Below, piece by piece: positions 1 to 58,304 of a stretch of DNA of 58,304 nt. The notes beneath the pieces were generated by a model. It searched no databases. It had not been told where the DNA came from and was given only the letters and a program-made list of their open reading frames with translations. The stretch is from Betaproteobacteria bacterium. GTDB lineage: Bacteria > Pseudomonadota > Gammaproteobacteria > Burkholderiales > Casimicrobiaceae. Each line of letters opens with the position of its first letter. Positions within the stretch are counted from its first letter, which is position 1. The translations under genes and the position numbers were made by a program. The stretch covers positions 35,376-93,679 of the forward strand of contig JAPUER010000083.1 of NCBI GenBank assembly GCA_027492485.1. The letters are read 5' to 3'.

Positions 1-150
1 ACCCGGCACATTTGGGTTTAATTTTTGGGGGGCGCGGGATGGCCCGCTAATCGACGGCTTGCGGGGCCACCCCCGCTCCCACAGTTCACACTTCATCGTG
101 CCGAACCAATAGTATTTGGCCTGCACCCGTTTCGTTGCATCGCTACCGTC
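1..150. other. Window-start stretch with no gene recognised
   Basis: No open frame with recognisable content and no clear ribosome-binding site lies here. The lrgA-like frame is open leftward to a TTG near position 25, but those residues do not look like the family. The stretch probably holds the promoter and leader of the lrgAB pair or the tail of an upstream gene outside the window. Confidence 0.4.
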
Positions 151-543
151 ATGAACGCGCTTTCCGGCCTTGCCATCCTGCTCGTCCTGCAAACCGGCGG
201 TGAATTGCTGGCGCGGGCATTCGGGCTGCCGTTTCCCGGCCCGGTGATCGGGCTCGTGTTGCTGCTCGTTGCGCTGCGTCTGCGTTTTGTGCAGACCCGC
301 GTGGCGGCGGTGGCCGAATTTCTGCTGGCGCATCTGTCGCTGCTGTTCGTGCCGGTCGGCGTCGGCGTGATGACCCATCTTGGGCTGCTCGGGCAGTACG
401 GCTGGCGCCTGGCCATTGTCATCGTGCTGTCGACCTGGGTCGGCCTCGCCGTCACCGCGCTCTGTCTGCGGGGGTTGCTGCGCGGTCGCGGCGACGCCGT
501 CGGCGGTGATGCGGCGGCGGTCGACGCGGAGCGCGGCGCATGA
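151..543 (+). CDS. lrgA: CidA/LrgA family holin-like membrane protein
   Basis: Small membrane protein of about 130 residues with four predicted hydrophobic segments, matching the CidA/LrgA family of holin/antiholin-like proteins that are thought to modulate murein hydrolase export and autolysis. The segment GPVIGLVLLLVALRL and the following FVPVGVGVM are typical of the family. The ATG at 151 is chosen because the family begins at about this point; the frame is open further upstream but those residues are proline-rich and atypical. The stop overlaps the start of the LrgB-like gene by ATGA, so the two are translationally coupled. The C-terminal tail is short, charged and alanine/glycine-rich. 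The family call is firm; the physiological role is known only by analogy. Confidence 0.9.
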   Translation: MNALSGLAILLVLQTGGELLARAFGLPFPGPVIGLVLLLVALRLRFVQTRVAAVAEFLLAHLSLLFVPVGVGVMTHLGLLGQYGWRLAIVIVLSTWVGLAVTALCLRGLLRGRGDAVGGDAAAVDAERGA

Positions 544-1271
544 CGGATTTTGTGCAGCTCTGGGTTTACCTGTCGTCGACGCCGCTATTCGGCCTCACCG
601 CGACACTGGTGGTGTACGCCACGGCGCAGGCGTTCTACAGCGGCATGCAGCAGGCGCCGTGGGCGAATCCGGTGCTGTGGTCGGTCGTGCTGCTGGCCGC
701 CGCGCTGACCGTAACCGGCACCGCCTATCCCACCTACTTCTCGGGCGCACAGTTCATCCACTTCCTGCTCGGCCCGGCCGTGGTGGCGCTGGGCTGGCCG
801 CTCTGGCAGCGGCGGTCGGCGCTGCGCGCCCGCGGTCTGCGCTTCGTGGCCGCCGCCGTGATCGGTGGTGCCGCAGCGGCGGGCAGTGCGGTCCTGCTCG
901 CCTGGGCGCTGGGATTGCCGCACGAGGTGCTGCTGTCGCTGGTACCGAAAAGCGTGACGGCACCGGTGGCGATGGGGGTGGCCGAGAAGATCGGCGGCAT
1001 TCCGGCGCTCGCCGCGGTGTTTGCGGTGGTGACCGGTCTGGTCGGCGCGCTGTCCGGAAAGTATCTGTTCGACGCCATCGGCATCGCCACCGACGACAAC
1101 GGCTGGGTCGCGCGTGGTTTCGCGCTGGGCACCGCTGCGCACGGTATCGGCGCCGCCCGCGCCTTGCAGGTCAACGCCGAGGCCGGCGCCTGGGCCGCGC
1201 TCGCGTTGGGTTTGCAGGCGGTACTGGCGTCGGTGCTGATACCGCTGTTGGCTTCGGTGCTGTCACCGTAA
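540..1271 (+). CDS. lrgB: LrgB/CidB family membrane protein
   Basis: Polytopic membrane protein of 243 residues, the usual LrgB length. The second half holds the conserved LrgB region with LVPKSVTAPVAMGVAEKIGG and, further on, GTAAHGIGAARA. LrgB partners LrgA in systems thought to control cell lysis, and plant and bacterial homologues are linked to glycolate or pyruvate transport. The gene overlaps lrgA by four bases (ATGA), which implies one operon. Nothing in the sequence shows how the pair is regulated; no LytTR-type regulator is adjacent. Confidence 0.93.
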   Translation: MTDFVQLWVYLSSTPLFGLTATLVVYATAQAFYSGMQQAPWANPVLWSVVLLAAALTVTGTAYPTYFSGAQFIHFLLGPAVVALGWPLWQRRSALRARGLRFVAAAVIGGAAAAGSAVLLAWALGLPHEVLLSLVPKSVTAPVAMGVAEKIGGIPALAAVFAVVTGLVGALSGKYLFDAIGIATDDNGWVARGFALGTAAHGIGAARALQVNAEAGAWAALALGLQAVLASVLIPLLASVLSP

Positions 1272-1387
1272 GCGCGCGGCGCGGCGCTTTATGCGGATGG
1301 CATAACATGCCGGGTTTCGGCGCCGCGCAGGGTCACGCCCAAGCGCGCGCCGCAGCAACACCCCTTCGTCCAACCTTGGAGCACCCT

Positions 1388-4174
1388 GTGCATCGTCGTC
1401 CCTTTGTCGTTGCCGTACTTGCATTGTTTCTCGGCGTCGCCGCGTTCTGCTCGCCCGCGAGCCTGCGCGCGCAGCCGACCGTCAATCCACTCCCGGCCGG
1501 CATGACCGCCGGTCCCGCAGCCGAAGGGATCAGCGAGTACCGCCTCGGCAACGGGCTGCGGGTGCTGCTGTTTCCCGATCAGTCGAAGGACCTGACGCTG
1601 GTCAACGTCACCTATCTGGTGGGCTCCAAACACGAGAGCTACGGCGAGACCGGCATGGCGCATCTGCTCGAACACCTGCTGTTCAAGGGGACGCCGACCC
1701 ACGCCGACATGAGCAAGGAGTTCACCGCGCGGGGCATGCGCTGGAACGGCAACACCACGCATGAGCGCACGGTGTATTTCGAGGCGTTCACGGCGAACGA
1801 CGAGCATTTGCGCTTCGCGCTCGCGCTGGAGGCCGATCGCATGGTCAACAGCTTCGTCGCGAAGAAAGATCTCGACAGCGAGATGACTGTGGTGCGCAAC
1901 GAATTCGAGCGCGGCGAAAACGAACCGGGCCGCATTCTGATGCAGCGGCTGGGCGCCGCCGCGTTCACCGCGCACAACTATGGCAAGCCCATCATCGGCG
2001 TGCGCAGCGACATCGAAAACGTCAATATCGAACGGCTGCAGGCGTTCTACAAGCGCTACTACCAGCCGGACAACGCCGTGCTGCTGGTCGCCGGCAAGTT
2101 CGACCCGGCGCGCACGCTGGGCTGGGTAGCGGAATCCTTCGCCGCCATCCCCCGGCCGACGCGGGTGTTGCCTGCGCTCTACACCACCGAGCCGACACAG
2201 GACGGCGAGCGCGATGTGACCATCCGGCGTGTCGGCGACATCAAGTTGGCCGCCGTCGGCTATCGGGTGCCGGCCAGGCCGCACGCCGACTCGCTGGCGT
2301 TGACCTTGCTGGCCAGCACGCTGACCAGCAACCCCTCCGGGCCACTCTACAAGGCCTTCGTCGAAAGCAAAAAGGCGACCCAGCTTGGCCCGCTCAACCT
2401 CGGTGGTGCCGATGCCGGGCTTGCCGGATTCGTGCTGGTCGCCGACAAGGGCAGCGATCTGCCAAAACTGGAAGCCGAGCTGATCGCCGCGCTGGAAGGC
2501 CCGGCCGCCGTGGTCGTCGACCAGGAAGCGCTGGCACGCGCGCAGCGCGAGATCGCCGTGGCTTTCGAGAAGGCGGCGGAATCGCCGATCTCGCTGGCGA
2601 TGGCGCTTTCGGAAGTGTTGTCGCAGGGCGACTGGCGGTTGCTGTTCGCGCAGCGGGATCGCCTGCAGCAAGTCACGCTGGCCGATTTGCAGCGGGTGCA
2701 AAAGACTTACTTCAAGCCGGCCAACCGCAGCGTCGCCCGCTTTCTGCCGGAGGCCACGCCCGATCGCGTGGAAGTGGCCGCCGCGCCGTCGGCGGAAGCG
2801 GTCGTCGCCACCTACAAACCGCGCGTCGCGCTCGCCGACGGCGAGGCCTTCGTGCCCACGCCCGAGTCGTTGGAGCAGCGCACGGTGCGCGATACGGCGA
2901 ACCCCATGATGCAGTCGGCCGTGTTGCGCAAGCAAAATCGCGGCGATGCCGTGACCGTGAAGATTCACCTGCGCTGGGGCGAGCGGCGCGAACAGGTGAC
3001 GCAGCGGGCACTCACTTTCGTCGGCCAGTTGCTGCTGGAAGCGGAGACGCCGGCCAAAAAACAGGCAAGAACTGACGCCCTGACCAAGCTGAAATCGCGC
3101 TTCACGGTATCCGGCAGCCCGGTGTCGCAGGGGGCCACGATCTCGATCAGCAGCGACCGCGAGCATGTGCTGGACGCGCTTCGCCTGGTGCTGCCCGACA
3201 TCCGCGCCGGCAAGATGAATGCCGATGCCTTTGCCCGGATCAAGGCGCAGGTTGCCACCGCGATGCGGGCGCGGGCGAACGAGCCGCAGTCCCTGCTCAA
3301 CGATGTTGCCATTCCCTACAAGAACAAGGCGTTCGGGTTGCAGGCGGGTGATCCCGAGTTTCGCAAGACCAACGCCCAGTTGATTGCCGATCTGCAGGGT
3401 CTCACTTTCACCGACGTGGAGCAGGCGTGGCAGCGCAACTGGGGCGCGGGCCAGATGCAGATCGCCGTGGTCGGCACCGCGCCGGACGGCGTGGTGCAGG
3501 AAGTGCGGCGGCAGTTCGATGGCTGGGTGTCGAAAGCGCCGGCCTATCAGCGCTACGAGGCCCGCCATCAGCCGTTGCCGGGCACCACGCTGACCGTGGA
3601 AGCCCCGGACAAGGCCAACGCGCTGCTCGACGTCGACCAGTATCTGGCGCTCAACGCCAACGACAGCGACGCCGCCGCGCTGCGGCTGGCGGTCGACATG
3701 TTCGGCGGCAATCAGCTCGACAACCGGCTGGCCGCGCGCATCCGCAAGAAAGACGGTCTTTCGTACAGCGTGCACGCCAGCCTGAGCGTGCCCGACGCCG
3801 GCAACCGTGCCTATTTCGGCGTCGAGGGAAGCTATGCGCCGCAGAATCGCGATCGCGTCGTGGCCGCGCTGCGCGAGGAGGCCGCGCTCGCCGGCAAGGA
3901 CGGCTTCACCGAGGCCGAACTCAGCCGCGCCCGCAGCAACGAATTGCAGGCCCGGCAACAGCGCTGGAGCAGCGACGACAGCATCGCCAGCGCGCTGCTG
4001 AACCAGATGGACCGTGGCGAAACCTTCGCCCGCGAGGCCGCCCGCGAGGCGGCGATCAAGGCCGCGACGCTGGCCGACGTCAACGCCGCCTTCCGCAAGT
4101 ACATCAAACCGGACGAATGGCTGATTGGCCTTGCCGGCGACTTCGCCAAGGCCGGCAACGCGAACGCCAAGTAA
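1388..4174 (+). CDS. Secreted M16 (insulinase/pitrilysin) zinc metallopeptidase
   Basis: About 928 residues with a signal peptide (VVAVLALFLGVAAFC then a small-residue cleavage region). The inverted zinc motif H92-L-L-E95-H96 is followed by E172 in VVRNEFERGEN, exactly the HxxEH-(76)-E spacing of M16 peptidases. The N-terminal M16 half is thus catalytically complete. The C-terminal half is a second M16 repeat lacking the zinc motif, as usual in two-domain members. A GTG start at 1388 is chosen because GGAG lies six bases upstream (1378-1381) and the signal peptide begins there; the frame is open far upstream but only as shadow of lrgB. It probably degrades peptides in the periplasm. It converges with the aminotransferase gene, 40 bases away. 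Confidence 0.93.
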   Translation: MHRRPFVVAVLALFLGVAAFCSPASLRAQPTVNPLPAGMTAGPAAEGISEYRLGNGLRVLLFPDQSKDLTLVNVTYLVGSKHESYGETGMAHLLEHLLFKGTPTHADMSKEFTARGMRWNGNTTHERTVYFEAFTANDEHLRFALALEADRMVNSFVAKKDLDSEMTVVRNEFERGENEPGRILMQRLGAAAFTAHNYGKPIIGVRSDIENVNIERLQAFYKRYYQPDNAVLLVAGKFDPARTLGWVAESFAAIPRPTRVLPALYTTEPTQDGERDVTIRRVGDIKLAAVGYRVPARPHADSLALTLLASTLTSNPSGPLYKAFVESKKATQLGPLNLGGADAGLAGFVLVADKGSDLPKLEAELIAALEGPAAVVVDQEALARAQREIAVAFEKAAESPISLAMALSEVLSQGDWRLLFAQRDRLQQVTLADLQRVQKTYFKPANRSVARFLPEATPDRVEVAAAPSAEAVVATYKPRVALADGEAFVPTPESLEQRTVRDTANPMMQSAVLRKQNRGDAVTVKIHLRWGERREQVTQRALTFVGQLLLEAETPAKKQARTDALTKLKSRFTVSGSPVSQGATISISSDREHVLDALRLVLPDIRAGKMNADAFARIKAQVATAMRARANEPQSLLNDVAIPYKNKAFGLQAGDPEFRKTNAQLIADLQGLTFTDVEQAWQRNWGAGQMQIAVVGTAPDGVVQEVRRQFDGWVSKAPAYQRYEARHQPLPGTTLTVEAPDKANALLDVDQYLALNANDSDAAALRLAVDMFGGNQLDNRLAARIRKKDGLSYSVHASLSVPDAGNRAYFGVEGSYAPQNRDRVVAALREEAALAGKDGFTEAELSRARSNELQARQQRWSSDDSIASALLNQMDRGETFAREAAREAAIKAATLADVNAAFRKYIKPDEWLIGLAGDFAKAGNANAK

Positions 4175-4214
4175 CGCGGACGCGCCAGCCGCTGCTGGCG
4201 CCGTTCATGCAGTG

Positions 4215-5393
4215 TCAGGCCGTCGCGTGTTCCGGCGCGGCGGCCGCGTGCCCACGCGGGGCCGTAACGCCCAGCCGATCCAGCGCGCCAGCCAGATGCG
4301 AGACCGTGAGATCGACGTTGTGCCACTTTTCCAGCCCGAAGAGGCCGATGCGGAAGGTCGAGAAATCGCTGCCTTCGTCGCATTGCAGCGGCACACCGGC
4401 AGCGGTTTGCAGCCCCTCGGCCAGGAACTTCTTGCTCGATTGCAGGCCGGGGTCGTCGGTGTAGCTGACCACCACGCCGGGCGCCTTGAATCCGTCGGCA
4501 GCGACACTTTTGATGCCGCGGCTTTCAAACAGCGCACGCACCCTGGCGCCGAGCGCGATCTGCTCCTGGCGCACCCGTTCGAAACCATAGCGTTCGGTCT
4601 CCAGCATCACCTCCCACAGCCGCGTCAGCGCATCGGTAGGCATCGTCGCGTGGTAGGCGTGGGCGCCGCCTTCGTAGGCCTCCATGATGGCGAGCCATTT
4701 CTTGAGGTCGCAGGCGAAGCTGGTGCTGGTGGTGCCGTCGATGGCGGCGCGGGCACGTTCGGACAGCATCACCATCGCGCAGCAGGGTGAGCTGCTCCAG
4801 CCCTTCTGCGGCGCGCTGACCAGGACGTCGACGCCGGTCGCCTCCATGTCCACCCACATCGCGCCGGACGCGATGCAGTCGAGCACGAACAGGCCTCCGA
4901 CCGCGTGCACGGCGTCGGCGACGGCACGCAGGTAATCGTCGGGCAGGATCATGCCGGCGGCGGTTTCCACGTGCGGCGCGAACACCACATCCGGCTTGCC
5001 GGCGGCGATGGCAGCGACGACTTCGGCAATCGGCGCCGGCGCCCACGGCGCCTGACGGTCGCTGCCGGTCTTGCTGGCTTTGAGCACGATTTCCTGTGCC
5101 GGAATCCTGCCCATCTCGAAGATCTGCGTCCAGCGGTAGCTGAACCAGCCGTTGCGGATCACCATCGCCTTCTTGCCGGTGGCGAACTGGCGGGCAACCG
5201 CCTCCATGCCGAAGGTGCCGCTACCGGGGACCAGCGCGGCCGACCGGGCGTGATAGACGGTCTTCAGGATGCGCGAGATGTCCTTCATCACGCCCTGAAA
5301 GCGTTTCGACATGTGATTGAGCGCGCGGTCGGTGTACACCACCGAAAATTCGAGCAGGCCGTCGGGATCGACGTTGGGAAGCAGTCCGGGCAT
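4215..5393 (-). CDS. Class V PLP aminotransferase (alanine/serine/aspartate-glyoxylate aminotransferase family)
   Basis: 392-residue fold-type I PLP enzyme of the aminotransferase class V family. The PLP-binding lysine is K197 in SAPQKGWSS, preceded by the D-C-I-A-S segment around 172-176. The start at 5393 is supported by an AAGGAGGAT ribosome-binding site just upstream, although the frame is open further. The gene is divergent from a DSD1-type PLP enzyme 153 bases away. That pairing resembles the aspartate-glyoxylate aminotransferase plus beta-hydroxyaspartate aldolase pair (BhcA/BhcC) of the beta-hydroxyaspartate cycle, but the other two cycle enzymes are not in the window. Serine-glyoxylate or alanine-glyoxylate activity is equally possible. 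Confidence 0.88.
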   Translation of the reverse strand: MPGLLPNVDPDGLLEFSVVYTDRALNHMSKRFQGVMKDISRILKTVYHARSAALVPGSGTFGMEAVARQFATGKKAMVIRNGWFSYRWTQIFEMGRIPAQEIVLKASKTGSDRQAPWAPAPIAEVVAAIAAGKPDVVFAPHVETAAGMILPDDYLRAVADAVHAVGGLFVLDCIASGAMWVDMEATGVDVLVSAPQKGWSSSPCCAMVMLSERARAAIDGTTSTSFACDLKKWLAIMEAYEGGAHAYHATMPTDALTRLWEVMLETERYGFERVRQEQIALGARVRALFESRGIKSVAADGFKAPGVVVSYTDDPGLQSSKKFLAEGLQTAAGVPLQCDEGSDFSTFRIGLFGLEKWHNVDLTVSHLAGALDRLGVTAPRGHAAAAPEHATA

Positions 5394-5546
5394 GAGTATC
5401 CTCCTTCGTGAGGCGCGCGAGAAACCGGCGCGTCGTCCGTTCACCGTGGACGCGCACGATACCACGTCATGCGCTGCGTCGATGGCCATGGTGCCGGTGC
5501 CGTTTCGCTATCCTCCTCCATTCCTGCCCGCTCTCCCGCTACCCGA

Positions 5547-6683
5547 ATGATGCCTTCAGCACCGACAAACTTCCCGACGCCCGCCGCGCTGCTCGACCTT
5601 GATCGTTTGCAGCGCAATATCGACACCATGCAACGGCGCATGACTGCGCTGGGCGTCAAATTGCGACCGCATGTGAAGACCAGCAAATGCGTCGAGGTGG
5701 TCAAGCGGCAGCTCGCTGCGGGCGCGCAGGGCATCACGGTGTCCACTCTCAAGGAGGCCGAACAGTTCTTCGCAGCTGGCGTGCGCGACATTCTTTACGC
5801 GGTGGGGATCGTGGCGGTCAAACTGCCGCAGGTCAAGGCGCTGCGCGACCGCGGCTGCGACCTCAAAGTCATCTGCGACAGTGTCGAAGCGGCGCAGGCG
5901 GTGGTCGACTTCGGTCGCACCGAAGGGCGGGTGTTCGAGGTCTGGCTGGAAGTCGACACCGACGGTCATCGCGCCGGGCTGAAGCCCGAAGGCGATGAAC
6001 TGCTTGCCGTTGCTCGCACGCTGCACGAGGGCGGCATGACGCTGGATGGCGTGATGACGCATGCCGGCGCCAGCTACGAGTGCAGCACGCCCGAGGCACT
6101 GGCGGCGATGGCCGAGCAGGAACGTTCGCGCTGCGTGCTGGCGGCGACGCGATTGCGCGCCGCCGGTTTGCCCTGTCCGAACGTGAGCGTGGGTTCGACG
6201 CCGACGGCGCTGTCGGCCCGGCACCTGGAGGGCGTCACCGAAGTGCGCGCCGGCGTTTATGCGTTTCACGATCTGGTGATGACCAACATCGGCGTGGCGT
6301 GCATGGACGATGTGGCGTTCTCGGTGCTGACCACGGTGATTGGTCATCAGAAAGAGAAGGGCTGGGCGCTCGTCGACGCTGGCTGGATGGCGATGAGTCG
6401 CGATCGTGGCACCCAGAAGCAGGCGCACGACTATGGCTATGGCCAGGTGTGCGACGCCAATGGCACGCCCATCGACGGCTACGTGGTCGATAGCGCGAAT
6501 CAGGAGCACGGTATCGTCGCGCATGTGGGCGCAGTCGATTGCGACATCGCAGCGCGCTTTCCGGTGGGAACGCAACTGCGCATCCTGCCCAATCATGCCT
6601 GTGCGACTGCGGCACAGTTCAGCGAGTACCTCGTGTTGGGCGACAAGGGCGGCGAACGCTGGCCACGTTTTAGCGGTTGGTGA
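5547..6683 (+). CDS. DSD1-family PLP enzyme (D-threonine aldolase / D-serine dehydratase-like)
   Basis: 378-residue fold-type III PLP enzyme with an alanine-racemase-type N-terminal barrel. The PLP lysine lies in LRPHVKTSK, and the C-terminal metal site is seen as PNHACATA, the conserved His-x-Cys of D-serine dehydratases and D-threonine aldolases. Substrates in this family are beta-hydroxy-D-amino acids or beta-hydroxyaspartate. Two adjacent ATGs (5547, 5550) are possible starts. The TGA stop is separated from the sirtuin ATG by one base, so the two form an operon. The divergent class V aminotransferase suggests a glyoxylate/glycine-linked pathway, but the exact substrate cannot be read from the sequence. 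Confidence 0.87.
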   Translation: MMPSAPTNFPTPAALLDLDRLQRNIDTMQRRMTALGVKLRPHVKTSKCVEVVKRQLAAGAQGITVSTLKEAEQFFAAGVRDILYAVGIVAVKLPQVKALRDRGCDLKVICDSVEAAQAVVDFGRTEGRVFEVWLEVDTDGHRAGLKPEGDELLAVARTLHEGGMTLDGVMTHAGASYECSTPEALAAMAEQERSRCVLAATRLRAAGLPCPNVSVGSTPTALSARHLEGVTEVRAGVYAFHDLVMTNIGVACMDDVAFSVLTTVIGHQKEKGWALVDAGWMAMSRDRGTQKQAHDYGYGQVCDANGTPIDGYVVDSANQEHGIVAHVGAVDCDIAARFPVGTQLRILPNHACATAAQFSEYLVLGDKGGERWPRFSGW

Positions 6684-6684
6684 G

Positions 6685-7458
6685 ATGGCTGACGATCCGG
6701 CGCTCGTCGACGCCGCCCGCGACGCCATTCGGGCCGCATCGCGCGTCGTGTTTTTCACCGGCGCCGGCATGTCCGCCGAGAGCGGCATCCCGACCTTTCG
6801 GGATGCGCTGACGGGACTGTGGGAGCGCTTCGATCCGGCGTCGCTGGCGTCGGCGGAAGGCTACGAGGCGGATCCCGCGCTGGTCTGGGGCTGGTACGAA
6901 TGGCGCCGGCAGAAGGTGATGCAGGCCGCGCCCAACGCCGGCCACCGGGCCATTGCGCGGTTTGCCACCGGCGGGACGGTTGCGACCGCCGTGGTGACGC
7001 AAAACGTCGACGACCTGCACGAACGCGCCGGTAGTGCGGACGTCGTGCATCTGCATGGCAGCATCCTGGCACCGCGATGCTTCGACTGCGGCACGCCAGC
7101 GGATGCAGCGCTGGTGGGCGCGGTGCCCGACGAGCCCGAAGGCGGCCGACGACTGGCGCCGCCACGATGCGGCGTTTGCGGTGGCGCCATGCGGCCAGGC
7201 GTGGTGTGGTTTGGCGAGCCGCTACCGGCGGCGGCTTTCGAGCGCGCGGCACGGTTGGCGCAAGCGGCCGACGTCTTCATCGTCGTGGGCACCTCGGGCG
7301 TCGTGGAACCGGCCGCGTCGCTGGTTCGTCTCGCACGCATGCAGGGTGCGACGGTGGTCGTGGTCGATCCGCAGCGATCCGTCGCGACGCAACAGGCGAA
7401 CCATTGGCTGACCGGAACGGCAGCGGCCGTCCTGCCCATGCTGCTTGACGATAGTTGA
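6685..7458 (+). CDS. Sir2-family NAD-dependent protein deacylase
   Basis: 257-residue sirtuin. The NAD-binding motifs GAGMSAESGIPTFRD near the N-terminus, TQNVDDLHERAG, and the catalytic histidine in HLHGS are all present. Four zinc cysteines appear as CFDC and, about 30 residues on, CGVC. The VVGTSGVVEPAASL segment completes the Rossmann fold. It therefore looks intact and active, removing acyl groups from lysines with use of NAD. The ATG lies one base after the stop of the DSD1-type gene, so it is probably co-transcribed with it; a regulatory link to that enzyme is speculation. Confidence 0.93.
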   Translation: MADDPALVDAARDAIRAASRVVFFTGAGMSAESGIPTFRDALTGLWERFDPASLASAEGYEADPALVWGWYEWRRQKVMQAAPNAGHRAIARFATGGTVATAVVTQNVDDLHERAGSADVVHLHGSILAPRCFDCGTPADAALVGAVPDEPEGGRRLAPPRCGVCGGAMRPGVVWFGEPLPAAAFERAARLAQAADVFIVVGTSGVVEPAASLVRLARMQGATVVVVDPQRSVATQQANHWLTGTAAAVLPMLLDDS

Positions 7459-7574
7459 ATCGCTCGCTGCGACGCTGTGACGTGCAGCGGCGTTGCGGGC
7501 GATTTCGTCTTTGTGTCCTCACCGACACGGCAATGCGCTGCCCAGGTAAGCAGGATGCACGTTATGCTATTGGC

Positions 7575-9158
7575 ATGATTTTGCGAAACTGGCTACCGGG
7601 ATTCGTGTTGTGCGCGTTGCTGCAACCCGCACCGGCGAGCGCTGCGCCGACGATCGACGGCTGCCCGATCTTCCCGCCGAACAACATCTGGAACGTGGCG
7701 GTCGACACCTTGCCGGTGCATGCCAATTCGGCCAACTTCGTCAGCTCGATTGGCGTCAATACGACGCTGCACATGGATTTTGGGTCGGGTCTTTACCAGG
7801 GGCGGCCCATCGGCATCCCGTTCATCACGGTGCCCGCTTCGCAGCCCAAGGTGCCCATCACATTCACAGTGGACGACGAGAGCGACCCCGGACCGTATCC
7901 GATCCCGCCCAATATTCCAATCGAGGGCGGCGCGGCGTTCCCGAACGGCGACCGGCATGGTCTCGTCATCGAGCGCGGCACCTGCAAGCTCTACGAGGTG
8001 GGTGTGCTCAATCAGCAGCCGGCGTATCCGGCGGCACCGACCGGCTGGAACGGTTATTCCGGCGCCGTCTGGGACCTCAATTCGCACGCGCTGCGACCGG
8101 AGACCTGGACCTCGGCCGATGCCGCGGGGTTGCCGATCCTGCCGGGATTGATCCGTTACGACGAAGTCGCTGCCGGCGAGATTGCACACGCCGTGCGCTT
8201 CACCGCTCAGGCGACGCGGCATGCCTACGTCTGGCCCGCGCGCCACTTCGCCTCAGAGAACACCAATACAAACGTGCCGGCGATGGGGCAACGTTTTCGC
8301 CTCAAGGCCAGCTTTTCGGAGAACCGCACGCCGCCGCTTTCGGCGCATGCAATTACCATTGTGCGTGCATTGAAGAAGTACGGCATGATGCTCGCCGACA
8401 ATGGCAGCAACTGGTACATCTCCGGTGCTACCGACGAGCGCTGGGACAACGACGTGCTGCATCAGCTCGATGTCATTCGCGGCAGCGACTTCGAGGCCGT
8501 CGATACCTCATCGCTGATGATCGCCGCGAACTCCGGTCAGGCGGCCGTCGGGCCCTTCACCGTCAGCGGCACGATCGGTGGCAGCGCTGCCGGGCGCAGT
8601 GGCGTGAGCTTCTGTGGTGGCGCCGGAGTCACCTGCAGCACCAGCGATGCAAGCGGCAACTACAACTGCACCGTGCCGTATGGCTTCTCCGGGCGGCTCT
8701 ACCCGCGCAAGACCGATACCATTTTTTCGCCACCACTCGTGCTTGCGGCGGTGACGGCGAACACAGCGGCGCCGTCGGTGGTGGCGCGACAACCTGCGAG
8801 TTGCGTGCTCGACGCCGACGACAACGGAAGTATCGGCGGTTTCACCGATGGGCTGCTGGTGCTGCGCTGGATGCTCGGCATGACGGATGGCGCTGCCACG
8901 GCTGGAGCGCTGGGCGCGACGCCGCAGCGCACGGCGGCCGCCGATATTGCGACGCATCTGGTGGCGCAGAAACTCGACATCGATGGCGATTCAAGCGTCG
9001 ACGCAGCAACCGACGGTTTACTGTTGCTGCGCGCCTTGCTGGGGTTGAGTGGCAATGCGGTCACCGCGAACGCACTGTCGCCCTGCGTCACGCGCACGAC
9101 CTGGGCGCAGATTCGGCCGCATCTCGCCACGACCTGCGCGCTGCCGGTGGCACCGTAA
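7575..9158 (+). CDS. Secreted protein of unknown function with C-terminal dockerin-like calcium repeats
   Basis: 527 residues with a clear signal peptide (LPGFVLCALLQPAPASA). Residues about 25-320 form one conserved-looking unit rich in W, P and H, with DESDPGPYPIPP, GDRHGLVIERGTC and AYVWPARH, whose function I do not know. A short cysteine-containing beta-sandwich-like region follows. The C-terminus (about residues 411-520) carries two similar loops, LDADDNGSIGGFTDGLL and LDIDGDSSVDAATDGLL, spaced by about 60 residues, each resembling the calcium loop and helix of dockerin type I or EF-hand repeats. The gene converges with the speH-speE fusion, eight bases away. It may be a surface or extracellular protein; no enzyme active site is evident. 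Confidence 0.8.
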   Translation: MILRNWLPGFVLCALLQPAPASAAPTIDGCPIFPPNNIWNVAVDTLPVHANSANFVSSIGVNTTLHMDFGSGLYQGRPIGIPFITVPASQPKVPITFTVDDESDPGPYPIPPNIPIEGGAAFPNGDRHGLVIERGTCKLYEVGVLNQQPAYPAAPTGWNGYSGAVWDLNSHALRPETWTSADAAGLPILPGLIRYDEVAAGEIAHAVRFTAQATRHAYVWPARHFASENTNTNVPAMGQRFRLKASFSENRTPPLSAHAITIVRALKKYGMMLADNGSNWYISGATDERWDNDVLHQLDVIRGSDFEAVDTSSLMIAANSGQAAVGPFTVSGTIGGSAAGRSGVSFCGGAGVTCSTSDASGNYNCTVPYGFSGRLYPRKTDTIFSPPLVLAAVTANTAAPSVVARQPASCVLDADDNGSIGGFTDGLLVLRWMLGMTDGAATAGALGATPQRTAAADIATHLVAQKLDIDGDSSVDAATDGLLLLRALLGLSGNAVTANALSPCVTRTTWAQIRPHLATTCALPVAP

Positions 9159-9166
9159 TTGGCCGG

Positions 9167-10480
9167 CTATGCGCCCAGTGCTTCCGCATACGCGGGCCAG
9201 GCGAACAGGCTGGCATGGACCCGCGGCGTGTAGAAGCGCAGTTTCGGGATGCGGTGGGCAGCCAGTCTGGCAGCGATGTCTGCGGCGCCGAGCGTCACCG
9301 GATTGCCCCGCATCGATGCACACGCCATGCCCCACTCGCAACCGTACACCGGCATGAAGGCTTTGTAGGCTGCGACCTCGGCGAAGACGCTACGCAGTTG
9401 CGCGAGCGTGCTTCGGAAGCGCTGCGGGTGATAGAACGCGCTGCCGATATGCAGTGTCACCAGCCCATCGGGCGTTAGTCGCGAGCGAATCAGCGCATAG
9501 GTGTCGGCACTGTAGAGGGCGCTTGCCGGGCTGCCGTCGTCGCCGGGATCGGTGAGATCCATCACGATCAGGTCGTACTGCGCTTCGCTTTCGCGCAAGC
9601 CAGCAATGGCGTCGCCGATGCGGACATCGACCCGTGGATGGTCAAGCGCTCCGGCGTTCACCGTCTGCCATTGCTGACGGCAACTGGCGACGACGACTGG
9701 GTCGAGCTCGGCCACCACAATGCGCTCGATGCCCGGATAACGCAGCAGTTCGCGGGCCGAGCAGCCATCGCCGCCGCCCATGATGAAGGCGGACCCCGGG
9801 TTGCCGTGGGTCAGCGCCGGCACATGCACCATGCATTCGTGATAGATGAATTCGTCGCGCTCGCTGGCCATGAAGGCACCGTCGAGCGCAAACACGCGAC
9901 CGAGGGCACGCGTGTCGTGCCATTCGAGCCGTTGCACTGGCGTCGGCACGACGTCGGGTGGGCGTCGTCGTGCAAAACCGTGAACGACATCCGGCGTCAA
10001 CCATTCCAGCGTCAGGTGAGCGGCATCGGGCGAATCGGGTGATTGCGGTGCGCCGCGCAGCAGGCTGTTGCGGTTACTGCGTCCCGGCGCGAACAGTTGC
10101 ACCAGCGAATCGGTGGCCGCCTGCGCCTTTGCCGAATTGTCGTGACGGAAGTTGCACACGTAGACGTCGAGCGTCACCGCGTTCAGCTCCGGCCAGGTGT
10201 GCACCGCGAGGTGCGATTCGGCCAGCAGGACCAGCCCGGTCACGCCGCCCGGTTGGCCGTCGGCATTGGCGAACTGATGGAAATCGTCGCCGACTACCGT
10301 CAATCCCGTGTTGCGCAGCAGACGGATACAGGCCTCCTGCAAGGCCCCGCGGTCGACCATGAGGTCACGACCGGCGCGGCAATCGAAAAGATCGGCAGTG
10401 AGATGAAGTCCCTGCATGTCGGTCGGCAACTGGTAGTGAAAGCAATGCCCGCACGCGGCGGGCACGATGGACGCCGGCAC
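9167..10480 (-). CDS. S-adenosylmethionine decarboxylase-spermidine synthase fusion
   Basis: 437 residues with two enzymes in one chain. Residues about 10-140 are a SpeH-type AdoMet decarboxylase: the self-cleavage site is E88-S89 in AESHLAVHTWPE, where S89 becomes the pyruvoyl group, and C110 fits the catalytic cysteine. Residues about 180-437 are a SpeE-type aminopropyltransferase with the methyltransferase-like nucleotide loop MGGGDGCSARELL and the following AELDP. The usual D-S-T-D-P substrate motif reads DLTDP here. The fusion would decarboxylate AdoMet and pass the aminopropyl donor directly to putrescine. The start codon is a GTG with a weak ribosome-binding site. It lies 16 bases after the DsrE-like gene on the same strand. 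Confidence 0.9.
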   Translation of the reverse strand: MPASIVPAACGHCFHYQLPTDMQGLHLTADLFDCRAGRDLMVDRGALQEACIRLLRNTGLTVVGDDFHQFANADGQPGGVTGLVLLAESHLAVHTWPELNAVTLDVYVCNFRHDNSAKAQAATDSLVQLFAPGRSNRNSLLRGAPQSPDSPDAAHLTLEWLTPDVVHGFARRRPPDVVPTPVQRLEWHDTRALGRVFALDGAFMASERDEFIYHECMVHVPALTHGNPGSAFIMGGGDGCSARELLRYPGIERIVVAELDPVVVASCRQQWQTVNAGALDHPRVDVRIGDAIAGLRESEAQYDLIVMDLTDPGDDGSPASALYSADTYALIRSRLTPDGLVTLHIGSAFYHPQRFRSTLAQLRSVFAEVAAYKAFMPVYGCEWGMACASMRGNPVTLGAADIAARLAAHRIPKLRFYTPRVHASLFAWPAYAEALGA

Positions 10481-10496
10481 GTGCGGCGTGTTGGGC

Positions 10497-10919
10497 TCAG
10501 GGCTTGATGTAGGCGTAGTGTTCGCGCGTCTGCAACTGCGCGATGCGCACCACGCCCGACGGCGTGTAGTCGGCGTCGAGAACGAACTGATCCTTCTTGA
10601 GGTTGCGGTTCTTCAGCGTGATTTCGCAGATCTCGAACTTCACGCCACGCGCCTTCAGCGCCGAGACCAGTGGTGCGTATTCGGTCTTGCTTTTTTCTTC
10701 CTTTGCGCCTTCCATCAGCAGGTCCACCCCTTCCGCATGCGTGACCACGATGATCCTGGTGTCGGGAGCGGTGTCGAGATGGTTGCGGATGTTGCGCAGG
10801 CCCTTGAGCCCTTGCGCCGCTGCGTTGTCGATGTGATAGATCACCTTGTCCTGCGCCGCCGCCACACCGGAGGCGAGCAGCAGGACGGCGACGAACAGGG
10901 AACGAACCAGGGTACGCAT
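10497..10919 (-). CDS. Periplasmic DsrE-family protein
   Basis: 140 residues with an N-terminal signal peptide (RSLFVAVLLLASGVAAA) followed by a DsrE/DsrF-like alpha/beta domain that begins KVIYHIDN and continues RIIVVTHAEGVDLLM. The conserved cysteine in KFEICEITL sits where sulfur-relay DsrE proteins have their single cysteine, so sulfur binding is possible. It precedes the polyamine fusion gene on the same strand and may be co-transcribed with it, which is an odd pairing. Exact role unknown. Confidence 0.8.
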   Translation of the reverse strand: MRTLVRSLFVAVLLLASGVAAAQDKVIYHIDNAAAQGLKGLRNIRNHLDTAPDTRIIVVTHAEGVDLLMEGAKEEKSKTEYAPLVSALKARGVKFEICEITLKNRNLKKDQFVLDADYTPSGVVRIAQLQTREHYAYIKP

Positions 10920-11046
10920 AAAACAGACTCCTCAAACTCCTGAGCGAAAGCGGAACACGGCGCATCGGCGCCGCATCCGGCCGCACGCAGCGCGGGCCGG
11001 CCGGGCAGTGTAGCGCCTGTGCCGTTCGCCCTTGCGCCACCCTGCG

Positions 11047-11874
11047 TCAGAGCCGCAACACCGCGGTCGCGCTGCCCAATCGCGCGCTCGCCATCCAGGC
11101 AAATATCGAATCGACCGTCACGGTCTCGATGCGATCCGAATAGCGCTTCTCGTTGGGATGATCGTCAAACGCGATGTTGGCGGCGCTCATGCGGCCACCG
11201 AGTCGGGTCAGCGGGCCGAGCGTGAGCGTTGTCGGTTGATAGTTTTTGTAGCGCAGCCAGGCCTGAGCCTGGACGCGCGTGCGGATGTCGCTGTCTATCG
11301 CCATCGCGAGCGTCTCGAGCGCCCACTGATTGGACTGCTGATACTTTTCGGACCACGGATAGCTCACGATGTTGTAGGGCTTGTGGTGCAACGCGGCCAC
11401 CCGCGTGCCGTCGGTGAGCAGGGCGTACATGCGTTCCTGGATTTCGGCAGTCGGCACGACCCAGGCGGTCTCGTAGCGGAACGGGTCATCGAGGAAGAAT
11501 TCGCCGAGACCCTGGCGGTAGATCGAGGCGTCGGCGGCGCCGCAGGCATTTAGCTTGTGCACGACCAGCCACTGTCCGCTCGCCGCCTTGTAGGCCCAGC
11601 CCAGGTGCGAATAGCGCAAGCCGTACTTGCCGAGATCCTGGCCGGCCCGTGCCAGCAGCACGACGCGGGCGCCGCTGTCGTTGAGCGCGGCGTGGGTACG
11701 CTCGGCGAGCGTCATGCCTTTCTCGACGGCGCGGGAATCGGCGGGCCGCGTTTCGCAGGAGCGGCCGGCATGGGCACTGGCGATGCCCAGCGCGAACGCC
11801 ACGAGCGCAGCGCACAAGATGGTGGTTTTACGTGCCGCCAGGTTGCGCGGCACGGCGGTTGCGATGTCGTTCAT
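11047..11874 (-). CDS. DUF2145-like exported protein
   Basis: 275 residues with a signal peptide (TTILCAALVAFALGIASAHA). The mature part, with SCETRPADS, LGWAYKAASGQWLVVHKLNAC and LHHKPYNIVSYPWSEKYQQSN, resembles the DUF2145 family of exported proteobacterial proteins of unknown function. The ATG at 11874 is chosen because GAGGTG sits just upstream; a TTG twelve bases earlier is less likely. The gene starts nine bases after the stop of the preceding secreted hypothetical gene, so the two form an operon. No catalytic motif can be assigned with confidence, though the single conserved H and N residues recall papain-like peptidases. Confidence 0.75.
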   Translation of the reverse strand: MNDIATAVPRNLAARKTTILCAALVAFALGIASAHAGRSCETRPADSRAVEKGMTLAERTHAALNDSGARVVLLARAGQDLGKYGLRYSHLGWAYKAASGQWLVVHKLNACGAADASIYRQGLGEFFLDDPFRYETAWVVPTAEIQERMYALLTDGTRVAALHHKPYNIVSYPWSEKYQQSNQWALETLAMAIDSDIRTRVQAQAWLRYKNYQPTTLTLGPLTRLGGRMSAANIAFDDHPNEKRYSDRIETVTVDSIFAWMASARLGSATAVLRL

Positions 11875-11882
11875 GCTGCACC

Positions 11883-12365
11883 TCAATAGGTGATGCGTTC
11901 GTTGTGCAGCAGCGCCCGACCGAGCTCGTTGGGCACGAAGGCGATGGCCTCGCCAAGCACCGAAAGCACGGCACCCGATGCGAGTACGCCGACCTGCACG
12001 CTTCTGCCGACGTTAACCGCTGCGCGTTCCATCGCCCGGCCCGAGAATTCGAGCGTGACCAGCGCACCATCGGACGCGCGCTCGAGTACACAGAGGGTGC
12101 CGCGAGCCGTCGATTCGACCGACTTCACAATCAGCGTGGCGCCACCAACCGAGAGCGCGACGGGCAATGTCGCCACCGCCGCACTCGCGGCGCCGGTGCT
12201 GATGACGACCGAGGCGACGGGCAGCGCCGAGAGTGCACTGAGTTCCGAGAGGCCGTCGTTGCGGTGCGCGTGGCTGGCAGTCGGCAGCGCGAGGACAAGC
12301 GACAGCATGATCGCGGCGGTGAGTTTGTGTGCGCCGCGCGAAAGAGGGGTATTGATTGCAGGCAT
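11883..12365 (-). CDS. Hypothetical exported protein in operon with DUF2145 gene
   Basis: 160 residues starting MPAINTPLSRG, with a signal peptide ending near PTASHAH. The mature protein is small, hydrophobic-patched and alanine/valine/serine-rich, with a late segment EFSGRAMERAAVNVGRSVQVGV. I do not recognise the family. It lies immediately upstream of the DUF2145 gene (nine bases) and the pair probably acts together in the periplasm or envelope. The frame is open upstream to 12539 but those residues are basic and low in hydrophobicity, so the later start with a signal peptide is preferred. Confidence 0.6.
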   Translation of the reverse strand: MPAINTPLSRGAHKLTAAIMLSLVLALPTASHAHRNDGLSELSALSALPVASVVISTGAASAAVATLPVALSVGGATLIVKSVESTARGTLCVLERASDGALVTLEFSGRAMERAAVNVGRSVQVGVLASGAVLSVLGEAIAFVPNELGRALLHNERITY

Positions 12366-12609
12366 GGCTGGATTAATTCCCGAAGTGGATGACGGAGCGA
12401 ACTCTTGCACGCCCGATGGCGCTGCACTAGCGCTGCCCTGCGGGTGGAAATTCTCGGCGCGGACGGTAGCGAAAATCGATACGTTGCGACGGTGAAGACA
12501 GCCTTGAGCCGCCTTGCGCATCGGCCGCAGGCTCTTCACGGACGAACGCGCGTGCCGAAAGTGGACGTGACGGGCCGGCCACCGAGGGGCGGTGAATTAA
12601 TGTTTCGCC

Positions 12610-13362
12610 ATGACATTTTCCGTAGCTGCGCCCGAGCACTGGCTCATCCTCGCAGCCTGTGCCTTTCTGGCCGGGCTGGTTCGTGGTTTTTCCGGCTTCG
12701 GTCTGTCGGCGGTGCTAGTGGCCAGCGCGTCGTTCGTCATCTCTCCCAAACAGATCATCCCGACCGCGCAAACCCTCGAGGTGATCGCCAGCATCGCACT
12801 GATCCCTACCGTATGGCGCGACGTCGATTGGCGGTGGCTGGCGCCGATGGCCGTGGCTTACCTGTTGTCCATCCCGTTGGGGGTTGCTGCGCTGGCCCAC
12901 TTGCCGGAGACGACGATTCGTCTGGGCGGCTGCTTGCTGCTGCTGGTGGCCTGCACCTGCCTGCTGGCCAATCGCCGGCCGAATTTGCCCGATGGCTTCG
13001 CGCTTCGCTTCGGTACCGGTCTGGTGGCCGGCTTCTTTGCCGGCGCGTCGTCGCTTGGCGGCATGGTGGCATCGGTGATGTTGTTCGCCGTTGCGCTACC
13101 GGCGAAGAATCTGCGGGCAACGCTGATCGTGCTGTTTTTTGGCAGCGCGCTGTACTCGCTATCGTGGGGCAGCTGGCATGGCGTCGTGACCCAACAGACG
13201 TTCACGCGGGCGGCGTGGCTCGCGTTGCCTCTGCTGGCTGGCATCGCGGTTGGTTCGCGCGGCTTCCGCCACGTCACCGAGGCGGGTTTTCGCCGCGCCG
13301 TGCTGGCCGTGCTCGCCGTGTTGGCGCTGGCCGGGGCGGTCAGCGCGCTGTGGCCGGCGTGA
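12610..13362 (+). CDS. TauE/SafE (TSUP) family membrane transporter
   Basis: 250-residue polytopic membrane protein with about eight hydrophobic segments, typical of the TauE/SafE sulfite-exporter family. The N-terminal segment AGLVRGFSGFGLSAVLVAS and the mid-protein repeat AGFFAGASSLGGMVASV are the duplicated family signatures. Members export sulfite, sulfoacetate or other small organosulfur anions, but the substrate cannot be read from sequence. It is divergent from the DUF2145 operon and its stop abuts the stop of the convergent thioesterase gene. Confidence 0.88.
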   Translation: MTFSVAAPEHWLILAACAFLAGLVRGFSGFGLSAVLVASASFVISPKQIIPTAQTLEVIASIALIPTVWRDVDWRWLAPMAVAYLLSIPLGVAALAHLPETTIRLGGCLLLLVACTCLLANRRPNLPDGFALRFGTGLVAGFFAGASSLGGMVASVMLFAVALPAKNLRATLIVLFFGSALYSLSWGSWHGVVTQQTFTRAAWLALPLLAGIAVGSRGFRHVTEAGFRRAVLAVLAVLALAGAVSALWPA

Positions 13363-13773
13363 CTACTCGACGTCGCCCGGCTGTGCGCGCCAGAATTTGA
13401 AAGTGCCCATCGCGCTGGCGACCAGATCACCGCTCGCGTCGTGCACGTGCGCTTGGCACGAACACAGCGAGTTGCCCGCGTGCAGCACGCGGCCTTCCGC
13501 TGTCAGCGGGCCGCGGCCGGGTTTGACGAAGCGCGTTGACATTTCGACAGTGACTACGCTATGCGAGGGCGCCGACTCGAGCGAGGTCGCTGCCCTCGCC
13601 ATCGCAACGTCGAGCAGGGTCATGAGCACGCCACCGTGCGCGGCCGGAATCAGATTGCAGAACTCGTCGCGCAACTCCGGCAGTCGCAGCCGCGAACTGC
13701 CGGCGGCGGCGTCATGCTGCTGCAAGCCCAGCAGTTTGAGGAATGGGATGCGGTCGAGCGGGGTCGGAGGCAT
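13363..13773 (-). CDS. PaaI-like hotdog thioesterase
   Basis: 136 residues, the usual size of a hotdog-fold acyl-CoA thioesterase. The helix-loop signature AAHGGVLMTLLDVAMARAA carries the conserved H-G-G and catalytic acidic residue of the PaaI branch, and VTVEMSTRFVKPGRGPLTAEG is the following strand pair. It would hydrolyse a short acyl- or arylacyl-CoA. It converges tail-to-tail with the TauE/SafE gene with no gap, so no terminator fits between the two. Confidence 0.88.
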   Translation of the reverse strand: MPPTPLDRIPFLKLLGLQQHDAAAGSSRLRLPELRDEFCNLIPAAHGGVLMTLLDVAMARAATSLESAPSHSVVTVEMSTRFVKPGRGPLTAEGRVLHAGNSLCSCQAHVHDASGDLVASAMGTFKFWRAQPGDVE

Positions 13774-14062
13774 GGCGATTGGAAATGCGATCGATGGTCG
13801 CGCCGGCGGGGCCGAGAATTGGGCTTGATGATAGCGACGGCGCCCGGCACCGCCCGGGTGGCGCAGTTCCGTTCGAACGGATCGGGGTTCACCGGATGCG
13901 CAGCGTGAACGCTGTCATGACCATGACGTTGTCATGTTGGCGGCGCTATCAAATGTGTTGGCGCCTAAGACTTTCCCTATTACTATTCTCCCAAGCTAGC
14001 GCTCAAGATAGTGTGTGCGTCGGCGCCACCTGCGGGTGGCGCGACGTCGCTGCGGGGGAATC
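13774..14062 (+). other. Leader of the giant gene with a small hairpin
   Basis: This 289-base gap is more AT-rich in its middle than the neighbours (around 13930-14010), as expected for a promoter region of the giant gene. A short hairpin, GCGCCACC (14023-14030) pairing with GGTGGCGC (14035-14042), lies about 20 bases before the ATG and upstream of the GGGGGAA ribosome-binding site. No clear -35/-10 pair was recognised. Confidence 0.4.
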
Positions 14063-17000
14063 ATGAATTTGTTTGAAACGTCGGATCATTCCGTGTGCAA
14101 CGACGCCGACGGCATGCGCGCCGCAAGATCGTTGTCCGCCAGCTGGCGGCGGCTACGTGGCGCCACAGCAACGGTCTTGAGCGTCGCCGTTCTCGCCGGG
14201 GCCACTGTCGCCGGTGCCGCGACCACGACCTTCGGGGTACTGCTGGACACCGACAACAACGCCAGTTCCGGCTGCGCCATCAACACCGCAGATGGTTCGT
14301 TTGCCGGCGTCGAAACGGTGCTCAGTACGACAGTCGTGGCCGATTCCAGTGGCTATCGGGTCACCAGCAGGACATTGCAGACCTGTACTGGATCGGGGCT
14401 ATCCACTCCAGTGGTACTCGACAGCACCGCGTTTCCGGTGGCACGCGGCTATGGGGTCAACGGCGCCTCAGCGGTCGAGACTTACATCCCCGTAATATTT
14501 CTGCCGCGAACCGGCCTGAAGATGCGGCTCGGCCTGACGACCGTCGGTGCCGACGGCGTCACCGGTGCGGATGCTGTGTTGTCGAACAACGGCGCCACCA
14601 TTCTGTTGGATGCGCCGCTGCCGATTGTGGTGCCGGCGCTTTCCACGCTGGCGCTTGGCCTTACCGCCCTGTTGTTGGCCATTGCCGTCTGGTATGCCCG
14701 GAGACGCGGCTGGCATGGCATACAGCTGGTGGTAGTTGCAGTATTTGCCATTTCACTTTCGGGCCAGATCATTGCGGCGATTGTTCGCGACGGGTTGATC
14801 ACCGACTGGAGCGGCGTGCCCGCGCTGGCGACCGATCCGCTCGGCGATGCGCCGTCCGGTACCGATATGTCGGCTTTCTATGCAACCTATGACGGCCAGG
14901 ATCTGTATTTCCGTATCGACACCGTTCTGAATTCGCCGCCGGTGGCGAATGCGCAAAGCGTGACCGCGAAAGTAGGCGAAACGCTGCCGATCACGCTGAC
15001 CGGCGCCGATTACGAAAATTCGCCGCTCACCTTCACCGTACTCACCCAGCCCGCGCAGGGCGTGCTCGCCGGCACGGCGCCCAACGTCACCTACACAGCG
15101 AACGCCAACGCGTCCGCCAGCGACAGCTTTACCTTCAAGGTCAACGACGGTGCCCTGGATTCGGCCACGGCGACCATCAGCATCGCCAACACGCGTGCCC
15201 CGGCAATCACCAGCGCCAACAGCGCGCTGTTCATCCCCGGCCAGGCCAATACCTTCGCCATCGCATCGAACGGCATGCCGACACCGACGGCCAGCATCAC
15301 CGGATGCTCGCCGGCGCTACCCGCGAGCATTACCTTCACGGCCGACAGCAATGGTGGCGGCACGCTGGCGGGCAACCCGACGGCGGCGCAGGCGGGCAAT
15401 TACGTCTGCACCGTCAGTTCGATCAACGGCATCACGCCCAACGCGACGCAGGCGTTCACCCTGCAGGTCGGTGCAGCGCCGACGTTCACCAGCGCCACGA
15501 CGATCAACGCGATCGAGGGTCAAGTGCTGAATTTCGCGCCGACCGTCAACGCCGCGCCAGCGGTGACCAGTTTCACGCAATCCGGCACCTTGCCGAGCGC
15601 CGTGAGCTTTGCATGGACCAGCGGCAACACCGCGTCGCTCACGAGTACCCCTGCGATCTGCACGCGCGGCTCTTACCCCATCAGCTTCGCTGCGGCCAAT
15701 GGTGTGCCGCCGAATGCAACGCAGAACGCCACGCTTGTCGTGGCTGCGGTGAATCAGGCGCCGAGCTTCACGGCCGGCGCCGCGGTCACCGTGCTTGAAG
15801 ACTCGGGGGCGTATGCGCAACCCTGGGCCACCGCGGTTTCCGCCGGCCCGAGCTGCGAATCCACGCAGACCCTGAGCTTCCAGCTCACAGGCAATTCGAA
15901 TACCGCCCTGTTCTCGACGCAGCCGGCAATCAGCCCGAGCGGCCAACTGACCTTCACGCCCGCCGCCAACGCCAACGGCAGCGCCACCATCACAGTTCGC
16001 GTGCAGGACAACGGCGGCACCGCCAACGGCGGCACGGACACTAGCACGCCATCTACATTGACCATTAACGTGACACCGGTGAACGATGCGCCGAGCTTCA
16101 CCAAGGGCTTCGATGTCACGGTGTCGCAAAATGCACCCGCGCAAAGCGTCGCCGGTTGGGCCACGGCCATCAGCGCGGGCCCGGCCGACGAAGCCGGACA
16201 GTCGCTCAGTTTTCAGGTAACGGGAAATACCAACCCGGCGATGTTCAGCGCGGCACCGGCGATCACGGCGAGCGGCACGCTGACCTTCACACCGGCGATC
16301 GACCAACCCGGCACGGCGGCGATCACGGTGGTGCTCAAGGACAGCGGCGGCACGGCCAATGGGGGCGCCGACACCAGCGCGCCGCAAACGTTCAACATTA
16401 CCGTCACTTTTGTCAACCAGGCGCCGAGCTTCATGAAGGGCGCCGATCAGACAGTGCTTGAAGACGCAGGCGCGCAAAGCGTTGCCAATTGGGCCACGGC
16501 GATTAGCGCCGGGCCGCCGAGCGAATCGGGGCAGACGGTGGTGATCCAGGTCGGGGCCAACACCAATCCAACGCTATTTGCCGTGGCACCCGCCGTGTCA
16601 CCCACCGGCACGCTCACTTACACGCCTGCTGCCAATGCCTGCGGCGCGGCCACTATTACCTTGCGGGCGCAGGACAACGGTGGCGTCGACCGCGGGGGCG
16701 TCGACACCAGCCCGACGCAGACGTTTGTCATCACGGTCGTCTGCGTGAATGATGCGCCGTCGTTTATTGCCGGCAGCACACCTGTCACCGTCGCCGCGAA
16801 CTCGGGCGCCTACGATCAGCCGTGGGCCAGCGGTATCAGCATGGGGCCCGCCAACGAGGCCGGACAAACCGCCGCCTTCATCGTCTCCAACGTGAGCAAC
16901 CTAGGCTTGTTCAGCGCAGCACCGGTGGTGACTGCGGCCGGACGCCTGCAGTTCATCCCGGCAACAAACACGGGCGGTACGTCAACCTTCGACGTCAGGC

Positions 17001-20000
17001 TTCAGGACAACGGCGGCACCGCGAACGGCGGCGTGGACACCTCCGGCACGGTGACGGTGACGATCAACGTCAATCAGGCGGTACAGGCGGCGAACGATAG
17101 CTACAGCACGCCGATGGGCACCATCTTCAATAGCCTGCCATTCAGCGGCGGCACCGGCCCCAGCGCGCTGGCGAACGATACGCTCGGCTTCCCGGTCAGT
17201 GCGCCGACTGGCATCAGTAATCTCAAGGTCGTGGGCTGGAAGGCAGGCACACCGGTCAACGTGACGAACGCCGGTCCGGTGGCGACGAGCACCTTCTGGG
17301 GGTTCCCCGTACCGGTGTCGGACGGCCTCGTCGCGTTGTTCCACCCGACTGCGCCTGGTGGCGTATCGCTGACGCCGCCGGCCAACTTCTGGGGCTATGT
17401 GGAGTTCGACTACACGCTGTCGAATGGCGCCACGTCGTCGACCGCCACCGTGCACATTGATGTCACCAAGGCCCCGGTCGCGACGGCCGACAGTGGCTAT
17501 CTCGGCCTGACGACAGCCATCAACGTGGCGGCACCCGGACTGCTCGGCAACGACGACCTCGGCTGGCAGCTTGCCACGCTGGTGAGCTATGGCGGCGGAT
17601 CGCTCGGCGGCACGGTCGACGATCACGCGGCCGGCAGCACAACACCGTTTGTCGCGGCAGGTGGGCGCGCGCTCCAGGTCAATGCCGACGGCAGTTTCTC
17701 GCTCGGCGCCGGCCCGGTGCTGACCTCCACCGTGACCTTCGACTACAAGATTCAGAATGCCTCGGGCACATCGACGGGTACCGTGACCATCACCGCGCCG
17801 ACGCCGCCGTCGGTCACCTCGAACCCTGCGAATGCTAGCGTGAACGTCGGCACGGCGGCCACGTTCACTGCGGGGGCCAGCGGCAACCCGACGCCGACGG
17901 TGCAATGGCAGTTCAGCACCGACGCCGGCGCGACGTGGAGCGATGTTGTTGGTGCCAACAGCACCACGCTCACGGTTACCGCCGCGGTCGCCGATGACGG
18001 CAAGCGCTATCACGCCGTGTTTACCAACGCGGTGGGAAGCGCAACATCGACCGGCGCCACGTTGACGGTGCTCGTGCCGCCGCCGACGGTGACAACGAGC
18101 GGAGGTACGGCGACATTCACCGAAGATGGTGGTGCAGTCGTGGTCGACAACGGGTTGACGCTCACCGTGGCTGCCGGTCAGCTCACGGGTGCGACCGTGC
18201 AGATCACGGGCAATCTCGCGAGTGCGGAAGATTTGCTGCTGTTCACCAACACCGCAACGATCACTGGCAGCTACACGGCGGCGACCGGCCTGCTCACCCT
18301 GACGGGCACGGACAGCGCCGCGAACTACCAGGCGGCGCTGCGCTCCGTCCAGTTCGGCAACAATTCGCAAAACCCGTCGACGCTGACGCGCACGGTGAGC
18401 TTCAAGGCCAGCAATCTTTCCGGCGCCAGCGGTGCAGCTACCAAGGCTGTTGCGATCGTCGCCATCAACGACGCCCCGGTCGTCACTACATCCGTGGGCG
18501 CGACCTCCTACACCGAGCCCAGCGGCACCGCTGCGATTACGGCCTCGTCGGCTGTTGCAGTCGATCCCGCCCTGACCGTGACGGATGTCGACAGCGCCAA
18601 TCTGGTCGGCGCGACCATCTCCATCTCGGGTGGCGACGCGGCCGACGTGCTCAGCTTCGTCAATACGCCCACCATCACGGGCAGCTTCGCAAGCCCCACG
18701 CTGACACTGACGGGCACCGACACCGTTGCCAACTATCAGGCCGCGCTGCGCAGTATCAGGTTCTACAACACCTCACACGACCCGCTGGCTGGTAATCGCA
18801 CGGTGGGCTTCCAGGTGAATGACGGCGCCGCTGCCAACAACCTCAGCACGGTCGCAAACAAGACAGTGAACCTGGTGGCGACCAACACGCCACCGATTGC
18901 GAAACCCTACACGTCGGCTCAAAACGGCAAACTCAACGCGCAGGCCGGCATTCCGATTGCCTACGCCGCGGGTACCCTCACCGGCACCGATGCCGAAGCC
19001 GGCACCACGGTGAGCGTGAACACGACGCCTGCGAGCGTCTGCGCCGATTGCAGCATCTCGATCAACGCCAACGGCGGCTTTACCTTTACCGCGCCTCCGT
19101 CGGCCGCAGGCACCGATGTCACGTTCACCTACACCGTGAGCGACAACGGCACGCCGGGCGCGGCAGCGACCAGCGCTGCGGCAAGCGTGACCTTCACCGT
19201 AGCCGCCCCGGCGATCTACTTCGTTTCATCCGCGGGATCCGGCGCCAGCAGTTGTGCGCTGGACGTCCCGTGTACGCTGACGCGCGCCGTGGCGGCGATT
19301 GGTGCGAACGTCAATTCGCACATCTTCATCATGGACAATGGCAACTACACTACGCCGTCCGCCATCGCGCTCAACAACGGCAACGGCATGATCGGGCAAG
19401 GAGTGACGGCGGAGAGCTTCGACGCACTTTTCGGCATCACACCACCCGCAGGATCGACCGCGCGGCCGACCGTCAACTTGACGGCGCCGACCGTGCACAC
19501 GACAGTCACCGCGAACACGCTCAGCCACATCCGTGGGCTCAATCTGCGACCGGTGGCGGGCGCAAACAAAGGCATCACGGCCAACGGCAAGTCCGGCATC
19601 ATCATGACCGAACTGACGATCAACATGACCACCAATGGCGCAACCGGCAACGCGCTCGACTTCACGAACAGCTCGTTCAGCTATCTCGCGGGAACGGGCG
19701 GTGTGGGTGGTCTGGTCGTCACGGCGTCCACGGGTGGCGGACTGGTGGCCTCGGGCGGAGGAACGATCACCGTTCAGGGCACGGGCAACACCATCACCAC
19801 CACGGCCGGCACGGCACTCAGCGTCTCGGGCACCACCATAGCCGGGTCCGGCTTGACCTTCCAGACCATCAACGTCAATGGCGCCAACATGGGCATCAAC
19901 CTGAGCAACACGGGTACTGGGGGCTTGACCGTCACCGGCAACTCGGGCGGAACCTGCGGTGGCGTTGTGGCTAACAACACTACGATTGCGACGGCGCCCA

Positions 20001-21244
20001 CGTTCGCCGATTGCACGGGTGGCACGATCCAGAATGCGGCAACCGGCATCCGGTTGGACAGCGCCGCGAACATCTCGCTGACCCGCATGCACGTCACCGG
20101 CACGTCGGCGCACAACTTTGGTATCTACGCCACCAATACCACCAACTTCATGCTGAACCGCAGCGTGATCGACGGCAGTATCGGCGCGACGACGTCGGGG
20201 CAGGATGCGCCGCTGGTCTTCGGCAAGCTGGAAGTGGCGGGCAATCCGGGCATCAACGGCTTGAGCGGTGCGACCAACGCCATTACCGACAGCTGGATTT
20301 CGGGCGGCATCGAGCACAACCTCGAAATCTACGGCCAGAGCAACAACTTCGGCCTGACCATCACGCGCACGGTGATCAAGAGCAATAGCACGACTGGCGG
20401 CGCCGACGGCATCCAGATGGAGCTGCAAAACACAGCGGTTGGTCGTGTGCTGGTCGATAACAGCCAGTTCGACGACAACAAGTCGCAGGCCATTCAGGCT
20501 GCGGCGAACGGGTCATCGGCGGTGCACTTTACGCTGAGAAATTCGCGCTGGTCGAAGACCACTCAGGGCAATGAGGGCGTGGTGTTCTCCAACGGCGCGA
20601 ATGGGCGACTGTTCCTTGATGTTGATGGCAACTTGGTTCCCGGTTCGCCGACGACGGGTTTTGGCGGCGCTGCGATCTATGTTGGGCAAACGCCCGGTAA
20701 CGCAACAGCGGCATCAGCTTTGCATGCGCGGATCCGCAACAACGTGGTTACATCGCCTCAGACCGCAACCAATCACTCCGTGATTGCGTTCCTCACAAGT
20801 ACGCCGGGCGCCGTCGCACAGGGGTTAGTGCATGTTCACGACAACAACATTACCCAGCACAGCACCAATGGGACGTCGAGAGGACTTCTGGTTGACACGC
20901 CGGATGCCGATACGAGTCCGAACTTCCACGCGACCATACTCAACAACACCGTTGCGTGGACTGACCCCACGAATTCACTGCATGCGCTGGTTGTGCAGGC
21001 GAGACAGTCATCCACAGCCTGCCTGAATCTGTCCGGCAACAACGCGAATACCGCATCCGGCGGATTTGACCTCCGTGTGCGCCAAGTGAGTCCGGCTGTT
21101 GCCAACTTGTTTGGCGCGGGCGCAAATGCGGCGGCGGTACTGGCTGCGAATCATCCAGCTGCCGGCGTTACGACGGAGCTGCTGGGAACGGTGAGCCTCA
21201 CATCGACCGGCTGTACCTTGCCCACCAGTCCGTCGCTCCCCTAG
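14063..21244 (+). CDS. Giant modular exported protein: membrane hairpin, Ig/cadherin-like repeats, C-terminal beta-helix
   Basis: 2393 residues. A long N-terminus with an export segment (VLSVAVLAGATVAGA) leads to a domain of about 140 residues. At 190-215 lies VPALSTLALGLTALLL then AVWYARRR, which looks like an IPTL-CTERM anchor but is internal, and a second hydrophobic helix follows at 220-240. Next come a DOMON/CBM9-like stretch (about 243-287), Ig/cadherin-like domains, four related repeats of about 110 residues (564-1004, each starting N-D/Q-A-P-S-F and ending in a D-N-G-G-T-A-N-G-G type loop), an Ig-like domain (about 1248-1340), VCBS-like domains and, from about 1718, a parallel beta-helix. 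Ribosome-binding site GGGGGAA supports this ATG. It probably acts at the surface as an adhesin or polysaccharide-binding protein; followed by three collar genes. Confidence 0.85.
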   Translation: MNLFETSDHSVCNDADGMRAARSLSASWRRLRGATATVLSVAVLAGATVAGAATTTFGVLLDTDNNASSGCAINTADGSFAGVETVLSTTVVADSSGYRVTSRTLQTCTGSGLSTPVVLDSTAFPVARGYGVNGASAVETYIPVIFLPRTGLKMRLGLTTVGADGVTGADAVLSNNGATILLDAPLPIVVPALSTLALGLTALLLAIAVWYARRRGWHGIQLVVVAVFAISLSGQIIAAIVRDGLITDWSGVPALATDPLGDAPSGTDMSAFYATYDGQDLYFRIDTVLNSPPVANAQSVTAKVGETLPITLTGADYENSPLTFTVLTQPAQGVLAGTAPNVTYTANANASASDSFTFKVNDGALDSATATISIANTRAPAITSANSALFIPGQANTFAIASNGMPTPTASITGCSPALPASITFTADSNGGGTLAGNPTAAQAGNYVCTVSSINGITPNATQAFTLQVGAAPTFTSATTINAIEGQVLNFAPTVNAAPAVTSFTQSGTLPSAVSFAWTSGNTASLTSTPAICTRGSYPISFAAANGVPPNATQNATLVVAAVNQAPSFTAGAAVTVLEDSGAYAQPWATAVSAGPSCESTQTLSFQLTGNSNTALFSTQPAISPSGQLTFTPAANANGSATITVRVQDNGGTANGGTDTSTPSTLTINVTPVNDAPSFTKGFDVTVSQNAPAQSVAGWATAISAGPADEAGQSLSFQVTGNTNPAMFSAAPAITASGTLTFTPAIDQPGTAAITVVLKDSGGTANGGADTSAPQTFNITVTFVNQAPSFMKGADQTVLEDAGAQSVANWATAISAGPPSESGQTVVIQVGANTNPTLFAVAPAVSPTGTLTYTPAANACGAATITLRAQDNGGVDRGGVDTSPTQTFVITVVCVNDAPSFIAGSTPVTVAANSGAYDQPWASGISMGPANEAGQTAAFIVSNVSNLGLFSAAPVVTAAGRLQFIPATNTGGTSTFDVRLQDNGGTANGGVDTSGTVTVTINVNQAVQAANDSYSTPMGTIFNSLPFSGGTGPSALANDTLGFPVSAPTGISNLKVVGWKAGTPVNVTNAGPVATSTFWGFPVPVSDGLVALFHPTAPGGVSLTPPANFWGYVEFDYTLSNGATSSTATVHIDVTKAPVATADSGYLGLTTAINVAAPGLLGNDDLGWQLATLVSYGGGSLGGTVDDHAAGSTTPFVAAGGRALQVNADGSFSLGAGPVLTSTVTFDYKIQNASGTSTGTVTITAPTPPSVTSNPANASVNVGTAATFTAGASGNPTPTVQWQFSTDAGATWSDVVGANSTTLTVTAAVADDGKRYHAVFTNAVGSATSTGATLTVLVPPPTVTTSGGTATFTEDGGAVVVDNGLTLTVAAGQLTGATVQITGNLASAEDLLLFTNTATITGSYTAATGLLTLTGTDSAANYQAALRSVQFGNNSQNPSTLTRTVSFKASNLSGASGAATKAVAIVAINDAPVVTTSVGATSYTEPSGTAAITASSAVAVDPALTVTDVDSANLVGATISISGGDAADVLSFVNTPTITGSFASPTLTLTGTDTVANYQAALRSIRFYNTSHDPLAGNRTVGFQVNDGAAANNLSTVANKTVNLVATNTPPIAKPYTSAQNGKLNAQAGIPIAYAAGTLTGTDAEAGTTVSVNTTPASVCADCSISINANGGFTFTAPPSAAGTDVTFTYTVSDNGTPGAAATSAAASVTFTVAAPAIYFVSSAGSGASSCALDVPCTLTRAVAAIGANVNSHIFIMDNGNYTTPSAIALNNGNGMIGQGVTAESFDALFGITPPAGSTARPTVNLTAPTVHTTVTANTLSHIRGLNLRPVAGANKGITANGKSGIIMTELTINMTTNGATGNALDFTNSSFSYLAGTGGVGGLVVTASTGGGLVASGGGTITVQGTGNTITTTAGTALSVSGTTIAGSGLTFQTINVNGANMGINLSNTGTGGLTVTGNSGGTCGGVVANNTTIATAPTFADCTGGTIQNAATGIRLDSAANISLTRMHVTGTSAHNFGIYATNTTNFMLNRSVIDGSIGATTSGQDAPLVFGKLEVAGNPGINGLSGATNAITDSWISGGIEHNLEIYGQSNNFGLTITRTVIKSNSTTGGADGIQMELQNTAVGRVLVDNSQFDDNKSQAIQAAANGSSAVHFTLRNSRWSKTTQGNEGVVFSNGANGRLFLDVDGNLVPGSPTTGFGGAAIYVGQTPGNATAASALHARIRNNVVTSPQTATNHSVIAFLTSTPGAVAQGLVHVHDNNITQHSTNGTSRGLLVDTPDADTSPNFHATILNNTVAWTDPTNSLHALVVQARQSSTACLNLSGNNANTASGGFDLRVRQVSPAVANLFGAGANAAAVLAANHPAAGVTTELLGTVSLTSTGCTLPTSPSLP

Positions 21245-21254
21245 ATAACACCAA

Positions 21255-21275
21255 CACCGGGCACTGTGCCTGGTG
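21255..21275 (+). other. Short hairpin between giant gene and first collar gene
   Basis: CACC-GGCAC pairs with GTGCC-GGTG across this 71-base gap. No U-run follows, so it is not a classical terminator; it may stabilise or partly separate the two transcripts. Confidence 0.4.
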
Positions 21276-21315
21276 CGATTCGTGCTGCACGCACTCACAC
21301 TAACGAAGGAACACC

Positions 21316-21822
21316 ATGGCTGTACCGTTTCTCTCGGAAATTCGCTTGATGAGTTTCAACGTCATCCCATCAGGGTGGGCTCCCTGCAATGGGCAGCAGT
21401 TGTCGATCAATCAGAATCAAGCACTGTTCGCTCTACTCGGAACGACGTATGGCGGCAACGGGCAGACGACCTTCGCGGTGCCCGACCTCCGCGGACGCGT
21501 GCCTATCCATTTCGGTTCCGGTTTCACGCTCGGGCAACGAGCGGGCGCAGAGAGCCACACGGTGACGGCCAACGAGACGCCGCAGCACACCCACGTCCTG
21601 CAGGCTTCGAACATGACCGCGACAACGGCGGTCCCGGGCAACACGGTGACGCTCGCCAATTCCGCCAACTATGAGGCGTATCGACCGGCCACCTCACTGA
21701 CCTCGCTGCATCCGGCGACAGTGAGCTCGGTGGGCGGCAGTCAGCCGCATAACAACATGCAGCCGTTTCTCACGGTTTCATTCTGCATCGCGCTGCAGGG
21801 CATCTTCCCCAGCCAAAATTAA
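21316..21822 (+). CDS. Phage tail collar domain protein 1 (microcystin-dependent-protein-like)
   Basis: 168 residues with the tail-collar pattern: N-terminal EIRLMSFNVIPSGWAPCNGQ, then ALFALLGTTYGGNGQTTF, VPDLRGRVPIHFG, and a C-terminal GGSQPHNNMQPFL block ending in IALQGIFPS. These proteins resemble the collar region of T4 gp12 short tail fibres but occur widely in bacteria outside prophages with unknown function. A GAAGGA ribosome-binding site sits at 21305. It has no signal peptide. It is the first of three tandem paralogues, 12 bases before the second. No other phage structural gene is nearby. Confidence 0.92.
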   Translation: MAVPFLSEIRLMSFNVIPSGWAPCNGQQLSINQNQALFALLGTTYGGNGQTTFAVPDLRGRVPIHFGSGFTLGQRAGAESHTVTANETPQHTHVLQASNMTATTAVPGNTVTLANSANYEAYRPATSLTSLHPATVSSVGGSQPHNNMQPFLTVSFCIALQGIFPSQN

Positions 21823-21834
21823 GGAGCGATCGTC

Positions 21835-22353
21835 ATGGCACAACCTTATGTGGGCGAAATTCGCATGTTCGCAGGCACTTTTGCGCCAGTCGGCTGGGCG
21901 TTTTGCCAGGGGCAGACGATGTCGATCGCCGAGAACGATGTGTTGTTCCAGTTGATCGGCACCACTTACGGCGGCGACGGCCAAGAGACATTCAATCTGC
22001 CCGATCTGCAGAGCCGCGTCCCGATCCATCAGGGTGCGGGCCCCGGGTTATCTACGCGCGTGATCGGTGAGCGTGCCGGCACGGAAAGCGTGACCTTGAC
22101 GATGTTGCAGGTACCCGGTCATAGCCACGCATTCATGGCCTCGCAAGACGCGGCCACGGTACTTAACGCCCAGGGGAACGTGATAGGCACACCGCTGACC
22201 GCGACGCCGTTCTTCGCGGCGATGCCGACGCTTGCCCTGAATGCGCAGTCGATTGCGCCAGTGGGCGGGAGTCAGCCGCACGAAAACATGCAGCCGTTTC
22301 TGTGCATCAACTTCATTATTTCGTTGTTCGGCATTTTTCCGTCGTCAACCTAG
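21835..22353 (+). CDS. Phage tail collar domain protein 2
   Basis: 172 residues, paralogue of its two neighbours, with EIRMFAGTFAPVGWAFCQGQ, LIGTTYGGDGQETF, LPDLQSRVPIHQG and the C-terminal GGSQPHENMQPFL then ISLFGIFPS. An AAGGAG ribosome-binding site lies upstream. The central region (about 70-130) diverges most among the three copies, as expected if it forms the variable tip while the ends form the conserved collar fold. Same operon as the first and third copies. Confidence 0.92.
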   Translation: MAQPYVGEIRMFAGTFAPVGWAFCQGQTMSIAENDVLFQLIGTTYGGDGQETFNLPDLQSRVPIHQGAGPGLSTRVIGERAGTESVTLTMLQVPGHSHAFMASQDAATVLNAQGNVIGTPLTATPFFAAMPTLALNAQSIAPVGGSQPHENMQPFLCINFIISLFGIFPSST

Positions 22354-22364
22354 GGGAGGTCATC

Positions 22365-22886
22365 GTGTCTGATCCATTTGTTGCCGAAATTCGTATCTTC
22401 CCCTTTAGCTTTGCGCCGAGCGGTTGGGCGCTGTGCAGCGGACAGATCCTGCCGATCTCGCAAAATACGGCGCTGTTTTCGCTCTTGGGTACCAACTACG
22501 GGGGGGACGGCAGAAGCACGTTTGCATTACCCGATTTGCAGGGCTCGGCCCCGCTCGGTGCGGGCCAAGGCCCGGGGTTGTCGCAATACTTTGTGGGCGA
22601 AACGGGCGGCGCCGGGAGTGCGACGCTGCTTCAATCGGAAATGCCGTCGCACTCCCATGCGTTGAACACCTACAACGACATCGGAGAGGACCGCGCGTCA
22701 AACGCCACGGAGGCGATGGCACGCTCGACGGGTGGTTTGCTCTACGGTGGGCCGACCGCTCTCACACCGATGGCGGGATCGGCGCTCAGCCTCTATGGCG
22801 GGAGTCTTCCGCACAACAATATGCAACCCTACCTGACACTATCGTTTTGCATCGCCCTGCAGGGTATTTTCCCGTCGCGCGGTTGA
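22365..22886 (+). CDS. Phage tail collar domain protein 3
   Basis: 173 residues starting at a GTG preceded by a strong GGGGAGG site at 22353-22359; a longer frame upstream overlaps the second copy and is rejected. It carries EIRIFPFSFAPSGWALCSGQ, LLGTNYGGDGRSTF, LPDLQGSAPLGAG and the C-terminal GGSLPHNNMQPYL then IALQGIFPS. It is closest to copy 1 at its C-terminus. It is followed by the Tat-exported protein 45 bases downstream on the same strand. Confidence 0.92.
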   Translation: MSDPFVAEIRIFPFSFAPSGWALCSGQILPISQNTALFSLLGTNYGGDGRSTFALPDLQGSAPLGAGQGPGLSQYFVGETGGAGSATLLQSEMPSHSHALNTYNDIGEDRASNATEAMARSTGGLLYGGPTALTPMAGSALSLYGGSLPHNNMQPYLTLSFCIALQGIFPSRG

Positions 22887-22930
22887 CGCAGACGAGGTAC
22901 GGGTAGTAACAGACAGACGGAGTCAGGCCC

Positions 22931-23659
22931 ATGGATCGACGAGATTTTTTGACAGCATCGGCGGCCACTTCCGCAGGCGTGGCGATGGCCGGCGTGGGTG
23001 CCGCGTGGCTGAATGCGCCAGCCGGATTGCCGGTTGTGCCCGCAGTCGGCAGCTTGAAAGGCGGGGGCCGTGCGCTCGTCACCGAGCCGATAGCTGCGTT
23101 CGACCTCGGGGGTGCGCTGCCGTTTGCTCTGGCTCGCGTGGGTGAGTTGCCGTCGCTGACCAGCGGGCAGCCGACTACAGTTGACGGCGCCAGCCGGTCT
23201 CTTTCGCCGATCCGCGACGTCACTTGGCGGGGATTTGTAGGGGGGCTCAAGTCGCTCGCCAGCGATCACCTCTATATCGACGGCGTCGTCATCACATCGG
23301 ACGGCGTGACCGCGCGCCACATGATCTGGTCGCACGCACCCTCGGAAAACGGCGGGACCAGCCCCGGCGTGACGTTTACCGCGCACAACGACGCGTTCGC
23401 TGGACTTGAGGTGACGCGAGTTTCGGCAGCCGACGGCAAGCGCAGTTCGGCATTCTTTTCATTCGCGGCCAGTGGTGCGGGGCCGGCATTGAAGCCGGGT
23501 GTGTACGTGTTGGCAGGGCCGCGCGCATCGACCGGCTTGCCGCCTGACATTTCCGATCACGCCTTTACGGGAGAACTTTCTGCGCCGCTGCGTCAGTCAC
23601 GACTGCACGCGCTGGACTTTCCCTATCTGACCTTCGCGGTTTACGGCGAGTGGCTGTAG
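22931..23659 (+). CDS. Tat-exported protein of unknown function linked to collar genes
   Basis: 242 residues starting MDRRDFLTASAATSAG, a clear twin-arginine signal (RRDFL) with a hydrophobic, alanine-rich stretch. The mature part is beta-rich with no motif I recognise; it ends LDFPYLTFAVYGEWL. Export by Tat implies it folds in the cytoplasm before secretion. Its stop overlaps the GTG of the acetyltransferase gene by ten bases, so translation is coupled. It lies between the collar trio and the GNAT gene and probably belongs to the same functional unit. Confidence 0.75.
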   Translation: MDRRDFLTASAATSAGVAMAGVGAAWLNAPAGLPVVPAVGSLKGGGRALVTEPIAAFDLGGALPFALARVGELPSLTSGQPTTVDGASRSLSPIRDVTWRGFVGGLKSLASDHLYIDGVVITSDGVTARHMIWSHAPSENGGTSPGVTFTAHNDAFAGLEVTRVSAADGKRSSAFFSFAASGAGPALKPGVYVLAGPRASTGLPPDISDHAFTGELSAPLRQSRLHALDFPYLTFAVYGEWL

Positions 23660-24213
23660 CGGCGCCAGCGCACACAGTGGAGTCCGCGTCGTCATCCCTG
23701 ACTGCGGTGCTCAACGCGGCGTTGCTCACCGCCTTTCCGAATGATGCTCTCCGTGTCCGTCCCGAGGTGCCGCAGGACCGTGGATTTTGCGCGATGCTGT
23801 TTGCGCAGACGCGCGCTGACGAGCTGGTTGCTGTGCCATGGTCAGCGGAAGCCAAAGCCGCGTTCTGTCGTTCGCAGTTCGATGCACAGCATTCGCACTA
23901 CCGTCTTCACTATGCGGACGCCGATCTGTTGGTCATTGTTCGGAGTGATCAGCCTATCGGGCGCGTGTACGTGCACGCGACTTCGTTCGAGACGCGGCTC
24001 ATGGAAATCAGCTTGTTGCCGGAGTGGCGCAATCGCGGCATTGGTGGTGCGTTGAGTGGTGCGATCGTTGCACAGGCGCACGGTCGCGATGTGCCGGCAG
24101 GTCTTCACGTAGAGCCCTTCAACCCGGCGCGGCGACTGTACGAGCGGCAGGGCTTCCGCACCGTCGAGACGCGCGGCATCTATCTCTACATGCAGTGTCC
24201 GCCCGCTAGTTGA
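23650..24213 (+). CDS. GNAT family N-acetyltransferase
   Basis: 187 residues with a GNAT fold. The acetyl-CoA loop is seen as RNRGIGGALSGAI (R/Q-x-x-G-x-G), following the ISLLPEW strand, and the FNPARRLYERQGFR segment is the usual alpha4/beta6 motif. An N-terminal extension of about 30 residues precedes the fold. Translation starts at a GTG overlapping the end of the Tat-exported gene by ten bases. The substrate is unknown; position in the operon suggests it acetylates a component of the collar/Tat unit or a small molecule linked to it. Confidence 0.87.
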   Translation: MAVAAPAHTVESASSSLTAVLNAALLTAFPNDALRVRPEVPQDRGFCAMLFAQTRADELVAVPWSAEAKAAFCRSQFDAQHSHYRLHYADADLLVIVRSDQPIGRVYVHATSFETRLMEISLLPEWRNRGIGGALSGAIVAQAHGRDVPAGLHVEPFNPARRLYERQGFRTVETRGIYLYMQCPPAS

Positions 24214-24493
24214 AAATCACCTCGTAGCTCACGCCGTCGCGCGTCGCTGCGATCGGCACGGCGAAGAAGTCGATGGCTTCGCCGTCGGGCAGCACGGCGC
24301 GGCGCAGGCCCTGGCGGCGGTCGTTGCCGGCCGGCGCCGAGAGATAGACATTGAACGGCTGGTCGTCGCGCACGGCATGGCGCTCGCGTCGGGTGACGCC
24401 GTCGACGCTCCACATTTCCACGCCGCCATCGACGTCGACGGAAAGGCGTTTGCCCAGAAGCGATTCGAACAATTCTGCGTTCAGCGTGGTCAT
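24206..24493 (-). CDS. Small DUF6916-like protein beside the collar cluster
   Basis: 95 residues starting MTTLNAELFESLLGKRLSV and ending FAVPIAATRDGVSYEVIFN. It resembles the DUF6916 family, small proteins I associate with collar-domain gene clusters, with the pattern F-x-x-L-x-G at the start and a late P-I-x(6,8)-Y-E-x-x-F-N. The longer frame on this strand is rejected because its upstream residues are basic and proline-rich. It converges with the GNAT gene with an eight-base overlap. Function unknown; family assignment is from memory of pattern, not a search. Confidence 0.6.
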   Translation of the reverse strand: MTTLNAELFESLLGKRLSVDVDGGVEMWSVDGVTRRERHAVRDDQPFNVYLSAPAGNDRRQGLRRAVLPDGEAIDFFAVPIAATRDGVSYEVIFN

Positions 24494-24588
24494 GGCGGAC
24501 GTTGATGCGATGATGCGGTGCCGTTGCATTTCATCACATTGCGGCATGCGCGAGACGCTGCCGCACTGGCTGACCGTATGCTTTGCAC

Positions 24589-25230
24589 ATGAACATTGTT
24601 TTCGACTTCGGCAACGTGCTGGTGGAATGGAATCCGGTCCGCCTGATCGACCTGCATTACCCTGCGGACAAACGGCCGCGGTACGCTGCGGCCGATCTGG
24701 CGCCGGCGCTGATCGAGCATCGGGACTGGCAGGATTTCGATCGCGGCGCACTCGGCGGCGACGAGCTGGCGACGCGCAGCGCCCGGCGCCTCGGACTGGA
24801 CCGCGAGAGCCTGGCGGCCTTTGTCGATGGCATTCCGCACGTGCTGCCGATCCTGCACGATTCGGTTGCCGCGGTGGTGGCGCTAACCGGGAACGCGGCG
24901 AATGGCGCCGCCGCTGCGGCGCCGCACCGGGTGCTCTATCTCTCCAACATGCCCGTTGCGTTTGCCGGTGTGCTGGAGCGTCGTTGCCCGTGGATCGCCC
25001 GTTTCGAGGGCGGCATTTTTTCCGGTCGCGAACAATTGTCGAAACCGGACCCGGCCATCTACGCCGCGCTGGAGCAGCGTTATGCGCTCGACCCCGCGGA
25101 CACGCTGTTTCTGGACGATTCGCCGGCGAACGTGGCGGCGGCGCAGGCACGCGGCTGGCGCGCCGTACTGATCGATCACCCGGCGCGGGTCCGGGCCGCG
25201 CTGATCGCGCACGGCATCCTGCCGAAATGA
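24589..25230 (+). CDS. HAD-IA family hydrolase (YihX-like phosphatase)
   Basis: 213 residues with the four HAD motifs: FDFGNVLVEWNP (motif I), LYLSNMP (motif II), LSKPDPAIY (motif III lysine) and LFLDDSPANV (motif IV acidic pair). The G-N-V-L-V form of motif I is that of the YihX-like branch, whose E. coli member acts on glucose-1-phosphate. The ATG at 24589 is preferred over a TTG six bases upstream. It is convergent with lexA, with one copy of the AGTCGACT palindromic element between them. Confidence 0.88.
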   Translation: MNIVFDFGNVLVEWNPVRLIDLHYPADKRPRYAAADLAPALIEHRDWQDFDRGALGGDELATRSARRLGLDRESLAAFVDGIPHVLPILHDSVAAVVALTGNAANGAAAAAPHRVLYLSNMPVAFAGVLERRCPWIARFEGGIFSGREQLSKPDPAIYAALEQRYALDPADTLFLDDSPANVAAAQARGWRAVLIDHPARVRAALIAHGILPK

Positions 25231-25234
25231 CTAT

Positions 25235-25350
25235 AGCTTTTCAGCAAAAATCCCACTGGATATGGGCTCGGAGCGTGAAACGTCAAATAGTCGACTTTGC
25301 GGAAAAAACGCGGCGGCGCCCTATGCCGATGCCGCTTTCAATAAAAAGCT
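25235..25350. repeat. AGTCGACT palindromic element, copy A
   Basis: Between the convergent HAD and lexA genes. AGCTTTT at 25235, GGGCTC at 25264, the AGTCGACT centre at 25289 and a degenerate right arm (GCGCCCTAT near 25315) are followed by AAAAAGCT ending at 25350. Its left arm (GGATATGGGCTC) matches the reverse complement of the right arm of copy C, so it is in the opposite orientation to copy C. Part of a five-copy family in this window. Confidence 0.7.
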
Positions 25351-25392
25351 GCTGACTTTTCCGGCGTTATGTCGAGCCGCGACAGCGCCCGG

Positions 25393-26001
25393 CTAGTGAA
25401 TGCCGCCCGAGCGGATCACGCCGACGGCGAGCCCCTCGATGGCGAAATCGCTGGTCGCCGGATCGATCGGGATCGGACTCATCGAATCGTTCTCGGGCAA
25501 TAGTTCGATGGCGTTGCCCTTGCGCTTGAGGCGCTTGACGGTGACCTCGTTGTCGATGCGCGCCACCACCACTTGCCCCGAGCGGGCGTCGGCCGTCTTG
25601 TGCACCGCGAGCAGATCGCCGTCCATGATGCCGATGTTGATCATCGAGTCGCCCTTGACCTTGAGCAGGTAGTCCGCCGTCGGCGAGAACAGCGCCGGAT
25701 CGATCTTGTGCCGCGACTTCACGTTTTCCTCGGCGAGGATCGGCGAGCCGGCGGCGACGCGCCCGATCAGCGGCAAGCCGGGCAGACCGGATTGCTTCAA
25801 CTGGATGCCGCGCGAGGCGCCGGGCAGGATGTCGAGAATGCCCTTGCGCTCGAGCGCGCGCAGATGTTCCTCGGCGGCGTTGGCGGACTTGAAGCCGAGC
25901 TTGTCGGCGATTTCGGCGCGGGTCGGCGGAAAGCCGGAGCGCTCCATGAAGTCCTGGATCAGGGCGAGGATTTCAGCCTGGCGGGCGGTCAAGGGGCGCA
26001 T
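25393..26001 (-). CDS. lexA: LexA repressor
   Basis: 202 residues, full-length LexA. Residues 1-70 are the winged-helix DNA-binding domain ([26 protein letters not shown] spans the recognition helix, split here by position). The self-cleavage bond is the A-G in GRVAAGSP, and the catalytic serine lies in KGDSMINIG with the lysine in the NEVTVKRLK segment. It represses SOS genes and cleaves itself when RecA is activated. It is divergent from recA, and a perfect SOS box 53 bases upstream of its start indicates autoregulation. Confidence 0.97.
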
Positions 26002-26041
26002 GCGAGTTCTCCAACGGTTCAGAAATTTGCGCAGCGACCGC

Positions 26042-26070
26042 TTGACATGAATACTGTAAAGCTATACAGT
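26042..26070 (+). promoter_or_regulatory. Probable sigma-70 promoter of recA
   Basis: TTGACA at 26042-26047 and TACAGT at 26065-26070 are separated by exactly 17 bases. The SOS box overlaps the spacer and -10 hexamer, so LexA would block it. Transcription would begin near 26077, giving recA a leader of about 180 bases. Predicted from sequence only. Confidence 0.65.
26054..26069. promoter_or_regulatory. SOS box (LexA operator) shared by lexA and recA
   Basis: CTGT-N8-ACAG, the full consensus operator of gammaproteobacterial and betaproteobacterial LexA. It is the only perfect box in the lexA-recA gap. On the minus strand TTCACT (26088-26083) and TATAGC (26066-26061) could form the lexA promoter, so one bound LexA dimer could repress both genes. 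Confidence 0.85.
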
Positions 26071-26156
26071 GCGCATCCATACAGTGAATTTTATCCAGTG
26101 CTGTGAATAAACGCAAGTCGCACACGGGATCAAATCACTACGGTGACTGTCGTTTT

Positions 26157-26230
26157 GCCGGACGTTTTCCGGCAACCTGCGAGGCACCATTCCTGACGAG
26201 GTCGCTCACGTGAGGAATGCGCAGGTTGCC
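26157..26230 (+). promoter_or_regulatory. Inverted repeats in the recA leader
   Basis: GGCAACCTGC (26171-26180) pairs perfectly with GCAGGTTGCC (26221-26230), and CATTCCT (26188-26194) pairs with AGGAATG (26213-26219) inside it. A smaller hairpin, GCCGGA (26157-26162) with TCCGGC (26168-26173), shares three bases with the large stem, so the two cannot fully form together. No U-run follows, so it is not a classic terminator. It may affect recA mRNA stability or translation. Confidence 0.6.
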
Positions 26231-26256
26231 CTACCTACAATGCAAGGATGACCAAA

Positions 26257-27309
<1,053 letters not shown>

Positions 27310-27462
27310 CCCAACCGATTGACCGGCCGGACGCGGGCGGCGCCGGTATGACGCGTGGGCAGACGCATTGGCAGCGGCGTCGGCAGCCGCGTTTGCCCGC
27401 TGCCGCTGCCGCCGCGGCTAGCCAGCGACCGGCGTCTTCGCCGCCGGACAAGGGAGAAACGC

Positions 27463-28383
27463 ATGCAACTCTCGCTCGCACTTCCCGTTCTGCCACTGGC
27501 GATCAATAATCCGCTCATGGCCAGCAAGGATCGCAGCGACGCCGACAAGCTCGAAGCCGCCAAAAAGTTGCGCAACAAAGCGTTGCGCCTGCTGACCACG
27601 CGCGAGCATTCGCGCGAGGAACTGTTGCGCAAACTGGCGCAGGCGCGAGAGCGCCGGGCGCGCGACGACGCGCACAGCGCCAGCGAGAAAAAGGACGAAG
27701 TCGAGCGCCTTCTCGACGAACTCGCCGCCGCCGGCTGGCAGTCGGACGAACGCTATGCCGAGGCGATGGTGCGGCGGCTCACGGGTCAAGCCAGCCGCCG
27801 CTACATCGAAGACAAGCTCGCCCAGGCCGGCATCAAGAAAGATGCGGCGAAGCTTGCTCTTGAGGCGCTGGCGCAGGATGACGCCGAAGTTGCCCGCGCG
27901 CTCTGGCAGCGGCGCTTTGGCGGTGAGACCCCGACGGACGACAGAGAACGCCAGAAGCAGATACGTTTTCTGCTGAGCCGTGGCTTTCATCTCGGCGACG
28001 CGTTCAAGATCGTTCCGCAAGCGCCGTCGTCCGGCGGCGCGCGGCGGGCCGGCCTGTCCAGCCGCGGTGGCTGGCGAGCGGGGGCGGCAGGCAAGGCGGC
28101 AAGCGCCGAGGCCGAGGCCGACGCCGAGCCGGAACTGTTCGGCGAGGCGCCCGTCGCACAGGAATACACGCGCACCAGTTCACTGCGGACAACCGGTCGC
28201 ACGCCCAGCGGCTTCGGCCGCCGCAAGGCGATGGGCGACGGCAAGCAGACGGCCGAGCCAACGGCTGCCGGCGAGGAACAGGTGGCGGCGCCCGGAAGCC
28301 GGTTGCGCGGTTCGTTCAAAAGCTCCTTCCGCCGTGCACGGCCCTGGGGCGCCCGCAACGACGCCGATCCGTCGGACGAATAG
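27463..28383 (+). CDS. recX: RecX regulatory protein with long C-terminal extension
   Basis: 306 residues, about twice the usual RecX length. Residues 20-185 are the RecX fold of three-helix repeats, with RLLTTREHSREELLRKL, DERYAEAMVRR and RRYIEDKLAQAGI. The last ~120 residues are a low-complexity tail rich in G, A, R and E with no RecX homology that I can see. AGGGAGA at 27451 supports the start. RecX binds RecA and limits its filament. It follows recA by 153 bases on the same strand, as expected for a RecA modulator. Confidence 0.88.
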   Translation: MQLSLALPVLPLAINNPLMASKDRSDADKLEAAKKLRNKALRLLTTREHSREELLRKLAQARERRARDDAHSASEKKDEVERLLDELAAAGWQSDERYAEAMVRRLTGQASRRYIEDKLAQAGIKKDAAKLALEALAQDDAEVARALWQRRFGGETPTDDRERQKQIRFLLSRGFHLGDAFKIVPQAPSSGGARRAGLSSRGGWRAGAAGKAASAEAEADAEPELFGEAPVAQEYTRTSSLRTTGRTPSGFGRRKAMGDGKQTAEPTAAGEEQVAAPGSRLRGSFKSSFRRARPWGARNDADPSDE

Positions 28384-28544
28384 CGCCCTTGTCGCGCCTG
28401 CCGGCGCTTCGTCGCACGCCGGGTGAGTAGTCAGCGCGCCGCTGCATTTGCCGTTAAGCTAATGCCCGTCACGTCGCTCGCCGGGTCGCCGCGCGCTCCG
28501 TTGCGGCGCCGGATATGAGCCCGCCGTGTTGGTCAGGAACTTCC

Positions 28545-29861
28545 ATGTCTGCCTCGCAATTTCCGCCGCTGCAAAGTCGCCAGTCGGACAAGCGCTGCAC
28601 CAACTGCAGCACGCTGATGTCGCTTTACGACCTGCCGGGACACTACGGCCAGAGCGTCGAACTCGACGTTTGCCACGACTGCAATGTCATCTGGTTCGAC
28701 CAGTGGGAAAGCTCGCAACTGTCGCCCGACGGCACGGTCGCGCTGTTCCAGCTCATCAACGAGCGTGGCGGCACGTCGAGCAATGCAACCAGCAAATTTG
28801 GCGAAGGGCTGCGCTGCGTGAGCTGCGGCACCGGCATGCGGCTGACCAATGATCGCGTCAAAAACACCCGCTTCGCCTATCAGTCATGCCCGAAGGGCCA
28901 CGGCCGCCTCACCACGTTCTACAACTTCCTCGCCGAGAAGCAGTTTGTTCGTGAGCTGACGCAGCAGGAACGCGCCAAACTGGCCGCCAGCGTGCAGCAG
29001 ATCAAGTGCTCCAGTTGCGCGGCGCCGGTCAACATCGGCAAGACGGACGCCTGTGAATACTGCCGCGCGCCGGTGTCGGTGTTCGATCGCGATGCGGCCA
29101 AAAAAGCGATTGATCACTATCTGCAGGAGCGGCATAAACAAGTGCCGGTGCAGTATCCCGCGCAAGCGCCCGGTTACGGCTACAACTCGACCTCATCCGG
29201 TGGCTGGACCAGCTGGGACAGCGCCGATCTCGCGGCCGACATCCTGTTCGCGCTTGGCCGCGCGGCGGCGCGCGGCGTCGGTCATGCCGGTGCCCGCGCC
29301 GCACCCGCCGCCGTCGGGGCCGGCGCCGGCACGGTGCTGGCCGACACCGGCACCGCAGTGACCGGGGGCTTGCTCGAATCGATTGGGTCGGGCCTAGGCA
29401 CAGGCGCCAGCGCAGGCGTGGGCAATACGCTGCCGACGGCGACCGATGCGTTGTTTGGCAGTGGGCTTGGCGCCGCTGGCAATGCGTTCGGCGCGGCCGG
29501 GGCCGATGTCGGCGGCGGTCTCATCTCCCAGATCGGCAGCAATGTCTTCACCGATGCGACATCGTCGTCGATCGCCAGCGCGGCGACCGACGTGCTGCCA
29601 TCGGCCACCGATGTGCTGTTCGGCGCCGCGGGCAACGCCGCTGCGGGCGGCGGCAGCCTGCTCGGCGAAATCGGCAGCGTCTTCAGCAGCGCAGGATCGG
29701 GCACCGCCAGTGCGATCGGCGATACGCTCGGCAGCGCAGCAAGCGACATCGGCAGCAGCGCGCTGGACAGCGTCGGCGATGTTGCATCGGGCGCCGGCGA
29801 GGGCATCGTCGATCTGGTCACCGACGGGATTGGCAGTCTGCTCGGTTCGCTGTTCGATTGA
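28545..29861 (+). CDS. Zinc-ribbon protein with glycine/alanine/serine-rich C-terminus
   Basis: 438 residues. The N-terminal 200 contain three Cys pairs or sets: CTNC with CHDC and the VIWFDQWE signature of TFIIB-type zinc ribbons, then CVSC with a later C-P-K-G-H, then CSSC with CEYC. The remaining ~240 residues are low complexity (G, A, S, D, I and V), with several related units such as GSGLGAAGNAFG and LPSATDVLFGAAGNA. A GGAA site precedes the ATG. Function unknown; the zinc ribbons suggest nucleic-acid or protein binding and the tail a possible assembly or membrane-facing region. Confidence 0.7.
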   Translation: MSASQFPPLQSRQSDKRCTNCSTLMSLYDLPGHYGQSVELDVCHDCNVIWFDQWESSQLSPDGTVALFQLINERGGTSSNATSKFGEGLRCVSCGTGMRLTNDRVKNTRFAYQSCPKGHGRLTTFYNFLAEKQFVRELTQQERAKLAASVQQIKCSSCAAPVNIGKTDACEYCRAPVSVFDRDAAKKAIDHYLQERHKQVPVQYPAQAPGYGYNSTSSGGWTSWDSADLAADILFALGRAAARGVGHAGARAAPAAVGAGAGTVLADTGTAVTGGLLESIGSGLGTGASAGVGNTLPTATDALFGSGLGAAGNAFGAAGADVGGGLISQIGSNVFTDATSSSIASAATDVLPSATDVLFGAAGNAAAGGGSLLGEIGSVFSSAGSGTASAIGDTLGSAASDIGSSALDSVGDVASGAGEGIVDLVTDGIGSLLGSLFD

Positions 29862-29985
29862 CGACTGCGCGGATACGCCGCGTCGCTATCGATTCACGCT
29901 CGCTTCACGCCCGATTCACGCGCGCGAACGCGATCCGGCAACGGAGACGGTGTACACCGCCGCCGGCCGCGGCGAAAAAACGGCG

Positions 29986-30627
29986 CTACAGCTTTCGCCC
30001 CATCTCCCGCACTGCCTCGTACCGCCAGCAACTGGTGAGATGGTCGTTGACCATGCCGCAGGCCTGCATGTGGGCGTAGACGATGGTGGAGCCGACGAAT
30101 TTGAAGCCGGCCTTGGCGAGCGCTTTTGACAGCGCATCGGACTCGGGCGTGGTGGCCTTCCCGTCCTCCCTGCGTTTGAGCGCGGACTGCTGCGGGCGAC
30201 CGTCGACGAATTGCCAGAAGAAATCGGTCAGCGCGAATTGCGGGCGGGCGACTGTCTCGCGCAGTTTCAGCAGCGCCTGTGCGTTGGTCACGGCGGCGCG
30301 AATCTTCAACCGGTTGCGGATGATGCCGGCGTCGAGCAGCAGTTTCTGGATCTTCGGCTCCTTGTAGCGTGCGATTTTCTCGACGTTGAAACCATCGAAC
30401 GCCTTGCGGTAGTTCTCGCGCTTGGCGAGCACCGTTTGCCACGACAGCCCCGCCTGCGCGCCTTCGAGAATGAGCATCTCGAACATCTTGTGCTCGTCGA
30501 AGCAGGGCACGCCCCATTCCTCGTCGTGATATTTCTCGTAAAAATCGGGCACACCGGTGGCCCAGAAGCAGCGCGGCACTGCGCCCGCTTTTTCAGTCTT
30601 TGCGGCAATGTCTTTCGTCGCAGCCAT
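29986..30627 (-). CDS. tag: DNA-3-methyladenine glycosylase I
   Basis: 213 residues, close to the E. coli Tag length. The zinc-binding set is visible: C in PRCFWATG and H in YEKYHDEEWG near the N-terminus, and H and C in YAHMQACG near the C-terminus. The ILEGAQAGLSWQTVL and YKEPKIQKLL segments are typical. It removes 3-methyladenine from alkylated DNA. The ATG at 30627 starts just before the canonical region; a longer frame upstream runs into a REP-like repeat. It converges with the zinc-ribbon gene. Confidence 0.95.
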   Translation of the reverse strand: MAATKDIAAKTEKAGAVPRCFWATGVPDFYEKYHDEEWGVPCFDEHKMFEMLILEGAQAGLSWQTVLAKRENYRKAFDGFNVEKIARYKEPKIQKLLLDAGIIRNRLKIRAAVTNAQALLKLRETVARPQFALTDFFWQFVDGRPQQSALKRREDGKATTPESDALSKALAKAGFKFVGSTIVYAHMQACGMVNDHLTSCWRYEAVREMGRKL

Positions 30628-30650
30628 GTGTCGGTTCCTTGCCTGTTGCC

Positions 30651-30718
30651 TGTAGGAGCGGCCTTGGCCGCGATCGCTAATGCGCATTCCGGGTATCGCG
30701 GCCGAGGTCGCTCCCACA
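30651..30718. repeat. REP-like inverted doublet 1
   Basis: GGAGCGGCCTTGGCCGCGA on the left and its near-inverse TCGCGGCCGAGGTCGCTCC on the right, about 22 bases apart. It lies upstream of tag. The same layout recurs at 37940 and 47245, with a variant core at the latter. Confidence 0.8.
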
Positions 30719-30835
30719 ACGTTGACGATGTCCATCGCATGTCGCGGTGTACATCGAAAACGAACTTTGTTGCGGCCCCCGTGGTCAGCGTGCAGGTCGG
30801 GATCGACGTCATGTCGGTGAACTCACCGGTGGCGG

Positions 30836-32131
30836 CTAGACGCCCGGCAGTTTTCGCCGCGCGAACCAGCTTCCCGACAGGATGCCGCCGCCGATGATCA
30901 GGAACAGCGGCAGCGTGCCGGTGCTCGCCGAGAGCATGCCGAACACCAGCGGCATCGTCCACTGGCTGGTGGAGATCATCGTCATCCGCATGCCGTTCAC
31001 CTCGCCGATGCGCCCCGGCGGCGCGGCGTCATGCAGGATCGACAGCACGATCGGCTGACTGGCGCCGAGGCCAAGGCCGATCACGAACGACAGCGCCATC
31101 ATCACGCCGTAGTTGTGGGCAAAGCCGAAGGCAATGAAGGTACAGCCCGCCAGCGCCATCGCCGACACCATCACGCCGCGCTCGCCCAGGCGGTCGGTCA
31201 GCCGCGTCATGAACAGCCGCACCACGAACACCGCCACCGCGAAGAACGACAGCACCGAGCCGATCTGCGTGGCGCTCAGGCTGAGCTGGGTGCCGAGCAC
31301 CGGCACCATGAAGATGTAGAGATCCCAGCCGACGGTGATGAAGGCGGCGGAGATCAGCGTGTTGCGCACGGCGGGCATCTGCAGCAGCTCGCGGGCGCCG
31401 CCGTTCGCTGCGTCCTCGCGCGCCGCCACCGTCGGCAGCTTCAGCCAGCGCGTGGCGAAGGCGACGGCGGCCAGCGCCGGCAGCGCGGCCAGCACGCCGA
31501 ACGCGGCGCGATAGCTGACATGGTCGATCATGAAACCGGCGATCAGCGGGCCGAGAAAGCTCGAAATCGAGAACCCCATCGACATCACGCTGAATGCCCG
31601 CACGCGGTTCTCGCTGCCGCCGAACAGCCCGACTGCGTACTGCGAGGACGCGGCAATGGCCATCCAGCCGATGCCGATGGCGATCGCGCAGAGCGCCAGA
31701 ATGCCCAGCATCGGCTCGATCGCCGCCACCGTGCCGCCCAGCGCCACCAGCGCGCAGCCGGCGATCAGCGGTCGCCGCAGAGGCACCCGGTCGACCAGAC
31801 GGCCAACGCGGATGGCGACGAAGGCAGGCACGATGTTGAACATCGCCGTCAGCAGGCCCACCCACAGCGCGCCGCCGCCGGCCTTGATCGCCGCCAGCGA
31901 GGTGGCGATGCGGATGCCGTTGAAGGCGGTGTGGGCGACGATCAGGAAGGCCACCAGCACGAACAGCTCGCGCGGCAGGGCGCCGGGCTGCGCCGCCTCA
32001 TCCGCTGCGCCTGGAGGGCCGTTCGGCGAGTCGGAAGAAGTGGTCGGGGAGGCCGCCGGTCGATCCGGCGCGGCTTCGGGGAGGGTAATGCGTTCCAAGT
32101 GCCCAATTATCGCGCAAGGTTGGCGCCGCAT
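30836..32131 (-). CDS. Major facilitator superfamily transporter
   Basis: 431 residues with about twelve hydrophobic segments after a proline/alanine-rich N-terminus of about 50 residues. VAIRVGRLVDRVPLRRPLI matches the MFS loop 2-3 signature G-x-L-x-D-R-x-G-R-R, and TRLTDRLGERGVMV is the counterpart in the second half. The substrate is not evident. It is divergent from alaS with a 345-base gap holding a palindromic element. The start may be a little downstream because the first 45 residues are not conserved-looking. Confidence 0.87.
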   Translation of the reverse strand: MRRQPCAIIGHLERITLPEAAPDRPAASPTTSSDSPNGPPGAADEAAQPGALPRELFVLVAFLIVAHTAFNGIRIATSLAAIKAGGGALWVGLLTAMFNIVPAFVAIRVGRLVDRVPLRRPLIAGCALVALGGTVAAIEPMLGILALCAIAIGIGWMAIAASSQYAVGLFGGSENRVRAFSVMSMGFSISSFLGPLIAGFMIDHVSYRAAFGVLAALPALAAVAFATRWLKLPTVAAREDAANGGARELLQMPAVRNTLISAAFITVGWDLYIFMVPVLGTQLSLSATQIGSVLSFFAVAVFVVRLFMTRLTDRLGERGVMVSAMALAGCTFIAFGFAHNYGVMMALSFVIGLGLGASQPIVLSILHDAAPPGRIGEVNGMRMTMISTSQWTMPLVFGMLSASTGTLPLFLIIGGGILSGSWFARRKLPGV

Positions 32132-32174
32132 CCGGCCCCGGTTTCAATCGCGATTCGATGGCAGTGGCGGTGAG

Positions 32175-32293
32175 CATCTTTTGGATGAAAGCGTTATTCC
32201 ATATAGGTTAAGCATGTAAAAACATAAAAAGTCGACTTTTCATGTTTTGTGCATCCGAGCCCTTTTGGCATAACGTTTTCGACGAAAAGTTGC
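32175..32293. repeat. AGTCGACT palindromic element, copy B
   Basis: In the MFS-alaS gap. The centre is a near-perfect palindrome, AACAT-AAAAAGTCGACTTTT-CATGTT (AGTCGACT at 32230), with GAGCCC at 32257 and GAAAAGTTGC at 32284. The left GGGCTC arm has decayed to AGGTTA. Spacing to the centre matches the other copies. Beyond it, 32294-32476 holds only the alaS leader, with no other feature recognised. Confidence 0.7.
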
Positions 32294-32476
32294 ATGCCTG
32301 CCAACCGGCCCGGCGTCATGCCAATTTGGCAACGGCGCGCTGCCGAAACTGCCCGCCGGCGCCGTAAAATCAAAGGTTTCGCGCGTCGGACGCAGCCTTG
32401 CCGGCGGCGTACCGACGGCTCGTCGCCAGCCCATCGCCGCATGGGCGCGTCGCCGCATCAACCACCAGAAGACGTC

Positions 32477-35083
<2,607 letters not shown>

Positions 35084-35157
35084 ACGTGGACGCGCACGAC
35101 CCGCCGGTACCAGTTCGCCGCCCGTCGTTCGACGCTTCTGGACGCCATAATTGACCG

Positions 35158-35644
<487 letters not shown>

Positions 35645-35800
35645 AACTTGTCCGCAAATAAACCGGGGCGGTCAACTGGTCATTTTTGTCGCACTCTTCG
35701 TTGCTTTTTCTCGCCATAGCCCCGCTATGTCTTCGAAAAAGCGCCTCGATTGCAACAAAACTGCCTGCGTTGACCATCCCCTCTTATTTACGGACAAGTT
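35645..35800. mobile_element. MITE-like fold-back element with CTTAG flanks
   Basis: 156 bp. The left end AACTTGTCCGCAAATAA is the inverse of the right end TTATTTACGGACAAGTT with one mismatch. Inner arms GGTCAAC/GTTGACC and a central GCTTTTTC...GAAAAAGC hairpin make almost the whole element self-complementary. CTTAG precedes (35640-35644) and follows it (35801-35805), suggesting a 5-bp target duplication, though AG/CT could instead belong to the element ends. No transposase is encoded. Confidence 0.75.
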
Positions 35801-35940
35801 CTTAGTTTCCGCGAGTGATGGGATTTACAGTTCAGGAATCGGAGAATCGTGCGGTGACTGAACGCATTCAATGGGGCTGAAATATCCCGCATCGAAACAC
35901 TTTCCGATGTTCAAACTTTGTTCTCCCGTGCGCCGTTTAC

Positions 35941-36013
35941 CCTCGATTCCGCTGCGCTGATCGAGGCTACGTGAGTGCGCCTGTGCACGGGAACCCGGCT
36001 GCGAGCAGCCGGG
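35941..36013. terminator. Two hairpins downstream of argD
   Basis: CCTCGAT (35941) pairs with ATCGAGG (35960-35966), and CCCGGCTGC (35994-36002) pairs with GCAGCCGGG (36005-36013) across a two-base loop. They lie just beyond the argD stop on the minus strand. No U-run is visible, so this may be a repeat-derived transcription boundary rather than an intrinsic terminator. The rest of 35806-35940 holds nothing recognised. Confidence 0.4.
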
Positions 36014-36029
36014 CTACGTTCGCGTCGGT

Positions 36030-37304
36030 CTAGCCGCCCACCACTTCGGCAACCGCGTGCTCGACGCGGGCGAGGCCTTCGTCGATTTCGGCGTCGGTGA
36101 TGTTGAGGGCGGGCGCGAAACGCAGGATGTTGTTGTTGCCTGCGGTGAGGAAGACGACGTTGTGGCGGTGGCCGGCCTTCATGAATTCGCTGGCGCGATT
36201 GTCGTATTTGGCGAGCAGTTCGCAGCCCAGCCAGAGCCCTTCGCCGCGCACGTCGGCGAATACGTTGTGCCTGCCGTTGATCGCCGCGAAGCCGGCGCGC
36301 AGACGCTGCTCGGCGACCAGCACGCGTTTCAGGAATGCCTCGTTGTTGACGATGTCGAGCACCGTTTCGGCGACGGCGGCGCCGAGCGGATTGCCGCCAA
36401 ACGTGGTGCCGTGGGTGCCCGGCTGCATGACCTCGGCGACTTCGGCGCGGGCCATGAAGCAGCCGATCGGGAAGCCGCCGCCGATGCCTTTGGCACTGGT
36501 CAGGATGTCCGGCGTCACGCCCTTCTGCATGTAGCTGTAGAGCGCGCCGGTGCGGCCGACGCCGCTCTGGATTTCGTCGAAGATCAACAACGCGTTGTGC
36601 TTGTCGCACAATTCCCGCGCCGCACCCAGAAAGGCGGCCGAGCCGGGGAACATGCCGCCTTCGCCCTGCATCGGCTCCAGGATGATGCAGGCGACGTTGT
36701 CGTCCATCACCGCGCGCAGCGCGTCGACGTCGTTATACGGCACGTGGGTGATGCCGGCCGGCACCGGCCCCATGCCCTTGGTGTACTTCGGGCTACCGCC
36801 GGTCGAGACGGCCAGCCAGGTACGGCCGTGGAACGAATTGGTGGTCGAGACGATACGGTGCTTCTGCTCGCCAAAGCGGGTGCTCGCGTACTTGCGGGCG
36901 GTCTTCAGCGCGCCCTCGTTGGCCTCGGTGCCGCTGTTGCACAGGAACACGCGGTCGGCGAAGGTGGCGTCGACCAGCTTTTTCGCCAGTCGCATCGCCG
37001 GCTCGTTGACCATGTAGTTCGAGATGTGCCACATGCGATCGGCCTGCGCCTTGAGCGCGGCGTTCAACGCCGGGTGGCAATGCCCGAGCGACAGCACGGC
37101 AACGCCGCCGGCGAGGTCGATGTAGTCGCGGCCTTCGCTGTCCCAGATGCGCGACCCGGACGCTCGCACCGGCACGAACTGCGCCGGAACGTAGGTCTGG
37201 AACATCACCTCATCGAACGTTGCCCGGCTCACGCGCAGTTGTTCGGCTTCGCGAACGTGCGCCGTGGCGGCAAGGCTGGATTGAGTTCTGATCGGGTCGA
37301 GCAT
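36030..37304 (-). CDS. argD: Acetylornithine/succinyldiaminopimelate aminotransferase
   Basis: 424-residue class III PLP aminotransferase. The N-terminal RVSRATFDEV then FVPVRASGSRIWDSEGRDY matches ArgD closely, with ALGHCHPAL replaced by LSLGHCHPAL. FDEIQSGVGRTG and the PLP lysine in TSAKGIGGGFPIG follow. It acts in arginine and lysine biosynthesis. The start at 37304 adds about 20 residues to the usual N-terminus but no better one is evident. Heptamer repeats lie between it and the RidA gene upstream. Confidence 0.9.
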   Translation of the reverse strand: MLDPIRTQSSLAATAHVREAEQLRVSRATFDEVMFQTYVPAQFVPVRASGSRIWDSEGRDYIDLAGGVAVLSLGHCHPALNAALKAQADRMWHISNYMVNEPAMRLAKKLVDATFADRVFLCNSGTEANEGALKTARKYASTRFGEQKHRIVSTTNSFHGRTWLAVSTGGSPKYTKGMGPVPAGITHVPYNDVDALRAVMDDNVACIILEPMQGEGGMFPGSAAFLGAARELCDKHNALLIFDEIQSGVGRTGALYSYMQKGVTPDILTSAKGIGGGFPIGCFMARAEVAEVMQPGTHGTTFGGNPLGAAVAETVLDIVNNEAFLKRVLVAEQRLRAGFAAINGRHNVFADVRGEGLWLGCELLAKYDNRASEFMKAGHRHNVVFLTAGNNNILRFAPALNITDAEIDEGLARVEHAVAEVVGG

Positions 37305-37312
37305 TTTGTTTT

Positions 37313-37472
37313 AGGACGAATGACGAAGGACGAATGACGCAAAGCTTAACTGGTGCTGCTCTGCAATGAATGCAGTTTCCGCATGCCACGATGCAGAAAA
37401 CGCGCGAAACGGCACTAACGTCGTCGAATGCGCATTTCGTCACTCGTCATTCGTCATTCGTCTTTCGTCCTC
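37313..37472. repeat. Heptamer inverted-repeat hairpin 1 (GACGAAT / CGTCATT)
   Basis: The left arm (37313-37339) is built of GACGAAT or GACGAAG units and the right arm (37435-37472) of the inverse CGTCATT/CGTCTTT units, with a loop of about 95 bases. It fills the gap between ridA-like and argD genes, both on the minus strand. A second example lies between tatA and tatB. Confidence 0.7.
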
Positions 37473-37479
37473 GCGCGCG

Positions 37480-37866
37480 TTAGTGCGCGTGATCGTGACC
37501 GTGCCCACCGTGCTGGCTCATGCCGTTGCAGGCGGTGATCTGGATCTCTACTTTGTATTCCGGCTTGGCGAGCTTCGCCTCGACGGTGGCGCGGGCCGGC
37601 GGATGACCTTCGGGCACCCACGCGTCCCAGGCTTCGTTCATCTGCGCAAACGTGTTGATGTCGGCGAGATAGATGGTGGCGCTCAGGATGCTCTTTTTGG
37701 TGGCGCCGCCTTCTTCGAGCAGCTCATCGATCTGCTTGAGGATTTGTTCGGTCTGCCCCTTGACGTCGGCCATCGGGTCGGCCGCGACCTGCCCGGCGAG
37801 ATAGAGAAAGCCGTGATAGGTGACCATTTCGGAAAGACGCTTGCCCACGCCATAGCGACGGATCAT
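37480..37866 (-). CDS. RidA family protein with histidine-rich tail
   Basis: 128 residues of the RidA/YjgF family, with MVTYHGFLYLAGQVAAD, the D-E-L-L-E-E-G-G loop, and HPPARATVEAKLA carrying the conserved arginine that binds the carboxylate of imine substrates. It probably hydrolyses reactive enamine/imine intermediates. The C-terminus ends in GMSQHGGHGHDHAH, a histidine-rich tail beyond the fold. TGGAG upstream supports the ATG at 37866. It lies upstream of argD on the same strand. Confidence 0.88.
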   Translation of the reverse strand: MIRRYGVGKRLSEMVTYHGFLYLAGQVAADPMADVKGQTEQILKQIDELLEEGGATKKSILSATIYLADINTFAQMNEAWDAWVPEGHPPARATVEAKLAKPEYKVEIQITACNGMSQHGGHGHDHAH

Positions 37867-37939
37867 GATGTGCTCCAGTGAGACGAAAAAAGTTGCGCAC
37901 ATTGTACGGGCGCATTCCGGTGCAGCGGGTGGCGCGTTC

Positions 37940-38009
37940 TGTGGGAGCGGCCTTGGCCGCGATGACGCAGTTCGCACACCGGGATTTCGCGGCCAAGGCC
38001 GCTCCCACA
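37940..38009. repeat. REP-like inverted doublet 2
   Basis: GGGAGCGGCCTTGGCCGCGA on the left and TCGCGGCCAAGGCCGCTCCC on the right, about 26 bases apart. The arms are perfect inverses. It lies between the RidA gene and the glycine-zipper gene. Confidence 0.85.
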
Positions 38010-38277
38010 GGGCGGGGCGCAGAAACAAAAACGGCTGCCAGGAAGGGCAGCCGTCGAGGCGTTTGGCAGCGAGGCAGGGAAGGGGAGGCCCTGCGCGGTT
38101 CGTCACCAGGTCATTCGCCGTGCTCGTCGTGCATCGGGCACTGCCGCCGCTCAGGGGAGAAGCGTGGCGGTGCCGACAACCGCTCGCGTGATTTCGGGGG
38201 AGGAGACGCGGGCGGCGGTTGCAGCGGACGTCGGCGTTATCGTTGTTATCCGGTCTTGTCAGGTCTTCTGTCGGTGA

Positions 38278-38955
38278 CTATCGGCGCGGCGGTGCCGGCA
38301 CTTCCGGCGCCAGATTCACCCGCACGTTCATCGTGGGGCCGGGGTCGTAGGCCATGCGCTGCGTGTAATCGCGGCCCTGGTAGCGGTAGACCACGTTGTA
38401 GCCAACGATTTCATCGCGGCCGTCGTACACGGTGCGGCAGCGCTGCACGGTGCGCGTTTCCGGCACGTAGTCGACGCGCGACGGGCCGCTCGCGACTGGC
38501 GCCGCTGCGGTGGCCGCCGGCGCGCTGTTTTCGATCTGGTTGCCGACCAGGCCGCCGACAATGGCGCCCGCCGCCGTGCCGCGATCGCGGCCACCCGACG
38601 AACCGCCGAACTGATGACCGACGACACCGCCGATGATGGCACCGATGATGGTGCCGGCGCCGACGGTACGCTCGCCGGTCGGGGCAGGTGCCGGCTGGCC
38701 GGCCGGATAGTTGGCGGCGACGTAGCCTTGCGACGGCACGGTACGCGTGTCGGTGACGGTTTCGTTCGCGCATTCCTGCCGCGGCACGTTGTTGCGCTCG
38801 TAAATCGGCTGCGCCGAGAGCACCTGCGCGGTGTCGCTGTAGCTTTGCTGCGGCGGCGCATAGGACGGGGCCGGCTGTGCATAGGACGGGGCCGGCTGGG
38901 CCACGGCGGCAGTCACCGCAACGGCGGCCAGCGTCATGGCAAACATCTGTTTCAT
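38278..38955 (-). CDS. Glycine-zipper 2TM-domain outer-envelope protein
   Basis: 225 residues. An N-terminal signal (FAMTLAAVAVTAAVA) leads to a proline/alanine/tyrosine-rich linker with repeated PAPSYA. The central GTIIGAIIGGVVGHQFG and, 15 residues on, AAGAIVGGLVGNQ are paired glycine zippers as in the Rickettsia 17-kDa antigen family. The C-terminal region has the YDGRDEIVGYNVVYRYQGRDY strand set. GAAGGAG supports the start. Members sit in the outer membrane or associate with it; function is not defined here. No lipobox is evident. Confidence 0.82.
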   Translation of the reverse strand: MKQMFAMTLAAVAVTAAVAQPAPSYAQPAPSYAPPQQSYSDTAQVLSAQPIYERNNVPRQECANETVTDTRTVPSQGYVAANYPAGQPAPAPTGERTVGAGTIIGAIIGGVVGHQFGGSSGGRDRGTAAGAIVGGLVGNQIENSAPAATAAAPVASGPSRVDYVPETRTVQRCRTVYDGRDEIVGYNVVYRYQGRDYTQRMAYDPGPTMNVRVNLAPEVPAPPRR

Positions 38956-39095
38956 CGGATTGGCTCCTTCATTGTTCTGCCCGAATCGGAACAGGCTGCG
39001 CGAGTGGCGCAGTTGCAGGTTGGACAGGTCTGGCGCAAAAACGTGCCCACCGCGCAAGCCGTTGACGGCGGCCTGGAGCATTCAGACTAGTCATC

Positions 39096-39210
39096 AGCTT
39101 TTTGGTGAAACCGTTATTTGATGAGGGCTCAGACCGTAAAATGCAAGAAAGTCGACTTGAGCAAAATTATGCCTTGAGCCCATATCCATTGGCGCATGAA
39201 AGCAAAAAGC
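39096..39210. repeat. AGTCGACT palindromic element, copy C
   Basis: The clearest copy: AGCTTTTTGG (39096), GGGCTC (39125), AGTCGACT centre (39150), GAGCCC (39176) and AGCAAAAAGC (39201-39210). It lies in the 305-base gap between the divergent glycine-zipper and sigma-factor genes. The rest of that gap holds no feature I recognise. Confidence 0.8.
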
Positions 39211-39260
39211 CATACACTCGGCGCCAAGCAAAAGACGCCTGATGGCGACCGTGGTGCACG

Positions 39261-39839
39261 ATGACCGATCCCGCCAAGTTCGCCGATGAAGTGGCGCAGT
39301 CGCGCAGCTATCTGCTGCGTTTCGCCCGTTTGCAGCTACGAAATGATGCCTGGGCCGAGGATGTGGTCGCCGAGACGATGCTCGCCGCGCTGGAAAAGCC
39401 GCACAGTTTTGGCGGTCGCTCGAGCCTTCGGACCTGGCTGGTGGGCATTCTCAAGTTCAAGATCATCGATTGCCTGCGCGCCAACTCGCGCGAGGTGGCG
39501 TCGTCGATCAATACCGACGAGGACGCCGAGCTGGAGGACTTGCTGTTCGTCCCCGACGGCCATTTTCGCGGCGACGCCTACGACTGGCCGAACCCGGAGC
39601 AAACGCTCAATTCGAAGCAGTTTCTGGAGGTGCTCGACGTCTGCATCAACCAGATGCCGCCGACCATGGGGCGGGTGTTCCTGATGCGCGAATGGATGGA
39701 GTTCGGCACCGACGAAATCTGTAAGGAATTGCAGATTACCTCGTCCAACGCCTGGGTGCTGCTGCACCGGGCGCGCTTGCGGCTGCGGGAATGTTTGCAG
39801 CAGAAGTGGTTCGGCAACGGCGCCCCCAGGACCGCATGA
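39261..39839 (+). CDS. ECF-type RNA polymerase sigma factor
   Basis: 192 residues with sigma region 2 (WAEDVVAETMLAAL and SLRTWLVGILKFKIIDCL) and region 4 (RVFLMREWMEFGTDEICKEL, then a helix-turn-helix SSNAWVLLHRARLRL). It would direct RNA polymerase to its own promoter set. Its TGA overlaps the ATG of the zinc-finger anti-sigma gene, so both are made together. The regulon cannot be read from the window; the divergent glycine-zipper gene is a plausible target. Confidence 0.93.
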   Translation: MTDPAKFADEVAQSRSYLLRFARLQLRNDAWAEDVVAETMLAALEKPHSFGGRSSLRTWLVGILKFKIIDCLRANSREVASSINTDEDAELEDLLFVPDGHFRGDAYDWPNPEQTLNSKQFLEVLDVCINQMPPTMGRVFLMREWMEFGTDEICKELQITSSNAWVLLHRARLRLRECLQQKWFGNGAPRTA

Positions 39840-40027
39840 TGAAATTTCTCCGCACCTGCCGCGAAGTCGCGGCCCTCGTCTCCCAACGCGAAGACCGCGC
39901 ATTGTCGGCCACCGAACGCGCGGTGATCCGCGCCCACGCTTTCATCTGCCGCCGCTGCACGAAGTGGGAGCAGCAGGTCGGCTTCATGCGCAAGGGGATG
40001 AAGGCCTGGGGCAACTACCGCGATTGA
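39836..40027 (+). CDS. Small zinc-finger anti-sigma factor
   Basis: 63 residues with the zinc anti-sigma pattern H-x3-C-x2-C in RAHAFICRRCTKW. It lacks a membrane segment, so it would be a soluble cytoplasmic anti-sigma of the zf-HC2 type. ATGs at 39836 and 39839 both overlap the sigma stop. It is short enough to be missed by automated calling. GAGCC(...)GGGCTC forms a weak hairpin just after its stop at about 40027-40043. Confidence 0.8.
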   Translation: MMKFLRTCREVAALVSQREDRALSATERAVIRAHAFICRRCTKWEQQVGFMRKGMKAWGNYRD

Positions 40028-40049
40028 GCCGATCGCCCGGGCTCGTGGC

Positions 40050-40889
40050 CTAGCTGCGCGCCACCGGGCGCGCCGGGTCGGCGCACCACTCGCTCCAGCT
40101 ACCGGCGTATAGCCGGCTGCCGCCAAGCCCGGCGTGCTCCATCGCGATGATGTTGGCGCAGGCCGACACACCGCTGCCGCACTGGTGAATCAATTGCGCC
40201 GGCGCGCGGCCCGCCAGCACCACCTCGAACTCGCGCCGCAGTTCTTCGGCGGGCTTGAACACGCCATCGCGCATATTGAGCGCGAACGGGCGGTTCAGCG
40301 CGCCGGGGATGTGCCCCGCCACCGGGTCAACCGGCTCGACGTCGCCGCGATAGCGCTCATGCGCCCGCGCATCGAGGATGCGCTGCGCCGGATCGGTCAG
40401 CGCTGCCAGCGTGTCGTCGGCGTTGAGCAGCATGCCCTTGCGCACGGTCGGCTGGAAGCTGGCTGCCGCGCGCTGCCCCGGCGTGCTATCGACGGCCCGG
40501 CCTTCCTTCTGCCACTGCGCAAAGCCGCCGTCGAGGACGAACACATCGTCGTGACCGAGCCAGCGCAGCATCCACCACAGCCGCCCCGCATACATGGCGT
40601 TGCCACCGTCGTAGACCACGACGCGATTGCCGTTGCCAATGCCCTTGCGGCCAAGCGTTGCGGCAAACGCCTCGGCGGTCGGCCACGGATGGCGGCCGTT
40701 GCGCCCGGTCTTAGCGGCGGAAAGATCGTCGTCGATCGACATGAAGATCGCCCCCGGCAAATGCCCGGCCGCATAAGCCTCGGGGCCGAGAGCGGGGTTC
40801 AGCAGGTCATGACGGCTGTCGACGACAACGAGATTCGGGGCATCGAGTTGCGCGGCGAGATCGGCGGTGGAAATTAGCGGAGAGGGCAT
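40050..40889 (-). CDS. sseA: 3-mercaptopyruvate sulfurtransferase
   Basis: 279 residues, two rhodanese domains. The active-site loop reads QCGSGVSACA, the mercaptopyruvate sulfurtransferase form (C-G-S-G-V-S/T) rather than the rhodanese form. DSRHDLLNP and GHLPGAIFMSIDDDLSA mark the first domain and DARAHERYRG the second. It transfers sulfur from 3-mercaptopyruvate to thiophilic acceptors. It converges with the anti-sigma gene and follows dnaG on the same strand by 27 bases. Confidence 0.92.
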   Translation of the reverse strand: MPSPLISTADLAAQLDAPNLVVVDSRHDLLNPALGPEAYAAGHLPGAIFMSIDDDLSAAKTGRNGRHPWPTAEAFAATLGRKGIGNGNRVVVYDGGNAMYAGRLWWMLRWLGHDDVFVLDGGFAQWQKEGRAVDSTPGQRAAASFQPTVRKGMLLNADDTLAALTDPAQRILDARAHERYRGDVEPVDPVAGHIPGALNRPFALNMRDGVFKPAEELRREFEVVLAGRAPAQLIHQCGSGVSACANIIAMEHAGLGGSRLYAGSWSEWCADPARPVARS

Positions 40890-40916
40890 GAGGCTGGTCG
40901 GTTGGTTCTATCGGTT

Positions 40917-43391
40917 CTAGAAAGGCGCGTCGTGCTGGTCATCCGGCGGCGGCGCGAAATTGGCGTTGAAGTCGAACGGGATGTCGTCCAAGTCGTCTTC
41001 GAAGCGAATGCGCGCGTCATCCCCTCTCCCTTGAGGGGAGAGGGGCAGGGGAGAGGGTGACGGTGGCGAGGCGAAAGAAGGTTGTTCGTTTGCAACCGCC
41101 CCCCTCTCCCCTGCCCCTCCCCCACTGGGGGGGAGGGGTTCATTCACGGCATGCCATATTGCATCCAGAACACCAGCGCGGTTTTCCGACCATTCGTTGT
41201 TCCAGACGCGAATGACGCGAAACCCTTCCCGCTTGAGGAACTGATCGCGCTCATGATCGTAGTTCACACTTTCCGAATGCTGTGAGCCGTCGAGTTCAAT
41301 GACAACTGATTTGGAGAGCGCCACAAAGTCCACGATGTAGCGGCCAATCGGCTGCTGTCGTTTGAATTTCACGTCGGCGAAGCGATGAGCACGCAGCTCC
41401 TGCCAGAGTTCCTGCTCCCACGGCGTCTGATTGGCGCGCAGTTCGCGTGCGAAGTCGCGCAGGCGTTGCTCCGAGTGCTCCCCTCTCCCTTGAGGGGAGA
41501 TGGGGAGGGGAGAGGGTGACGGTGGCGAGGCGAAAGAAGGTTGTTCGTTTGCAACCGCCCCCCTCTCCCCAACCCCTCCCCCACCCGGGGGGAGGGGCAT
41601 AGAACCACCCCTCCTGACGCCCAGCGCCAGAATGCCGACGCCCTGCAGGTTCTGCGGCACGGCGATCGCCTGCGCCGTGGGAAACAGTCGGCCTGACTCG
41701 ATCTGCGTGCGCAGTTCGCGCAATTCGGCTTCCGCTTCCTCGTCGCTGATTGAGGCATCGACTTCGGCGTCGCGGTCCATGATCAGCCGCGACACGTCGC
41801 CGGCAAACTCGGTCTCGCGAAATTGTTCCAGCAGGGCGCCCATGTTCGGCTCGTCCGGGAAGCGGATGGCGACGCCCACGACCGCCTGTAGCAGGCGCAG
41901 CACCTGCGGCGCATTGGCCGGATCGGGGAACTGCATGTCGACCAGATACATCGCAAGCTTGGGTCGGCCGAGAATGCGCCGCGCGCTGGCCAGCACGCGC
42001 TGCGCGGCGGGGTCGTTTCGCGGCATCGGCGGCCGGCGCGACACGTAGCGGGTTCGTGTGCGGGTCGCGTCGTCGCCGCCGTCGCCGTAGCTGGCGGCGG
42101 TCTCGGCCGGCTTCGCCTTCACCGGCGGCAACAGCGTGTGCGATGCGATATCGACGTCGCCCTCCAGTACCTTGGCCAGCGATTCACGCAGCATCGGTGC
42201 GCTGACCAGCTCCAGGTGCACACGTGCGGCGGCGGCGCGTGCCGCCTTGGCTTCGGCGCTGTCGCCCGGATGCCGTTTGTTCAGCTCCTCGATCCAGTAC
42301 CGCGACAACGGCAGCGCGTCGGCGACATACGCCTCGAACGCCTCGCGCCCGTGCTCGCGCACGTAGCTGTCCGGGTCGTGTTCCTCGGGCAAGAACAGGA
42401 AGCGAATCTGCTTGCCGTCGCGCAACGCCGGCAGCGCGTTCTCCAGCGCGCGCCAGGCGGCGCGTTGCCCGGCAGCGTCGCCGTCGAAGCTGAACACCAC
42501 TTCGTCGGCCAGCCGCAGCAGACGCTGCACATGCGCTTCGGTGGTCGCGGTGCCGAGCGTGGCGACGACGTATTCGACGCCGTACTGCACCAGCGCCACC
42601 ACATCCATGTAGCCCTCGACCACCAGCACGCGATTGACCTTGCGAATCGCGCCCTGCGCCTGGAACAGGCCGTAAAGTTCGCGGCCCTTGCTGAAGATAG
42701 GCGTCTCCGGCGAGTTCAGGTATTTCGGCCCATTGCCGTCATCCTTGCTGCCGAGAATGCGGCCGCCGAACGCAATCACCGCGCCCTGCTGGTTCAGGAT
42801 CGGGAACATCACCCGCTCGCGAAAGCGATCGTAGCGCTTGCCGGCGTCGCCGGTGGCGACCAGCCCGGCGGTCTCCAGCAATTGATTGTCGGCATAGTCG
42901 GCGAACGCCTCGGCCAGCGGCTGCCAGCCCGCGGGCGCCCAGCCGAGATGAAAACGGCGTGCCACTTCGCCGCTGACGCCACGCTTCCTGAAATACTCGA
43001 TGGCGATCGGCGAGTTTTTTAGCTGCTGCTTGTAAAACCCGGCGGCGGTGAGCATGACGTCGAACAGCCCGCCAGCCTGCGGATCGGCCGGCCGGGCGTT
43101 GTCGTGCGGGACGCTGAGGCCGACGTTCTGCGCCAGTTCTTCCACCGCATCGGGGAAGCTCTTGCCGCCGTACTCCATCAGGAAGGTGATCGCCGAGCCA
43201 TGCGCCCCGCAGCCAAAGCAGTGATAGAACTGCTTGGTCGCGCTGACCGTGAACGAGGGTGACTTTTCCTTGTGGAAGGGGCAACAGGCCTGATAGTTCT
43301 GCCCGGCCTTTTTCAGCGGCACGTAGCGGTCGATCACCTCGACCACGTCGACGCGGGACAGAAGCTGGGCGATGAAGTCGTTCGGGATCAC
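40917..43391 (-). CDS. dnaG: DNA primase with in-frame DUF559 insertion
   Basis: 824 residues against about 580-660 for most DnaG. The CHC2 zinc finger has C37, H40, C58 and C61. The TOPRIM core includes GRILGSKDDGNGPKYLNSPET, VEGYMDVVALVQYGV and FSFDGDAAGQ. Residues about 598-791 are foreign: a proline/glycine-rich repeat, a DUF559 domain (about 640-745) and a second copy of the repeat, all in frame. A 33-residue tail (DDARIRFEDDLDDIPFDF...) follows. The start is a GTG at 43391 fitting the usual VIPNDFIAQLL. The primase parts look intact, so it is probably active; the insertion falls in the DnaB-contacting C-terminal region or just after it. Confidence 0.93.
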   Translation of the reverse strand: MIPNDFIAQLLSRVDVVEVIDRYVPLKKAGQNYQACCPFHKEKSPSFTVSATKQFYHCFGCGAHGSAITFLMEYGGKSFPDAVEELAQNVGLSVPHDNARPADPQAGGLFDVMLTAAGFYKQQLKNSPIAIEYFRKRGVSGEVARRFHLGWAPAGWQPLAEAFADYADNQLLETAGLVATGDAGKRYDRFRERVMFPILNQQGAVIAFGGRILGSKDDGNGPKYLNSPETPIFSKGRELYGLFQAQGAIRKVNRVLVVEGYMDVVALVQYGVEYVVATLGTATTEAHVQRLLRLADEVVFSFDGDAAGQRAAWRALENALPALRDGKQIRFLFLPEEHDPDSYVREHGREAFEAYVADALPLSRYWIEELNKRHPGDSAEAKAARAAAARVHLELVSAPMLRESLAKVLEGDVDIASHTLLPPVKAKPAETAASYGDGGDDATRTRTRYVSRRPPMPRNDPAAQRVLASARRILGRPKLAMYLVDMQFPDPANAPQVLRLLQAVVGVAIRFPDEPNMGALLEQFRETEFAGDVSRLIMDRDAEVDASISDEEAEAELRELRTQIESGRLFPTAQAIAVPQNLQGVGILALGVRRGGSMPLPPGGGGVGERGAVANEQPSFASPPSPSPLPISPQGRGEHSEQRLRDFARELRANQTPWEQELWQELRAHRFADVKFKRQQPIGRYIVDFVALSKSVVIELDGSQHSESVNYDHERDQFLKREGFRVIRVWNNEWSENRAGVLDAIWHAVNEPLPPSGGGAGERGAVANEQPSFASPPSPSPLPLSPQGRGDDARIRFEDDLDDIPFDFNANFAPPPDDQHDAPF
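41020..41139. repeat. Direct repeat flanking the DUF559 insertion, copy 1
   Basis: About 120 bp, CCCTCTCCC and GGGGAGAGGG rich, with an internal GGTGGCGAGGCGAAAGAAGG then TTGTTCGTTTGCAACC block identical to copy 2. It encodes the second P/G-rich segment of the DnaG chain. The GC-rich ends are inverted repeats of each other. Confidence 0.9.
41140..41478 (-). other. DUF559 endonuclease-like domain inserted in dnaG
   Basis: In frame within dnaG. The domain reads TPWEQELWQELRAHRF, FKRQQPIGRYIVDFVAL, VVIELDGSQHSESV and FRVIRVWNNEWSENR, the DUF559 (Vsr/PD-(D/E)XK-like) fold. The D of IVDF and the E and D of ELDGSQH match the catalytic set. This domain is usually a free-standing protein; here it is fused inside a primase and flanked by direct repeats. 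Confidence 0.85.
41479..41599. repeat. Direct repeat flanking the DUF559 insertion, copy 2
   Basis: Near-identical to copy 1 and in the same orientation, about 340 bp apart. It encodes the first P/G-rich segment (PPGGGGVGERGAVANEQPS) of the inserted block. The two copies differ by a few bases in the GC-rich arms. Confidence 0.9.
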
Positions 43392-43573
43392 AGCGGTATT
43401 ATCCCGCGTCGCCGAACGGCGAAAGCGAAACCGCGTCTGCGCCGCCGCATGGTCGGGGCTCGGGGGTTGCCGCCGCGGGGCGCTTGCGTAGCGGGCACGC
43501 TGCGCTGAAAATCGTAGCCGCCGATCGGCGCTGCGGACCCGCGCCGGTGGTGTGGAGGCGAGAACTGACAAAC

Positions 43574-44134
43574 ATGGCACTCATCGATTTTTTTCGTCGT
43601 CGGTACGTTGCGGTTCCCCGAGTGGAAGAACCTGCGACGGATGCGGCGAAAGGGCGAGCCGACCGATCGGCGGAGCGGCGTCGACGACCGCGCCCGCCGG
43701 TGCCCGCCGGAACGACCATCCTCATCGTCGATGACTCGAAGACGATGGTGGCCGCCCTCGGCCACATGCTGCGCGAAAACGGCTTCGACATTCTTGAAGC
43801 GCTCGACGGCGAATCGGCGCTCGAAATTCTGCGCAAGAACAAGCCGGACATGATCTTTCTCGATATCGTGTTGCCCGGCATTACCGGCTTCGATGTGCTG
43901 CGCCGCATCCGGCGCTCGCAGTACGTCGGCAAGGTGCCGATCGTGATGATGAGCGGCAACGAGGCCGCCACCGAGGAGTACTACGTCAAACGGATCGGCG
44001 CCGACGAGTTCATGAGCAAGCCCTGCACGCGCGCCGCCGTGTTCTCGCGCGTCGAGCGCCTGCTCGACCTGGGGCCGAAAGCGCTCGACGACAGCGACGC
44101 CGCAACCGGCGGGCCAATGGTGGCGGGCGATTGA
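43574..44134 (+). CDS. Single-domain response regulator (CheY/PilG-like)
   Basis: 186 residues. After an arginine/proline-rich N-terminus of about 45 residues comes a receiver domain with acidic pair D53-D54, phosphoacceptor D97 (MIFLDIVLPG), S127 (VPIVMMSGNE) and K149 (FMSKP). No output domain follows. It resembles twitching-motility or chemotaxis single-receiver regulators, but the N-terminal extension is unusual and might localise it. It is divergent from dnaG. Confidence 0.85.
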   Translation: MALIDFFRRRYVAVPRVEEPATDAAKGRADRSAERRRRPRPPVPAGTTILIVDDSKTMVAALGHMLRENGFDILEALDGESALEILRKNKPDMIFLDIVLPGITGFDVLRRIRRSQYVGKVPIVMMSGNEAATEEYYVKRIGADEFMSKPCTRAAVFSRVERLLDLGPKALDDSDAATGGPMVAGD

Positions 44135-44331
44135 GCCGCCGCAATGCAGGACGACGCAGTAATCGGAGTCATCGGAGACTCGCTGGCCGGGTTGCGCGCC
44201 CAGAAGCGGTTGCCGGTTTTCGTCGGATTGCCGGATCGCAGCAAAGACACGAACCGAGCCCTGCCATTTCCGTGCGGGATCAATAGAATCGATGACGCGC
44301 AAAACTCGACATCTCATCGCGAAAGCATCCT

Positions 44332-45519
44332 ATGGCCGCCAGCAAAGCCACCTTCAACTGGAGCGATCCGCTCCTGCTCGACCAGCAACTGACCGACGAC
44401 GAGCGCATGGTGCGCGATACGGCGCAGCAGTACGCGCAGGACAAATTGCTGCCGCGGGTGACGGAGGCGTTCCGCAATGAGCACACCGATCCGGCGATCT
44501 TTCGCGAGATGGGCGCGCTGGGCCTGCTTGGCCCGACCATTCCCGAGCAGTACGGCGGCGCCGGTCTCAACTACGTCTGCTACGGCCTGATCGCCCGCGA
44601 GATCGAGCGTGTCGATTCCGGCTATCGCTCGATGATGAGCGTGCAAAGCTCGCTGGTGATGGTGCCGATCAACGAGTTCGGCACCGAGGCGCAGAAGCAG
44701 AAATACCTGCCCAGGCTCGCCACCGGCGAATGGATCGGCTGCTTCGGCCTGACCGAGCCGAATCACGGCTCCGACCCGGCCAGCATGATCACCCGTGCCC
44801 GCAGTGTGCCGGGCGGCTTTTCGCTGAGCGGCGCCAAGATGTGGATTTCCAATTCGCCGTTTGCCGACGTGTTCGTGGTGTGGGCGAAGAACGACGAAGG
44901 CCGCATCCGCGGCTACATCCTCGAAAAGGGCATGAAGGGCCTGTCGGCGCCGGCGATCAAGGGCAAGGTGGGGCTGCGGGCGTCGACCACCGGCGAAATT
45001 GTGATGGATGAGGTGTTCGTGCCGGCCGAGAACGAGATGCCGGGCGTCGAGGGCCTGAAGGGGCCGTTCACCTGCCTGAATTCGGCGCGCTACGGCATCG
45101 CCTGGGGCGCGCTCGGTGCGGCCGAGGACTGCTGGCATCGGGCGCGGCAGTACGTGCTCGACCGCAAGCAGTTTGGCCGTCCGCTGGCGGCGAACCAGCT
45201 GATCCAGAAAAAGCTGGCCGACATGCAGACCGAGATCACGCTTGGGCTGCAAGGTTGCCTGCGCCTCGGCCGCATGAAGGACGAGGGCACCGCCTCGGTC
45301 GAAATCACCAGCATCATGAAGCGCAACAGTTGCGGCAAATCGCTCGACATCGCACGTCTGGCGCGCGACATGATGGGCGGCAACGGCATCAGCGACGAGT
45401 TCGGCGTCGCCCGTCATCTGGTCAATCTCGAAGTGGTTAACACCTACGAAGGCACCCACGACATCCATGCGCTGATCCTCGGTCGCGCGCAGACCGGCAT
45501 CGCGGCGTTCTCGAACTAG
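44332..45519 (+). CDS. gcdH: Glutaryl-CoA dehydrogenase
   Basis: 395-residue acyl-CoA dehydrogenase. The catalytic glutamate lies in [22 protein letters not shown], split here at 20 residues, which is the glutaryl-CoA form with a following [19 protein letters not shown] and [17 protein letters not shown] are the flavin-binding signatures. It oxidises and decarboxylates glutaryl-CoA to crotonyl-CoA in lysine and tryptophan catabolism, passing electrons to ETF. It stands alone, followed by maiA on the same strand. Confidence 0.93.
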
Positions 45520-45561
45520 CGATACCGGGCGCTCTCACTCATTTCCCGTGTGGCATCACCC

Positions 45562-46209
45562 ATGAAGCTCTACAACTACTACCGCTCGTCGGCGGCGTAC
45601 CGGGTTCGCATCGCGCTGAACCTGAAGGGAATCACCTGGCAGCACGTGGGCGTGCACCTGCTGAAGGCGCAGCACCGGGCGCCGGAGTATCTGAAGCTCA
45701 ATCCGGCCGGCCTGGTGCCGACGCTGGTGGCGGACGATGGCGCCGTGCTGACGCAATCGCTGGCGATCATGGAATATCTCGACGACGCCAGGCTCGGCGA
45801 CCAGCCGCTGCTGCCGAAGGACCCGGTCGATCGCGCGCATGTGCGGGCGCTGGCGCTGGCGCTCGCCTGCGACGTGCATCCGCTGAACAACGTGCGCGTG
45901 CTTAACTACATCACGGGCGAGCTGGGCGCCAGCGAGGCGCAGAAGTCAGCGTGGATCGCGCACTGGATCACGCTTGGCCTGGAGGCGTTCGAGAAGACGC
46001 TGGAACAGTCCGGCATGAGCGGGCACTTCTGCTACGACGACATGCCCACGATGGCCGACTGCGTGCTGGTGCCGCAGGTGTTCTCGGCGCGGCGCTTCAA
46101 CGTGGATGTCGCGAAGTATCCGCGCATCGCGGCGATCGACGCGCTGTGCAATACGCTGCCGGCGTTCGTCAGCGCGCACCCGAAAAACCAGGCGGACTTT
46201 TCGCCCTGA
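45562..46209 (+). CDS. maiA: Maleylacetoacetate isomerase (zeta-class GST)
   Basis: 215 residues with the zeta-class start MKLYNYYRSSAAYRVRIAL and KLNPAGLVPTLV. The S-S pair is the glutathione site; the cysteine that often follows is replaced by A-A-Y here, as in many bacterial members. It isomerises maleylacetoacetate or maleylpyruvate with glutathione. It starts 43 bases after gcdH, though the two pathways differ. The ATG at 45562 is preferred to a GTG twelve bases upstream. Confidence 0.9.
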   Translation: MKLYNYYRSSAAYRVRIALNLKGITWQHVGVHLLKAQHRAPEYLKLNPAGLVPTLVADDGAVLTQSLAIMEYLDDARLGDQPLLPKDPVDRAHVRALALALACDVHPLNNVRVLNYITGELGASEAQKSAWIAHWITLGLEAFEKTLEQSGMSGHFCYDDMPTMADCVLVPQVFSARRFNVDVAKYPRIAAIDALCNTLPAFVSAHPKNQADFSP

Positions 46210-46252
46210 GCTTCGAGGCTCGACGGTTGGTCAGCGCGCCGGAAAGGCAATG

Positions 46253-46366
46253 GCTTTTCGGTGAATGCGACGCTCGATAAGGGCTCAGACGCGAAAATTG
46301 GCAAAGTCGATAATATGGATATCTGCGCTGTGTGCCCAATGCAGATGCGCATTCCGGCAAAAAGCT
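46253..46366. repeat. AGTCGACT palindromic element, copy D
   Basis: Between maiA and hisI. GCTTTTCGG (46253), GGGCTC (46281), AGTCGA (46305), GTGCCC as the decayed right arm (about 46332) and CAAAAAGCT (46358-46366). Spacing matches copy C. It lies close to the hisI start and may contribute to its leader. Confidence 0.65.
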
Positions 46367-46392
46367 GTTGTGCCTGCTGGTAGACTGTAGTC

Positions 46393-46845
46393 ATGTCCGA
46401 TTCCCTCTCGCCCGTCGTCGTGGCGCCCGTTGCCGGGCCGCCGTCGGCCGCGATTTCGCCGGCTGCGCTGGCCGAGGTGCGTTTCGACGCGCAGGGCCTG
46501 ATTCCGGCCATCGCGCAGGACGCCGCGAGCAACGAAATCCTAATGGTGGCGTGGATGGACCGTGCCGCGCTGCTGAGCACGCTCGAAACCGGCCGCGCCT
46601 GCTACTACTCGCGTTCGCGCCGGGCGGCCTGGATGAAGGGCGAAAGCTCCGGGCATCTGCAAATCCTGCGCGAAGTGCGCATCGATTGCGATGGCGACGT
46701 GGTGTTGCTGAAAGTGGACCAGTTGGGCGGCATCGCCTGCCACACCGGGCGCCGCAACTGCTTCTTCCGCAAGCTCGAAAACGGCGGCTGGGTCAACCAG
46801 TTCGAGCCGCTCAAATCCGAAGCGGAGATTTACGGTGAGCGCTGA
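46393..46845 (+). CDS. hisI: Phosphoribosyl-AMP cyclohydrolase
   Basis: 150 residues with [43 protein letters not shown] and [13 protein letters not shown], which hold the zinc cysteines and magnesium aspartates of HisI. It opens the adenine ring of phosphoribosyl-AMP in histidine synthesis. A disordered N-terminus of about 25 residues precedes the fold. The hisE GTG starts inside it, overlapping by 11 bases. The rest of the histidine operon is not in the window. Confidence 0.95.
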
Positions 46846-47224
46846 GCCGGGCTCGCCCGCGGGCGACGGCGCCGAATCCGGCGGCGCGGCCGACGTGTTC
46901 GCCCGTCTGGCGGCGACCATCGCCGCTCGTGCCGGCGCCGATCCGGCCAGCTCCTACGTCGCTAAACTGATGGCGAAGGCGCCCGACGCCGCGCTGAAAA
47001 AGGTCGGCGAAGAGGCGGCCGAGTTCATCATGGCCTGCAAGGATGCCGAGCCCGACGCCAGCGCCGACGATCGCGCGCGCGTGGTCGGCGAGGCAGCCGA
47101 CGTCTGGTTTCACATGCTGGTCGCGATGTCGCGCTACGATGTCGGCGGCGCCGACGTATTGGCCGAGCTGGCCCGCCGTGAGGGTTTGTCCGGCATTGAC
47201 GAGAAGGCCTCGCGACCCAAATGA
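46835..47224 (+). CDS. hisE: Phosphoribosyl-ATP pyrophosphatase
   Basis: 129 residues with the HisE core [20 protein letters not shown], whose K-x-x-E-E-x-x-E pattern binds magnesium, then [14 protein letters not shown]. It removes pyrophosphate from phosphoribosyl-ATP, the step before HisI. Starts at a GTG overlapping hisI by 11 bases, so translation is coupled. It has an N-terminal extension of about 30 residues with little structure. Confidence 0.95.
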
Positions 47225-47244
47225 ACGTCAACGGCAGCGACGCG

Positions 47245-47313
47245 TGTGGGAGCGGGCTTGCCCGCGATGGCGCCTGTGGCCAAAGCCGTTTCGCGGGCAA
47301 GCCCGCTCCCACA
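47245..47313. repeat. REP-like inverted doublet 3
   Basis: GGAGCGGGCTTGCCCGCGA on the left and TCGCGGGCAAGCCCGCTCC on the right, about 23 bases apart. Variant core (GGGCTTGCCC) relative to the other doublets. It fills most of the 130-base gap between hisE and the HIT gene. Confidence 0.85.
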
Positions 47314-47354
47314 GTGCAACCAAAACCGGCCCGGAAACACTTTCGTACTTCACC

Positions 47355-47717
47355 ATGAGCACCGACAAAGACTGCATCTTCTGCAAGATCGTTCGCGGCG
47401 AAATCCCTTCCACCAAGGTTTATGAGGACGACGATGTGCTTGGCTTCAAGGACATCCACCCCTCGGCGCCGGTGCACGTCCTGCTGGTGCCCAAGAAGCA
47501 CGTCGCGCGGCTGTCGGAGGCGCAGCCGGCCGACCAGTCGCTGCTCGGTAAAATGATGCTGGTCGCGCCGCAGGTGGCACGCGAGCAGGGCTCGGTCGAC
47601 GGCTTCCGCACCATCGTCAACGACGGGCGGGTCGGGCGGCAGGATGTGTTCCACCTGCATATGCATGTGCTGGGTGGGCCGGGGCCGCTGGGCCGCATGA
47701 TCGCGATGGACGATTGA
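47355..47717 (+). CDS. HIT-family nucleotide hydrolase/transferase
   Basis: 120 residues with a histidine triad HLHMHVL near the C-terminus and CIFCKIVRGEIPSTKVYEDD at the N-terminus (HinT branch, with the CxxC-like pair). It probably hydrolyses adenosine phosphoramidates. It lies between hisE and the tat genes, a common betaproteobacterial order. The ATG at 47355 is chosen by homology. Confidence 0.93.
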   Translation: MSTDKDCIFCKIVRGEIPSTKVYEDDDVLGFKDIHPSAPVHVLLVPKKHVARLSEAQPADQSLLGKMMLVAPQVAREQGSVDGFRTIVNDGRVGRQDVFHLHMHVLGGPGPLGRMIAMDD

Positions 47718-47729
47718 TCGTAGGCCGCG

Positions 47730-47891
47730 ATGGCCACGTTCTCGATCTGGCACTGGTTTATTGTGCTGCTGATCGTGCTGATGGTGTTTGCTGGCCGGCG
47801 GGCCGCGCCGGTTCGTTGGTTGCCGCTGCTTCAGTGCGGCACGGGTTTGTTGATTGCGTGGCTGCTGTTTGCATTGCTGCGTGGACTATGA
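47730..47891 (+). CDS. TatA-like 53-residue membrane ORF
   Basis: MATFSIWHWFIVLLIVLMVF matches the tatA start ([20 protein letters not shown]) at 17 of 20 positions, and the DNA also matches closely. After this point the sequence is different: AGRRAAPVRWLPLLQ, then a second hydrophobic helix ending LLFALLRGL. The canonical TatA F-G-x-K-K-L hinge is lost. It starts 12 bases after the HIT gene and ends 11 bases before tatA. It may be a diverged tatA duplicate or a small two-helix membrane protein of unknown function. It is too short for most automated calls. Confidence 0.6.
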   Translation: MATFSIWHWFIVLLIVLMVFAGRRAAPVRWLPLLQCGTGLLIAWLLFALLRGL

Positions 47892-47902
47892 GGAGTTAGC
47901 TG

Positions 47903-48127
47903 ATGGGTTCGTTTTCGATTTGGCACTGGTTGATCGTGCTGCTGATCGTGGTGATGGTGTTCGGCACCAAGAAGCTGCGCAATGTCGGCAAGGATCTCGG
48001 CGGCGCCGTGAAGGACTTCAAGGAAGGCGTGAAAGGCGGCGAAGAGGCCGCCAAGGGCAATGTCGAGAACAGCGCCCAGGCCGCGCCGCAGGTGATCGAG
48101 GGCGAAGTCAAGCGCGACAAGGTCTAG
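47903..48127 (+). CDS. tatA: Sec-independent translocase TatA
   Basis: 74 residues: an N-terminal transmembrane helix ([17 protein letters not shown]), the hinge G-T-K-K-L-R, an amphipathic helix ([17 protein letters not shown]) and a charged tail. It forms the pore-like multimer of the Tat pathway that exports folded proteins with twin-arginine signals, such as the 22931 gene in this window. GAGGAG lies upstream of the ATG. Confidence 0.95.
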
Positions 48128-48141
48128 CGCCTGTTGGCGCA

Positions 48142-48235
48142 GGACGAATGACCAATGACGAATGACGTAATCGGCTGGATTCGGGCGCAGGCGGTGACCC
48201 GCTTTTCGTCCTTCGTCCTTCGTCCTTCGTCCTTG
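48142..48235. repeat. Heptamer inverted-repeat hairpin 2 (GACGAAT / CGTCCTT)
   Basis: Left arm GGACGAATGACCAATGACG (48142 on) and right arm of tandem CGTCCTT units (48206-48235), loop about 35 bases. Outer GCGCAGGACG and CGTCCTTGCGC also pair. It separates tatA from tatB and could form a strong mRNA hairpin within the operon. Confidence 0.7.
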
Positions 48236-48248
48236 CGCAGGGCGCCCC

Positions 48249-48785
48249 ATGTTTGAGCTTTCCTTCGGCAAGATGATGATCATCGCGGTAGTCGCGCTGA
48301 TCGTGCTCGGCCCGGAGAAACTGCCGCGCGTCGCCCGCACGCTCGGGCATCTGCTCGGTCGCGCACGCAGCTATGCCAACCAGGTCAAGCAGGACATCGA
48401 CCGCGAAATGCAGATGGACGAGCTGCGCAAGCTGCAGGAGCAGGCCAAGGAGGCCGCGCGCAGCTTCGAGACCGCCGTCAACGACGCCGGCCGCAGCGTC
48501 GAGAACGAGGCATCGAGCGCGAGCAAAGTGTTCAGCGAGATGGAGTCGGACTACCAGGCCAAGCTGGCCGCCGGTAGCGATCCGGCCGCCGGCAACAGCA
48601 TCGCGCCGCCGGCCGTTGCCGACGCCTTGCCGACGCCCGCAGCCGCGCCCGCGCCGGCACCGTTGACCGCCCGCGACGAGATCGACGCGCTCGAAAAATC
48701 GATCGCCGAGCAGGCGCAGTACAGCGAGGCCGCGAGCGCCGCCCCAGCGCTCCAGCCGGCCGACGGCAAGCAAAAAGCGGCCTAG
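48249..48785 (+). CDS. tatB: Sec-independent translocase TatB
   Basis: 178 residues. MFELSFGKMMIIAVVALIVL then GPEKLPRVARTLG is the TatB form of the TM plus hinge. A long amphipathic helix (RSYANQVKQDIDREMQMDEL) and an alanine/proline-rich tail follow. It partners TatC in recognising twin-arginine signals. Confidence 0.95.
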   Translation: MFELSFGKMMIIAVVALIVLGPEKLPRVARTLGHLLGRARSYANQVKQDIDREMQMDELRKLQEQAKEAARSFETAVNDAGRSVENEASSASKVFSEMESDYQAKLAAGSDPAAGNSIAPPAVADALPTPAAAPAPAPLTARDEIDALEKSIAEQAQYSEAASAAPALQPADGKQKAA

Positions 48786-48827
48786 GCCGCGGCTTTCGAC
48801 GACATTTCAAGGAATCGCGGCGTACTC

Positions 48828-49580
48828 ATGTCGTCTGAATCGCAACAGGAAACCTTCATCTCGCACCTGATCGAGCTGCGCGAGCGGCTGGTGAAGGCGG
48901 TCGTCGCGGTGCTCGTCGCCACCTTTGCGCTGATGGCCTGGCCGGGCATGAAGGAGCTGTACTCGCTGGTGGCGGCGCCGATGATGCACGCGCTGCCGGA
49001 AGGCGCGCGGATGATCGCCACCGACGTCACCGGTACCTTCTTCATCCCGCTCAAGGTGTGCCTGATGGCGGGATTTCTGCTCTCGCTGCCGGTGGTGCTC
49101 TATCAGATGTGGGCCTTCGTCGCGCCGGGGCTCTACGCGCACGAGAAGAAGATGGCGCTGCCGATCATCGTGTCGTCGACGCTGTTGTTCTTCGCCGGTA
49201 TGGCGTTCGCGTATTTCGTCGTGTTCCCGTCGATCTTCAAGACCTTCGTCAGCTTCACGCCGGTCGGCGTGCAGATGGCGACCGACATCGACAAATACTG
49301 GAGCTTCGCGCTGACCATGTTCATCGCCTTCGGCATCACCTTCGAGACGCCGGTGGTGCTGGCAGTGCTGACCCGCGCGGGGATCGTGACGGTGAAGCAG
49401 CTGGCGGAGTTTCGCGGCTACTTCATCGTCGCCGCATTTGTGATCGCCGCGGTGGTGACGCCGCCGGACGTGCTGTCGCAATTGTTCCTTGCGGTGCCGC
49501 TGGTGGTGCTGTACGAGGTCGGCATCCTGGTCAGCCGCTTCATCACACCGCGCAGCCGCGCCGACGCAGATAACGAGTAG
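48828..49580 (+). CDS. tatC: Sec-independent translocase TatC
   Basis: 250 residues with six predicted membrane helices. FISHLIELRERLVKAV is the conserved cytosolic N-terminus that binds the twin-arginine motif, and FVAPGLYAHEKK is the first periplasmic/loop region motif, with TFETPVVLAVLTRAG later. It is the receptor component of Tat. It follows tatB by 42 bases. Confidence 0.96.
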   Translation: MSSESQQETFISHLIELRERLVKAVVAVLVATFALMAWPGMKELYSLVAAPMMHALPEGARMIATDVTGTFFIPLKVCLMAGFLLSLPVVLYQMWAFVAPGLYAHEKKMALPIIVSSTLLFFAGMAFAYFVVFPSIFKTFVSFTPVGVQMATDIDKYWSFALTMFIAFGITFETPVVLAVLTRAGIVTVKQLAEFRGYFIVAAFVIAAVVTPPDVLSQLFLAVPLVVLYEVGILVSRFITPRSRADADNE

Positions 49581-49614
49581 TCCGCCGCGCGCGGACACCC
49601 GCGCAGCGTAAGCG

Positions 49615-50808
49615 CTACTGGCGCCGCGTCTGCGGCCGCCGTCCGAGCGTGATCTTCAGGTCGAGCACTTCGCCTTCGCGCAGCACCTTGAGCGGAATGG
49701 TCTGCTCCGGTGACGACATGGCAATGGTGTTCACCGCGTCGCTGCGATCGACCGTCGCGCGGCCGTTGATTTCGACGATCACGTCGTTCACCCGCAGCCC
49801 GGCGCGGCTGCCCGGTGCGCCATCGATCACCGCGGCAACGAAGGCGCCCTTCGATTCCTTGAGGGCGAGCCGCTTGGCAATGTCGGGCGTCACCGGGCCG
49901 AGATTGGCGCCGATGTAGCCACGTTTGACCTCGCCATGGGCGATCAGTTGCTCCATGATCGGCTTTGCAATCGCCGTCGGAATGGCGAACCCGATGCCCG
50001 AAAAGTCGCCGGTGCGGGTGAAGATGCTCGAATTGATGCCTACCAGTTCGCCCTGCGCGTTGACCAGCGCGCCGCCGGAGTTGCCCTGGTTGATCGCGGC
50101 GTCGGTCTGGATGAAGCTCTCGAACGGGTTGCCGTCCGCGATCTGGGTGCGGCCGAGCGCGCTCACGATGCCCATCGTGACCGTGTTGCCGAACACGCCG
50201 AACGGGTTGCCGATGGCGAGCACCACGTCGGCCACCTGCAGCGCTTCCGAATTGCCGAGCGCCACCGCCGGGAAATCGCTGCCTTCGATCTTGATCACGG
50301 CGAGGTCGGTGTCCGGGTCGGTGCCGATCAGTTTGGCCGGCAGCACCCGCTTGTCGGGCAGTTCCACCTGAATCTGCTGCGCACCCTCGACGACGTGGTT
50401 GTTGGTCAGGATGAAGCCGTCGGTGCGGACGATGACGCCGGAGCCTTCGCCGAGCAGTTGCTGCGCGTTGCTGTTCTGCTCGCGGCCGAAAAAGCGCTGG
50501 AACGTCGGATCGTCGAGCAGCGGATGGCGGAATTTTTTCTGCGCGCTGGTGGCAATCTTGACCACCGAGGGCAGCGCGCGGCCGGCGGCGGCGCTGTAGC
50601 TGGTGATCGCACCATGTCCGGCGCCGGCGGCGACTGCCGGTGCGGCGACCGGCGCGGCACTGTGCGCCACCGCTGGCGCCATCGGCGCCGACACGCCCGG
50701 CACGTTAATGCGCGCCAGCCATTCCGGGCGCAGCGTGCTGACGGTGAACAAAATCGCGACACAGATGGTGCATACCTGTGCGAAAACGAGCCATAATCGG
50801 TTAAGCAT
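49615..50808 (-). CDS. DegS/DegQ-like trypsin-like serine protease with one PDZ domain
   Basis: 397 residues. An N-terminal uncleaved-type helix (LWLVFAQVCTICVAILFTV) and an alanine/proline linker lead to a trypsin-like domain with catalytic H (TNNHVVEG), D (DTDLAVIKIEG) and S (NQGNSGGALV). One PDZ domain follows (GAPGSRAGLRVNDVIVEING). A single PDZ and a membrane anchor are DegS-like, so it may act as an envelope stress protease. The ATG at 50808 is preferred over a TTG 33 bases upstream. It converges with tatC. Confidence 0.92.
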   Translation of the reverse strand: MLNRLWLVFAQVCTICVAILFTVSTLRPEWLARINVPGVSAPMAPAVAHSAAPVAAPAVAAGAGHGAITSYSAAAGRALPSVVKIATSAQKKFRHPLLDDPTFQRFFGREQNSNAQQLLGEGSGVIVRTDGFILTNNHVVEGAQQIQVELPDKRVLPAKLIGTDPDTDLAVIKIEGSDFPAVALGNSEALQVADVVLAIGNPFGVFGNTVTMGIVSALGRTQIADGNPFESFIQTDAAINQGNSGGALVNAQGELVGINSSIFTRTGDFSGIGFAIPTAIAKPIMEQLIAHGEVKRGYIGANLGPVTPDIAKRLALKESKGAFVAAVIDGAPGSRAGLRVNDVIVEINGRATVDRSDAVNTIAMSSPEQTIPLKVLREGEVLDLKITLGRRPQTRRQ

Positions 50809-51053
50809 TGCGGTGTTCCGGCGGCGGAGTTCCAGCGCCAAGTTGGGCTAAGTGGTCTGACACTGAAGGTGGGTGTTTCTACGTGATGTGCTGCAAAAAA
50901 AGTCGCTAGAGGCGCGGTGCGTGCTGATCGGGGGCGTTGCCACGACCGGCAGGCGAAGCAAGGGCGGTTGTCATGCGCAATCGGTGCGCCAGGGCGCCGC
51001 TGCCGTTGCGCATTGCCAGACCGTTGGGGTTCTCAGGCATTGAGGGGTGACAG

Positions 51054-51881
51054 ATGCGTTCGGTGGATATGCCGGATTTTATTCAACACATCGGGGTTCA
51101 GGGTGCGGCGACGGCGACCGGCAGATCCGTTCGGCGCGATCGACTGGCGCGATACCTCGACGAATACCTCGATTGCCGCCGCTGCAAGGACGTCGCGGTC
51201 AACGGCCTGCAGGTGGCGGGCCGCGACCTTATCTCCAATATTGTGGTCGGCGTGACCGCCAACAAGGCCCTGATCGATGCCGCCATCGCGGCGAAGGCCG
51301 ATGCCGTGATTGTCCACCACGGCCTGTTCTGGAAGGGCGACAGCCCGGCGCTGGTCGGCTATCACCGAGAGCGGGTGGCGGCGCTGCTGGCGCACAACAT
51401 CAACCTCTACGCCTATCACCTGCCGCTGGACGTGCACGCCGAGGTGGGCAACAACGCCTGTCTCGGCCGCCGGCTGCGGCTGTCGCCGACGGGCAGCTGC
51501 GGCGAGGCCGGACTGGTCATGCTGGGGCAGCTCGGCGTGAGCGCTGACGTGCGTTGCACGGTGCTGGCGGCCTATGTTGCCCGCCACTACGGGCGTCGGG
51601 TGACGTTGTTGTCGCATCCGGAGCGTCCGATTCGCACCATCGCCTGGTGCACGGGCGCTGGTGGCTCGCTGTTGACCGACGCGATCGCGGCCGGAGCGGA
51701 TGCCTTCATCACCGGCGAAATCAGCGAGCAGCACGTGCATCAGGCGCGGGAATCGGACATCACGCTGATCGCCGCCGGCCATCACGCCACCGAGCGCGAC
51801 GGCGTTGCCGCGCTGGCCGCCCATCTGGTGCAGCAGTTTGGCGTGAGCTACCAGTTCATCGACATCAATTCGCCGGTTTAG
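51054..51881 (+). CDS. Nif3-like dinuclear metal center protein
   Basis: 275 residues of the Nif3/GTP cyclohydrolase 1 type 2 family. The metal ligands are seen in VIVHHGLFW and, near the C-terminus, in EISEQHVHQARE and GHHATERDG. The interior NINLYAYHLPLDVH is also typical. Function is not settled in general. GAGGGGTGA upstream supports the ATG, with a second ATG 15 bases later as an alternative. Confidence 0.92.
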   Translation: MRSVDMPDFIQHIGVQGAATATGRSVRRDRLARYLDEYLDCRRCKDVAVNGLQVAGRDLISNIVVGVTANKALIDAAIAAKADAVIVHHGLFWKGDSPALVGYHRERVAALLAHNINLYAYHLPLDVHAEVGNNACLGRRLRLSPTGSCGEAGLVMLGQLGVSADVRCTVLAAYVARHYGRRVTLLSHPERPIRTIAWCTGAGGSLLTDAIAAGADAFITGEISEQHVHQARESDITLIAAGHHATERDGVAALAAHLVQQFGVSYQFIDINSPV

Positions 51882-51921
51882 GCGGTTGCACAGGGGCCGA
51901 ATTTCAGGCCAATTTGGTATC

Positions 51922-52040
51922 AGCTTTTTCTGGAGAAGCCCATCCAGTCAGGGCACGGCAGCCATTTTCTAGAAAAGTCGATAAATGGATTTTCTTGGTG
52001 CTGAGCCCTTGTTGAATGGGGTTCTTCGTGGAAAGTTGCT
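51922..52040. repeat. AGTCGACT palindromic element, copy E
   Basis: AGCTTTTTCTGG (51922), GGGCAC (51951, decayed GGGCTC), AGTCGAT (51976), GAGCCC (52003) and GAAAGTTGCT (52031-52040). It lies just after nif3 in the 329-base gap before the broken enolase-superfamily gene, followed at 52061 by a CGCAGATT palindrome. Confidence 0.7.
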
Positions 52041-52060
52041 TGTCCAACAATCGGGAGACC

Positions 52061-52159
52061 TTTGACGCAGATTACCGCTGATTTCACGCAGATTGCCGCA
52101 GATTCGCTCGAATGTAATCTGCGCAAATCTGCGTGAAATCTGTGGCAATCTGCGTCAAG
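52061..52159. repeat. CGCAGATT palindrome 1
   Basis: Starts TTTGACGCAGATT and ends AATCTGCGTCAA with further ACGCAGATTGCCGCAGATT / AATCTGCGCAAATCTGCG units inside, so the two halves are near-inverses. It lies directly downstream of the interrupted gene. Confidence 0.85.
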
Positions 52160-52210
52160 GATTTTTTCGCGGACGGCGCGAGTCTCCGGCGCGTGCAATT
52201 GATCGCCGCG

Positions 52211-53329
52211 TCAAGTCTTGCCAATTGCCGCCCGCCGTACCGCCATGCGTTCGATCGCGGTCCAGTTCCAGTCGATGCCGAGCCCCGGATCGTTCGACGG
52301 GATCGCGAAACCGCCTTCGCTGGCCATGCCGCAGCCATCGCCCTGCGTGACCGAGTCGAGCTGCGGGATGTATTCGACCCAGGGCGCGTTCGGCACCGCC
52401 GCGCAGAGGCCAACGTGCAGCTCCATCAGAAAGTGCGGGCAGATCGGCACGTTGAAGCTCTCGGCCAGATGCGCGCACTTGAGCCAGGGTGTGATGCCGC
52501 CGATGCGCGCTACGTCGGCCTGGATGATCGAGCAGGCGCCGCGCTACAGGTATTCGCGGAAGTGTTGCAGGCTGTAGATCGACTCGCCGACTGCAATCGG
52601 TAGGCTCGTGCCGTTCGCCAGCCGCTCATGACCGCTTAAATCCTCGGCCGGCAGCGGCTCCTCGAACCACGCAATGTCGAGCGTCTCGTAGTGGCGCGCG
52701 CGGCGGATCGCCTCACCGACGGTGAAGCACTGGTTGGCGTCGATCATGATCTCGAAATCGGCGCCGACCGCCTCGCGCACCGCGGAGAGGCGCGCCATGT
52801 CCTCGCTCACGTGCGGGCGCCCGACTTTGATCTTGACGCCCTTGAAGCCCAGCGCCTTGGCCGCGACCGACTGCGTCACCAACTGTTCGGGCGACAGATG
52901 CAGCCAGCCGCCCTCGGTCGAATACATCGCGACGCGTTGTTGCGCGCCGCCCGCGGCCTGGTGCAAAGGCAGCCCGGTGCGGCGGCAGCGCGCGTCCCAG
53001 AGCGCGGTGTCGATGCAGGCGAGCGCCAGCGCCGTGATGGCGCCGACCGCGGTGGCGTGGGTGTGAAAAAAAAGATCCTTCCAGATCGCCTCGATGTCGT
53101 CGGCGTCGCGGCCGATCATGCGCGGCGCCAGATGGTCTTCCAGCAGCGCCATCACCGACGAGCCGCCGGTGCCGATCGTGTAGCTGTAGCCGGTGCCCTG
53201 CGAGCCGTCGTCGCAGGTTAGGCGCAGCATCGGCGTCTCCTGCAAGACGAAGGACTGGATCGCGTCGGAGCGCGGGACCGGCGGCGCCAGATTGACCTGC
53301 CAGAGTTCGACTTGAGTGATGCGAGGCAT
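52211..53329 (-). pseudogene. Enolase-superfamily sugar-acid dehydratase/racemase gene with in-frame amber codon
   Basis: The frame reads as one 372-residue protein except for a TAG at codon 262 (52544-52546), where homologues have glutamine (CAG to TAG, one base). The chain shows K166-x-K168 (VKIKVG), D197 and N199 (IMIDANQ), WFEEPL (223-224), VGES (E249), then after the stop the HFLMELHVGL with the C-terminal histidine and VPNAPWVEYIPQL. The catalytic set is complete but split, so the gene is probably inactive unless the stop is read through. It matches mandelate racemase-like dehydratases of the same locus. CGCAGATT palindromes lie on both sides. Confidence 0.85.
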
Positions 53330-53383
53330 GATGGGGGAGAAGGAGAACGTGAGAGCGGAGTAGCGCCTCCGAAAGTCAAATGC

Positions 53384-53482
53384 GTTGACGCAGATTCCCG
53401 CAGATTTCACGCAGATTGCCGCAGATTTTTTCCGGTTTTTATCTGCGTGAATCTGCGTTCAATCAGCGCGAATCTGCGTCAA
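53384..53482. repeat. CGCAGATT palindrome 2
   Basis: Starts GTTGACGCAGATT and ends AATCTGCGTCAAA, with ACGCAGATTGCCGCAGATT and ATCTGCGTGAATCTGCG units, a close relative of palindrome 1. It lies between the interrupted gene's start and the dctM stop. Confidence 0.85.
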
Positions 53483-53501
53483 ATGAGTTTTGCGTCGATC
53501 G

Positions 53502-54896
53502 CTACATTCCCATGTACTTCGGCAACCAAAGGCTGATCGCAGGGATGTAGGTCAGGATCACCAAGCTGATCAGCAGCGGCACCAGCCACGGCAGGATCGC
53601 CGCCGTCGTGCGTTCGACGCTCAATTTCGCGACGCGCGCCAGCACGAACAGCACCATGCCCATCGGCGGATGCAGCAGGCCAATCATCAGATTCAGCACC
53701 ATCACCAGGCCGAAGTGGACCGGATCGATGCCGAGTTTTTGCACAATCGGCAGCAGGATCGGCACCAGGATCGTGATCGCTGCGGTCGGTTCGAGGAAGC
53801 AGCCGACGAACAGCATCAGCACGTTGGCCAGCAGCAGGAACAACCAGGGCTCGCGGGTGAACGCCAGCACCCAGTCGGCGATCGCCGCCGTGACGCCGGT
53901 CGCGGTGAGCATCCAGCCGAAGATCGACGCCGCGGCGACGATGAACATCACGGTCGAGGTCGTCTCCACGGTGTCTAGGCAGACCTTGACGAACATGCGC
54001 CAGCTCAGCGTGCGATACCAGAACAGGCCCAGCACCATCGCCCATACGCAGGCCGCGATCGCGCCCTCGGTCGGCGTGAAGAGGCCCGTCGTCATGCCGC
54101 CGATCAGCAGCACCGGCGTCATGATCGGCAGCACAGCCTGGAACTTGAACTTCCAGTCGGCCGCGAAGATCGCGACGAGCCCGATGATCACGGTCGCCTG
54201 TGCCGGCGCACCCCATTGCACGGCGTAGTAAAGGACGAGCGGCCAGGCGATCACGACGGCGGTCTCCACCATCGCGCCGCCGAAGCGTGGCCACGCGAAC
54301 TTGATGTCGCCGCCCCAGCCGTTCTTGTGCGCGAAATACGCGACCGTCAGCATCATCAGCACGGCCATCAGCAAGCCAGGCAGGATACCGGCAAGAAAGA
54401 GGGCGCCGACCGAGACGTTGGCCATCATCGCGTAGATCACGAACGGCAGCGAGGGCGGGATGATCGGGCCCAGCGTCGCCGAAGCGGCGGTGACGCCCAC
54501 CGCGAATTCGATTTCGTAGCCGTGATCCTTCATCGCCTTGATCTCGATGGTGCCGAGGCCCGCGGCGTCGGCGATCGCGGTGCCGCTCATGCCCGCGAAG
54601 ATCACCGAACCGAGCACGTTGACGTGACCGAGTCCGCCTTTTAACCAACCGACGAGCGCCAGCGCGAAGTTGTAGATGCGGTTGGTGATGCCGGCATTGT
54701 TCATCAGGTTGCCGGCCAGAATGAAAAACGGCACCGCGAGCAGCGGGAAGCTATCGATGCCGCCGATCATGCGGTGCACGACGGCGAAACCCGGCAGGTC
54801 GCCGCTGATCAGGATGTAGATCAGCGAGGCGCCGGCCATCGCAATCGCGACAGGAATGCCGGTGGCCATCAGGCCCAGGAAGAATATTTTCAGCAT
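53502..54896 (-). CDS. dctM: TRAP transporter large permease (DctM)
   Basis: 464 residues of the TRAP large-subunit family with about twelve membrane segments. GSVIFAGMSGTAIADAAGLG and TLGPIIPPSLPFVIYA are family signatures. It forms the sodium-coupled substrate channel with DctQ. The gene starts 16 bases after the dctQ stop, so they are one operon. The substrate is probably a sugar acid given the neighbouring dehydratases. Confidence 0.93.
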   Translation of the reverse strand: MLKIFFLGLMATGIPVAIAMAGASLIYILISGDLPGFAVVHRMIGGIDSFPLLAVPFFILAGNLMNNAGITNRIYNFALALVGWLKGGLGHVNVLGSVIFAGMSGTAIADAAGLGTIEIKAMKDHGYEIEFAVGVTAASATLGPIIPPSLPFVIYAMMANVSVGALFLAGILPGLLMAVLMMLTVAYFAHKNGWGGDIKFAWPRFGGAMVETAVVIAWPLVLYYAVQWGAPAQATVIIGLVAIFAADWKFKFQAVLPIMTPVLLIGGMTTGLFTPTEGAIAACVWAMVLGLFWYRTLSWRMFVKVCLDTVETTSTVMFIVAAASIFGWMLTATGVTAAIADWVLAFTREPWLFLLLANVLMLFVGCFLEPTAAITILVPILLPIVQKLGIDPVHFGLVMVLNLMIGLLHPPMGMVLFVLARVAKLSVERTTAAILPWLVPLLISLVILTYIPAISLWLPKYMGM

Positions 54897-54912
54897 GGGG
54901 CGGCCTGTCTGT

Positions 54913-55476
54913 CTAGCGGTCGTTCATCGTGGAATCGGGGCGTTCGAGCACGCTGTAGCCGCGCTGCCAGTGGACGCGCGCGACCCAGATCGAACGCAGC
55001 ATCATGCCCACGAAACCGAACAGGCAGACACCGTAGACGATGTTCATCGGCAAGTCGACGATGGTCATCTTGTAGCTTTCCATCTTCATCATCATCTGGA
55101 TCGTGAACCAGACCATCGCGACAAAGAAGGCGATGCGTGCGACATCGACAACGGTCGACAGCACGCGCGCCGCGGTATGCGGCAGGTAGCGATAGAGCAG
55201 GTCGACCTGGATGTGATTGTTCTTGGCCACCCCAATCGTGGCGCCGACGAATACGGTGCCGATCAGCAGGTAACGCGCGATCTCCTCGGTCCACGAGGCC
55301 GAGTCGTTGAACGCATAGCGCGTGATGAACTGGGTGAAGACGACGGCGGCCAGCCCCCAGAACAGCAGCAGCGCTATCCATGCCTCGAAAGGCACGTCGT
55401 CGAAAGTGACCGCCTCGTCGGTGGCGTGAAACTCGCCATCGTCGCCCATGACCTTGGGGCCGGAATCCAGATCCAT
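54913..55476 (-). CDS. dctQ: TRAP transporter small permease (DctQ)
   Basis: 187 residues with four membrane helices (FEAWIALLLFWGLAAVVF, YLLIGTVFVGATIGV, ARIAFFVAMVWF, YGVCLFGFVGMML). RYAFNDSASWTEEIARY carries the W-x-E-E motif typical of the small permease. An acidic N-terminus of about 30 residues precedes the first helix. It pairs with DctM immediately downstream. Confidence 0.9.
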   Translation of the reverse strand: MDLDSGPKVMGDDGEFHATDEAVTFDDVPFEAWIALLLFWGLAAVVFTQFITRYAFNDSASWTEEIARYLLIGTVFVGATIGVAKNNHIQVDLLYRYLPHTAARVLSTVVDVARIAFFVAMVWFTIQMMMKMESYKMTIVDLPMNIVYGVCLFGFVGMMLRSIWVARVHWQRGYSVLERPDSTMNDR

Positions 55477-55492
55477 AGTTGCCTTCGTATGG

Positions 55493-55546
55493 GTAGGGCG
55501 GGCATTGCCCGCCGTTGGTTCTCGAGGCCGGCAATGCCCGCCTTAC
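55493..55546. repeat. GGGCGGGCATTGCCCGCC inverted repeat
   Basis: GTAGGGCGGGCATTGCC (from 55493) and GGCAATGCCCGCCTTAC (to 55546) face each other across about 18 bases. It sits between dctP and dctQ. Related in form to the REP doublets but with a different core. Confidence 0.75.
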
Positions 55547-55595
55547 AAAGCGGCCGCGACCGCGCTTTGCGTCGCACGGCTGCGTCGGAGGCGAT

Positions 55596-56579
55596 CTACT
55601 TGGCGGCCTGGATGCGGTCGTAGTCCTTGCGGTCGAAGCCGAGCGACTCGAGCGTGGTGCTCTTGAGTACGGCCTGCTGGAATCCGGCGCGGTCGACCTG
55701 CACGATATTGAGACCCTTCTTCCTGAATTCCTCCACCAGCTCGCCTTCGCGCTTGATGATCTGGGCGGTAGCGCGCGCCGCGGCTTCGCGCGTGACCTCG
55801 GTGAAAATGGCCTTTTCGCCGTCGGTCAGCTTGTTCCACACGTGCGGCGCGATTTGCGTCACCAGACCGTCGACGATGTGACCGGTCAGCATGATGTGCT
55901 TCTGAACTTCGTAGAACTTCTTGGCCTCGATGGTGGTCAACGGATTCTCCTGCGCCTCGACGGTGCCGTTTTGCAGCGCGAGATATACCTCGACGAAAGC
56001 GATCGGCGTCGGGTTGGCGCCGCATGCTTTGGGCGTCGCCATATAGGCCGGCACGTCGGGCACGCGAATCTTCAGGCCCTTCATGCCGGCGCAGTCCGTG
56101 AACGGACGGTTCGACGTGGTGTGACGCGCGCCGTAATAGGTGTAGGCCGTCATCTGGATGCCGGTCTTGGCGCGGTAGCCGTCGACCATTTCCTTGAACA
56201 CGTCGCTCTTCGAATACGCGGCCTGATGTGCAGCGTCGCGGAAGATGAACGGGTAATAGGCGATACCAATGCGCGGATAGCTGCGTGCCGCGAACGACGG
56301 GCCGCTGATGATCATGTCGACGGTGCCGAGCGTCATGCCCTGGTTGATGTCGGTCTCCTTGCCGAGCGAGGAGGCCGGGAACACCTGGATGTCGAATTTG
56401 CCGTTGGTGCGCTTCTTGATTTCGGCAGCAGCCCACACCGATTCGGTGTGATACGGCTCCGACGTCTCGTAGACATGCGCCCATTTGAGCTTGGTCTGGG
56501 CAAAACCGACGGACGGCGCGACGATGGCGGCTGCCGCAGCAACGGCGAGCGCAGATGTGACGAGCGTGCGGATCTTCAC
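55596..56579 (-). CDS. dctP: TRAP transporter periplasmic substrate-binding protein (DctP)
   Basis: 327 residues with a signal peptide (LVTSALAVAAAAAIVAPS). KLKWAHVYETSEPYH, ASSLGKETDINQGMTLGT and the GLKIRVPDVPAYM segment are typical of DctP proteins that bind C4-dicarboxylates or sugar acids. The start is a GTG with a strong AAGGAGG site; a longer frame upstream is rejected. It precedes dctQ and dctM in the same direction. Confidence 0.92.
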   Translation of the reverse strand: MKIRTLVTSALAVAAAAAIVAPSVGFAQTKLKWAHVYETSEPYHTESVWAAAEIKKRTNGKFDIQVFPASSLGKETDINQGMTLGTVDMIISGPSFAARSYPRIGIAYYPFIFRDAAHQAAYSKSDVFKEMVDGYRAKTGIQMTAYTYYGARHTTSNRPFTDCAGMKGLKIRVPDVPAYMATPKACGANPTPIAFVEVYLALQNGTVEAQENPLTTIEAKKFYEVQKHIMLTGHIVDGLVTQIAPHVWNKLTDGEKAIFTEVTREAAARATAQIIKREGELVEEFRKKGLNIVQVDRAGFQQAVLKSTTLESLGFDRKDYDRIQAAK

Positions 56580-56695
56580 GAGGCCTCCTTGTTGAATTTC
56601 GGTCGGCGGCAATCCGGACTCTGACGGTCGCTTGCTTACCGCGTTGTCGATAGCATAAGCGATCGCAACGACAGTCATCGTACAACGGGGAAAAA

Positions 56696-57928
56696 GTGAA
56701 ACCAAGCAGAATTTCCCGCATCCGCGCGACACCGGTGACCGTGCCAACGCAGGCGCCGCTGCTACACAGCAATGGTGCGCATTGGGGGCGATTCGTGCGC
56801 ACCATCGTCGAGGTCGAGACCGACGACGACTACGTCGGTCTGGGCGAATTCGGCGGCGGCGGCGAAGTTGCCAGCGCGGGTATCGAGAGCCTGATCACTT
56901 ACCTCAAGGGCCACAATGTCTTCGAACTGGAAGCGTTGCGCTTCGCCATCTGCAACCCGACGGCGAGCCTTTACAACAACCGCACGCAACTGCACGCCGC
57001 GATCGAGTTCGCCTGCCTCGATATCATGGGTCAGCGCCTGGGCGTGCCGGTGGCCGAGCTGCTGGGCGGGCGCGTGCGCGACGCAGTCGAATTCGCGAGT
57101 TATCTGTTCTTCCGTCTGCCGAACGAGACGACCGGCGAGGGCGAAGTTCGTACCGCCGAGCAACTGGTGGCGCATGCAAAGGCGCTGCACGCCGAACACG
57201 GCTTCACCGCGCACAAGCTCAAAGGCGGTGTCTATGCACCCGACTACGAGCTGAACGCCTATCAGGCAATCGCTGCGGCGTTGCCGAAAGATCGCTTCCG
57301 CTTCGATCCGAATTCCGCGTTCTCGCTGGCCGATGCGATCCGCTTCGGGCAGGGCATCGCGCATATCAACAACGATTACTACGAAGACCCGGTGTTCGGC
57401 ATGCCGCAACTGTCGCGGCTGCGCGAGTTCGTGCGCATCCCGATTGCCACCAATACCGTGGTCGTCAACTTCGAGCAGCTGGCGATGAACATCATCACCC
57501 AGCCGCGCGCCGTAGACGTGGTGCTGCTCGACACCACGTTCTGGGGCGGTATCCGGCCCTGCATCAAGGCCGCCGCGATCTGCGACACCTTCGGCTTGGG
57601 CGTCGCGGTGCATTCCTCGGGCGAACTCGGTATCCAGCTTGCAACCATGCTGCACATGGGCGCGGTGGTGCCCAACCTCGGCTACGCCGCCGATGCGCAC
57701 TATCACCACCTGGTCGACGACATCATTGTCGGCGGCAAGATGAAGTATGTGCACGGCGCGATCCAGGTGCCCACCGGCCCCGGCCTCGGCGTTACGCTCG
57801 ACCGCGACAAGCTGCGCCAGTACCACGAGCTATTCAGGGAACTGGGCGGCTACACCTACGACCGCGATCCGTCGCGGCCGGGCTGGTATCCGCTGGTGCC
57901 GAATTCACGGTGGAAGAGCACACAATGA
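56696..57928 (+). CDS. Glucarate dehydratase-like enolase-superfamily enzyme
   Basis: 410 residues. The active site can be mapped on glucarate dehydratase: K174-x-K176 (HKLKGG), D204 and N206 (FDPNSAF), E230 (YYEDP), N253 (ATNTVV), D279 (LLDTTFWGG) and H306 (VAVHSSGE). It therefore dehydrates a glucarate-like hexarate or related acid sugar. It starts with a GTG after GGGGAAAAA and is divergent from dctP. Its TGA overlaps the ATG of the next gene by ATGA, so they are one operon. Confidence 0.9.
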
Positions 57929-58304
57929 GCGAATCCGGCGGCCGTTTGTGCCTGTCGACGTTACTGTCGCTGCCGGGCGGCGTGCAGCGCCCGACCTACG
58001 ATCCGCGAACATTGCAAGTCGGCATCGTGCACCTCGGCATCGGCGCCTTTCATCGCGCGCATCAGGCGGTGTACACCGAGGACGCGATGGCGCTGGGTGG
58101 TGGCGATTGGGGCATCTGCGGCGTCAGCCTCAAGTCGCCCACGGTGCGCGATCAGCTTGCACCGCAGGATGGGCTCTATTGTGTCCGCACCGTCTCGCGC
58201 GCAGGCGACGCATGGCGCGCGGACGCAGGCGACGCATGGCGCGCGAACACAGGCGACGCATGGCGCGCGAACACAGGCGACGCATGGCGCGCGAACACAG
58301 GCGA
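57925..58304 (+). CDS. Mannitol dehydrogenase/fructuronate reductase family protein, partial at window end
   Basis: The visible part (about 126 codons) starts [20 protein letters not shown], then the Rossmann region [20 protein letters not shown] of the mannitol dehydrogenase/UxuB family. It is coupled to the dehydratase gene by ATGA. From 58201 the frame enters a 24-base tandem repeat coding for GDAWRANT units, in a spot where homologues have a short loop. The 3' end lies outside the window, and the repeat may have ended the assembled sequence here. Confidence 0.85.
58201..58304. repeat. 24-bp tandem repeat inside a coding region
   Basis: Four full units and part of a fifth of GGCGACGCATGGCGCGCGAAC type (24 bases, with the first unit reading GAC for AAC at its end). 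The period is a multiple of three, so the frame stays open and an eight-residue motif ([10 protein letters not shown]) repeats. The window ends within it. Confidence 0.95.

Follow-up and report, generated by a model that had tools for sequence, protein, structure and literature searches.

How an intact nuclease domain comes to lie within the gene for DNA primase, between two near-identical repeats that are themselves translated, is the question raised by the dnaG locus of the window (i.e. the complete stretch of 58,304 nucleotides analysed here). A first-pass annotation had read the insert as a mobile unit in a coding gene that could be released by recombination between private direct repeats, leaving one copy behind. 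We favour, with a probability of roughly 0.7, the reading that it is a minimal mobile element of ~0.5 kb, which consists of a single Vsr/I-Bth0305I-like nuclease gene between inverted hairpin arms of the triplex type.

Anatomy of the insert in dnaG

The open reading frame that carries the insert (40917..43580, minus strand) was identified as dnaG by TIGR01391 (9.1e-136), with the primase core upstream of the insert and an acidic C-terminal tail downstream. Its length is 887 codons as listed; since the dnaG model begins at residue 65, the true protein is probably shorter. A Pfam search of the 887-residue frame recovered the Zn-ribbon, catalytic and Toprim domains of the primase, the core of which had indeed been described as preserved. 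No intein family and no Hint domain was present among the nine Pfam matches, in agreement with the reported lack of self-splicing motifs, and an intein reading was rejected on that ground.

Near the 3' end of the gene, in the linker that joins a weakly matched DnaB-binding domain to the acidic tail, repeat, DUF559 domain and repeat follow one another in frame over 585 bp (195 codons, counted from the first to the last repeat base), the distance between the repeat starts being 459 bp, a multiple of three. In the coding direction a first hairpin dimer (41472..41597) precedes the domain (41145..41465, minus strand) and a second (41013..41138) follows it, both translated in frame; the dnaG tail (40917..41012, minus strand, ending ..DDLDDIPF...DAPF) is still in frame behind the insert and has a similar counterpart in relatives without it. 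The repeats, put at some 120 bp in the first-pass annotation, measure 126 bp each and are 93% identical ungapped (95% over 119 bp).

Each of these repeats is built of two inverted C/T-stemmed hairpins, with a purine tract behind. Read in the coding direction, the element has the outer hairpin of dimer 1 (41573..41597) as its left arm and the outer hairpin of dimer 2 (41021..41045) as its right arm, the inner hairpins being located at 41478..41499 (dimer 1) and 41114..41138 (dimer 2). Under a strict definition, which requires a perfect C/T stem of at least 8, the four arms are the only such hairpins in the 58-kb window, and dimer 2 is predicted to fold at the DNA level into a hairpin, a long stem and a hairpin (z = -6.6). 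As whole units the two flanks are mostly direct copies (direct score 101, inverted score 17), not a clean inverted pair. The repeats are not private to the locus: a search of the genome for further copies placed them in a dispersed family with 52 BLAST matches, some of which represent the two strands of one place. At the dnaG element no target duplication is readable, because the relatives are too diverged. Rfam gave no match at the gathering score, and an RNA family was rejected, as the listed matches are nearly all to miRNA families and look like composition artefacts.

The embedded nuclease domain

The domain (residues 706-812) matches PF04480 with an E-value of 1.6e-37 and 128 bits, against a gathering cut-off of 20.6, and the nuclease residues are kept, as had been claimed: D46, E57, D59, H63 and D70, in the numbering of the domain, show no substitution across 36 aligned sequences, including that of the window. 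Its structure model (pLDDT 90.8) has 3hrl as best Foldseek match, and I-Bth0305I (PDB 3r3p, E 3e-5) and Vsr (1cw0, E 0.018) are also retrieved, with several mitoribosomal proteins ranking between the latter two; a profile match to 3r3p was obtained as well (E 4e-4). By sequence and model, DUF559 is a Vsr-like PD-(D/E)XK nuclease that has its fold in common with I-Bth0305I and Vsr, with the invariant residues as candidates for the active site and a predicted nuclease role. The 3r3p structure was deposited as a mobile intron protein, whereas the DUF559 unit has hairpins at its ends, with neither an intron nor an intein observed. In the two dnaG pairs for which it could be computed, dN/dS of the embedded domain is about 0.06-0.07, and the dnaG copy is old and, by this measure, under purifying selection. 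A defence gene was considered and rejected: the domain alone had no PADLOC match, and its NCBIfam matches were limited to 'DUF559 domain-containing protein', which stayed below its cut-off, and a weak one to antiphage_ProA, far short of the cut-off.

Presence and decay in relatives

Comparison of dnaG among relatives located DUF559 at the same place in three genomes of the genus (G000, G001 and G005) and no insert in 8 others of the genus with a readable dnaG end. In one further genome (G015) the insert has decayed to its arms: the left arm (the outer one) and the right arm are retained, and between them a stretch similar to the N-terminus of DUF559. This state looks like an internal in-frame deletion and not like a single leftover copy of a direct repeat, and the same-genus dnaG genes compared show no case of loss through recombination between the repeats. 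Because the repeat family is dispersed and G015 keeps both outer arms, release between private direct repeats was rejected as the main story. The dnaG insertions form one DUF559 clade in the tree, which is compatible with a single gain followed by losses as well as with two gains at the same site.

In-frame DUF559 insertions are found also in lipB, mnmG, hyuB, bioF, hsdS, hsdM and a DNA methylase, and in the genes so compared (dnaG, lipB and hyuB) relatives have empty sites. At the lipB and hyuB junctions no target duplication can be read, as these are too diverged. The mobile unit in a coding gene is supported by its patchy occurrence and by similar insertions elsewhere; what needs correcting is the reading of the repeats as plain direct repeats for release.

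Association of DUF559 with hairpin arms

Units of the repeat-DUF559-repeat type were sought in other genomes, and DUF559 loci turned out to be mostly equipped with hairpin arms, the purine tract facing inward. Left and right flanks match above the 95% control level at 17 of 20 loci of the genus and at 56 of 74 loci drawn from many phyla (controls: 1002 windows, all taken from the longer loci; two loci belong to both sets; L075, L079, L082 and L083, with weak or partial matches, were left out of the genus set, and 6 of 80 loci of the other set were unusable). In a sample of the class, the same holds for 57 of 70 DUF559 domains against 5% expected (347 controls), and no more than 8 of 70 pass at the 99% level, a cut-off lifted to 70 by a few repeat-rich control windows. 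This sample comprises stronger matches only (30 loci and 40 regions, with one place, L179 = L274, counted twice), two of 72 domains too near to contig ends having been omitted. Two of four named records from a plasmid collection, among which the E. coli ycjD locus (scores 12 and 9), fail the flank test.

The density of hairpins amounts to 4.85 per kb within 100 bp of DUF559 and 0.056 per kb at 400-800 bp, a difference of ~87-fold (L084, L085 and L179 were removed as duplicates here, as well as from the tree and the arm scores). The third purine tract is present at 140 of the 163 hairpins within 100 bp over 169 loci; it is directed inward 151 times and outward 53 times. By the strict definition, hairpins lie on both sides of DUF559 within 200 bp at 77 of 159 loci, and on at least one side at 108. 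Vsr loci, used as a control, yielded 0 of 24 (6 of 30, of unexpected length, were left out) versus 51 of 62 for DUF559 (p 3e-13). At the level of genomes (G000 excluded), the hairpin is carried by 43 of 51 genomes with DUF559 and by 29 of 177 without it (p 3e-19); the remaining 8 of the 51 have DUF559 without this hairpin pattern. Arms also match per locus: the median arm score is 32.5 for arms of the same locus (n = 40) and 12 for arms of different loci in a genome (n = 72; p 1e-11), in 15 hand-picked genomes, each represented by those of its DUF559 loci that had been collected. Each DUF559 tends to have its own arm family, and matching arms occur at intergenic loci too.

Recent copies in one genome

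Recent copying with 8-bp duplications is established in one genome (G071), where three 0.5-kb copies, 91-98% identical, occupy different sites. Two of the target duplications are exact (TGCAGATT and TTTGTAAC) and the third matches in 7 of 8 positions. DUF559 is the only gene of this unit, which is without a known recombinase gene. Beyond the hairpins each copy has an additional terminal repeat, and the full arm together with this repeat is found nowhere but at the ends of the three copies, all of which display the hallmarks of insertion sequences and MITEs, i.e. terminal inverted repeats and a target-site duplication. Another candidate for a recent jump (L101/L146) was rejected, as the similarity continues past the element.

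Proposed mechanism and alternatives

Each arm consists of a C/T-stemmed hairpin with a purine-rich third tract behind it that faces inward, the layout of BoxC, PIT or intrastrand triplex motifs, and we propose that DUF559 itself may read this structure, cut and move the element. The nuclease would recognise the arm that belongs to it, possibly in the form of a folded single strand or a cruciform, and cut the arms and a target; a copy would then be installed by repair or strand transfer. Intergenic copies, and those that stand in frame within tolerant protein linkers, would survive, and the dnaG copy has been retained as a translated, selected domain. The short dimers scattered over the genome would be non-autonomous deleted derivatives, related to the element as MITEs are to insertion sequences and REPs to RAYT genes; G015 provides one natural example.

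An unlikely alternative is homing without ends, in which DUF559 cuts the empty allele of its host gene, repair then copies it in, and the arms are targets or by-products. The relation in fold and profile to the homing endonuclease I-Bth0305I fits such a scheme, as does the stronger conservation of DUF559 (85% identical between G000 and G005) relative to the adjacent dnaG segment (47%). Linkers are moreover reused: the tree forces two insertion origins each for hsdM and hsdS, and the same linker is occupied in hyuB of two species and in lipB of three, for which the tree suggests, without forcing, two independent origins. However, the three hsdS insertions have one linker in common but differ in codon (by eye), most of the loci tested have matching arms, intergenic ones included, with an arm family mostly per DUF559, and the G071 copies lie at different sites of one genome with short target duplications.

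It is quite unlikely, too, that another enzyme (RAYT, a DDE transposase) or replication slippage moves the dimers, with DUF559 as captured cargo or helper. The window's DUF559 sits between two complete dimers; several genomes are rich in hairpins with no DUF559 found (71 copies in G132, 56 in G086, 36 in G084 and 29 in G121); and the extra terminal repeat in G071 makes an unrelated transposase acting in trans possible. Against this stand the arms that match, locus by locus, around DUF559 in many phyla, the association at the level of genomes, the purifying selection on the embedded domain and the absence of any other gene from the 0.5-kb unit in G071.

That DnaG gained a nuclease or repair domain for replication, akin to Vsr-type mismatch repair, and that the repeats are incidental, is very improbable. 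The strong purifying selection on the embedded domain fits such a domestication, and a report on Caulobacter VsrA, a DUF559 protein, describes an action in DNA damage and proposes a Vsr-like role (PMC12907096), but the insert is missing from 8 dnaG genes of the genus and reduced to arms in G015, and the same module resides in lipB, bioF, mnmG and other genes without a common function. An assembly or frameshift artefact, conceivable for an 83-contig assembly with 126-bp repeats, is negligible because the separate assemblies of G001 and G005, the latter listed as a single-contig genome, have the same placement in dnaG.

Relation to known repeat elements

BoxC-type triplex hairpins have been known from E. 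coli since the 1990s, and the account of Holder et al. (2015) places the intrastrand triplex motif in more than 260 genomes, always intergenic in E. coli MG1655 and, as far as that account goes, with no mobility genes round the E. coli sites (PMC4666352). Like the window arms, BoxC/PIT/TM consists of a G/C-rich hairpin with a pyrimidine stem and a third purine tract behind it, singly or in inverted pairs (PMC4666352); on reading, all four arms show this layout, the likeness being one of layout. The known motif is described there as intergenic in E. coli MG1655, whereas the window's hairpins bracket a nuclease gene and are translated inside genes.

The element resembles MITEs and minimal insertion sequences in its inverted ends, short target duplications (G071) and internally deleted derivative (G015), and the G071 unit differs from insertion sequences in that DUF559 is its sole gene, without a known recombinase gene. 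Rickettsia palindromic elements (RPEs) are not known to carry a gene, whereas the window's in-frame insert holds an intact nuclease. With the insert they have in common, in the account consulted, that they are in-frame palindromic insertions in protein genes (PMC3733652). The same account gives REP/BIME/REPIN sequences and their RAYTs inverted hairpin pairs, a repeat-flanked enzyme gene, genome-wide solo copies and intragenic copies, all shared with the DUF559 element (PMC3733652). RAYT (TnpA-REP) is, however, a tyrosine (HUH) transposase and DUF559 a Vsr-like PD-(D/E)XK nuclease, and no Y1_Tnp was found among the Pfam matches of the dnaG frame. The GTAG/CGTC tags of REPs are not regular in the window's arms: by eye, CGTC precedes one outer hairpin (near 41016) and is absent before the matching inner one at 41478.

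More tentatively, and at somewhat less than even odds, DUF559 may be the mobility enzyme of an unrecognised, widespread class of minimal elements with triplex-type hairpin ends, of which the BoxC/PIT repeats of E. coli and many bacteria would be non-autonomous copies and YcjD a surviving enzyme, some lineages entering protein genes in frame and unspliced. A literature search (open-access PMC only) returned no statement that links DUF559 to the hairpins. The association offers an enzyme candidate for this common class of hairpin repeats, E. coli ycjD included, and could explain repeats of many bacterial genomes; if true, a mobile element would persist inside conserved genes (dnaG, lipB, mnmG) by keeping the frame, and a nuclease family still named 'unknown' would obtain a function.

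In E. coli two such hairpins, which are imperfect and were identified by eye, lie behind the DUF559 gene ycjD, with no matching arm on the other side in the flank test. A clean empty site was rejected and no target duplication is readable, because the two ycjD-less genomes examined hold an efflux operon after sapF in its place, which published work identifies as the eef operon (PMC12817139).

An in-frame nuclease module in dnaG

The dnaG open reading frame of the window (40917-43580, minus strand), in which Pfam matches the Zn-ribbon, catalytic and Toprim primase domains and, under its cut-off, a weak DnaB-binding stretch (residues 536-624), contains a DUF559 domain (PF04480; residues 706-812) between two translated repeats. 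The first-pass annotation had described this arrangement correctly: repeat to repeat (41013-41597), the insert measures 585 bp, i.e. 195 codons, and the repeats are 126 bp long and 93% identical. The observation extends further than the sequence alone could show. As the dnaG model begins at residue 65, the initial 60-odd residues of the listed frame probably lie outside the real protein. Behind the insert (40917-41012) DnaG ends in an acidic tail (..DDLDDIPF...DAPF), as it does similarly in relatives, which we take to resemble the SSB-type C-terminal tail; such a tail would account for the requirement that inserts there remain in frame.

Each repeat is an inverted pair of hairpins (arms, with C/T stem and third purine tract); the one that was folded gives hairpin, long stem and hairpin (z = -6.6). 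Under a strict definition that asks for a perfect C/T stem of at least 8, the 58-kb window holds four hairpins, all of them arms of the dnaG insert. The proposed search for further copies established that the repeat belongs to a dispersed family: BLAST with the 126-bp unit yields 52 matches across the 4.1 Mb of the genome, some of them representing both strands of one place, and a search for the simplified pattern CCCTCTCCC-loop-GGGAGAGGG gives 31 occurrences where its reversed control gives 0. In three of the four DUF559 genes of this genome the left arm matches the right, and no two of these three share an arm family; the fourth (locus L004), with G/C-rich repeats nearby, has a flank score of 14, which is control level.

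DUF559 domains tend to carry their own hairpin arms

In a flank test, the 500 bp left and the 500 bp right of each DUF559 domain were aligned and compared with control windows of the same spacing taken from other parts of the fetched loci; the genus loci, being short, contributed no controls. With 1002 controls, 17/20 same-genus loci exceeded the 95% level and 13/20 the 99% level, as did 56/74 and 31/74, respectively, of the usable loci from many phyla, which were collected through similarity to the window's DUF559 domain and have two loci in common with the genus set. In a class sample obtained with the Pfam model, 57/70 domains exceeded the 95% level (347 controls; one locus counted twice) and 8/70 the 99% level, the latter being lifted by a few repeat-rich controls. 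Over 169 non-duplicate loci, the number of strict hairpins per kb is 4.85 within 100 bp of DUF559, 2.1 between 100 and 200 bp, 0.43 between 200 and 400 bp, 0.056 between 400 and 800 bp and 0.05-0.09 farther away. Within 200 bp, strict hairpins occur on both sides in 77/159 loci and on at least one side in 108/159, and the third purine tract lies toward DUF559 in 151 cases versus 53 away. Vsr, a control family with the same fold, had neither a hairpin within 300 bp (0/24 usable loci of the same class sample) nor a flank match (0/24), whereas 51/62 DUF559 domains were positive on each measure.

Arms tend to be particular to their DUF559 locus. Across 15 genomes represented by at least two DUF559 loci, the median left-right arm score was 32.5 within loci (n = 40) and 12 between loci of the same genome (n = 72; p 1e-11; pairs among three similar G071 copies excluded), as one would expect were each enzyme to recognise its own ends. 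At the genome level, the hairpin pattern is present in 43/51 class genomes with strong DUF559 (E up to 1e-19) versus 29/177 without (odds ratio 27, p 3e-19, statistics that ignore kinship among 228 genomes of more than 180 families, window genome excluded); with weak DUF559-like matches alone it is present in 4/25, like background. Counted against the association are hairpin-rich genomes without DUF559 (G132 with 71 copies, G086 with 56, G084 with 36 and G121 with 29), which imply that solo copies persist, or get made, without it.

Recent movement

Direct evidence of movement comes from compared genome G071, where two element copies are 98.3% identical over 534 bp, a third is about 91% identical, and 8-bp duplications flank them (TGCAGATT twice; TTTGTAAC twice; TTTTTAAC/TTTGTAAC, 7/8). 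The arm plus an extra terminal repeat is found solely at the ends of the three copies; three further matches comprise the hairpin part alone. An outside transposase acting in trans could also move these copies; the sole recognisable gene of the unit is DUF559, which would itself drive movement. By eye, all three (L173, L238, L239) apparently lie within other palindromic repeats, which suggests palindromes as a preferred target.

The enzyme and its possible relation to BoxC

The evidence best supports a minimal mobile element that combines a Vsr-like nuclease with hairpin ends. The DUF559 structure model (pLDDT 90.8) best matches N. gonorrhoeae NGO0050 (3hrl, E 6.8e-7) and then the homing endonuclease I-Bth0305I (3r3p, E 3e-5), both also recovered from sequence by profile search, followed by several mitoribosomal proteins and a restriction enzyme and then Vsr (1cw0, E 0.018). 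A 2005 paper already places YcjD, the E. coli DUF559 protein, among the PD-(D/E)XK members and gives its profile match to Vsr (PMC1189080), and another describes a Caulobacter DUF559 protein that triggers the SOS response in cells without a DNA methyltransferase (PMC12907096). RAYT/REP is an analogous system with an unrelated enzyme; when membership was checked, the DUF559 element did not qualify as REP/RAYT, nor the dnaG insert as an intein.

Holder et al. 2015 (PMC4666352) describe a G/C-rich hairpin with third purine tract, formerly BoxC or PIT, in more than 260 genomes and as inverted pairs in E. coli, and state that mobility genes were never found near the E. coli sites. E. coli carries its DUF559 gene, ycjD, between sapF and fabI, and two imperfect BoxC-type hairpins come after the gene (by eye); a 2309-bp query over ycjD matched at 80% of its length or more in 3362/5426 E. 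coli genomes, each having a median of 4 matching places. The window-type arms may fall in the BoxC family, on the basis of layout and the hairpins beside ycjD. DUF559 would then be the mobility enzyme of minimal elements with triplex-type hairpin ends, BoxC/PIT their non-autonomous copies and YcjD a surviving enzyme, some lineages entering protein genes in frame. We put this at slightly under even odds (about 0.45, down from 0.5 on account of the ycjD locus, whose scores of 12 direct and 9 inverted do not pass the flank test). The Azospirillum locus failed likewise; Neisseria (73) and Sinorhizobium (65.5) passed. The plasmid collection classes two chromosome-sized sequences as plasmids, L275 (NZ_CP141089, E. 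coli, 4.9 Mb) and L276 (NZ_CP119142, N. gonorrhoeae, 2.2 Mb).

Entry into other genes

DUF559 with translated repeats also interrupts lipB (G004, G006, G011), hyuB (G004, G013), mnmG (G002, G007), bioF (G245), hsdS (G081, G175, G187), hsdM (G120, G175) and a DNA methylase (G175). Pfam backs the host families in ten scanned frames (bioF solely as an aminotransferase) and matches the LplA/B catalytic, hydantoinase B and aminotransferase domains each as two stretches; other long-frame cases (hsdR, selD, another methylase) have no clear matching arms, or a weak score. Nine of the 11 same-genus genomes searched are uninterrupted at the lipB site (G000, which is the window's own genome, G001, G002, G003, G005, G007, G008, G009, G010), and nine of 11 at the hyuB site (G000, G001, G002, G003, G005, G006, G008, G009, G010). 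At the hyuB site occupied by DUF559 in G004 and G013, G007 has a hairpin-only insert (L221), which makes it the second possible case of a reduced element.

According to the DUF559 tree, insertions arose at least twice in hsdM and at least twice in hsdS. One moderately supported clade (90/87), of 19 rows, takes in 12 of the 19 host-gene-labelled DUF559s and may represent a line adapted to gene entry. Restriction-modification type hosts (hsdS, hsdM, DNA methylase) recur (L245, L246, L249, L252, L274), and in hsdM of G120 and G175 (L245, L249) an extra translated hairpin insert apparently lies upstream, before the conserved ..LFIDARN.. (by eye).

History of the dnaG copy

Comparison of dnaG among relatives showed both presence and absence: three same-genus genomes carry DUF559 (G000, G001, G005) and the insert was not seen in eight readable sequences (G004, G006, G007, G008, G009, G010, G011, G012), leaving out G002 (uncertain linker), G014 (contig end), G016 (short tail), G003 (fragment) and G013 (no match). 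The anticipated single-repeat remnant did not appear; G015 instead is reduced to arms: it retains, in frame, the outer left arm, a stretch that resembles the N-terminus of DUF559, and the right arm, and would from its sequence be a natural instance of solo-dimer origin.

The DUF559s of the three dnaG genes cluster in a single clade (fork 100/90), adjoined by free-standing same-genus DUF559 genes. The dnaG tree joins G000 to G005 (94/90) and the partial G001 row to G015 (100/99); the carriers form no single group, so that the module was either gained once and lost several times or gained twice at the same site. The embedded domain is clearly under purifying selection, on a rough estimate (dN/dS 0.06-0.07 for G000-G005 and G000-G001, dS near saturation; third pair saturated). 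Between G000 and G005 it is 85% identical, against 47% for the neighbouring dnaG codons 444-590, so that the fate of the module differs from that of its neighbourhood. The G005 dnaG region near the insert (L043), at 47% identity to G000 versus 67-80% in nine other same-genus genomes, looks as if exchanged.
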